Of a stretch of DNA of 36,049 nt, positions 1 through 36,049 are shown piece by piece. Position 1 is the stretch's first letter, and every line of letters starts with the position of its first letter. The notes under the pieces were generated by a model. It was not told the DNA's origin. It did no database searches and saw only the letters and a list, made by a program, of their open reading frames with translations. The stretch comes from Oscillospiraceae bacterium (GTDB taxonomy: Bacteria; Bacillota; Clostridia; Oscillospirales; Ruminococcaceae): assembly GCA_009777445.1 (NCBI GenBank), contig WRLV01000015.1:1-36049 (forward strand), written 5' to 3'. Both the position numbers and the translations under genes were made by a program.

Positions 1-2
1 GA

Positions 3-119
3 GAAGTTAATCCTGCTACCGGGCAACCCGGGGTGAAATCAAGCGCGATTATGTTAATGCTGTCTTTGGTTGGTATTATAATTGCGGTAAGAGTGCGAGG
101 AAGAAAAACTCAACAATGA
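3..119 (+). CDS. C-terminal end of a wall-anchored surface protein (partial)
   Basis: Only the last 38 codons are in the window; the reading frame enters from the left edge and ends at TGA 117-119. The visible peptide has the order of a sortase substrate: an NPATG pentapeptide at residues 3-7, a short linker, a hydrophobic stretch of about 15 residues (roughly IMLMLSLVGIIIAV), then a basic tail (RVRGRK). The same arrangement ends the 1740-residue protein at 14703-19925 (NPKTG) and the 396-residue protein at 33322-34512 (NPNTN). From family knowledge such signals are cleaved between T and the last residue and joined to peptidoglycan. The function of the missing upstream part is unknown. I am fairly sure of the frame because all three signals match in layout. 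Confidence 0.7.
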   Translation, partial: EVNPATGQPGVKSSAIMLMLSLVGIIIAVRVRGRKTQQ

Positions 120-137
120 CATTCCAAAAAAACCAAA

Positions 138-254
138 CACCGCCCGACACTTGTGTGTCGGGCGGTGTAGCTGTTATAATTTTAAATCCGTCGCCGCAAG
201 GCGACACCATAACTATCAACTCTCAACTGTCCACTGTCAACTGCCGTCAACTAC
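138..254. repeat. Composite repeat A: two GC-rich hairpins plus heptamer array
   Basis: Positions 138-167 form a perfect 13-bp inverted repeat with a 4-nt loop (CACCGCCCGACAC / GTGTCGGGCGGTG). A second palindrome, GTCGCCGCAAGGCGAC, lies at 190-205. From about 211 there is a degenerate 7-bp tandem array (CAACTGT, CAACTCT, CCACTGT types) that runs into the stop codon of the LytTR gene. Read on the minus strand, the 138-167 hairpin is followed by a T-rich run, so it can act as an intrinsic terminator for that gene. Related elements lie at 11428-11540 and 27406-27488. A and B share a 23-nt identical stretch after the first hairpin. Confidence 0.8.
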
Positions 255-1005
255 AAGACCCACCCAAGATAGAAACGCCGTTTTTCTTGATGTGTTGCAA
301 ATATCTTGTTTTAGCTTCGTGGAATTTATATCGCGGAACGGGAACTTGCATTCCTCCTTTAAGAATAAACATGCTTGATGTAAGTTTTTCGACCATTTCC
401 ATGTTCAGCACGAAAGATGTGTGAGGGTGTAAAAACCTTTCGTCTTTTAATATATTGCCGACAACTTTCGAAAAAGGCAGACGAAGCTTACGGCTTATTA
501 AAATCTCGCCGCTTTTCAAATGAACTTTAACCGAACGCTCAAACGTTTCAATTAAAACAATTGTAGAAAATGCTATTCTTACCTTTCCGCCCGGGGTTGA
601 GAGCAACATAAACTCTTCTTCAAGGTTAAGAGAGTCGATTGTTTTTTCCATAACTCGGAAGAAAACCTCTTCGTCAATAGGCTTTAAGATGTAAGCGGAG
701 GCAAAAATATTGAAAGCGTTCATCGCATAATCGGCGGTTGAGGTGAAAAAGACAATCGGAACATCTTCGTCATTCATCCTTATCTTTGCCGCAAGCTCAA
801 CACCGTTCATTTTCGGCATCAAAATATCAAGCAAAAAAATCTGAAAATGTTCTTTTGCTTTAATCGCCTTCAAAAGCTCACTCGCGCTTGAAAATTCGCA
901 CGCACTCAACTCAATTTCAGGGTGAGCTTCTTTAAACCTACCTAAAAGATTTAAAACAATTCGTCTTTGTATCAGGTCGTCTTCACAAACCGCAATACGC
1001 AACAT
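247..1005 (-). CDS. LytTR-family response regulator (AgrA/LytR type)
   Basis: Two-domain regulator of 252 residues. The receiver occupies about residues 1-118, with acidic residues in CEDD (8-10), phospho-acceptor D60 in the LLDILMP motif and K108 in LKP. A LytTR DNA-binding domain follows at about 138-240 (pattern ...TFERSVKVHLKSGE...FLHPHTSFVLNM). I chose ATG at 1005 because GAGG lies 5 nt upstream; a GTG six bases earlier (1011) is also open. No sensor kinase gene is next to it, so it is an orphan here. Its stop codon lies in the heptamer array of repeat A. LytTR regulators commonly control surface, peptide or toxin genes; the target here is unknown. Confidence 0.88.
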   Translation of the reverse strand: MLRIAVCEDDLIQRRIVLNLLGRFKEAHPEIELSACEFSSASELLKAIKAKEHFQIFLLDILMPKMNGVELAAKIRMNDEDVPIVFFTSTADYAMNAFNIFASAYILKPIDEEVFFRVMEKTIDSLNLEEEFMLLSTPGGKVRIAFSTIVLIETFERSVKVHLKSGEILISRKLRLPFSKVVGNILKDERFLHPHTSFVLNMEMVEKLTSSMFILKGGMQVPVPRYKFHEAKTRYLQHIKKNGVSILGGSCS

Positions 1006-1068
1006 AAACACCTCACATTTCTACCCCTAAAGGATTTCCCGATAATAAATATAAATGAACACTATTTC

Positions 1069-1074
1069 ATTATA
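1069..1074 (-). promoter_or_regulatory. Likely -10 box for the LytTR gene
   Basis: A perfect TATAAT on the minus strand lies about 65 nt upstream of the regulator's start, in a strongly AT-rich gap (1012-1216) between two divergent genes. No good -35 box stands 17 nt upstream, so the promoter may be weak or activated. Confidence 0.4.
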
Positions 1075-1216
1075 ACATAAAAGAATAGTTTTGTATATAG
1101 CAAATTTAACTATAAAATATATTAATTTCGCCCATTAAACGGCATTAACCGATAAATTTCAACATATAATAAAGATGTGTTGATTTTATTATTTACAGAT
1201 AAGGAGTTTTTATTGT

Positions 1217-2377
1217 ATGAATAAATATTTTTTGGGTGGAATGACTGCGTTCGGGTTTTCAACAAAGTTCGGTGAAATGATAAACGCGCCCGGAAATTAC
1301 ACTTATATTCTTAAAGGCGGGCCCGGCACGGGAAAGTCAACCCTAATGAAGAAAGTCGCCGCTCATTTCAAAGCCGATGAGAGTACCCTTTATTATTGCG
1401 CATCCGACCTCAAATCAGTCGATGCAGTGAGCATTAAGGCAAAAACCGCCGACAACAGCATTATTATAGTTGACGGAACTTCCCCCCACGTTTTTGAAGC
1501 GCAACTGCCGGGTGTCGCCCAGTGCATAATCAATTTAGGCGATTATTGGCATAAAGACAAATTAGAGCCGCACTCAGCCCAAATAAGAGCACTCACAAAA
1601 GAAAACCAAAAACACCACCGTCGCGCAAGACGGCTAATTGCCGCCTTCACGCAAATTAAAGACAGTGTTTATGAACAAGCGCGTGAAAATTTAAAGCTAA
1701 ACCCCTTAGAAAAGGCGGTTGCACGGCTTATGGGTGAACATGACGGAGTTAAAAAAGAGGGCAAAATCTCATATAAACAACTGTCTGCCATGACCGAGCG
1801 TGGGTACATGACACTGCCGGTTAGCGGCTATAAGAAAATCGCTTTCATCGACAAGTCGGGCGCGGCGGCGGTGGCAGCGTTAGAGAAAATCGCGGTAATG
1901 TCGATTTTACAGGGCTACGACATAATTTTAAGCAAATGTGAAATGTATTCGCGAAGCACGCCTGAGCATATTCTGATTCCCGATTTGAAGTTGATGTTTA
2001 GCTGTTCGCCGTCAGAATCAGCCGCTTGCGCCGATGAAACCGCTATTTCGGAATGTGAATGTGCAGTCGAACACAGACTAATTGATTGTCAAGAGTTTTA
2101 TCTAACCGGCGAGCCGCCGGTGGCAGCCGGCGAGCCGCCGGTGGCAGCCACCGAGCAACCGGTAACAGATTTTGGCGAGCGACCGGTAGCAACCGCCGAG
2201 CCGCCGGAGTTTAAACTTTTAGAGACGTTAGAAGCCGGAATATCAGCGTGTATAAAAGACGCACTCAAAGTCCACGATGAGCTTGAAAAATTCTATATCG
2301 CCGCATTAGACACACAGGCCCTCGAAAATCTCACACAACAAATCATAAGCGAAATAGCCGAACGCGCGTTTATTTAA
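1217..2377 (+). CDS. P-loop ATPase of the PRK06851 type
   Basis: 386 residues. The Walker A motif GGPGTGKST is at residues 34-42, followed by an IIVDGTSPH segment (Walker B-like) and the stretch LPGVAQCIINLGDYW. I recognise this pattern from the uncharacterised PRK06851 ATPase family of Firmicutes. Function is unknown. The start ATG has AAGGAG about 10 nt upstream. An insertion at about residues 297-331 consists of 7-residue units (GEPPVAA, GEPPVAA, TEQPVTD, GERPVAT, AEPPE). These are encoded by tandem copies of the GC-rich palindromic element that also occurs between genes (7583-7602), so this part of the protein is probably an invaded linker, not a domain. The gene converges with the next one, with only 2 bp between the stops. 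Confidence 0.72.
   Translation: MNKYFLGGMTAFGFSTKFGEMINAPGNYTYILKGGPGTGKSTLMKKVAAHFKADESTLYYCASDLKSVDAVSIKAKTADNSIIIVDGTSPHVFEAQLPGVAQCIINLGDYWHKDKLEPHSAQIRALTKENQKHHRRARRLIAAFTQIKDSVYEQARENLKLNPLEKAVARLMGEHDGVKKEGKISYKQLSAMTERGYMTLPVSGYKKIAFIDKSGAAAVAALEKIAVMSILQGYDIILSKCEMYSRSTPEHILIPDLKLMFSCSPSESAACADETAISECECAVEHRLIDCQEFYLTGEPPVAAGEPPVAATEQPVTDFGERPVATAEPPEFKLLETLEAGISACIKDALKVHDELEKFYIAALDTQALENLTQQIISEIAERAFI
2106..2209 (+). repeat. Tandem copies of palindromic element P inside the ATPase gene
   Basis: Two exact copies of CCGGCGAGCCGCCGGTGGCA start at 2106 and 2127 (21-bp period). Three diverged copies follow at about 2148, 2172 and 2192. The core is self-complementary (CCGGCG...CGCCGG type). 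Related copies are at 7583-7602, 8916-8936 and inside the glycosyltransferase gene end (6612-6637). The 21-bp period keeps the frame open and encodes a 7-residue repeat. Confidence 0.8.
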
Positions 2378-2379
2378 AG

Positions 2380-3189
2380 TTAGCGAAATAGAGAACTAAC
2401 CACGGGAAACACACCCGGAAAATCATTTCTTATCCGCTCTTTGCATTTGTTTAAGAACTCGCCCTTGATTTGGGCGTTTTCTCTTAATACCCTTTTCGCG
2501 CCCCAAAGGTGGGTGAAACGGTTTTGGTTTAGTTTATCCATAAGAACCTCAATCGGCATTTTCAACTCATCGGCACATATAGATAACAAACGTTGTTCGG
2601 CAAACACCATTCGGCATAAATAATCATCGCATTCAACGGCGAATTTCATAAATTCTATAGATTTGTTCACGTAATATTGCTTAAAATCTTCATCCGGAAG
2701 ATAAAGAAAGCAGGTGTTAAGGGGGAGAACACTTTTACTCCAATTTGGGTTAATGCTATAGTCGTTTGTTTCAAAAAGACTGAAGTCGGGGTATATATCC
2801 GGGTTAATGTCCTCGTAGTGAGCGGCGGTTATGACGGGTTTGAGGTTGAGTTTTTCCCAAACAATAAAATCGGTATCCATCATGACAATCGGGGCAGGCA
2901 TTTCGCGTAAAGCCAAAAGTTTAGCCGCCGCCCAAAACATTTTGGGGTTGATGCCCTCTAAGTCGTTGCTGATTATTGGCCTTATGTCGCTCCAAATTCC
3001 TTTTAGTGACGGTTTGTTGTAATATTCAAAGGCTATATCATCAGTCAGCATAATAATATCGCCGTTTAATTTTCTCCAATTAAGCGCGGAAAGAATTGCA
3101 GTGTAAAGTTCAAACTCCTCGACTTCAAAACGATGAGTGTTGCTTTTAGCCAAATAAGGTAAGGAAGAAACCGAATGTATTGCTAACAT
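2380..3189 (-). CDS. Putative GT-A-like glycosyltransferase or related protein
   Basis: 269 residues, no signal peptide or membrane segment. The N-terminal half reads like a nucleotide-diphospho-sugar transferase fold: a beta-strand start (LAIHSVSSLPY), a GDIIMLTDD segment and a DxD-like MMDTDFIVW motif that would bind metal and sugar nucleotide. This may be the DUF6734-type family seen near polysaccharide genes, but I cannot confirm that. The start ATG at 3189 has only a weak GAGAAA upstream. No sugar-pathway genes adjoin it, so the substrate is unknown. Confidence 0.5.
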   Translation of the reverse strand: MLAIHSVSSLPYLAKSNTHRFEVEEFELYTAILSALNWRKLNGDIIMLTDDIAFEYYNKPSLKGIWSDIRPIISNDLEGINPKMFWAAAKLLALREMPAPIVMMDTDFIVWEKLNLKPVITAAHYEDINPDIYPDFSLFETNDYSINPNWSKSVLPLNTCFLYLPDEDFKQYYVNKSIEFMKFAVECDDYLCRMVFAEQRLLSICADELKMPIEVLMDKLNQNRFTHLWGAKRVLRENAQIKGEFLNKCKERIRNDFPGVFPVVSSLFR

Positions 3190-3208
3190 AAAAATTTTTC
3201 TCGTTTCT

Positions 3209-3724
3209 CTAAATCAAATGTATGCCATAGCCAAGCAGGTTTAATGAATAAACAGTGTTCATGAATAGCGAGTTATGTGAAAAAGAGCTTGAATTATAAG
3301 AGCCTGAGCCAAATAAATAACTGAAAAAGCTGAAAAACTCAAACGCATGACGAGAAGAAAAAGAGCCTGAGCCAATCCCGCTTGACGGGAAACTTGTGAT
3401 GTGAAAACTTGATGGAAAACGGCTTGTTAAATTGTGGGAATGTGTAGCGGTTTTAACAGGCGCGGCGCGTGTTTTCGGTCTTGTTTCGGGCGGTGGAGAG
3501 AAACCGAAAGAAGAGCATAGAATTTTTTCTATGTCGTGCGGTGTCGGATTGTCAACGGACTCCAACGTTTTCGCGATTTTTTCACCGCCGTGCGCTTTGA
3601 GCCAGCTGACAAGACTGCCGCCGTAATAATAGCTTTTAAGCGCGCTTAAGTCAAAAGCGGCAGTTATTTCATCGACCGCGCCGACTTTTTTTCCGCTCAG
3701 CCACAGGCAGTAGCCCATTCTCAA
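3209..3724 (-). CDS. Unknown protein with Ser/Phe-rich tail
   Basis: 171 residues; family not recognised. The first ~75 residues look like a folded domain with the block YYYGGSLVSWLKAHGGE. From about residue 95 the protein becomes low-complexity and rich in Ser, Phe, Gly and His (for example SFPSSGIGSGSFSSRHAF). A 15-nt sequence, AAGAGCCTGAGCCAA, occurs twice in the tail-coding DNA about 62 bp apart, suggesting local duplication. The apparent start is TTG at 3724 with AAGGAG 5 nt upstream; the in-frame ATG at 3718 would sit 11 nt from the same site. The gene lies just downstream of the CCA-like gene on the same strand, so it may be the last gene of that operon. Confidence 0.5.
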   Translation of the reverse strand: MRMGYCLWLSGKKVGAVDEITAAFDLSALKSYYYGGSLVSWLKAHGGEKIAKTLESVDNPTPHDIEKILCSSFGFSPPPETRPKTRAAPVKTATHSHNLTSRFPSSFHITSFPSSGIGSGSFSSRHAFEFFSFFSYLFGSGSYNSSSFSHNSLFMNTVYSLNLLGYGIHLI

Positions 3725-3742
3725 ACCATCTCCTTAATTTCT

Positions 3743-4867
3743 TTAGGCAAGCTCAATCATACGTTTATATTTCATTGCCGCACCTTCAAATTCAGGCGAC
3801 ATTGCTCTCATGTCGGCATATTTGAACTGCAAGAGCTTGATTAATAACTCTTTTGGGATTTCTTTTTGCAAAACAGCAAGCGATTGACTGTCAAACTCGT
3901 CTGTTTGGTGTTTAATTATAAACTCAACCTCTCGCGCAACGTTGTCGGGCAGGTCAAGTCTTTGCATAATTCTTGAAGCGATTATTTTTGAGCGTTCAGG
4001 AAAACCGTAATAGTGAGCGACTCCGTTTTTGTCGATTGAAAAGCAGTCGGGTTTACCTAACGAATGAAATAATAAAGCATAACGCACCGATAAAACGGGG
4101 GCAGAATAACCGACACTCTTAAAAGTATGAGTCAGCATATCATAGTCTTGCTCTTTTCGATATTGCTCTACTGCATCTAACGCTTTGAGTTCGGGCAAAA
4201 TGGTGAAAAAAACAGATTTATATTCTGTGAGAATGTCGTTTGCTCTTTTTCCGATGATGATTTTGTCAAGCGAGTTTCTAATATATTGACATTCCGAAAG
4301 ACGATGGGCATTGTTGAAGAGCCATTTTTTTGTTTGAACAGCTACCTCATAAGAATAATCAGCCCCCGGCCCGTCAGCAGAACATATTCCCAAAGCATCT
4401 AAAATGCTTAATGGGTTTCTTATAAAAACATTTTCGTTGATTGCCTTTATAACCTTCGGTGAGGTAATATTTAAGCAATTCAACCCGTGGAACGGGTCAA
4501 TAACCCCTTCAGTCGGGTTATAGGCTATGGCGTTGAAGGTGAAATCGCGGTTTCCGAGGTCGTCCAACAAATTCCCGTTATAAAACGGCTTTATAAAGAC
4601 TGCCATCGTGCCACTGAAAACCGTTACGCCGCCTTGGTGTTCATTGATTTGACAATCCCTGAAAATATAACGAATTTGCTCGATGTTGGCGCAGGTGACG
4701 AGGTCAAAATCTATTGCCCCCGTTGATGTTATAAGTTCGCGCACACAACTTCCCGCTAAATAGACTTTGTGTGAGTGTTGCTCTAAGCGCGCGAGCATTT
4801 CAAGGATTTGATTCGGAAGTTGAACGCTTAGTCTTGGTCTTCTCTTTTTTGGGAAAGTCCCATCCAT
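3743..4867 (-). CDS. Divergent CCA-adding-enzyme/poly(A) polymerase-like protein
   Basis: 374 residues in the class II tRNA nucleotidyltransferase layout. The head has GSCVRE (39-44) and the catalytic carboxylates D53 and D55 in IDFDLVT. RDFTFNAIAY (107-116) matches the usual RRDFTxNA. Two landmarks are altered. The base-selecting EDxxR region reads IRNPLSILDALG (149-160), so both the acid and the arginine are gone. The HD-domain signature is HS (268-269) instead of HD. It may therefore have changed specificity or act as a non-CCA nucleotidyltransferase. ATG 4867 fits because AGGGG lies upstream and the family-typical VQLPNQIL segment would be lost from the later ATG at 4798. The start overlaps the end of the TtcA-like gene by 68 bp. 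Confidence 0.7.
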   Translation of the reverse strand: MDGTFPKKRRPRLSVQLPNQILEMLARLEQHSHKVYLAGSCVRELITSTGAIDFDLVTCANIEQIRYIFRDCQINEHQGGVTVFSGTMAVFIKPFYNGNLLDDLGNRDFTFNAIAYNPTEGVIDPFHGLNCLNITSPKVIKAINENVFIRNPLSILDALGICSADGPGADYSYEVAVQTKKWLFNNAHRLSECQYIRNSLDKIIIGKRANDILTEYKSVFFTILPELKALDAVEQYRKEQDYDMLTHTFKSVGYSAPVLSVRYALLFHSLGKPDCFSIDKNGVAHYYGFPERSKIIASRIMQRLDLPDNVAREVEFIIKHQTDEFDSQSLAVLQKEIPKELLIKLLQFKYADMRAMSPEFEGAAMKYKRMIELA

Positions 4868-5567
4868 TTACACCACCCCTTCTCATTGCCCCGAAAATTC
4901 GGTTCTTAAAGCCGTAGTCTGATTTTTCCATTTGCGACAAAAAGTCTTTGGTTCTTTGTCTTTCGGTGGTCTTGTCAACAGGACACGCAGATTCTATAAT
5001 CTTAAAGCCGTTTTCGCGGCAACACGCGATGATTTTATTTTCGGGAGCAAATACTAACGGGCGTATCATGGTAATGTCTTTTCGTGACAGATAACTTTTC
5101 GGTGAAAAGCACCCGATTCTTCCTTCTTTAAATAAGTTCATGATAAAGGTCTCGATGGCATCGTCAAAACTATGCCCTAACGCGATTTTGTTACAGCCCA
5201 ATGATTTAGCGGTATCATGTAACGCTCCTCTTCTCATTTTAGAGCAAAGGGCGCACGGGTTTGACTCTTTTCTTATGTCAAAAACAATCTCGGCGATGTT
5301 ACTGCGTATGAGGGTGAAGGGTACTTTTAGACTGTCACAAAGGGTGGCGACTGATGAATAATCTCCGTCTTCGTTGTTAAAGCGCGGGTCAAGGGTGATG
5401 GCGCAAAGCTCATAGTTAAATTCGCAAAACCTGCGCATACGGGCAAGCCCGGCGAGCAAAACCAAGCTGTCTTTTCCGCCGGAGACACCGACCGCTATTT
5501 TATCGCCGCTTTCAATCAAAGAGAACTCCTGACAAGCCCTTCTAATATAACCCAACATTTTTTGCAT
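4800..5567 (-). CDS. ttcA: TtcA-like tRNA 2-thiocytidine biosynthesis PP-loop ATPase
   Basis: 255 residues from ATG 5567. The PP-loop SGGKDS is at 29-34. Cysteines C105 and C108 (CALC) and C195 (ACPVD) match the three Fe-S ligands of TtcA, and GHSFDDAIET resembles the family's GHHxDDxxET. In the known family the enzyme adenylates C32 of tRNA and transfers sulfur. The reading frame is open further upstream (ATG 5612, TTG 5636), but nothing there resembles the family and no Shine-Dalgarno was found at any candidate, so the start is uncertain. It overlaps the downstream CCA-like gene, giving two tRNA-related proteins in one translationally coupled pair. Other TtcA-like paralogues exist, so the exact base modified is inferred. 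Confidence 0.78.
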   Translation of the reverse strand: MQKMLGYIRRACQEFSLIESGDKIAVGVSGGKDSLVLLAGLARMRRFCEFNYELCAITLDPRFNNEDGDYSSVATLCDSLKVPFTLIRSNIAEIVFDIRKESNPCALCSKMRRGALHDTAKSLGCNKIALGHSFDDAIETFIMNLFKEGRIGCFSPKSYLSRKDITMIRPLVFAPENKIIACCRENGFKIIESACPVDKTTERQRTKDFLSQMEKSDYGFKNRIFGAMRRGGVNGWDFPKKEKTKTKRSTSESNP

Positions 5568-5725
5568 ATTTTTATAGTACCATTTTTCTTTAGAATTTTC
5601 AACTATTTTCATGGATTTATAATAATTTTTGTGCAAAACTTATAGTTTTAAGCCTTAAACACAAGGAATAATATGCACAATTTTTATATATACTTAAGTA
5701 AAATATGGACAAGGGGTGTATTTCT

Positions 5726-5989
5726 ATGTTAAAAAAAGCTATCGATTCGAGCGAAATAAGTTTTAATAATTTCTCACAAGAAGAGCCTGAGTTGTTTGAC
5801 AACCCAAAACCCGCAAACAAAGGCAGAATTTCAATTTTGGGGATTGTCTTGCGGCAAGCTGTCATGGTGTGCGTTATTATCGGGGTGTATTTTCTGATTA
5901 AAACCTTTTTGCCCAATCTTTTTGCGGCAACCGATGATTTTTTCGAGCAAAATGTCGGACACTCGATTGTAATAACCGCTGATGATTGA
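5726..5989 (+). CDS. Small single-pass membrane protein coupled to the M50 protease
   Basis: 87 residues from ATG 5726, chosen because AAGGGG lies about 9 nt upstream; an ATG at 5705 is also in frame. It has an acidic, Asn/Pro-rich cytoplasmic-type N-terminus (to about residue 34), one hydrophobic segment at roughly 38-62 (ILGIVLRQAVMVCVIIGVYF) and a short tail. Its end overlaps the next start by 8 bp. The position before a SpoIVFB-like protease is that of spoIVFA, but the LytM-like domain of SpoIVFA is absent. A minimal SpoIVFA analogue is an inference from position only. Confidence 0.6.
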   Translation: MLKKAIDSSEISFNNFSQEEPELFDNPKPANKGRISILGIVLRQAVMVCVIIGVYFLIKTFLPNLFAATDDFFEQNVGHSIVITADD

Positions 5990-6584
5990 GTTAAGACTAT
6001 TTAAAAATTTCAGCGTTGCGTTCGATTTCTCATTCTTTGCAATAATCGCCGTGTTTTTGGCTTTTGACTATACGGGGTATGGAATATACAGCGTTATAGC
6101 CTGCTTTTTGCATGAGATGGGTCATCTTGTCGCAATGCTGATTGAAGGCGCGCGCCCATCGGGAATACGGTTTTATGGGGGAGGAATTAAATTATTATCC
6201 AACCGGGTTTTCACGAACGCCGATTATTCGATTTTTGTGTTGTTGTCGGGCAGTGGGTTGAATTTTATATTGTTTTTCTTGTTTTATTTTTTGACAGACA
6301 GGCTTTCGCTTTTCCCTTTGCTGTTCGCTGTTATGAATCTCGTGATTGGTTTTTTTAATTTATTGCCGATGGGCCATCTTGACGGCAAAAGAATTTTAGA
6401 ACGCATTTTGATTAAGCGATTATCAAGCGAGAGACATTGTGCAAGAATAATAAAAATCACCGAACTAACGGTGTTTTTATCGGTATTGACAATAGCGGTG
6501 TTGTTAGTAATAAACAACAACATAAACTTCACCATGCTCATTGTGCTGGCTTATATCTTTTTGTTAGAACTGACGAACAGTTGA
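5982..6584 (+). CDS. M50 site-2 protease, SpoIVFB-like
   Basis: 200 residues with about six hydrophobic segments. The zinc-binding HEMGH (44-48) lies in a membrane helix, and the third ligand is D134 in NLLPMGHLDGKR, the usual second M50 motif. There is no PDZ or CBS domain. From family knowledge, such compact M50 proteins cut membrane-bound precursors; SpoIVFB processes pro-SigmaK in the mother cell. The small partner gene just upstream and the sporulation genes in the window support that role, but other compact S2P proteases look alike. The stop codon TGA (6582-6584) lies in a heptamer repeat array. Confidence 0.8.
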   Translation: MIELRLFKNFSVAFDFSFFAIIAVFLAFDYTGYGIYSVIACFLHEMGHLVAMLIEGARPSGIRFYGGGIKLLSNRVFTNADYSIFVLLSGSGLNFILFFLFYFLTDRLSLFPLLFAVMNLVIGFFNLLPMGHLDGKRILERILIKRLSSERHCARIIKITELTVFLSVLTIAVLLVINNNINFTMLIVLAYIFLLELTNS

Positions 6585-6610
6585 CAGTTGACAATTGAGA
6601 GTTGACAGTT
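6577..6610. repeat. Heptamer array D at the convergent gene ends
   Basis: Four to five copies of GTTGACA-type heptamers (AGTTGAC, AGTTGAC, AATTGAG, AGTTGAC) fill the 24-bp gap between the M50 protease and the glycosyltransferase. The first copy supplies the protease's TGA. On the far side it abuts a copy of palindromic element P encoding the transferase C-terminus. Confidence 0.8.
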
Positions 6611-7538
6611 ATTGTGCCTCCGGCGGCTCTGCGGTTGAGGACATTATTATGAAGCGAGGTCTGGCTTTGACTTCTTCGTATATTTTGGCGATGTATAGCC
6701 CGATAATGCCTAAGCTCAGCATTAGGCAACCGCCGATTAGCAGTAACAAAAGTATAACAGTGGGAAACCCTGCCAACGAGTATCCCATTAGGGAGCGGAC
6801 GAGTGTATGAACACCTAAGATGACAGAGCCTAACAGAAGAAATGCCCCCACAATGGTGACTAACTGTAAAGGAGCTGTTGAAAAACCGATGATGTTGCTG
6901 ACCGCATATCTTGTAAGGCTCAACAGCCCCCATTTGGTTTTTCCGTGAACGCGTGGCATGACAAAATATTCGAGCTTCGTTGCGCGAAAACCGACCCAAA
7001 ACGACAGCCCTCTAAAGAAAGCGTTTCTTTCTTTAAGTTGCATTAATTCGCTAACCACACGCTTGTCTAACAGTTTAAAATCAGAAGAAGAGCGCATATC
7101 TAACCCTGAAAGTGCGGCAATAATGCGATAGAAAAGCCCCGAAAACACTTTATGAAAAATGGTTTCTTTGCCGCGGCGCGCCTTAATTCCCTCAACGATT
7201 TCATAGCCGTCTTGCCACAGCCTGTACATTTGAGGTAATACTTCCGGCGGATGCTGAAGGTCACAATCCATCACCACACAGCAGTCACCCTTCGCCTTTG
7301 ACAGCCCTGCCCAAATAGCTGCTTCTTTTCCAAAATTTTTGCTGAAACGATAGCCGCGTATATTACTTGCGGTCTTGCTTTGTTCTTCTATTTTCCTATA
7401 GGTGAAATCTGATGAACCATCGTCAATGAAAATCAACTCAAAATCAATATTTTGAGGGGCAAGCACCTTAGTTAACGCAGGAAAGACATGTTCAATCGAC
7501 TCTTCCTCGTTATACGCAGGGACAACAACAGACAACAT
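6609..7538 (-). CDS. GtrB-like membrane glycosyltransferase, family 2
   Basis: 309 residues. The GT2 catalytic domain starts VVVPAYNEEESI (4-15), with D39/D40 in FIDDGSSD and the metal-binding DCD at 91-93 before LQHPPEV. Two C-terminal membrane segments (about 228-252 and 263-289) and the loop GKTKWGLLSLTRYA match the GtrB/DPM1-like group. These proteins load a sugar from a nucleotide sugar onto polyprenyl phosphate on the cytoplasmic face. ATG 7538 has AGAGGT upstream. The last residues (STAEPPEAQ) come from element P and match the repeat peptide in the ATPase at 1217-2377. No flippase or acceptor genes are adjacent. Confidence 0.85.
   Translation of the reverse strand: MLSVVVPAYNEEESIEHVFPALTKVLAPQNIDFELIFIDDGSSDFTYRKIEEQSKTASNIRGYRFSKNFGKEAAIWAGLSKAKGDCCVVMDCDLQHPPEVLPQMYRLWQDGYEIVEGIKARRGKETIFHKVFSGLFYRIIAALSGLDMRSSSDFKLLDKRVVSELMQLKERNAFFRGLSFWVGFRATKLEYFVMPRVHGKTKWGLLSLTRYAVSNIIGFSTAPLQLVTIVGAFLLLGSVILGVHTLVRSLMGYSLAGFPTVILLLLLIGGCLMLSLGIIGLYIAKIYEEVKARPRFIIMSSTAEPPEAQ
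6612..6637 (-). repeat. Copy of element P encoding the glycosyltransferase C-terminus
   Basis: On the minus strand the sequence ACCGCAGAGCCGCCGGAG encodes TAEPPE just before the stop. It matches ACCGCCGAGCCGCCGGAG at 2192-2209, which encodes the same peptide in the ATPase. The same frame is used in both genes. Confidence 0.65.
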
Positions 7539-7582
7539 AAATAGACCTCTTTAACTCTTTAAAAACTCAAGTTCAAGCGATT

Positions 7583-7602
7583 TGCCACCGGCGGTTCGCC
7601 GG
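7583..7602 (-). repeat. Intergenic copy of element P directly after a stop codon
   Basis: TGCCACCGGCGGTTCGCCGG with palindrome core CCGGCG-gtt-CGCCGG. It differs by one base from the exact repeats in the ATPase gene. It begins at the base right after the TAA of the CheX-like gene, so it could also form a short 3' hairpin there. Confidence 0.75.
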
Positions 7603-8493
7603 TTACAAAGATATAATAAAATTAACTACTCCGAAGGTGAACATAATCGGAATAAAAAGCGCGTCTTTTTCGTATTTAACTGTGTCATTGCTGACGTATT
7701 TTTGAGGGGTTAAATCTAACTCAATCCCCGAACGATTTGAGAGGTTAACAACGAACAGCCCGTTGCTGAGATTGAGAAATTCGCCCACGGCGGCATCGGT
7801 AAAATCGTCAACTTCTGTGAGTTCTTCTTTAGCATAGCGTGAGGCAAAAATCTTGTAGGCATCGTCATCAGCTTCGATTCCGGTTTGATAGTTCATGACA
7901 CCTGATATGTCTTGAAATGCCATGTGATTTACCTTAACCGTTGAAACAACCTTTGCCGGCAACGGCAAAAAGTCATCACCCACGAAGCGAATGAGATTTT
8001 TAAATACGAGGTCTAAGTAATAAATATAAATGTCTTCTGATTCTTTATTGCCTAAATCGTAAAAATCAATGGTAATTCTCGCGAGAACATTGTCAACATC
8101 ATTCTTGATATCTTCTTCTGAGTATTCAGAAAGGGCGTGTGCGGCTTTATAATCTTTGAGAGCCTTCTCAAATTGCGCATTTGTAAGCGCACCGTTGTTA
8201 ACCAACGCCTGTCCTAAAACAAGATAGTCGGTTGGTTGTGAAGACAGCAGTCGTTCAACGTCCTGTGATTTCAAAAACCCCATATCAACGGCAAGGTCGC
8301 CTATTCTTTTATCAGAGGTAGCTTGAGCTTGATGAACCTGCTCAACCTGTTCAGCTGTCATCAAGCCGGCGTTTATCGCAAGCACACCGAGCCTTGTTTT
8401 AGTGTTTTTCTTATCCTCAAGCGCGGTTTTGAGGGTTTCTCCCGATACAATCTTTTGATTTAAAAGATAACTCCCGAAAAATTGCGTAAACAT
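7603..8493 (-). CDS. CheX/CheC-like phosphatase domain with MshEN-like repeats
   Basis: 296 residues, cytoplasmic. The first ~120 residues hold two related ~55-residue helical units (LLNQKIVSGETLKTAL..., GQALVNNGALTNAQFEKAL) like the MshEN/T2SS-E N-terminal fold, which in some proteins binds c-di-GMP. The C-terminal half resembles CheX: FTDAAVGEFLNLSNGLF carries E238 and N241, the ExxN pair that CheC/CheX proteins use to remove phosphate from CheY. The gene starts 4 bp after the CheY-like gene ends, with AAAGGGG before ATG 8493, so the two are surely cotranscribed. I infer a phosphatase-receiver pair. No CheA or motility genes are in the window. Confidence 0.72.
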   Translation of the reverse strand: MFTQFFGSYLLNQKIVSGETLKTALEDKKNTKTRLGVLAINAGLMTAEQVEQVHQAQATSDKRIGDLAVDMGFLKSQDVERLLSSQPTDYLVLGQALVNNGALTNAQFEKALKDYKAAHALSEYSEEDIKNDVDNVLARITIDFYDLGNKESEDIYIYYLDLVFKNLIRFVGDDFLPLPAKVVSTVKVNHMAFQDISGVMNYQTGIEADDDAYKIFASRYAKEELTEVDDFTDAAVGEFLNLSNGLFVVNLSNRSGIELDLTPQKYVSNDTVKYEKDALFIPIMFTFGVVNFIISL

Positions 8494-8497
8494 AATC

Positions 8498-8872
8498 TCA
8501 CCCCTTTGCTATTGATTCAAGAATTTTAAGAACTTGTTCGTTTTCGATTGGTTTTTGTATAAACTCAAAGGCCCCGGCACTTATCGCTTCGGCAAGATTG
8601 CTCTGTGTTCCCACCGATGAGACCATGACAACTTTAGCGTTCTTGTCGAATTCCATAATTTCACCAAGAGCCTGAACACCCGTTTTTTTAGGCATAACAA
8701 TATCCATAAGCACTAAGCTCGGCGTGTGTTCTTTGTACTTATCCACTGCCTCTTGTCCATCGGCGGCATTGTGCACCGCTTTAATTTTAAGAGAGAGCAG
8801 ATAATCCCTTAATTTTTTTCTCACAAAAAGTGAGTCATCGCAAATAAGCACAGACATGTCTTCAAACTGCAT
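8498..8872 (-). CDS. CheY-like single-domain response regulator
   Basis: 124 residues, receiver domain only. The acidic pair is D12/D13 (CDDS), the phospho-acceptor is D57 (LMDIVMP), the switch serine is S85 (VMVSS) and the lysine is K107 (IQKP). All key residues are present. ATG 8872 follows GGAGG with good spacing. The downstream neighbour is a CheX-like protein, the natural phosphatase for such a receiver. The kinase must lie elsewhere. The target could be a flagellar switch or another output. Confidence 0.88.
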   Translation of the reverse strand: MQFEDMSVLICDDSLFVRKKLRDYLLSLKIKAVHNAADGQEAVDKYKEHTPSLVLMDIVMPKKTGVQALGEIMEFDKNAKVVMVSSVGTQSNLAEAISAGAFEFIQKPIENEQVLKILESIAKG

Positions 8873-8915
8873 AACGATTTCCTCCTAAACGCTTGAATTT
8901 TTTGGCCATTACTTG

Positions 8916-8936
8916 TTGCCGGTGGCTTGCCGGCTA
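8916..8936 (-). repeat. Diverged copy of element P
   Basis: TTGCCGGTGGCTTGCCGGCTA in the 132-bp gap between tcdA and the CheY-like gene. It aligns with the 7583 copy with only transition-type differences and keeps GCCGG / CCGGC arms. Position is after the tcdA stop and about 45 bp before the CheY-like start. Confidence 0.55.
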
Positions 8937-9004
8937 AATATACCTTCTCATTATATCACAACTTTGAATAAAGCGCAATAGTAAATCCATAAAAATTTTT
9001 CAAA

Positions 9005-9733
9005 CTATTTAAAAATTTTTAATGGATTTAACAACATATTGTTCACAACCTCTGCCGCAATAAGCAATCCGGCGGTTGAAGGGACAAACGAAATACTTGA
9101 CGGGGGCGGTGTTTTTTCGTTGGTTGGAATGTCTGTTGCGACTTTTACGGGGTGTTCGGTTGAGTATACCACCCTTAAAGAAGGTATACCCCGCTTTCTC
9201 AGCTCCCTTCGCATAACCCGCGCCAACGGACATTCAGTGGTTTCAAAAATATCGCCGACTTTAAATTTAAGGGGGTTTAACTTATTTCCTGCCCCCATGG
9301 ACGAGATGAGAGACGTTCCAACCAAATGACATTGACAGGCTATCGCCAATTTCGCCGTAACATTATCAGTCGCATCAATTGCCGCATTATAGCCCTCGAG
9401 ATTGAAGTCAGCTATATTTTCGGGCGCGACAAATTCGCAAAGCGCAGTTACGTTACAGTCAGGGTTTATGTCGGACACCCTTTTTCGGGCAACCTCGGCT
9501 TTATATTCACCAATGGTGGAAGTCAGCGCAATAATTTGCCGGTTTATGTTGGTAATGTCAACCTTGTCAAAATCAACTATGGTGAGTTTTCCGACACCTG
9601 CGCGCGCCAAAGCCTCAACGGCATAGCTACCCACGCCGCCCACCCCGAACACGATGACGGCTGAGTTTTTAAGCTTTTCTATACCGCTGTTGCCAATTAA
9701 AGCCATGCTTCTTGAAAATCTGTTGTTTTTCAC
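9005..9733 (-). CDS. tcdA: tRNA threonylcarbamoyladenosine dehydratase (TcdA/CsdL, E1-like)
   Basis: 242 residues. It has the ThiF/E1 Rossmann motif GVGGVGSYAVE (30-40), D54 in VDFDKVD and the N62/N64/R65 cluster in TNINRQ that contacts ATP. The short length and the segment SSMGAGNKLNP fit TcdA rather than ThiF or MoeB. The known enzyme uses ATP to cyclise t6A37 in ANN-decoding tRNAs. The start is GTG at 9733 with GGGG about 6 nt upstream. The gene lies just downstream of ylmC on the same strand (21 bp), probably in one transcript. Confidence 0.88.
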   Translation of the reverse strand: MKNNRFSRSMALIGNSGIEKLKNSAVIVFGVGGVGSYAVEALARAGVGKLTIVDFDKVDITNINRQIIALTSTIGEYKAEVARKRVSDINPDCNVTALCEFVAPENIADFNLEGYNAAIDATDNVTAKLAIACQCHLVGTSLISSMGAGNKLNPLKFKVGDIFETTECPLARVMRRELRKRGIPSLRVVYSTEHPVKVATDIPTNEKTPPPSSISFVPSTAGLLIAAEVVNNMLLNPLKIFK

Positions 9734-9754
9734 TGTGAACCCCTATTTAAACAT

Positions 9755-10039
9755 CTATTTAAACAATTCGGCAAAGAAACTTTTACGCCGCGCCGGAATT
9801 TTAGCCTCGGAGCAGATTAGAATAGTGTCCTCGCCGATGACTTCAACATCACACCAAGGGATTATGAAATCATCCTCACGCCCGAATAGTCCAAAGCACT
9901 TTCCTCTTCCGAAAATTATAATTTTTATGATTTTAGCTGTTTTGGTTTCAATCTCAACATCATCGGGATAACCTATTTTCGCGCCTGTTTTGATACATAT
10001 TACTTCTTTACATCTTAAATCCTCAAATCTGCATACCAT
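9755..10039 (-). CDS. YlmC/YmxH-family PRC-barrel sporulation protein
   Basis: 94 residues forming one PRC-barrel domain: FEDLRCKEVICIKTGAKIGYPDDVEI, then GKCFGLFGREDDFIIPW and the ending IGEDTILI. This is the YlmC/YmxH pattern, found across spore formers; biochemical function is not established. I chose ATG 10039 because GGAAGGG stands 8 nt upstream; the GTG at 10048 would touch it. The tcdA gene follows after 21 bp. Confidence 0.85.
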   Translation of the reverse strand: MVCRFEDLRCKEVICIKTGAKIGYPDDVEIETKTAKIIKIIIFGRGKCFGLFGREDDFIIPWCDVEVIGEDTILICSEAKIPARRKSFFAELFK

Positions 10040-10131
10040 ATAGCGCACCCTTCCAATAGTTAATACTATATTAATATGTTGAACTTAGGATAAGTATTCA
10101 ATTCTTATGTAGATGTTACAAGCATCGAAAA

Positions 10132-11229
10132 CTACGGATTAATTGCCAACTCAAGTTTCGTTGAATATTCCGCAATCTTATGTGATACCAACCCGCGAAC
10201 CCAATCTTCAGCGGATTTTGTCTTGCCATCAAGATGCATAAACAAGAAACTCGGAAAGTGAGTTCGTTTCGCCATTTCAGCGTAGTCTTTGCGGGTTTCG
10301 TAGGTAGCACCATGAACTTTTTCTTGCAAAATTTTGTCAAGGTATGTAATTAGATGATTGATACGCTGCTTGGTTGCAGATATAATTTCGCTGTATTCGG
10401 GAAAATACGTGAGAAATTCTGCGGTTTCGTTGGACATAACAAGCTCTACAACTCGCGTTTCGTTTATTCCAGATATGAGCCGTGAAGCCGCTACATATGC
10501 AGGGCTCTTGACTTTAATACGGCGATATTGCGCATCTTTGACAACATAACCTTCTTCGCTGTATTTCAGCTTTTTAGCCATTTCGATTAAGTCGTCAAGA
10601 CTACTGCAAGAATATGTTTTTGGTTTCGGAATGCCGATGTCAGCTTCGAGTTCTTGCGAATTCGATATATCACGAGTGCCGATGTGGTATAGTCCGGTTT
10701 CGCCGTACGGCGTAACAATCCTGTTATATGGCGAAACAAGCTCAAACATATAGATATATTGCGGATTTAGCCTGCTTGTGTCTAAATTCACGTTAGTTGC
10801 GGCGATATCAAACAGTACACGAAAATTCGGGTAATCGGCGTTGATTGTAACAAGTGCCCTTAATTCGGCATCACGAGCATCGATAGTACCATTGGTAGAC
10901 ACTCGCCATTCGTTGTCGTAATGCCAAAGTTTAATTAGGCTACCGTCAAGCTTTTCCTCAACAACAGCAGTATTCCAGTCGATTTTATCGGCGTAGCTTT
11001 CGCCATAATTTCCAAATTTGTAAAACGGAATACAGACAGGATTAAAATCGCTGTCAAGAATAAGACCCCGACATTCCCTAACAATTTCTTGATTAAAATC
11101 AGAATCAATTTGCGAATACTTCAACAGGATAAAACCATGTTCTTCTTTGATTTTGATATTATATGGGTCGGTTGACAGAATGTCTCGCCAGTTGGGGTGT
11201 TGCTTGATGAGGTGGATTACTTTGAGCAT
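10132..11229 (-). CDS. T4 Rnl1-like RNA ligase
   Basis: 365 residues. Nucleotidyltransferase motif I is EKLDGSL with the adenylated lysine at K93. RECRGLILD (51-59) matches the conserved N-terminal motif of Rnl1-type ligases. FELVSPYNRIV is the motif IIIa region, EGYVVKD (226-232) motif IV and RIKVKSPAYV (237-246) motif V. A helical C-terminal part of ~115 residues follows, as in T4 Rnl1. Such enzymes seal 5'-phosphate to 3'-OH RNA ends, for example broken tRNA anticodon loops. ATG 11229 follows AAAGG by 9 nt. The gene stands alone, without kinase-phosphatase or nuclease partners, behind a consensus promoter. A bacterial chromosomal copy of a phage-type ligase suggests transfer. Confidence 0.85.
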   Translation of the reverse strand: MLKVIHLIKQHPNWRDILSTDPYNIKIKEEHGFILLKYSQIDSDFNQEIVRECRGLILDSDFNPVCIPFYKFGNYGESYADKIDWNTAVVEEKLDGSLIKLWHYDNEWRVSTNGTIDARDAELRALVTINADYPNFRVLFDIAATNVNLDTSRLNPQYIYMFELVSPYNRIVTPYGETGLYHIGTRDISNSQELEADIGIPKPKTYSCSSLDDLIEMAKKLKYSEEGYVVKDAQYRRIKVKSPAYVAASRLISGINETRVVELVMSNETAEFLTYFPEYSEIISATKQRINHLITYLDKILQEKVHGATYETRKDYAEMAKRTHFPSFLFMHLDGKTKSAEDWVRGLVSHKIAEYSTKLELAINP

Positions 11230-11260
11230 TGGTTTGAACCTTTCTTTAGCTATCGGTCTC

Positions 11261-11289
11261 ATTGTAACATATCAAATTCCTTTTGTCAA
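11261..11289 (-). promoter_or_regulatory. Sigma-A promoter of the RNA ligase gene
   Basis: On the minus strand: TTGACA (11284-11289), a 17-nt spacer and TACAAT (11261-11266). The ligase ATG is about 32 nt downstream of the -10. Consensus -35 with optimal spacing suggests steady expression. Confidence 0.8.
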
Positions 11290-11411
11290 TCATTTTCTAA
11301 ATGTCTTTTGCAGTTTCTTTGTCAATTTCAACTTTTGGAAGTATTGCTTTTTTAATTCTTCGATTTTCTTAGGGATTGTCTTTTAGCGACTTCTCATCAG
11401 TGCGGCTTGGC

Positions 11412-11427
11412 GTGTTATATATAACAC
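11412..11427. repeat. Perfect 16-bp palindrome GTGTTATATATAACAC
   Basis: An uninterrupted 16-bp dyad lies immediately beside composite repeat B, 122 bp upstream of the RNA ligase -35 box and beyond the stop of spo0A. It could be an operator, or the AT-rich outer end of the repeat element. Confidence 0.6.
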
Positions 11428-11540
11428 CACCGCCCAACACAAAAGTGCCGGGCGGTGTAGCTGTTATAATTTCAAATCCGTCCGCGCAAGCGGACACCAA
11501 AATTGTCAATTGTCAATTGTACATTGTCAATTGTCCGTCA
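11428..11540. repeat. Composite repeat B: two hairpins plus heptamer array
   Basis: First hairpin CACCGCCC / GGGCGGTG (11428-11457, loop 14 nt). Then comes the 23-nt block shared with repeat A, the second palindrome GTCCGCGCAAGCGGAC (11480-11495) and CAATTGT-type heptamers to 11540. The spo0A stop codon (11538-11540) lies in TTGACGG, exactly as the LytTR stop does in repeat A. Confidence 0.8.
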
Positions 11541-12326
11541 AAGCGTATAACTTTTCCCTTTAAGCTGCAGTCTTATTTTGTCTGAAATAAGTGCTATAAA
11601 TTCTGAGTTTGTTGGTTTTCCTCTGCCGGTGTGAATGGTGTAGCCGAAAAAGCTGTTTAGGGTTTCGATGTCGCCCCTGTCCCAGGCAATTTCAATTGCG
11701 TGGCGAATGGCGCGCTCTACCCTTGACGATGTTGTGGAATATTTTTGCGCCACTTGCGGATATAAAAGTTTGGTTATGCTGTTCATCATTTCGACATCGT
11801 CAACGCACAGAATAATCGCACTTCTCAGATAATGATAGCCTTTGATATGCGCCGGTATTCCGATTTGATGAATTATGTCGGTGACGACAAACTCTAAATC
11901 ATCGGGTGGGGTTTGGTGAACATTGTATGTCACGTTTTGAAGGCTTGTCCCGGCGGCTAAGATGTTTTCAACACGTTGCGCCAAAACGCTCGGCTCGAAG
12001 GGCTTAACCATGTAATATTTCGCCCCCGCGCTCATAATCTCGCTTTCAAGGTGAGGAGAGTCGTAGTTTGAAATTACCACCACGCTCGGCTTAGGCGTTT
12101 TTGACGTTTTAGACAACTCATTAAGTATAGAAACCGCGTCATATTCCGGCATCTTCGCCTCGATAATCAATACATCCGGCATATCGTTCAGCACCGAATC
12201 TAATATGATTTTGCCGTGTTTTGGTCGTGTAATCGCATACATTCCCTTCGCCTTGAAAACACCTGCCCATGCTAATCCCTGGTCGACAGTATCATCGCCA
12301 ATAAGCACTTTTGTCTTTTGTATCAT
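11538..12326 (-). CDS. spo0A: Spo0A, with glutamate at the phospho-acceptor site
   Basis: 262 residues. The C-terminal DNA-binding domain is near-canonical: IGIPAHIKGYHYLR, YSTTSSRVERAIRHAIEIAW and KPTNSEFIALISDK match B. subtilis Spo0A closely. The receiver keeps the acidic pair D11/D12 (IGDD), a serine in VVVISN and K in VKPF. The site that is D56 in B. subtilis (PDVLVLD) is E56 here (PDVLIIE, codon GAG at 12159-12161), so ordinary aspartyl phosphorylation is not possible. ATG 12326 follows AGGAGG. A cluster of 0A boxes lies upstream, consistent with autoregulation. Family identity is certain; loss of phosphorelay control is inferred. Confidence 0.93.
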   Translation of the reverse strand: MIQKTKVLIGDDTVDQGLAWAGVFKAKGMYAITRPKHGKIILDSVLNDMPDVLIIEAKMPEYDAVSILNELSKTSKTPKPSVVVISNYDSPHLESEIMSAGAKYYMVKPFEPSVLAQRVENILAAGTSLQNVTYNVHQTPPDDLEFVVTDIIHQIGIPAHIKGYHYLRSAIILCVDDVEMMNSITKLLYPQVAQKYSTTSSRVERAIRHAIEIAWDRGDIETLNSFFGYTIHTGRGKPTNSEFIALISDKIRLQLKGKSYTL

Positions 12327-12358
12327 TGCAACCTCCTATAATTCTTTGGTATAGTAAT

Positions 12359-12387
12359 ATACTATCATAATAATTACAAACTTTCAA
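12359..12387 (-). promoter_or_regulatory. Promoter of spo0A
   Basis: Minus strand TTGAAA (12382-12387), a 17-nt spacer and TAGTAT (12359-12364), about 33 nt upstream of the start. The -10 lies in an inverted repeat, GATAGTAT-att-ACTATAC, which could be an operator. Confidence 0.6.
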
Positions 12388-12417
12388 TGGCTTTTCGTGG
12401 AAAGATTAGATAAGTTT

Positions 12418-12493
12418 TGTCGATTTTTGTTTTTTTCGACAAAATTCGACAAATCAAAGACAAAAAAACCTGCCTTTCCCGATTTATGTCGAC
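12418..12493. promoter_or_regulatory. Cluster of Spo0A-binding (0A) boxes
   Basis: TTCGACA, the complement of the 0A box TGTCGAA, occurs twice at 12435-12441 and 12445-12451, exactly 10 bp apart, as in known tandem 0A sites. One-mismatch sites TGTCGAT (12418-12424) and TGTCGAC (12487-12493) flank them. The cluster lies upstream of both divergent promoters (spo0A and the phosphatase operon). Confidence 0.75.
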
Positions 12494-12543
12494 TAAATTC
12501 AAGCTAAATATAAGTCAAATTTATAAAAAAGCACAAAAAGCCC

Positions 12544-12572
12544 TTGATTTTTTTGTTTTTATTTGGTAAAAT
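12544..12572 (+). promoter_or_regulatory. Promoter of the phosphatase/ECF/kinase operon
   Basis: TTGATT (12544-12549), a 17-nt spacer and TAAAAT (12567-12572), 30 bp before the ATG. A GAGAGGGGG ribosome-binding site follows. The 0A-box cluster ends 51 bp upstream of the -35. Confidence 0.65.
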
Positions 12573-12602
12573 AGAAAGAAGAGAGAGGGGGCGTTTAACT
12601 TA

Positions 12603-13469
12603 ATGATTACAAAAAGCGAGCAAAATCAGCAAAAATCTCAAGTTGCCAACGAAGCAGAAAGTTCTGAGGCTCTTTTAAACGCTAAAATTGAAATTAAAAA
12701 TCAACACAGAATTTTAACCGAAAACCTTAAATACGCGGCGAAAATACAAAGGATGCTCATTCCGCCCGAAAGTGTCTTTGAGGAGGCGTTTTCGGATTAT
12801 TCGATTTTTTGGAAACCGCGCGACATACTCGGGGGCGATATTTATTGGATTAAACGCTTTAATGGGGGGACTGTCTTGTGCGTGTGCGACTGTGTCGGTC
12901 ATGGCACTGCCGGCGCATTGCTGACTATGGTTGTTGTTTCGTTGCTTGATGCTATGGTTACACCTCAAAATTATAGAGACACTGCTCAAATTCTTTATGA
13001 GTTAGACAAAAAGTTTTTTGAAGTGTTTCGCTTTGACAACGAAGATGGGAAAAAGAACATAGAAGAGGGTTGCACTCTTGCGGTTTTATTCATCGCAAAC
13101 AACGGCACTGTCAAGGTGTCGTCGGGAGGTATTCACGTTTTTGTCTGCAACGGCAGAGATGCGATTCGGGTGAGCGGTCAAAGAATATATGTAGGCGAGG
13201 GCAAAGTAAAACATAAAGACGATGTTAATACCGTTGTCATTCCCAGTGAACCCGACAATAAGTTTTACATTGCGACAGACGGTTTATATGAGCAAATCGG
13301 CGATAAGTCGCGCTTGCCTTTCGGCTATGCGCGAATGAAAGAGCTGATTCTTCAACACCACAATAAAAGACATTCCGAAATAAGCGAAGAGATTAAAAAC
13401 GCCTTTAAAGAGCACAAAGGCAACCAACCGCAAAGAGATGACCTGCAGCTAATCACTTTCAATATGTGA
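12603..13469 (+). CDS. SpoIIE/RsbU-type PP2C serine phosphatase
   Basis: 288 residues, soluble. A predicted coiled coil spans about 20-50 (LLNAKIEIKNQHRILTENLKYAAKIQR). The PP2C_SpoIIE domain then carries metal-binding D79 in GGDIYW, D96 in CDCVGHGTAGALL, and near the end TDGLYEQ and RDDLQLI. All key acids are present. There is no membrane or sensor domain, so input comes through a partner or through the coiled coil. From family knowledge these proteins dephosphorylate anti-anti-sigma factors. Its end overlaps or abuts the next gene. The 0A boxes upstream suggest Spo0A control. Confidence 0.83.
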   Translation: MITKSEQNQQKSQVANEAESSEALLNAKIEIKNQHRILTENLKYAAKIQRMLIPPESVFEEAFSDYSIFWKPRDILGGDIYWIKRFNGGTVLCVCDCVGHGTAGALLTMVVVSLLDAMVTPQNYRDTAQILYELDKKFFEVFRFDNEDGKKNIEEGCTLAVLFIANNGTVKVSSGGIHVFVCNGRDAIRVSGQRIYVGEGKVKHKDDVNTVVIPSEPDNKFYIATDGLYEQIGDKSRLPFGYARMKELILQHHNKRHSEISEEIKNAFKEHKGNQPQRDDLQLITFNM

Positions 13470-13480
13470 GGTTGCGTAGT

Positions 13481-13993
13481 TTGAAGAATAAAAAGTTGAT
13501 GTTGTCTGCTATGCTTATGGCTGTGGGGTTTGTGTTGCCTTTGCTTTTTGTCGGGCAGAGTCAAGATTTGGGGAGGTTGTTACTGCCTCTACACATTCCT
13601 GTGTTTTTATGCGGCCTTATCTGCGGTTGGAAGCATGGTTTGGCGGTTGGCTTTCTTTTGCCGTTGTGGCGTTCTTTCGTTCTCGCTATGCCGGCGATTT
13701 ATCCTGAAGCCGTTGCAATGGCTTTTGAATTGGCGACTTACGGGGCGATTGCGGGAGCGTTATACTTTCTTTCACACAAAAGCGTGTTTTCTCTCTATTA
13801 TTCGCTGATTGCCGCCATGATTGTCGGAAGGTTGGTTTTTGGCGCGGCTATGTTTTTGATGTTGGGAAATGATTTTACCTTAGAAATATTTTTATCGACA
13901 GCTTTTTTAACCGCTTTGCCCGGAGTATGTCTGCAATTTATTCTAATCCCCGCAATAATGGTTGTGCTGAAAGCCCGTAAATTTGATGTATGA
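13481..13993 (+). CDS. ECF transporter S-component-like membrane protein
   Basis: 170 residues with five to six hydrophobic helices. LHIPVFLCGLICGWKHGLAVGFLLPLWRS and the GAIAGALY segment look like the substrate-binding S component of an energy-coupling-factor importer. The ATPase and T components are absent here, as is normal for group II ECF systems. The start is uncertain: GTG 13466 overlaps the phosphatase stop, while TTG 13481 stands 9 nt after GAGG. I chose the latter because the next gene has the same GAGGTTGC leader. The substrate is unknown; the kinase downstream may act on it. Confidence 0.7.
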   Translation: MKNKKLMLSAMLMAVGFVLPLLFVGQSQDLGRLLLPLHIPVFLCGLICGWKHGLAVGFLLPLWRSFVLAMPAIYPEAVAMAFELATYGAIAGALYFLSHKSVFSLYYSLIAAMIVGRLVFGAAMFLMLGNDFTLEIFLSTAFLTALPGVCLQFILIPAIMVVLKARKFDV

Positions 13994-14000
13994 GGTTGCC

Positions 14001-14573
14001 GTGTATAAAACTAATATGCAACGCCAAATCGGCGAAATGAAAGAGAACAATCAGCGGTTGTTGATTGCCATTGACGGCAGATGCGCCGCTGGAAAGACAA
14101 CCCTTGCCGCGCTGTTGGCAGATGTTTATAAATGCAACGTTGTTCATATGGACCACTTTTTCTTAACACCTGAACAAAGAACCGATGCACGCCTTAAAGA
14201 GCCGGGCGGCAATGTAGACTATGAGCGGTTTTTTGAGGAAGTTCTTACCCCTTTATGGTGGAAAGCGGATTTTGCTTATCGCCCGTATGACTGTCAACGT
14301 CAAACGCTCGGCGATGAGCTTATTGTGCGTTATAACCCCATAACCATTATAGAAGGCACTTATTCATGCCACCCTATGTTTAGAGCGTATTACGATTTGC
14401 GAATGTTCATGTCAATCGAACCTGATGAACAAATCAAGCGAATAACAGGGCGCGATGGCGTTGAGCAAGCTAAAGACTTTATCGAAAAGTGGATTCCTCT
14501 TGAAGAGCAATACTTTAGCAGCTGTCATGTTGAAGAATGTTGTGACTTATTGCTACCCCGTGATAATGAATGA
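14001..14573 (+). CDS. Uridine kinase-like P-loop kinase
   Basis: 190 residues from GTG 14001, which follows GAGG by 5 nt; ATG 13986 is in frame but has no ribosome site. The Walker A is GRCAAGKTT (26-34), preceded by LLIAID. VVHMDHFFLTPEQR is the substrate-side DxFF segment typical of the uridine kinase/phosphoribulokinase group, and TIIEGTYS is the Walker B region. It is shorter than true uridine kinases, so the substrate may be another nucleoside-like or vitamin-like molecule. Its position right after an ECF S component suggests trapping of the imported compound by phosphorylation (inference). Confidence 0.72.
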   Translation: MYKTNMQRQIGEMKENNQRLLIAIDGRCAAGKTTLAALLADVYKCNVVHMDHFFLTPEQRTDARLKEPGGNVDYERFFEEVLTPLWWKADFAYRPYDCQRQTLGDELIVRYNPITIIEGTYSCHPMFRAYYDLRMFMSIEPDEQIKRITGRDGVEQAKDFIEKWIPLEEQYFSSCHVEECCDLLLPRDNE

Positions 14574-14620
14574 TAATAAATAATTTTTGAAAATTTTCAA
14601 CAATATTTTAGAAAAAAATA

Positions 14621-14649
14621 TTGATTTATATGTGAAAATGTGCTATAAT
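14621..14649 (+). promoter_or_regulatory. Promoter of the giant surface protein gene
   Basis: TTGATT (14621-14626), a 17-nt spacer and TATAAT (14644-14649). A perfect 14-bp AT-rich palindrome TTGAAAATTTTCAA lies at 14587-14600, 20 bp before the -35. An AAGGGGG ribosome site precedes ATG 14703. Confidence 0.75.
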
Positions 14650-14702
14650 ATTTACGGCAATTTTTTGAAATAATCGGCTATATTTATAAGGGGGTTTTAA
14701 AA

Positions 14703-17700
14703 ATGAAAAAAGGACATTCAAAAAACAAGAGGAGATGGATTTCTCTGTTACTCGCGCTGACAATATCTTTAGGGCATATGTTACCGACAGCACATGCTGT
14801 TTCGCCGCCCGTTCTTGCCGTGACGAGTGTGGGAAATTCAAGTTCTGACGTTTATAATGTTCGGAATTTAAATGAGTTCAGAACTGCCTTGTCTAATTAT
14901 GTCGGAAGCAGGAGCGACATAACCATTAATTTAACTAACGATATTACTGTTAATACTACACTTTCGATTGATGGCGAAAATTTGTTGGCTTTTCCGAGTG
15001 CTAAAAGGTCATACGGAAGCAAGCTGACGATTACAAGCTCAAACGGAAGTTCGTTGATTACGAGAGCGGGCAACCACGACACTGCCACGCTCACCATTGC
15101 GCACAAATCAAATGTTGTACTGACAAATCTGAATATTCGTAGTGATTATACTTCTTCACTCGCTATATTTGAAGTAAACGACGGTACAACTCTTACTGTT
15201 TCAGATGGTGTCACAATTGACAGCAAAGTGACGCGTGTTATGAGCAACGAAACGAATTTTTCAATCGTGGTAAAATCGGGCGGCACCTTAAACGTATATG
15301 GTGGAGATGTCAATAGCGTGAAAGTAAACAGACCTATTTCTTCTTCTGCCCGCGATGCCATTATCACTTTCGGTGGGGCTGCTACGGTAGCTGAGTATTA
15401 CCTCAGCACTCACGCAACCCTCAAGCTTGGTACGGGTGACAATTCCCCTAAACCGGAGATGCTCATCGGGCTTGTCGGTTCAGGGCTTGTTATCAGCAAT
15501 GTTGAACATTCTGCATTAGAGCATTTCTTCATAAAAGAGCAGTATTATGAATTGGAATACAATGAAAGAGACCGCGAAATCCTCTCAATTCACAACCCAC
15601 CGCCAAGACCTAAGCCCGAACCTGTAGAACCCGAAGAACCGGAAGAAGAACGCGAGCCAAACGACTTAAACGAAAAAGCAATACTTAATGCTGTAGCAGA
15701 CTTCGGAATGAATGTCAACGATTATAAATTAGATACAACATCTCACCCATTAGAAGAATTTATACCGCAACGCGGCGCAATGGGTTTATATCTTGCTGAT
15801 ATGAACAACCCCGGTGACTGGGAAGGCAAATCAAAGATTTTAGCCCCGATTAACCACAACCCTTCTGAAGAAACGCTTAAAATCGCTGGCGGCCATGACA
15901 ATATAAAATCAGCTATGGGGCCGGGTTTGTTGTTTGATAATTCGTGGGAATATAAATATGCAGACAATTCCGCGGCAAGTAGCACGTCAAAATTCCACCC
16001 TTATTTTTCAAACTCTGTTGCCGTTGACTTTAACAATGACGGAATTGACGAAATCTTTGAAGTCAGATATTATAAAGGAACGTCTTATGTTTCTTCAAAT
16101 AAGTGGGGCGAATCAACCTCTGAATATAGGATTCTGTTCACGGTCTATCAAAGGGTTGGATTAAAATATAAAGTCGTATATCAAACGACGCATTCTGCCG
16201 AAAGTTGGATTTCAAGTGTTTCCGCCGATAAGTCAAGAGGTTTAACAGCACTTGCGGCAGGTAGTTTTATTAGCAGTTACACCAATCAACAGCAGGTTGC
16301 GGTTTATATCCCGTCAAAAACAGCACCTGAGATTAGAATATACAGACCGGAATTTACTAAAAATGCGAATGGCGTTAATACAGTCAACGGTTTTGTCGTA
16401 GCAGATACTATACATCTTGATGACTATAAAGGGCTTAACAGCAGTTGGGATTTGCCGATGGTTCAGTTAGAGTCTGCAAATATGCGAGACACTCGTGTTG
16501 ATGAGTTAATAATTAACATCTCAATGCCTTTGACTTCTTCGTATAAAAACCACGACCAATCTACTTATCTCTTAGTATATCGTGAGTACTCTCAGCGATT
16601 TAAAAGCGCGCTTTCTGCCAGCTCTACAGAACGTTTGCGGTTTTCAGCGGCGCAAAAATACAAACCCTTGAACAGCAATGACGACAGAGATTTAGTGTTT
16701 GTCGCCGGTTGGTCGAATACATATGATTCTAAAGATAGTGTGGGAAAACTTCAAGAAAAATATCTTTATTCTACCCTTTATTACGATGCGGGTTCGAGTG
16801 AATATAAACTTACCGGTTTTAATTCGATTAGCTCGTTGAAAAGCTTAAAGCGTGATAACTCTATGATTCCGCCCATTGCCCTTGCTGTAGGCTCTATGGT
16901 GGATACGGAGTTGCATGTATTCTTAAACGGCGTTTTGTGCAAGGCAACTTTCTCGAAAAACGGTAATGTCCCCTCGCTCACTTTGTCACGCGCACTTGAC
17001 ATTACATTATCAAAAACAAATTATGCCTATGTGGACAGAGCATATTTCATACCTTTCCAAAATAACAACACGCGCTTAAATCAGCTTGTTTATACGACAA
17101 CAAGCCGTTCGAGTTCGCTTGGTATGGGCATTGCCGATGACCTTTCTGACTATCATATAGGTTGGATTTGGCTTGAAGATGTCAGAATAGACCCAACGAC
17201 TAAAGCGACTAACTATATCATTAAGGGCGGCAAATCGACAAATAGTTTCTATTTTAGCGGTGGTGACAACGAATTTGGCTCAAGTTTTGTTTTGTTCCCG
17301 ATTAGGGGAATGAATAATAATATTAATTATAAATACACAGGCAATGCTTACGCATGGTCTGAACCCATAATCGACACTATAATGACCAGCGTTCCGTATT
17401 ATAGTGATGTTGATTACGGCGGCTCACCGGGTAGCACAACGGTGAGTATAACCAACAGTGATAGCACAAGCGAAGGAAAACAATGGAAAGCGGGGGCTTC
17501 GCTCTTCTTAGGCGGCTCAGCGACTTTTGGGGCTAAATTTTTAGGGCAGGAAGGAAAGGTCGGTGGCGGATTTGATTTAGAATTTATGTTTGACTGGTCT
17601 AAAAGCAGGGTGGAAACAGATACTAAATCAACATCTATAAATTTCAGCGCGGCACCCGGTGAGACTAATCTTCTTGTCAAGGCGGCTCCCACAATTATGT

Positions 17701-19925
17701 ATACTTACAGCGTTGATTTTCCTGAAATTTTAGTCACTAAGGAATTGTACGACCAGATGAAGAAATCAGAAGAAGTAATCGATGAAGTGACTGAATCCCA
17801 CACATCTATTGACGATTTAATTATTAAAGACAGCTCATTAGGAGGGGATATAATAGGCTATATCCCTGCCGGAGTTGAGGATATACAGTATTCTTTACTA
17901 TATCCGCCGCTATTCAGTATAGTTTCTCTTGATGAATATAACGCGTTAGCTAAACAGCACAAAATGACACCCCTTGATATAGAAGCGGTTTATGCACATA
18001 AACCCGGCTCCCCGGAAACTTACCCCAAAGACACTGTTGATTTACGCACTATGAATGACGAAAATGGTGATGATACGCTAATGAGCAGCACACAGATGAG
18101 CGTTCGTCCCTCATCTAATTCGTTTGGGTTTGGGTTTGGAACAGACCACTCTAAAAGTATAGACCAAAGCTACAGTTTCGGCGGTTCTATTTCAGCATTT
18201 GGTTCGATGAGCGGTGAGGCAGGCGTAATTTTAAAAGTGGGTCTCGAAGGTCACTTAGGAGGGAGAGTAAGAGGTGGCGGCGGTTGGAGCACCGGCACCA
18301 CAGAAGCGAGCAGCAACGCTTTCTCCTCATCAATAAGCAATCTTCCGACTTCAATCGACAATAATAATTATAACTATTCTGTTCAAATGCACTACTGGCA
18401 AAATCAAGGTAATGAAAGAATGGGTATACCTGAAGGCGTGAAGGTGATTGGTTTTACCACCGATGGTAACGGCTGGGTTAATCTTCCTGCAAATTTACCT
18501 CGAAATTTCAGGGTTGACCATACAACAAACAGTGATGCTTCATTAGCATGGGACATTCCAACAGACACAAAAGCGGAATTTTATAAGATTTTTGAAAAAC
18601 CGCACAACAGAGCCGATTTCACAGAGTTACCCGACAGAATAAACCCGACAGACGGGCATTTTCTAATCAGAAACCTTGATGCCGGTTCTATGTTTGATTA
18701 TGCCATACGGGCAGTAAGAACAGCCGCTAACGGGTTGGCTATTAACTCGACTTTAGGCTCACCCATCACAATTCAAACTAAAGGAAAAACAGGGCCGCAC
18801 ATTATAAAACCGCCAAATCACTCATACGTCAAAGAGGGTGAAACAGCGCGCTTTGAAGTCACGGCAGTTAAAGAAGAAGGCAAAACCGGGGATTTAATCT
18901 ATCAATGGCAGGCATATATACGCGGTGGAAATAATGTTATAGGAAGTTGGGAGAATATAGCAAATGCGACTGCCCCTGAGCTTGTTATCGGCAATGTTAC
19001 CCCCGACATGAACGGCGATTTGTTCCGCGTGATTGTGTCTCAGCAAGGCAACACGAACCCTGCTGATTATTCAAGGGCTGTGAATCTTTGGGTAAACGAT
19101 ACATATAACCCTGAACAGCCAAACATTTCACTAACCATAACCGACACAAACGGACAGCAAATAGAGCATATAAACGGCGATGAATTTGTTGTAAATGGCG
19201 ACATAACCCTAAAAGCAAACGTTCGTGACTCAAGAAACAATACTCTTACAAACAAAGACGGCGCGGCGGTGTTTGTGGTGTTCGGACTCAATGACGGAAT
19301 AATCGCCCCCTTCTTCACCGGCGAATTGGAATATAATCCGCAGACGGCTCACTTTGAATCCATTCTCTATCACAGGGACATTGACCAACGTGCGATTGTG
19401 CATATAGTTGCATTTTTCTCAAGCTATGAGCCAACAGGCCCTCAGTCCGGTTTTTTGAGTGCACAAGACATTCGTGAAATTATTGAAGGTTTCATTGCTA
19501 ACGCCGCCGAAAAAGAAGAAGAACAAGAACAAGAAGCAGTGATTATAATCGTGGAAGATGAAAACGAAGCCGAAAACGAAGGCGACATTGAAAATGACAT
19601 TTCTGATGACGATTATGGCGACGATGAATATGAAGACTATGGCGATGTTGAAAGTTTGCCTTTGCTCTATTCGTCTAACAGTTCCGACCCGGGTTATTAT
19701 GAAGTTCGTCTTTTGGAATTCTTACATTCAAAAAACGTTTTCCCGTCAAACCCCTTAATCATAATCACTGACAGGGCGCACGCTTCAACCGCCCCAAACA
19801 CTGTCGCTGAAGTAAACCCCAAAACAGGAGTTCACTCGTTTTCTATAATCACCATTATCGGCACTTTCTCTGTGGCTTTCGGCTCTTTGATGATGATTGT
19901 AAAAAGAAGGAAAAATAAAATTTAA
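14703..19925 (+). CDS. Giant multidomain wall-anchored surface protein
   Basis: 1740 residues. Signal peptide at 1-33 (basic start, hydrophobic core, AHA-V). About 50-270 is Thr/Asn-rich and repetitive in a beta-helix-like way. An acidic Pro/Glu linker spans ~300-320. An FG-GAP/VCBS-like calcium motif, DFNNDGIDEI, sits at ~440. Two Gly/Ser-rich regions of alternating polarity lie at ~905-990 and ~1140-1215. A fibronectin III-like domain (~1265-1365) and an Ig-like domain (~1366-1465, with YVKEGETARFEV) follow. The end has a very acidic stretch (~1605-1660), NPKTG (1705-1709), a membrane segment and KRRKNK. It is thus exported and probably sortase-linked. I do not recognise the whole architecture; adhesin or toxin-like roles are both possible. 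Confidence 0.75.
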   Translation: MKKGHSKNKRRWISLLLALTISLGHMLPTAHAVSPPVLAVTSVGNSSSDVYNVRNLNEFRTALSNYVGSRSDITINLTNDITVNTTLSIDGENLLAFPSAKRSYGSKLTITSSNGSSLITRAGNHDTATLTIAHKSNVVLTNLNIRSDYTSSLAIFEVNDGTTLTVSDGVTIDSKVTRVMSNETNFSIVVKSGGTLNVYGGDVNSVKVNRPISSSARDAIITFGGAATVAEYYLSTHATLKLGTGDNSPKPEMLIGLVGSGLVISNVEHSALEHFFIKEQYYELEYNERDREILSIHNPPPRPKPEPVEPEEPEEEREPNDLNEKAILNAVADFGMNVNDYKLDTTSHPLEEFIPQRGAMGLYLADMNNPGDWEGKSKILAPINHNPSEETLKIAGGHDNIKSAMGPGLLFDNSWEYKYADNSAASSTSKFHPYFSNSVAVDFNNDGIDEIFEVRYYKGTSYVSSNKWGESTSEYRILFTVYQRVGLKYKVVYQTTHSAESWISSVSADKSRGLTALAAGSFISSYTNQQQVAVYIPSKTAPEIRIYRPEFTKNANGVNTVNGFVVADTIHLDDYKGLNSSWDLPMVQLESANMRDTRVDELIINISMPLTSSYKNHDQSTYLLVYREYSQRFKSALSASSTERLRFSAAQKYKPLNSNDDRDLVFVAGWSNTYDSKDSVGKLQEKYLYSTLYYDAGSSEYKLTGFNSISSLKSLKRDNSMIPPIALAVGSMVDTELHVFLNGVLCKATFSKNGNVPSLTLSRALDITLSKTNYAYVDRAYFIPFQNNNTRLNQLVYTTTSRSSSLGMGIADDLSDYHIGWIWLEDVRIDPTTKATNYIIKGGKSTNSFYFSGGDNEFGSSFVLFPIRGMNNNINYKYTGNAYAWSEPIIDTIMTSVPYYSDVDYGGSPGSTTVSITNSDSTSEGKQWKAGASLFLGGSATFGAKFLGQEGKVGGGFDLEFMFDWSKSRVETDTKSTSINFSAAPGETNLLVKAAPTIMYTYSVDFPEILVTKELYDQMKKSEEVIDEVTESHTSIDDLIIKDSSLGGDIIGYIPAGVEDIQYSLLYPPLFSIVSLDEYNALAKQHKMTPLDIEAVYAHKPGSPETYPKDTVDLRTMNDENGDDTLMSSTQMSVRPSSNSFGFGFGTDHSKSIDQSYSFGGSISAFGSMSGEAGVILKVGLEGHLGGRVRGGGGWSTGTTEASSNAFSSSISNLPTSIDNNNYNYSVQMHYWQNQGNERMGIPEGVKVIGFTTDGNGWVNLPANLPRNFRVDHTTNSDASLAWDIPTDTKAEFYKIFEKPHNRADFTELPDRINPTDGHFLIRNLDAGSMFDYAIRAVRTAANGLAINSTLGSPITIQTKGKTGPHIIKPPNHSYVKEGETARFEVTAVKEEGKTGDLIYQWQAYIRGGNNVIGSWENIANATAPELVIGNVTPDMNGDLFRVIVSQQGNTNPADYSRAVNLWVNDTYNPEQPNISLTITDTNGQQIEHINGDEFVVNGDITLKANVRDSRNNTLTNKDGAAVFVVFGLNDGIIAPFFTGELEYNPQTAHFESILYHRDIDQRAIVHIVAFFSSYEPTGPQSGFLSAQDIREIIEGFIANAAEKEEEQEQEAVIIIVEDENEAENEGDIENDISDDDYGDDEYEDYGDVESLPLLYSSNSSDPGYYEVRLLEFLHSKNVFPSNPLIIITDRAHASTAPNTVAEVNPKTGVHSFSIITIIGTFSVAFGSLMMIVKRRKNKI

Positions 19926-19933
19926 AAAACCTA

Positions 19934-19962
19934 TTGACAAATCCATGATTATGTCGTATAAT
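19934..19962 (+). promoter_or_regulatory. Consensus promoter of the gatCAB operon
   Basis: TTGACA (19934-19939), a 17-nt spacer and TATAAT (19957-19962): full consensus. The 18 nt at 19921-19938 are identical to 35669-35686 in the first rRNA promoter. Confidence 0.85.
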
Positions 19963-19972
19963 TAACGTGAAC

Positions 19973-20040
19973 AAAGATGTTCATTATACTTATTGCGCAG
20001 ACTAAACTCTGTGGCGGTGTGTAATGAACATCTTTTTATT
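19973..20040 (+). promoter_or_regulatory. Structured leader/attenuator before gatC
   Basis: A perfect 14-bp inverted repeat (AAAGATGTTCATTA at 19973-19986, TAATGAACATCTTT at 20022-20035) encloses a 35-nt loop and runs into a T-rich tract (TTTTTATTT). The predicted transcription start is at or just before the 5' arm. It looks like an intrinsic terminator closing a ~70-nt leader. I see no T-box consensus (TGGNACCGCG) and recognise no known riboswitch. Confidence 0.6.
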
Positions 20041-20066
20041 TGTATAGAAAACGGAGGTCTGAAAAT

Positions 20067-20369
20067 ATGGAAATAAATCAAGAGCTTATTTCTTATTTGG
20101 AAAATTTGTCTTGTTTAACCCTTTCTGAAGAAGAAACGCTGAAATTAACAGACGATTTAGGGAAGATTATTAACAGCATGGCAAAACTGTCAGAATTAGA
20201 CACAAGCGCGCAACAAGAAAATGAATTCGCACCCGACAATGCAGCAATCAACCCCGGCAACACATTCCGCGAAGATATAATCCTCCCGTCATTTCCTCGC
20301 GAGGGTATATTAAAAAATTCTTTCGCGAATGACGGCGCGATGTTTATTGCGCCAAAAACGGTCGAATGA
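20067..20369 (+). CDS. gatC: Asp/Glu-tRNA amidotransferase subunit C
   Basis: 100 residues, the usual size. The N-terminal helix pair (LISYLENLSCLTLSEEE...LGKIINSMAKLSELDT) and the C-terminal stretch ending FREDIILPSFPREGILKN match GatC, the belt that holds GatA to GatB. ATG 20067 follows GGAGG by about 9 nt. Its stop overlaps the upstream region of gatA. It is the first gene of gatCAB, which converts misacylated Glu-tRNA(Gln) and/or Asp-tRNA(Asn) to Gln- and Asn-tRNA. Confidence 0.92.
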   Translation: MEINQELISYLENLSCLTLSEEETLKLTDDLGKIINSMAKLSELDTSAQQENEFAPDNAAINPGNTFREDIILPSFPREGILKNSFANDGAMFIAPKTVE

Positions 20370-20380
20370 GAGAAGGTGAA

Positions 20381-21793
20381 ATGATGACAAATAAATATAG
20401 TGCTTTAGAATTAGCTGAAAAAATTAAAGGCGGCGAAATGAGCGTGCTTGATGCAGCTGAAATGTATGTACCGCTTGCTAAAGAGAATAAGCATAATGCT
20501 TTTCTTGCTGTTGCGGATATTTCCGCGCGTGTTGAAGATGTGCAAAAACGCATAGATTCAGGCGAAACACTCTCGCCGCTTGCCGGTGTACCTATTGCCG
20601 TAAAAGATAACATATCAACCGTGGGAATTGAAACGAGTTGCTCTTCAAAAATGCTGAAGGGTTACACACCTGTTTATAATGCAACCGTTATTGACAGACT
20701 TGAACAAGCGGGAATGATTGTAATCGGTAAACTTAACATGGACGAGTTTGCAATGGGCGGTTCAAGCGAAACGGGTAATGCCGGGGCAGTCAAAAACCCG
20801 TGGGACATTACAAGAGTTGCGGGCGGCTCATCGGGTGGGAGCGCGGCGGCTGTCGCAGGGGGAGAAATACCGCTCGCGCTTGGCTCTGATACAGGTGGGA
20901 GCATACGTCAACCCTGTGCGTTTTGTGGCGTGACAGGCATAAAGCCGACCTACGGCGCGGTGTCACGCTACGGCTTGATTGCCTATGCTTCTTCGTTAGA
21001 CCAAATCGGGATTATCGGGCGTGACATAGAAGATTGTGCGGCTTTGTTTGAGATTATTTCGGGTTATGACGAAAAAGACAGTACAAGCGCGCCGTTTGAG
21101 TTCACCTGCACAAATGAAACAAAAACTCCACTGAAAATAGGCATACCGCGTAACTACTTTGAAACGGGTATAGATGAAGATGTAAAGCAATCAGTATTGG
21201 CGGCGGCACGTGAATTTGAAGCGGCAGGCGCAATCATAGAAGACTTTACCATGCCGTTGACTGAGTATATGGTTCCGGCTTATTATATAATCGCTTGTGC
21301 AGAAGCATCGTCTAATCTTTCAAGATATGACGGGCTGAAATTCGGCTATCGGTGTGAAAACGCAGACAGCCTTGCAGAGGTTTATCGAATGTCGCGTAGT
21401 GAAGGCTTTGGTTTGGAGGTTAAACGAAGGATTATGCTCGGCTCGTTTGTGCTGTCGTCCGGATATTATGATGCTTACTATAAAAAAGCGTTACAAACTC
21501 GCGCGCTGATTAAAAAGGCATACAATACATTATTCAAACGCTATGACATGATTTTATCGCCTGTCGCCCCGACTGCCGCCTATAAAATAGGTGAAAATAT
21601 AGATGAACCTATGAAAATGTATATGGGTGATATATACACAGTGTCGGTGAATTTGGCAGGATTGCCCGCAGTGGCTCTGCCGTGCGGTTTCAACACAGAA
21701 GGGTTGCCGTTGGGGTTTCAATTAATAGGCGACTCGTTCAGCGAAAATAAGTTGATTAATGCGGCTATGCTCTATCAAAATAGGGGGTGTTAA
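20381..21793 (+). CDS. gatA: Asp/Glu-tRNA amidotransferase subunit A
   Basis: 470 residues of the amidase-signature family. The catalytic triad is visible: K75 in VKDN, S150 in GGSSGGSAAAV and nucleophile S174 in SDTGGSIRQP, with the spacing of characterised GatA proteins. It releases ammonia from glutamine for use by GatB. ATG 20381 (with another ATG next to it) follows GAAGG; the frame is open to 20366, but no family residues are lost by the later start. The gatB start follows the stop by 1 nt, so the two are tightly coupled. Confidence 0.95.
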   Translation: MMTNKYSALELAEKIKGGEMSVLDAAEMYVPLAKENKHNAFLAVADISARVEDVQKRIDSGETLSPLAGVPIAVKDNISTVGIETSCSSKMLKGYTPVYNATVIDRLEQAGMIVIGKLNMDEFAMGGSSETGNAGAVKNPWDITRVAGGSSGGSAAAVAGGEIPLALGSDTGGSIRQPCAFCGVTGIKPTYGAVSRYGLIAYASSLDQIGIIGRDIEDCAALFEIISGYDEKDSTSAPFEFTCTNETKTPLKIGIPRNYFETGIDEDVKQSVLAAAREFEAAGAIIEDFTMPLTEYMVPAYYIIACAEASSNLSRYDGLKFGYRCENADSLAEVYRMSRSEGFGLEVKRRIMLGSFVLSSGYYDAYYKKALQTRALIKKAYNTLFKRYDMILSPVAPTAAYKIGENIDEPMKMYMGDIYTVSVNLAGLPAVALPCGFNTEGLPLGFQLIGDSFSENKLINAAMLYQNRGC

Positions 21794-21794
21794 T

Positions 21795-23201
21795 ATGAAG
21801 TGGGAAGTAGTCATGGGGCTTGAAGTCCATGCGGAGTTGTCCACCAATTCAAAAATATTTTGCGGTTGCTCAACCGAGTTTGGAGCAGAGCCTAACAGAG
21901 CAGTTTGCCCCGTGTGTTCAGGTATGCCGGGGACACTCCCGAAACTGAATCGCGCAGTAGTGGAATATGCTGTTCGGTTAGGAATGGCTTTGGATTGTGA
22001 AATTAATAGCTGTTCTGAATTCGACCGCAAGAATTATTTCTATCCCGACCTACCCAAAGCGTACCAAGTGTCACAGTTGTACGCCCCGATTTGCCGTAAT
22101 GGCTACATTGATATTGACACTAAACGTATATGTATACGTGAAATTCATATGGAAGAGGATGCAGGTAAACTAATTCACTCAGCTACAGGCGAAACAAAAA
22201 TGGACTTCAACCGTTGCGGCGTGCCGTTGTTGGAAATAGTAACGCAACCGGATTTTCGCACTGCCGATGAGGTTATTGCGTATTTGGAGAAGTTGCGTGA
22301 AATATTGTTGTATCTTGATATTTGCGACTGCAAAATGCAAGAGGGTTCTATGCGTGTTGATGTGAACTTATCGGTGTCTCATGCAGGAGCTGAATTGGGA
22401 ACGCGTACTGAGATGAAAAACTTAAACTCGTTCAAAGCAATCAAACGTGCAATTGAATACGAATCCGCGCGGCAAATCAGCGTATTGGAAAAGGGCGGGT
22501 TTATCGTACAAGAAACTCGCCGTTGGGACGATGAACAGGGTGAGTCATACGGCATGAGGTCTAAAGAGAACGCTCAAGATTATCGCTATTTTCCCGAACC
22601 CGATTTACCGCCGATTGTTATTGACGATGAATGGCTAAGGCAGGTGAGAGATTCACTCCCCGAGTTGGCGCACCAAAAGCGAGAGCGTTATATTCGTGAT
22701 TACGGGCTGTCAGAGGGTGATGCGGCAATTCTTACGAGCCACAGTAACATATCGCAGTTATTGGAAAAAATCGTGCAATTCAGCTGTTCGCCAAGAGAGA
22801 CGGCTAATTTGATTACGGGTTCACTCATGCGCTTGATGAACGCAACCAACAAACTCCCTGAAGATTTAAATATAAACGCTGAAAAAGTCGCCGTTCTCGT
22901 GCAAAAAGTCTCAAACGGCGAAATTAACCGCAATGTCTGCAACGATGTGCTTGAAGCGGTCTTTACCCACGACGTTGAACCGCAAGCCTACATTGACGAA
23001 AAAGGATTGGCAATGGTGAACGATGAGAATGTCGTTGTCGAGGCGGTTATAACAGTTCTTGCAGAGAACGCATCTGCCGTTTCAGACTATTCGGCAGGAA
23101 AAGAGAAAGCGTTCGGCTTCTTGATGGGGCAGGTCATGCGTAAATTAGGCGGCACGGGGAATCCCGATGTGGTGAAAGGTGTCTTGAGGTCACGGCTTTA
23201 A
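21795..23201 (+). CDS. gatB: Asp/Glu-tRNA amidotransferase subunit B
   Basis: 468 residues. The N-terminal signature WEVVMGLEVHAELST and the zinc-type cysteines (CGCSTEF, CPVC) are present. KNYFYPDLPKAYQVSQ and DFNRCGVPLLEIVT are further GatB hallmarks, and the C-terminal YqeY-like helical domain is complete to GKANPxxV-like TGNPDVVKGVL. It phosphorylates the misacylated tRNA and amidates it. ATG 21795 follows AGGGGG. Its 3' end overlaps the convergent HipA-like gene by 12 bp, with no terminator in between. Confidence 0.95.
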   Translation: MKWEVVMGLEVHAELSTNSKIFCGCSTEFGAEPNRAVCPVCSGMPGTLPKLNRAVVEYAVRLGMALDCEINSCSEFDRKNYFYPDLPKAYQVSQLYAPICRNGYIDIDTKRICIREIHMEEDAGKLIHSATGETKMDFNRCGVPLLEIVTQPDFRTADEVIAYLEKLREILLYLDICDCKMQEGSMRVDVNLSVSHAGAELGTRTEMKNLNSFKAIKRAIEYESARQISVLEKGGFIVQETRRWDDEQGESYGMRSKENAQDYRYFPEPDLPPIVIDDEWLRQVRDSLPELAHQKRERYIRDYGLSEGDAAILTSHSNISQLLEKIVQFSCSPRETANLITGSLMRLMNATNKLPEDLNINAEKVAVLVQKVSNGEINRNVCNDVLEAVFTHDVEPQAYIDEKGLAMVNDENVVVEAVITVLAENASAVSDYSAGKEKAFGFLMGQVMRKLGGTGNPDVVKGVLRSRL

Positions 23202-24233
23202 CAGCGTTTCAAAATTTAACGCATTTTCTCTCCATAATTCTAAACCCAATTCTTTAGTCTTGTCGGCTATGATTTTTAAGATAGATAAAGCTTCGCTTTT
23301 GATTTGAAGAACATCTGATTTTTTGATATTAGAAACTATTTCTTTTATAGGAATTGTATTGGCATTTTCTAAATTAGCCCAATTAAAGTCGTAAAGATGG
23401 CTTGGAGTTCGTTTGCCTGTTTGGGTGTCTGAGAATATAGCCCAATTGCTGTTGTTAGTTTTTCTATCGATGTTACCTATTACTCCATCAAAGATAATTT
23501 GTGCAATTGCTGTTTTAGTAACGTCACCTGACACACCCGCTTTTTTGTAAGCTTCGATTATATTCGTAGGATTATAACCGGACACGCCAATGCCTAATTG
23601 GTCGAATTGGATTAGAGTTCGCTCTGTCGATGTCATATTTATAAGGTTTATTACTCCGCAGCTTGGTGTAAACAAATGATATTCTTTTGCAAATACTTTT
23701 CTCTCATTAATTTCCACAAAAGCGTTCATCGCCGGAATATTACATGCTTTTGCTAATTTGACTGCAAGCATTTCAGCATGAACTTGTTCAGGGTATTCGA
23801 TTTTTGACATAAACGTAGTAACACCGTAATGCGGCTCAGAAAGAACTCCCCATTTTTTAGGTTGTGAACCACCCAAAACTAATTCGGGAACAGAACTTGA
23901 ACTATGTTCTTTTTTAACAATATAGGCTTCAGAAAAAGGATTTAAATAAGGCGTAATGTCGTCAAATTTAATTTCAGAATCGTAGTCGTGTTTTATCCAA
24001 AAACTGTCCGACAGTGACAATCGCCGTTTGGCTTCACGCGTATGAAATCCTCCCGCTTGTTTGACAGTCTGTTCGGCTATACGATTTGTTTTCAGATATG
24101 CTCTGTTTGTTCGCCATGTCTTATACGCTTTCGCTGAATTTAAGACATCTGTAAAAGGGCATAAAACCTCAGAAAGCACTTCGTCTTTCTTAATGTCATA
24201 TACGGGTATATCGCGACACATTAAAATTGCCAT
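23190..24233 (-). CDS. HipA/CtkA-like protein kinase
   Basis: 347 residues. The kinase core is in the C-terminal half. FDGVIGNIDRKTNNSNWAIF holds catalytic D256 and metal-binding N261, like the GNxDRHxxN loop of HipA/CtkA kinases, and HLYDFNWAN supplies the DFG-equivalent aspartate (D282). The N-terminal ~100 residues do not resemble the HipA N-subdomain and I do not recognise them. No HipB-like antitoxin gene adjoins, so a classic toxin-antitoxin pair is not supported; CtkA-like stand-alone kinases are the better comparison. ATG 24233 follows AGGAG by 10 nt. The DUF885 gene is 24 bp upstream on the same strand. Confidence 0.72.
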   Translation of the reverse strand: MAILMCRDIPVYDIKKDEVLSEVLCPFTDVLNSAKAYKTWRTNRAYLKTNRIAEQTVKQAGGFHTREAKRRLSLSDSFWIKHDYDSEIKFDDITPYLNPFSEAYIVKKEHSSSSVPELVLGGSQPKKWGVLSEPHYGVTTFMSKIEYPEQVHAEMLAVKLAKACNIPAMNAFVEINERKVFAKEYHLFTPSCGVINLINMTSTERTLIQFDQLGIGVSGYNPTNIIEAYKKAGVSGDVTKTAIAQIIFDGVIGNIDRKTNNSNWAIFSDTQTGKRTPSHLYDFNWANLENANTIPIKEIVSNIKKSDVLQIKSEALSILKIIADKTKELGLELWRENALNFETLLKP

Positions 24234-24257
24234 CAACTGTTTTCTCCTCTTGCAAAG

Positions 24258-26048
24258 CTACGCCGCCTGTTTCCTATGCTCGCGCACGGCGTGGTCTAAC
24301 CAACTCTTCACCATTGAAAACGGGGCAGTCCCGATTTTGAGGAACTCTTCATGGAACAACTTGTCGCTGTATGCTGCGCCGAGTTGTCTTTCAAAACGCG
24401 CCCTTAAAATTTCAATCTCATAATACCCGGCGGCATAAGGCACCGGATTCATTGGGTGAGTCAAGGCGTGCTTATAGAATGTTTCGTAAAACTCATCGGA
24501 AATGTAGTCTTTGAAGAAAGCAATAGTGTCTAAGTATTCCGACAACTGCTTAAGTGTCCACCCTTGATAGTTAACCCCTAAATCGACACGAAGGAACAAC
24601 GCCATGTCCAATTCTTTTTCAAGCCGAATGAGTTTTTTCATGTTATCGTTTCGCCTTAAATATTTATATGAATACAGCTCGGCGTATGTTGCCCAACCCT
24701 CTGAATATCCCATAAAGGTGTTGTATTTCCTGTAGTTTGAAATGTCATCGTTTGAATAACGCAAAACCGTCTCTAAAAGGTGACCGGGAAACCCTTCATG
24801 CGCCATAAGAGCGAACAAATAGTCATATGAAACATCGGGGTTATAATAAATCACGTTATTTATATAATCATCTATTCGCGGCAACACATACACTCCGTCT
24901 GAAAGCCCTGTCAATCCACCATCGATTTTTTTAATTTCATAGGTTATATTGGGCGGAATGTCTGGGAAGTCCTTTGACGACTCTGTTCTCAACAAAGCCA
25001 TAATTCTTTCGGCAGACGTTCCACCCGTTACTACGTCAACATCAAAGCCTAACCCATCATTAGTCGAAACAAAATCAACAAATTCACGGCTGTAACTTCT
25101 CAATTTCGAGTTTGAAACAGAAATCAGCTCTTCCGGTGTCATGGTAATGCCCGCTCTTTTGAGCGCGTGTCTGTAAAACGCCTTTCCGGTGTCGAACTCG
25201 GCAATGCTTTTCGCGTTTTCGCTCCCTAAATCTTTGAGTTTTTCAAGCTCGACTATAAGCTCCCTGTAAGCGGGAGCAATTTTTTCGGTGAAAATTTTTC
25301 TGTTTTGCCTGATATAGGCATTTTTTCTCGTACTATTAATAAAAGTCAATTCGTTTATTCGTTTTGCGAACTCGACAACCATAACATTACTTTGAGTTTT
25401 TTTGAGGAATGTCTTGCACTCGTTAATTGCTTCCTCTATTGCTTCGACAGACAACATGCCGTAAACAGCCTTTTCTCTGTCAAAGCTGAAATAATCGCCA
25501 AAGAGCGCGCCGATTTGAGAGCATAGCTCTAAATAAATCTCAATGTCGTCAACATTGTTAAATTGATATTCACTAAGTAAAAGCGGCGTGTTCCCGATAT
25601 ATCTGAATGGTTTATGGTGGTCGGCTATTTTAGAACCCTCTTCAAATAAAGCGGCATTAAGCGCGAAAATATCATAGTCTTTGCGTTGCGCCATTGTCAG
25701 CTTTGAACGCTCAAACTTCTTAAACGTCTGCATTGCCAACCGCGCATCTTCATTATAATCCCTTTGCTTTTCAGGCTCTAACCGCCAATATATTTCTTTA
25801 TAATCATCGTCATAATAGCCTTCAAACTTTTCAGGATTGGCAAGTGCTAAATTCAAATACAGGGCATCGTGCGTTATGCCGTAAACAAATTGCGTGTCCA
25901 TAAATACGTCAAACTCCGCCCTCATCTTTCTCACCGATGAAGCCTCGGAGTTTTGTTTTTCCTCTGCCAACACCGTCGGCAACGTCATATTAACAACAAA
26001 CACCATCGACAACAGCACTGCTGCAATGCGCTTTATAACAGAACCCAT
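24258..26048 (-). CDS. Exported DUF885-family metallopeptidase-like protein
   Basis: 596 residues with a signal peptide (1-28, AVLLSMVFVVNMTLPTVLAEE). The DUF885 hallmark HEGFPGHLLE begins at residue 417, giving an HExxxH zinc site, followed by GYSEGWATYAE with the probable third ligand E. PMNPVPYAAGYYEI near the end is also family-typical. Full length, nothing missing. Family members are thought to be carboxypeptidase-like zinc peptidases; the substrate here is unknown. A consensus promoter lies upstream and AAAGGTGG precedes the start. Confidence 0.85.
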   Translation of the reverse strand: MGSVIKRIAAVLLSMVFVVNMTLPTVLAEEKQNSEASSVRKMRAEFDVFMDTQFVYGITHDALYLNLALANPEKFEGYYDDDYKEIYWRLEPEKQRDYNEDARLAMQTFKKFERSKLTMAQRKDYDIFALNAALFEEGSKIADHHKPFRYIGNTPLLLSEYQFNNVDDIEIYLELCSQIGALFGDYFSFDREKAVYGMLSVEAIEEAINECKTFLKKTQSNVMVVEFAKRINELTFINSTRKNAYIRQNRKIFTEKIAPAYRELIVELEKLKDLGSENAKSIAEFDTGKAFYRHALKRAGITMTPEELISVSNSKLRSYSREFVDFVSTNDGLGFDVDVVTGGTSAERIMALLRTESSKDFPDIPPNITYEIKKIDGGLTGLSDGVYVLPRIDDYINNVIYYNPDVSYDYLFALMAHEGFPGHLLETVLRYSNDDISNYRKYNTFMGYSEGWATYAELYSYKYLRRNDNMKKLIRLEKELDMALFLRVDLGVNYQGWTLKQLSEYLDTIAFFKDYISDEFYETFYKHALTHPMNPVPYAAGYYEIEILRARFERQLGAAYSDKLFHEEFLKIGTAPFSMVKSWLDHAVREHRKQAA

Positions 26049-26094
26049 AATAAAACCACCTTTCTCAATTAAAACAAGACATTCTAATAAAACA

Positions 26095-26123
26095 ATTATA
26101 AACCATTTAGCTTAAAATGTCAA
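26095..26123 (-). promoter_or_regulatory. Promoter of the DUF885 gene
   Basis: Minus strand TTGACA (26118-26123), a 17-nt spacer and TATAAT (26095-26100), about 47 bp before the start codon. Full consensus. Confidence 0.85.
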
Positions 26124-26236
26124 TATTTTAATTAAATTTTGGTAGTTTATTTAAAAAAATCAGAATTAACCTCTTTGAATATACTCCCTTTTTGGGTGGG
26201 GAGGCTGAGTGAAAGAGTGGGTACATAGGGTGTAAA

Positions 26237-26263
26237 AATACCGCTTCGTGGTGAAGCGGTATT
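26237..26263 (-). terminator. Intrinsic terminator after the 52-residue ORF
   Basis: An 11-bp perfect stem (AATACCGCTTC / GAAGCGGTATT) with a 5-nt loop, followed on the minus strand by five T residues. It ends the transcript of the small gene at 26291-26449. The rest of the gap 26049-26236 holds only the DUF885 promoter. Confidence 0.8.
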
Positions 26264-26290
26264 GATATTCAATAACTCCATAAAGAGCGT

Positions 26291-26449
26291 TTATTGAGGG
26301 GAGATTGGTTTGTCAAAGCCATGTTCCTTGCGAGATTGCAAAAATCTTTCAATTCTCTTGGTAAGCTCCGGAGGAGTTTTTATGGCAGAACCGCCGAGGG
26401 GTACTGTGCCATCCGGGTTTGTTTTAATCGTTTTTTTAAATTGTTTCAT
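26291..26449 (-). CDS. Small 52-residue protein, unknown
   Basis: The peptide runs MKQFKKTIKTNPDGTVPLGG... to ...RKEHGFDKPISPQ. I chose ATG 26449 because GGGGGTG lies about 6 nt upstream. The frame is open for 35 further codons, but that part contains the promoter. It has its own consensus promoter (26495-26523) and terminator (26237-26263), which argues that it is a real monocistronic gene. It is basic, probably helical at its C-terminus, and has no signal peptide. No homologue recognised. Confidence 0.6.
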   Translation of the reverse strand: MKQFKKTIKTNPDGTVPLGGSAIKTPPELTKRIERFLQSRKEHGFDKPISPQ

Positions 26450-26494
26450 TACAAACACCCCCACGCTTAATTTTTTTATTTTTTCACTACTGTG

Positions 26495-26523
26495 ATTATA
26501 GCATATTTTAAAGTTTTTGTCAA
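26495..26523 (-). promoter_or_regulatory. Promoter of the 52-residue ORF, overlapping a stop codon
   Basis: Minus strand TTGACA (26518-26523), a 17-nt spacer and TATAAT (26495-26500). The first bases of the -35 box overlap the TGA (26520-26522) of the upstream 249-residue gene. Confidence 0.85.
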
Positions 26524-27269
26524 GCGAAAATAATAACCTCCACGTCTTCTTCAAACGTGGAGGTTGTTTTGACTGTGTAGATGTGTTTTTTCAGGTTGGT
26601 TTCATACTGGCGATTTGCGCTTTTGCTCCGTGCTTTCCATGATTTTTCACGGTTAAAGTAAAAATCATCCCATGTGTTGGGGATATTGACGTAACTGCGT
26701 TTGCCGCGAATAAGCCCCACGTACTCACTGTTGCAAGCGTGCCGCCGCTCCTGCGTGGTTCGAATCCGCCGATAATAGCTCCAATAATGCTCACCCTCGC
26801 GGAGTTGTTTGTCTTTTTCCCACTTCGCATCACGGATTTCGCATTCTTCTTCCCATTTTTTGCGGCGAATTGCCCAACACGCTTTTTCGTATGCCGTTAA
26901 ATCGAACGCATAAAGCTCATCGGTGTAATTACGGAAGTCGATAACCCTGTCGTTTTCGTCCTTAACGAGATAACCGAGGTGATAAACATCGTCCCCCATG
27001 CTCCAACGATTAGGGTATTGCCGGTCGAAAGATTGTTTGTGACGAAGTGAGTCATTGGGGTTACACATCATTGCATCAAGAATATGATTACGCTGCTCGC
27101 CATTGCGAGAATAGTAATCATGTTTTCTCACATAGGCAAAAATCTCATCTTTGCCCCCGAAGCGGCGAACCGTCACATCATTAGGTTTAATTTTCTTACG
27201 CTTGAGGTGGTCTTTCTGCTGAACTGTAAGCGGAAGAGCCGCCTCGCAATAAATATACAATTTGTACAT
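26520..27269 (-). CDS. Unknown 249-residue Trp/Tyr/Arg-rich protein
   Basis: No family recognised. The N-terminus (MYKLYIYCEAALP) could be a beta strand. The middle is rich in charged and aromatic residues (ACWAIRRKKWEEECEIRDAKWEKDK, here split by Trp about every 8 residues), suggesting a helix. There is no signal peptide or membrane segment. The last residues are encoded by a 10-bp inverted repeat at 26535-26565. The start ATG 27269 is preceded by AGGAGG held in a strong hairpin (27270-27300), pointing to translational control. Likely accessory DNA. Confidence 0.6.
   Translation of the reverse strand: MYKLYIYCEAALPLTVQQKDHLKRKKIKPNDVTVRRFGGKDEIFAYVRKHDYYSRNGEQRNHILDAMMCNPNDSLRHKQSFDRQYPNRWSMGDDVYHLGYLVKDENDRVIDFRNYTDELYAFDLTAYEKACWAIRRKKWEEECEIRDAKWEKDKQLREGEHYWSYYRRIRTTQERRHACNSEYVGLIRGKRSYVNIPNTWDDFYFNREKSWKARSKSANRQYETNLKKHIYTVKTTSTFEEDVEVIIFA
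26535..26565 (-). terminator. Hairpin inside the gene end, possible terminator
   Basis: Perfect 10-bp arms (AACCTCCACG / CGTGGAGGTT) with an 11-nt loop, within the last codons of the 249-residue protein. On the minus strand it is followed by ATTATTTTC, a weak T-rich tract. It would stop transcription just before the next gene's promoter. Confidence 0.55.
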
Positions 27270-27300
27270 TTTGTAATACCTCCTTTCAAGGCATTACAAA
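27270..27300 (-). promoter_or_regulatory. Hairpin that sequesters the Shine-Dalgarno
   Basis: On the minus strand TTTGTAATGCCTT pairs with AGGAGGTATTACAAA: eight perfect outer pairs, one G-U, then C-G, C-G and T-A pairs that include the AGGAGGT ribosome site. The start codon follows the stem directly. Such a structure would hold the site closed until it is melted or bound by a factor. Confidence 0.6.
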
Positions 27301-27405
27301 CCGTCCATCTTTTTCATAAGACTTGCTCCCTTCTGTGGTTTATAGGGTCATTAAGACAATTCCGCTTGAAGACCGTCTTCATCACAAATTTTCGGTGTCC
27401 AATTC

Positions 27406-27488
27406 GGGACGGGCAAGCCCGTCCCCTACAATCCGTTGCCGCAAGGCGACTCCACAACTGTCAACTCTCAATTGTCAACTCTCAACTG
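27406..27488. repeat. Composite repeat C: two hairpins plus heptamer array
   Basis: First hairpin GGGACGGGC-aa-GCCCGTCCC (27406-27425). The second palindrome, GTTGCCGCAAGGCGAC (27435-27450), differs from that of repeat A by one base. CAACTGT/CAACTCT/CAATTGT heptamers follow to 27488. The protease gene's last codons and its TGA (27475-27477) lie inside the array. Confidence 0.8.
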
Positions 27489-30357
27489 AAATAGGTATCG
27501 GCTCAAAACCAACAGTTTTCGTTACAGTCCTCTTCATATAAGTCAAATCGGCTATATTTACCTTGCCGTCGTTGTTAGCATCCGCGCTTTTTAGCCACAG
27601 TGGTTCGGTGATGGCTTTTTTGCCTGTGATATGCTCTCTGAGCAGTGTCAAATCTTCTGCATCAACCACGTTATCTTGGTTAATGTCGCCGTAAAACATT
27701 TGGTCGGGCTGTGGTGACTCGCCGTTTTTGAGTGAAAAGAACGCATCCCAAATCCCGAACGAGGGGACGTTGTTAAGGGTGATGTTGTGATAAACCTGAT
27801 TGTCGGCTAAGTCAACAAATGAGTTTCTACTCACGAAAATGCTGTAAGCCCTTATTTCATCGCCTACTATATCCACAGGCTCACCGCCGCCGGGGATTAT
27901 GGTTTGCTTTTGCTCAAATATGGCGGGGTTTGTTGCAAAGTCTTTGAGTGAAATGCCGGTTGGTTCTTTAAATTCTTCAAAGGGGATTGTCACAGTGTTC
28001 ATGTTAACTATGCCGGAGTTTGCCGGTATGGTGTATTCAAAGAGAACTGCCACATTGGGGTCATAAGCATTGCTTCTTCTAAACTCATCGCCGTCTCTCG
28101 GGAATGCCGCAATCGTAATCACTCCACCTTGTCTTGCGGTAATCAGCTCGCTGAATTCAAGGGTGAGGTTGGCTTTCATGTCTAAATTGTCCCCGCCTTT
28201 TTTCACAGTGTAATGAGGTTCAACAAAGTCTGTTACAGAAACATTGAGTTCAAACGAACGGTCTTTAGAGTAGTCGCCCTTGCTGACACTTGCGGTGAAG
28301 TATCCGCTTGTGTTCTTTGTTAAGGCTTTAAATTCATCGTTTATAACGACACCATTGTTGTTGATTTGCGGGTTATCTGATTTCCAGGTTATAACCGTGT
28401 CGTTAGCGGCTGACTCGGGCAGTGCTAAATTATGGGTGACAGCATTTGGCAACGCGTTATTCCCACGAAATACATCAAATGATAAAGTGCTTATAACTTG
28501 CTCAACGGCTTCTTGGTCGCTTATTGGGTCTTTGAACACTTCTAAGTCGAAGACCACTTCTTTTTCTGCCGCGCCTCTTGTTACTTTTGCGGTGAGTTTA
28601 ACCTCTCCTCCTATTTCTCTGCTTACTCTACCATCGTTTGCTATAACGGCGGTATCGCTTGACTGCCAGCTAACCATAGTCCCGTAGTCGGCATTCAACG
28701 GAAGGTAGAGGTCTTCCATTCCTCCCCTTTGTGCAAAGTTTTGGGCGCGAATTGTGTTCCAGTCTAATTTAGCGGCGGCGGCCTCAACCGCGCGAGTGTC
28801 AGATGTGGTTACCGCTTTTATATTGAACGATGTCGGCGGAACGATAACCAGTTCTCCATCATCATTATAATAGTTCTCATTATAATCATACCATGACTCC
28901 GGTCCACCCGTGTCAGAGAAGAAGCACTCGCCCAATTCAGCAGTGGATTCTGCATATTCCGGAACATAAGTTTCAACAGGAATTGTGGCAAATCTATGAA
29001 CACCCACATTTGTATATTTCACAATGATAGCGAATTTCGGGCCTTTCAGAACTGCCGAATTAACCTGAACAGTGTACCACCCGGGTAAATCTTCGGTTAT
29101 ATTGCTTTTTAATGGAATGGCTTTGCTCATATCTAAAGAGCCTATATTATTGAATTCGTCTAAAAGATAAACATCAGCCCTACCCGAAAACATATACAGT
29201 TTAATCGCGCTTAATCTTTCGTCAGTAGCAGTTAAATCAAAAACACTTGCCCCGAAAATTTCAGGAGTAAATAAGTGGTCTGAAAATCCGGTGTTTCCTA
29301 ATGGGTCGTGTTCATAGATTTTCTCACTTTGGTCATATGACTTAACGCCGTCAACCACCCACGTGTCGAGAGGGAAGCGTGTGTCTTCATATGAAATCCA
29401 AAATAAGCCATCGTTACCCCAGTCGCTACCCCAACTGTTTTTCACCAACCACGCGCCGTTGGCGGTGGGTTGAATGTTAAAGTTAGCGCGCGAATAATTA
29501 TTATCCCACCCGACTATTGTCACGGCATGGTTAGGGGTGTTTTCTGCTCTGTTATAATAATATGACGAGTGAACGGCGTTATAAAATTCAGTGCGGTCGA
29601 TTCCGGCTTCGGCTGTGGTGTTTCCGTGCCAATACATTGACGCGCCAACCGCGCCATGGGCAATAACCGCGTCTTTAATTCTGTTAGAATCGTTTTTATT
29701 TTCATCGCCGCCTAAAAACTTGATGCTTTCAATGCTGTAGCTTTTTGTTTTATCGCGTGTTTCGTTGAATGAACGCGCCGTGAGTCGTCTGTTTATAAAG
29801 GAAGAATATCTATCCTGCGACTCGTCAACCGTTCCGCCGAAGTTACCCCTCATGAAATATGCCGCCGCCTGTGAACGGTTTCCACCGCCATCGGGTTCTT
29901 TCCTGTCGCCCAAAAAGCCGTTTGGGTTTACATTGGGGCTTAACGCCGCCCGTGAAGTGGCATGAGCAATATGTAATTCAGATAAGTCCGGATTAGCAAC
30001 AACTGAATTTTTAAGAATGTTCGACTCAACCACAGAAGTCGCCGCGAAAGTCCAGCAAACGCCGTTTAAGCCTTGGTTTTGCGCTTCGGTGATGTATGGG
30101 CTTGTGTAAGACGGCAAACTAACCACAGTGTCAAACCCATAAAGGGCAGGGTAGTCAAAAGAAATCGGCTCTGACACCAAACCACCGCTGACAACAACGC
30201 TTTGGGGTTTCGGGGCAGGGCTACGAGTTCCCGGACTACCTGAACCTTCAGCGACACTCTCAACGCTGTCGGCGGAAAACGCGCTTAATGACATTCCCCC
30301 CAACAACAAAGATAATGCAGGTAACATTAGAATTTTTGAAATAAGTTTCCTATTCAT
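27475..30357 (-). CDS. Exported papain-like (C1A) protease with dockerin
   Basis: 960 residues. Signal peptide 1-29. Cysteine-protease core: Q95, catalytic C101 (NGVCWTFAA), H277 (NHAVTIVGW) and N307 (LVKNSWGSDWG). A beta-rich lectin-like region (~345-510) follows, as in other bacterial C1A surface proteases. Two Ig-like modules of the SWQSSDTAVI / TWKSDNPQI type occupy ~525-710, then a domain to ~870. The end is a type I dockerin (~888-947): DINQDNVVDAEDLTLL and DANNDGKVNIADLTYM are the two calcium-binding repeats. It is thus a secreted protease built to dock on a cohesin. A cohesin-like protein lies two genes away. The last residues and stop fall in repeat C. Confidence 0.88.
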   Translation of the reverse strand: MNRKLISKILMLPALSLLLGGMSLSAFSADSVESVAEGSGSPGTRSPAPKPQSVVVSGGLVSEPISFDYPALYGFDTVVSLPSYTSPYITEAQNQGLNGVCWTFAATSVVESNILKNSVVANPDLSELHIAHATSRAALSPNVNPNGFLGDRKEPDGGGNRSQAAAYFMRGNFGGTVDESQDRYSSFINRRLTARSFNETRDKTKSYSIESIKFLGGDENKNDSNRIKDAVIAHGAVGASMYWHGNTTAEAGIDRTEFYNAVHSSYYYNRAENTPNHAVTIVGWDNNYSRANFNIQPTANGAWLVKNSWGSDWGNDGLFWISYEDTRFPLDTWVVDGVKSYDQSEKIYEHDPLGNTGFSDHLFTPEIFGASVFDLTATDERLSAIKLYMFSGRADVYLLDEFNNIGSLDMSKAIPLKSNITEDLPGWYTVQVNSAVLKGPKFAIIVKYTNVGVHRFATIPVETYVPEYAESTAELGECFFSDTGGPESWYDYNENYYNDDGELVIVPPTSFNIKAVTTSDTRAVEAAAAKLDWNTIRAQNFAQRGGMEDLYLPLNADYGTMVSWQSSDTAVIANDGRVSREIGGEVKLTAKVTRGAAEKEVVFDLEVFKDPISDQEAVEQVISTLSFDVFRGNNALPNAVTHNLALPESAANDTVITWKSDNPQINNNGVVINDEFKALTKNTSGYFTASVSKGDYSKDRSFELNVSVTDFVEPHYTVKKGGDNLDMKANLTLEFSELITARQGGVITIAAFPRDGDEFRRSNAYDPNVAVLFEYTIPANSGIVNMNTVTIPFEEFKEPTGISLKDFATNPAIFEQKQTIIPGGGEPVDIVGDEIRAYSIFVSRNSFVDLADNQVYHNITLNNVPSFGIWDAFFSLKNGESPQPDQMFYGDINQDNVVDAEDLTLLREHITGKKAITEPLWLKSADANNDGKVNIADLTYMKRTVTKTVGFEPIPISVES

Positions 30358-30383
30358 ATTTAAATCATACCCTTTCGCGGAGA

Positions 30384-30812
30384 TTATTCTCCTATAATTT
30401 TGATTAGAACTCGTTTGCTTCTTTTGCCGTCGAACTCGCCGTAGAAAATCTGCTCCCAGGTTCCGAAGTCGAGTTTTCCTTCGGTTATCGCCACGACAAC
30501 CTCGCGCCCCATGACTGAGCGTTTTAAGTGCGCATCGGCATTGTCTTCATAACCGTTGTGGTCATACTGGTTGTGCGGTTTTTCGGGGGCTAATTTTTCA
30601 AGCCAACACTCAAAATCGCGATGTAAGCCACTTTCGTTGTCGTTTATGAAAACGCTTGCTGTAATGTGCATAGCGTTAACCAAGCACAGCCCCTCACGAA
30701 CCCCACTTTCGGCAAGCGCGGCTTCAACTTGCGGCGTAATGTTCAGATAAGCGCGGCGAGTTTTGGTGTTAAAGCTTAATTCTTTACGATAAGATTTCAT
30801 TTTTTCAAACAT
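30384..30812 (-). CDS. YjbQ/UPF0047 family protein
   Basis: 142 residues, near the family size (~138). [20 protein letters not shown] and the [35 protein letters not shown] block are hallmarks; the conserved H and E residues are intact. Members are annotated as secondary thiamine-phosphate synthases because they can complement ThiE weakly; the true role is not settled. ATG 30812 lies only 2 nt after AAAGG, so MKSYRKE at 30800 (12 nt away), which resembles other YjbQ starts, may be the real one. It sits between the two cohesin/dockerin genes and looks unrelated to them. Confidence 0.88.
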
Positions 30813-30825
30813 GTCCTTTCTACAT

Positions 30826-31860
30826 TTAACGTCTGTTCAATGGCCCATCGGATATAACAATCAAGCCGTTGGCGTTGGTGTTAAAGCGTACTGCTCCTGT
30901 GGTTTTGCCGATTTGAATATTAGCGTTTCTAATCGGGGCTAACCTGTTTGTTGCCGTGTTATATGTGTAGAGCCTTATGTTTTTCCTATCCGATATGCGG
31001 CGGTCAGGTCTTACGGTGATTACGCGCGCACTGTTACTTTCGTTTCTCAACTCAATTACCGTTATGTTGTTGGAGAAAAACCTGTTGAGTCGCGCCTTCG
31101 CGCTTGCGGCTCTTGTGGCGGCGGTTTCAGTCGGTGCGGCACGTGTGCTCGCGGTTGTTGATTGTGCAACTCTTGACGGAACTGTCGCCGGCAGTGATGT
31201 AATCGGTTGGAATGTGTTTGGATTTGTTTGAGTTGACGGCGATGTAACAGGCTGTGTCGGTGATGTAACAGGTTGTGTCGGTGATGTAACAGGCTGTGTC
31301 GGCGATGTAACAGGCTGTGTCGGTGATGTGACAGGTTGTGTCGGTGATGTAACGGGTTGAGTTTGATTTTGACCGCTCACGGTTATTCCACCGGGGGTAT
31401 AGTCGGCAGTAATACTTCGCGGTATTGCGCCCGGCCCGGAAAGGCTGGATGACGGCAAAATTGTGATTGGTTTTAGCCCGGGTGAAGTGTTGGAAGGTAT
31501 GCTTATTACTAACGACAACAAATGGGTTCCTGTATAACCCGTGGCTGTTGTGTTTTCAAGCAGGACTATTCTTGTAGAGATGCTCGAGATGGGGTCAACC
31601 CTCATCCCCCCTGTGCCGTCAAATGAGGTAAGAGTGATTCCGGCAGGAATGTCAAACATCAAAATGGCATCGGCTATGCCCGGGTTACCGCTTATGGTTA
31701 TAGGAACCCGCACATTTGAGTCGCCCGGTGATGCCACCACAGCACCCACGCTTATTGTCACGTTCGTATTCGCCCCCACCGAGGTGACAATTGAGAAGTT
31801 GACAATACAAAACGATATGAAGACCAATAATGGCAACAATTTAGCTATAAACTTTTTCAT
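30826..31860 (-). CDS. Exported cohesin-like protein with TQPVTSP linker
   Basis: 344 residues. Signal peptide 1-30 ([21 protein letters not shown]). Residues ~33-165 read like a cohesin module: [37 protein letters not shown] with the later [11 protein letters not shown] segment. Six copies of the heptapeptide TQPVTSP form a rigid linker, then a Thr/Ala-rich stretch. A ~85-residue C-terminal beta-rich module (ITVELRN...GLIVISDG-like) is not recognised. There is no sortase signal or membrane anchor. ATG 31860 gives the natural signal peptide; GTG 31872 lies too close to AGAAAGG. Cohesin identity rests on pattern memory and needs a profile search. Confidence 0.62.
31241..31367 (-). repeat. 21-bp tandem repeat encoding TQPVTSP x6
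   Basis: Six units of about 21 bp (plus strand GGTGATGTAACAGGCTGTGTC and variants) differ only at a few third positions, so the array expanded recently or is under gene conversion. Copy number probably varies between strains. Confidence 0.8.
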
Positions 31861-31890
31861 AATTTTAGACACAGCCTTTCTAATATTAAT

Positions 31891-33255
31891 TTAATCGCGT
31901 TGGTTTAACCCTTTATATTCGCGGTTCGGGGTGATATTTTTGTAAGCGGGACGAGTGATTTTGCCACTTCCGATTAGTTCTTCAATGCGGTGTGAACACC
32001 AACCGGCTATACGCGCCATCGCGAAAATAGGGGTGAACAACTCAGGTGGCAGGTTGAGCATTTTATAGACAAAACCACTATAAAAATCAACGTTTGCACT
32101 GACACCTTTGTAGGTTTTGCGCTTTTCGCCGATAGCCACCGGGGCGAGAGTTTCAACTTTTGAATAAAGCGCGAACTCGTCTGCAAGCCCTTTCTCTTCA
32201 GAAAGCGCTTCAACATAACCTTTAAGCACGTTAGCGCGCGGGTCAGACAAAGAATAAACCGCATGACCCATTCCATATATAAGGCCCGATTTATCAAAAC
32301 CTTTTTTGTCTAACAGCCCGGTTAAGTAGCGTTTAATTTCGTCATCGTCGTTCCAATTTTTGACTTTGGCTTTCAAGTCGTCGAACATATGCGAAACTTT
32401 TATGTTCGCGCCACCGTGTTTGGGACCTTTGAGAGAGCCGATTGCGGCGGCTATTGTTGAATATGTGTCGGTTCCGGAAGAGGTCACTACCCTTGTTGTG
32501 AAGGTGGAGTTGTTGCCGCCGCCGTGGTCAGCGTGAAGCACCAACGCAATATCCAAAACCTCGGCTTCAAGGGCGGTATATTTATGGTGGGGTCTGAGCA
32601 TATAAAGTATGTTTTCGGCGGTTGATAAATCTTTTTGGGGATTGTGTATGAACAAGCTCTCATCGTAGTGAAAATGGCGAGACGCATGATAGCTGTAAAC
32701 CGCAAGGCGCGGAAACAGTGAAATGAGCTGTAGCGACTGTCTTAAAACGTTAGGAATCGACAAATCGTCAGCCCTGTCATCGTAAGAGTAAAGAGTTAGA
32801 ACACTTCTTGCAAGAGAGTTCATTAAGTCTTTGCTTGGGGCTTTTAAAATGACATCACGTGTGAAGTCTGAGGGTAAATCGTTGTGGGCAAAAAGAAGAC
32901 TTCTAAAGTCAGCAAGCTCTTTTTTGTTGGGCAAATCGCCGAAAAGCAAGAGATAAACAACCTCTTCAAAACCATGGCGTTGTTCGCCGACAAAGCCTTT
33001 TACAACGGTTTCTATGTCATAGCCTTGATAAAAAAGTTGCCCCTCACATGGAATAGTCTCACCGTTTTCGATATTGTAAGCTTTGACTTCGGCAATTTTG
33101 GTAAGACCCGCTAATACGCCTTTTCCGCTAATGTCGCGCAACCCACGCTTTACATCGTATTTAGCATAAAGAGAGGGGTCAATAGCCATTTTCTCCTTTG
33201 ATTTTTTAGATAACTCGATGATAGAATCCTTGATTTCAGAATAATTTGTTGACAT
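31891..33255 (-). CDS. Citrate synthase
   Basis: 454 residues. Key blocks are present: LHADHGGGNNSTFTTRVV with the catalytic-site histidine, GPKHGGAN, YGMGHAVYSLSDPRA with the second histidine, and VDFYSGFVY with the catalytic aspartate. It condenses acetyl-CoA and oxaloacetate. The ~45-residue N-terminal extension and LFYQGYDIE are typical of the clostridial form. ATG 33255 follows AGGAGG. The cohesin-like gene follows 18 bp or more downstream on the same strand. 2-methylcitrate synthase is a less likely alternative, since no prp genes are nearby. Confidence 0.93.
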   Translation of the reverse strand: MSTNYSEIKDSIIELSKKSKEKMAIDPSLYAKYDVKRGLRDISGKGVLAGLTKIAEVKAYNIENGETIPCEGQLFYQGYDIETVVKGFVGEQRHGFEEVVYLLLFGDLPNKKELADFRSLLFAHNDLPSDFTRDVILKAPSKDLMNSLARSVLTLYSYDDRADDLSIPNVLRQSLQLISLFPRLAVYSYHASRHFHYDESLFIHNPQKDLSTAENILYMLRPHHKYTALEAEVLDIALVLHADHGGGNNSTFTTRVVTSSGTDTYSTIAAAIGSLKGPKHGGANIKVSHMFDDLKAKVKNWNDDDEIKRYLTGLLDKKGFDKSGLIYGMGHAVYSLSDPRANVLKGYVEALSEEKGLADEFALYSKVETLAPVAIGEKRKTYKGVSANVDFYSGFVYKMLNLPPELFTPIFAMARIAGWCSHRIEELIGSGKITRPAYKNITPNREYKGLNQRD

Positions 33256-33321
33256 AATATCCTCCTATATTATAAAATTTTAATTAGGTTCATGTTTATT
33301 AATAGCAAATCACTGCTGTTA

Positions 33322-34512
33322 TTATTTTCTTTTCCTTGTTAGAAAGAGAATAGCTGCTGATAGAATAACGTTCACTGAATTAAAAATCTCTACGTTAGTA
33401 TTAGGATTTTTTTCAGTGTCTTGAATATAAAATGCGTCTGCGTTGTCATTAAAATCTTCTTCTTCTTCTTTGTCAGCAGACAGTAATGGAAGTTCCTCTT
33501 GAGCGTGGATATCATACCAAGATTCCTCATCGCTATAATCTGTGTCTCCTATCCACCCGGGATAAATATATTGTCCGTCTCTTGTGATAACATCGTTATC
33601 GAAATCCCACAGGATTGTCCTGTTCTCATCTTTAAACCAACCATCAAAAATCCTACCTTCGCTTTCGGGGTCGGGTGGACGTTTGATTTTACTCCCATAA
33701 GGGACCGTTATGCTCTCGCGCCTATATATAATTGTGTCATAAAAGGTTACATTGCAGTTCATCGTCATACGCGCTATTTCATTTTGCCCACTATCAACAA
33801 CAACAGCAACGCCGTTTTCTTCATATATTGTTATGCCGTTGTTGTCTACGGGCATGCTGTTAGGGAATTGATTTTCGGTATAGCCACCCCCGAAAGAAAT
33901 ATTGACTTCTGTAAGGTTTTCTGAAAAAATTTCAATTTTATCAGGGTGAGGAATAAAAGTGAAACCTGTGCTTTCGCCAACGACTCTGTATCCAGACCAT
34001 GGAGTTGTGAAAAAATAACTGCTTAACCACAATCTATTTAACACAGAACTATCGAGCTTTGTTTCCAGTCTGCCTGATGCAAAAAATTTGAACTCACCTG
34101 TTTGAGGGGCTGAAAAAGAGGATGCGATTTCTTCACTGATTACATTATTTCCGATGAAAGCTTGAAAGTGTTCTATTTTCCTACCAAAACTATTTACGTC
34201 CGTTGTGGGAATAATAGTATAATACAAGTCACCGTCAATAAAAGGTATTTCAAATCTCCAATCATCAACATAATCCCCTTCTATGTCAGCGGCGGCGTAA
34301 TATAAATCTAAATCGCCATCATTTTTTTTAAGGTCTACTATTTCCGCAAATCTGCCATCGGAACATTTAATCGTAAGTGACCTATAATTAGTGGTGAGTT
34401 CTATGTATTTCTCCGGACGAGAGGGTTTGTTCTCAGTGTCTTGCGCAACAATTGCTGTATAACCGGAAAAAAGGAACGTCATCGATAGAATAATTTTAAA
34501 AATTGATTTCAT
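33322..34512 (-). CDS. Wall-anchored protein with InlB-type repeat (paralogue 1)
   Basis: 396 residues. Signal peptide 1-24. A ~230-residue N-terminal region is shared with the gene upstream (common blocks: TTPW, GESTGFTFIPxP, FxxxIPxI-G-D-YYTI, SGRLET). It is followed by an InlB_B/Flg_new-like repeat at ~270-340 (VPYGSKIKRPPDP...FDGWFKDENRT...WDFDND). The end has an acidic linker, NPNTN (369-373), a hydrophobic segment and TRKRK, a sortase signal of the SrtB NPxTN type. AAGGGGG precedes ATG 34512. The N-terminal domain is not recognised. Confidence 0.68.
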   Translation of the reverse strand: MKSIFKIILSMTFLFSGYTAIVAQDTENKPSRPEKYIELTTNYRSLTIKCSDGRFAEIVDLKKNDGDLDLYYAAADIEGDYVDDWRFEIPFIDGDLYYTIIPTTDVNSFGRKIEHFQAFIGNNVISEEIASSFSAPQTGEFKFFASGRLETKLDSSVLNRLWLSSYFFTTPWSGYRVVGESTGFTFIPHPDKIEIFSENLTEVNISFGGGYTENQFPNSMPVDNNGITIYEENGVAVVVDSGQNEIARMTMNCNVTFYDTIIYRRESITVPYGSKIKRPPDPESEGRIFDGWFKDENRTILWDFDNDVITRDGQYIYPGWIGDTDYSDEESWYDIHAQEELPLLSADKEEEEDFNDNADAFYIQDTEKNPNTNVEIFNSVNVILSAAILFLTRKRK

Positions 34513-34544
34513 TGTTTTAACCCCCTTAAAAAAATGATTTATAC

Positions 34545-35537
34545 TCAGTTACTTATCCATTTTACGTAGATGCGTTGCCAGTCTTCTGTAATGATGTCAT
34601 TGTCAAAATCCCACGGTATGGTTCGTCCTGCATCTTTATACCAACCTCCAAATACTTCTTCACCTATCCTATCACTTTTAGGGTCTTTGGGTCGTTTAAC
34701 TTTGCTTTTGTATGACACTTGTGTACTTATATCAGTCGCCCAGAAAAGCACTGTACATCTCATTCTTTTATGTGAAAGTATGCTTTTGTCTCTGTCTACA
34801 ATAATAGCCCTGCCGTTTATCCCATATATCGCTATACCTTTACTGTCTATCGGAATCTTTTTATCAAATGATGTCATTGTGCGCGCTATCCTTCCAAAAT
34901 TAATATCTATTTCTGTAGGAATTTTTGAATAAATTACAACCCTGTTAGGATATGGAATAAAAGTGAAACCTGTGCTTTCTCCGGAAATTTCATAATAATT
35001 CCATGGAGTCGTGAATAAATCATTTCCCTGCGAAAATGAATGTGTCGTAGGTTTATCAAATTCTGTTTCTAACCTTCCCGAAGCATGAATCTTCAATTTC
35101 CCGATTTCATTATTCTTTAACACAGTAGAAAAATCTGAACTAACTCCTACCATGGTATAGAATTCATCTATTTTATTTCCGCGCGAATCGGTATCTTTTG
35201 TTTGGGTAATTGTATAATATTCATCGCCTTCAATGGAGGGAATAATAAACGTCCATTTATTATTGCTGACTTTCACCTCTCCGCTTTCGGTATTTTCGGT
35301 AGTCCAACCCTCATCAAAAGCCAAATCAGCGGAATATACCCTCAAATCACCGCCTGTTCTTTTAAGGTCTTTGTACTCGGCGAAGCGACCATCGGAATGT
35401 TTAATTATAAATGAAGTATAAGTTGTGTCAATCTCAACATACTCTTTCGGAGGGGTTTCTGCATCGCTGATTATTTTAGTAGAGGAAATAAGCATTGCTG
35501 TTAAAACAAATAAAGTTGTTTTAGAAATATTATTCAT
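34545..35537 (-). CDS. Secreted paralogue 2 with InlB-type repeat, no anchor
   Basis: 330 residues. It shares the layout of paralogue 1: signal peptide (1-26), EYVEIDTTYTSFIIKHSDGRFAEYKDLKRTGGDL (matching YIELTTNYRSLTIKCSDGRFAEIVDLKKNDGDL there), the TTPWNYYEISGESTGFTFIPYP block and an InlB_B-like repeat with WDFDNDIITEDWQRIYVKW. It stops right after that repeat, so it lacks the linker, sorting motif and membrane tail. The two genes are 32 bp apart and probably cotranscribed, one product released and one wall-bound. ATG 35537 follows GTGGGGG. Confidence 0.68.
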   Translation of the reverse strand: MNNISKTTLFVLTAMLISSTKIISDAETPPKEYVEIDTTYTSFIIKHSDGRFAEYKDLKRTGGDLRVYSADLAFDEGWTTENTESGEVKVSNNKWTFIIPSIEGDEYYTITQTKDTDSRGNKIDEFYTMVGVSSDFSTVLKNNEIGKLKIHASGRLETEFDKPTTHSFSQGNDLFTTPWNYYEISGESTGFTFIPYPNRVVIYSKIPTEIDINFGRIARTMTSFDKKIPIDSKGIAIYGINGRAIIVDRDKSILSHKRMRCTVLFWATDISTQVSYKSKVKRPKDPKSDRIGEEVFGGWYKDAGRTIPWDFDNDIITEDWQRIYVKWISN

Positions 35538-35572
35538 GTTATTGCCCCCACATTTTTTATATGAACTCTTGC

Positions 35573-35601
35573 ATTATACCACAAATTCACCAAAAGCGCA
35601 A
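35573..35601 (-). promoter_or_regulatory. Promoter of the secreted-paralogue operon
   Basis: Minus strand TTGCGC (35596-35601), a 17-nt spacer and TATAAT (35573-35578), 36 bp before the first start. It diverges from the rRNA promoters about 80 bp away. Confidence 0.7.
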
Positions 35602-35681
35602 GGTATTTTTTAAACTTTTATGTTAAATTTTTAAAAATTTTCAGATATTCGTAGTATTTTGAAATAATTTTAAAAAACCTA

Positions 35682-35710
35682 TTGACTTTTAAATTTTTTT
35701 GTGATATAAT
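35682..35710 (+). promoter_or_regulatory. rRNA operon promoter P1
   Basis: TTGACT (35682-35687), a 17-nt spacer and TATAAT (35705-35710), preceded by an A/T-rich UP-like stretch. The 18 nt at 35669-35686 match the gatCAB promoter exactly. Confidence 0.75.
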
Positions 35711-35801
35711 GTTAGAACACCTCAAAAATGAAGTGTAATATTTCGGCAATTTACCCATAAATCAGTTTCAAAAATTGGTAAAAAAAACATAAAAAAACTT
35801 C

Positions 35802-35830
35802 TTGACAAACTTAAGGCGATGTGTTATAAT
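35802..35830 (+). promoter_or_regulatory. rRNA operon promoter P2
   Basis: TTGACA (35802-35807), a 17-nt spacer and TATAAT (35825-35830): full consensus, 120 bp downstream of P1. Tandem strong promoters are typical of rRNA operons. Confidence 0.8.
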
Positions 35831-36049
35831 AAATAGGCTGTCCCCTAAAACGAGGGATTCGTGAGAGAGGGGGCGGCAGTTAATGTGACACTTAAATAGT
35901 CTTACAGTCTTTAAAATAGCAAGAAGCGACAAAAAGCACCTTGAAAATTGAACAATAGACAAACATTACCTTGATTAATTTCAAAAATAATTCTGGATTT
36001 AACGAGATAATGCGGATGCTATATAATATATAGTATCGCGTTAGCGTTT
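35831..36049 (+). other. rRNA operon leader; 16S gene expected just beyond the edge
   Basis: No protein gene lies in 35538-36049. After P2 the transcript contains CACCTTGAAAATTGAACAATAGACAAAC (35937-35964, here read as a boxA-like TTGAAAA...GAACAA...GACAAAC block), which is the conserved pre-16S leader element of Firmicutes. The window ends in an AT-rich stretch that probably forms part of the 16S processing stem. The start of 16S itself (GAGTTTGATCCTGG type) is not reached. Confidence 0.7.

Follow-up and report, generated by a model that had tools for sequence, protein, structure and literature searches.

By the textbook, endospore formation is triggered by phosphorylated Spo0A. The locus described here raises the question of what drives a Spo0A that carries a glutamate at the position of the phospho-acceptor aspartate. 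It lies in a 36,049-nucleotide stretch of DNA from an Oscillospiraceae bacterium, which was analysed as a whole and is called the window below. The named near relatives of the source bacterium are MAGs from gut and rumen, most of which carry the label Oscillospiraceae, Ruminiclostridium or Eubacterium.

A Spo0A with glutamate at position 56

The spo0A gene is located at 11538–12326 on the reverse strand and encodes a protein of 262 residues, which combines a receiver domain (residues ~5–122; 11961–12314, computed from the ORF start) with a Spo0A_C DNA-binding domain (11574–11885). The product scores 259 bits against TIGR02875 (cut-off 200), 152.4 bits against Pfam Spo0A_C and 51.3 bits against Response_reg; by its sequence, it is a Spo0A orthologue. 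Its effector half matches the solved Spo0A effector domain 1fc3 with 163.9 bits and is near-canonical, as the original prediction had described it. The gene provides the single PF08769 (Spo0A_C) match of its genome (G000; 1.98 Mb in 91 contigs, 91.6% complete), and a search with this profile for a second, canonical Spo0A, which would have spoken against the prediction, found none in the 91.6% complete assembly.

Translation of 12144–12176 on the reverse strand gives DVLIIEAKMPE, which places Glu56 at the GAG codon 12159–12161. The segment PDVLIIE aligns with PDVLLLD of the solved Spo0A receiver 5wq0_D, gap-free nearby and unambiguously. The other pocket residues are retained, namely Asp11 (12294–12296), Asp12 (12291–12293), Ser86 (12069–12071) and Lys108 (12003–12005), all on the reverse strand. 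Hence, the protein has the two acidic residues, the Ser/Thr and the Lys of a phosphorylation-activated regulator and lacks the Asp at position 56; with a Response_reg match of 51.3 bits and Glu56, it is an ALR, meaning a receiver domain without the acceptor aspartate. A sequencing error at this codon, also considered at the outset, is very unlikely since Glu56 occurs in 50 distinct Spo0A rows, the window's included, encoded by GAG in 27 and by GAA in 23. The original observation of glutamate at the acceptor position in an otherwise retained pocket is thereby borne out.

Known regulators with a replaced acceptor, ChxR (Glu) and RitR (Asn), have output families that differ from that of Spo0A, and BldM and WhiI of Streptomyces belong to another lineage and carry another output domain. 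Passages of PMC4395418 describe ALRs such as ChxR and RitR as usually keeping the pocket lysine and an acidic residue, and passages of PMC4125116 describe development under the orphan, atypical response regulators BldM and WhiI; these features are shared with the present case. In contrast to ChxR and RitR, the window's protein is an orthologue of the master regulator of sporulation, and both of its acidic pocket residues are kept. A literature search, with most subscription papers outside its reach, found no report of a natural Spo0A without acceptor; the passages seen of PMC11536998, PMC7924749, PMC11115286, PMC5814915, PMC6136694 and PMC3533761 contain none on such a protein. In passages of PMC11536998, the presence of spo0A serves to mark MAGs as potential spore formers.

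Position 56 and the receiver pocket among relatives

Spo0A rows were collected by protein similarity in named genomes (80 loci) and by HMM searches of 60 genomes of the order (own included; TIGR02875) and of 396 family genomes and, as a control, 243 class genomes (both PF08769). Of the 361 family and 200 class genomes with matches, only part of those scoring highly for the C-terminal domain was read (90 and 70 stretches). The rows left out are 6 of 151 matches below 110 bits, 7 and 4 duplicates, and one truncated control row. The search for the 80 named loci used patterns taken from the window protein, including EAKMPEYD, so that these loci are biased towards Glu56; their kinship to the window is not given.

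Position 56 varies within the genus. Spo0A was obtained from 34 of 36 genus genomes, own included (the TIGR02875 search gave none over the cut-off in G017 and G024), and one row, from G004, ends before the receiver. The 33 genomes with a readable receiver (G261 being left out of the genus counts) divide into 17 with Glu56, 12 with Asp56 and 4 with a short deletion of the acceptor. Only G015 among the 17 has an additional Asp56 copy. The nearest relative, L052, has Glu56, and L053 and L054 have Asp56. Aspartate in all close relatives would have contradicted the original prediction; instead, glutamate is shared with relatives and recurs elsewhere in the order. As separate observations, G015 carries a Glu56 Spo0A and an Asp56/Lys108 Spo0A in one genome (loci L135 and L160), and G018 has, at locus L165, two Spo0A_C matches besides its main gene; their open frames, of 181 and 178 residues, could not accommodate both an intact receiver and an effector.

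Across 224 distinct rows, position 56 is D in 153, E in 50, N in 8, S in 4, K in 1 and H in 1, with a gap in 7; glutamate is the commonest replacement, with 50 of 64 non-Asp letters. The lone K stems from the short L165 row, whose receiver is not intact. The 146 rows of the window's order comprise D 96, E 30, N 8, gap 6, S 4, K 1 and H 1, so that Asp is absent in 44 of 140 lettered rows; the 78 named rows, of kinship not given, comprise D 57, E 20 and one gap. Compared with this, the control from other orders of the class (68 rows) has Asp56 in 67/67 rows complete at this position, and two more rows from the control set that fall in the window's order both have Asp56. Glu56 is spread over several subclades of the window clade (31/55 rows) and is found in two other families of the order; outside the window clade, it also occurs in 12 family rows and in 5 named rows, four of which carry the label Ruminococcus. 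A complete canonical pocket, defined as acidic residues at 11 and 12, Asp56, Ser/Thr86 and Lys108, is found in 64/67 control, 2/28 genus, 32/86 family, 8/22 other-family and 40/77 named rows. Together with the counts at position 56, these figures mark Glu56 as one case of a wider erosion of the phosphorylation site in the window's order.

The state is recurrent. On a Spo0A tree built with the five pocket columns masked, D and E must have interchanged at least 22 times among 272 rows, and D must have been exchanged with any other state at least 33 times among 289 rows; a smaller tree gives 11 D/E changes among 122 rows; these counts are rough, coming from quickly built trees of Spo0A itself, of which the smaller version has 48 of 131 inner branches unsupported, and 4 of 138 rows of the first tree and 5 of 294 of the second were left out as too short.

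Glu56 receivers are clearly kept under purifying selection. Receiver dN/dS is 0 to 0.14 in the 12 Glu56 pairs with finite dS (4 of 16 are saturated) and 0.020 to 0.081 in 6 Asp56 pairs, with two Glu56 pairs (0.099 and 0.140) above the highest Asp56 pair (0.081); all 22 pairs were picked by hand, and many synonymous distances exceed 1, which makes omega rough. At equal DNA-binding identity, receiver likeness is 0.319 in the family and 0.267 in other families of the order, compared with 0.480 in the control; for window-clade Glu56 receivers, it is 0.449.

The window clade has further receiver residues of its own. Its 49 rows with Asp or Glu at 56 consist of 31 with Glu56 and Lys108, 15 with Asp56 and Arg108, and 3 with Asp56 and Lys108. 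All 49 have Gly10 (Ala in most control rows), Trp20 (12267–12269, reverse strand; mostly Leu in the control) and Arg34 (12225–12227, reverse strand; mostly Ile, Val or Thr in the control, with 4 Arg). Gly10, Trp20, Arg34, Lys58 and Ala64, all unlike the control majority, are invariant in the 31 Glu56 rows. Since Gly10, Trp20 and Arg34 hold likewise in 18/18 Asp56 rows, the receiver remodelling is a property of the clade and not of its Glu56 members alone. Compared with canonical Spo0A from Bacillus subtilis and Clostridioides difficile, the window's protein is alike in domain order, in a TIGR02875 score over the cut-off, in its DNA-binding half and in D11, D12, S86 and K108, and differs by Glu56 in place of Asp56 and by W20, R34, K58 and A64, which depart from the control majority.

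Lys108 accompanies Glu56 in 31/31 rows of the window clade and in 13/19 outside it. A compensating salt bridge, suggested by this charge-pair covariation, was rejected as a general rule, since independent pairs do not support it: 1.2 change in the same way, 0 in the opposite way and 5.8 show no difference, the respective values in the wider tree being 1.4, 1.8 and 8.8.

Sporulation genes, signalling components and 0A boxes

SpoIVA, SpoIIE and SpoIIIAE were all found in 14/17 Glu56, 4/4 deletion and 11/12 Asp56 genomes of the genus, where some calls rest on partial matches (e.g., SpoIVA in G007 and SpoIIE in G016) and the SpoIIE matches in the 60 genomes all fall below the NCBIfam cut-off. The Glu56 genome G010 yielded no match to any of the three, and SpoIIE was not found in G003. 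SpoIVA occurs in 17/19 Glu56 genomes behind the named loci, the nearest (L052) included, two of these loci (L059 and L062) seeming to repeat G015 and G010; the named Glu56 rows are all MAGs, known from their genes alone, with no spores observed. Sporulation genes are thus present without Asp56, even in genomes with a deleted acceptor, which speaks for phosphotransfer to residue 56 being dispensable in these lineages.

In the window's own genome (91.6% complete, 91 contigs), none of the three genes was found, and the SpoIIE model matched only a phosphatase domain, at 38.7 bits. The genome has a spoIIA-like locus and a sigma-G-like match, whose 403.6 bits fall short of the cut-off, as do the scores in all 60 genomes. 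The missing genes may reflect either partial loss or assembly gaps. The three being core genes of sporulation, Spo0A may have ceased to bring about spores in this particular organism.

Loss of phosphorelay genes had been suggested as a check on the glutamate. The own genome still has 21 HATPase_c matches, not all of them kinases. According to passages of PMC3533761, three studied clostridia have no clear orthologues of KinA–KinE, Spo0B or Spo0F, and their kinases act directly on Spo0A; hence, relay loss is a poor test of how Glu56 is to be read. A Spo0E-type phosphatase (PF09388) was found over the Pfam cut-off in 0/60 genomes of the order, own included, with 3 weak matches, and in 55/147 class genomes (58 at E ≤ 0.01). 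Loss of Spo0E, a Spo0A~P phosphatase family, was rejected as a companion of Glu56 since Asp56 relatives are without it too.

Two exact copies of TGTCGAA, the 0A-box core consensus, lie 10 bp apart on the reverse strand at 12435–12451, ~110 bp upstream of the spo0A start. They are two of 6 exact copies in the whole window, where 5.72 are expected, a number not above chance. Within 300 bp before spo0A, the 31 window-clade Glu56 rows contain 24 exact cores (20 rows with at least one), compared with 0.91 expected by simple shuffling and 2.88 at the whole-locus rate, and the 18 Asp56 rows contain 18 (13 rows), compared with 0.41 and 2.12. Because the cores exceed expectation in both groups, autoregulation of spo0A seems to be retained in both. 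Before two sporulation loci, the signal in Glu56 genomes is weak: 2 exact boxes at spoIIE (0.52 expected) and 5 at spoIIA (2.31 expected), with 14 compared with 8.23 before spoIIAA when one mismatch is allowed. Asp56 genomes have 1 at spoIIE (0.35 expected) and 1 at spoIIA (1.08 expected).

Across the 0A-box region from spo0A, a divergent gene at 12603–13469 (forward strand) encodes a PP2C-type phosphatase of 288 residues with a Pfam SpoIIE domain; in L052, the ORF list shows no such gene upstream of spo0A. Inspection by eye of the ORF lists of ten loci for a common spo0A neighbour found none common to all; flanking ORFs are common to L057 and L060, and two ORFs to L053 and L055.

Candidate control of an aspartate-less Spo0A

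For this Spo0A with its aspartate-less receiver, we consider it probable that activity has become independent of phosphotransfer to residue 56 and that output is set by amount and autoregulation. Herein, the receiver would be kept as a structural module or one controlled by a protein or ligand, and Glu56 would preserve an acidic group close to Lys108. Output would be set mainly by the amount of Spo0A, via an autoregulatory loop at the 0A boxes before spo0A, and this level control would be joined by some receiver input other than phosphate on residue 56. Against it stand the interchange of Asp56 and Glu56 within the genus, where some members may still be phosphorylated, the HATPase_c matches remaining in the own genome, the three marker genes not found there or in G010, the small number of 0A boxes before spoIIE and spoIIA in Glu56 genomes and the roughness of omega; phosphorylation elsewhere on Spo0A is also conceivable. 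Extended to the whole order, the proposal would be that Spo0A repeatedly left two-component control (Glu, Asn, Ser, deletion) with the sporulation genes staying, so that its level and a new receiver input, not kinases, decide entry; for this broader statement, we see the chances as evenly balanced. If the acceptor is often missing across an order, kinase-centred models would not carry over there, and the order offers natural variants for asking what receiver phosphorylation is for.

The original prediction held that Spo0A may be active without a phosphorelay and that control may have moved to its expression, and pointed to glutamate as a phosphomimic in several response regulators. The cores upstream of spo0A are consistent with the part on expression; the part on mimicry fares less well. 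It would have Glu56 hold the receiver as an active dimer, making Spo0A constitutively active and controlled by amount only, which we regard as doubtful, albeit a candidate of some weight. The predominance of glutamate among the replacements and the constant Lys108 of window-clade Glu56 rows (less regular outside the clade) would fit such a dimer, but the order also has Spo0A proteins with Asn, Ser or His at this position or with the acceptor deleted, and Asn, Ser and a deletion are not mimics. Green (1991) is reportedly the source cited for Asp-to-Glu alone being insufficient in Spo0A. Passages of PMC4395418 state that glutamate mimics phospho-aspartate in some regulators, but also that the exchange alone is often insufficient (CheY, PhoB and Spo0A being named) and that glutamate is the commonest ALR substitution generally (26%). 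A single base change turns an aspartate codon into one for glutamate.

Unlikely, too, is that a remodelled pocket has turned the receiver into a sensor, with a ligand or a partner protein replacing phosphate as the input. The five residues invariant in Glu56 rows of the clade, three of them shared with its Asp56 rows, are what such a pocket might look like, but they may be mere lineage markers, and no ligand or partner was found. Quite unlikely is relaxed constraint, by which lineages losing sporulation would carry a Spo0A that drifts or has another job. The marker genes not found in G000 and G010 and the reduced receiver likeness in the family and other families point this way, but most Glu56 genomes of the genus have all three markers, Glu56 receivers show low omega, the clade is uniform in having Trp20 and Arg34, and the window-clade Glu56 receivers lie little below the control in likeness. 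The preferred reading, a Spo0A governed by its level and by an input other than phosphate on residue 56, is the one we retain.

Three other loci of the window, on the reverse strand, were observed alongside. A T4 Rnl1-like RNA ligase (10132–11262; Pfam RNA_lig_T4_1, 40.8 bits; NCBIfam equivalog 44.8 bits, below the cut-off of 242) adjoins spo0A on its downstream side. A protein encoded at 7603–8872 carries a c-di-GMP-binding motif of the MshE type at its N terminus, has a C terminus that weakly resembles CheX, under the Pfam cut-off, and is adjoined by a CheY-like protein. The product of 27475–30357 is a papain-family protease, whose aBig_2 domains and dockerin suggest a cellulosome-type secreted enzyme.
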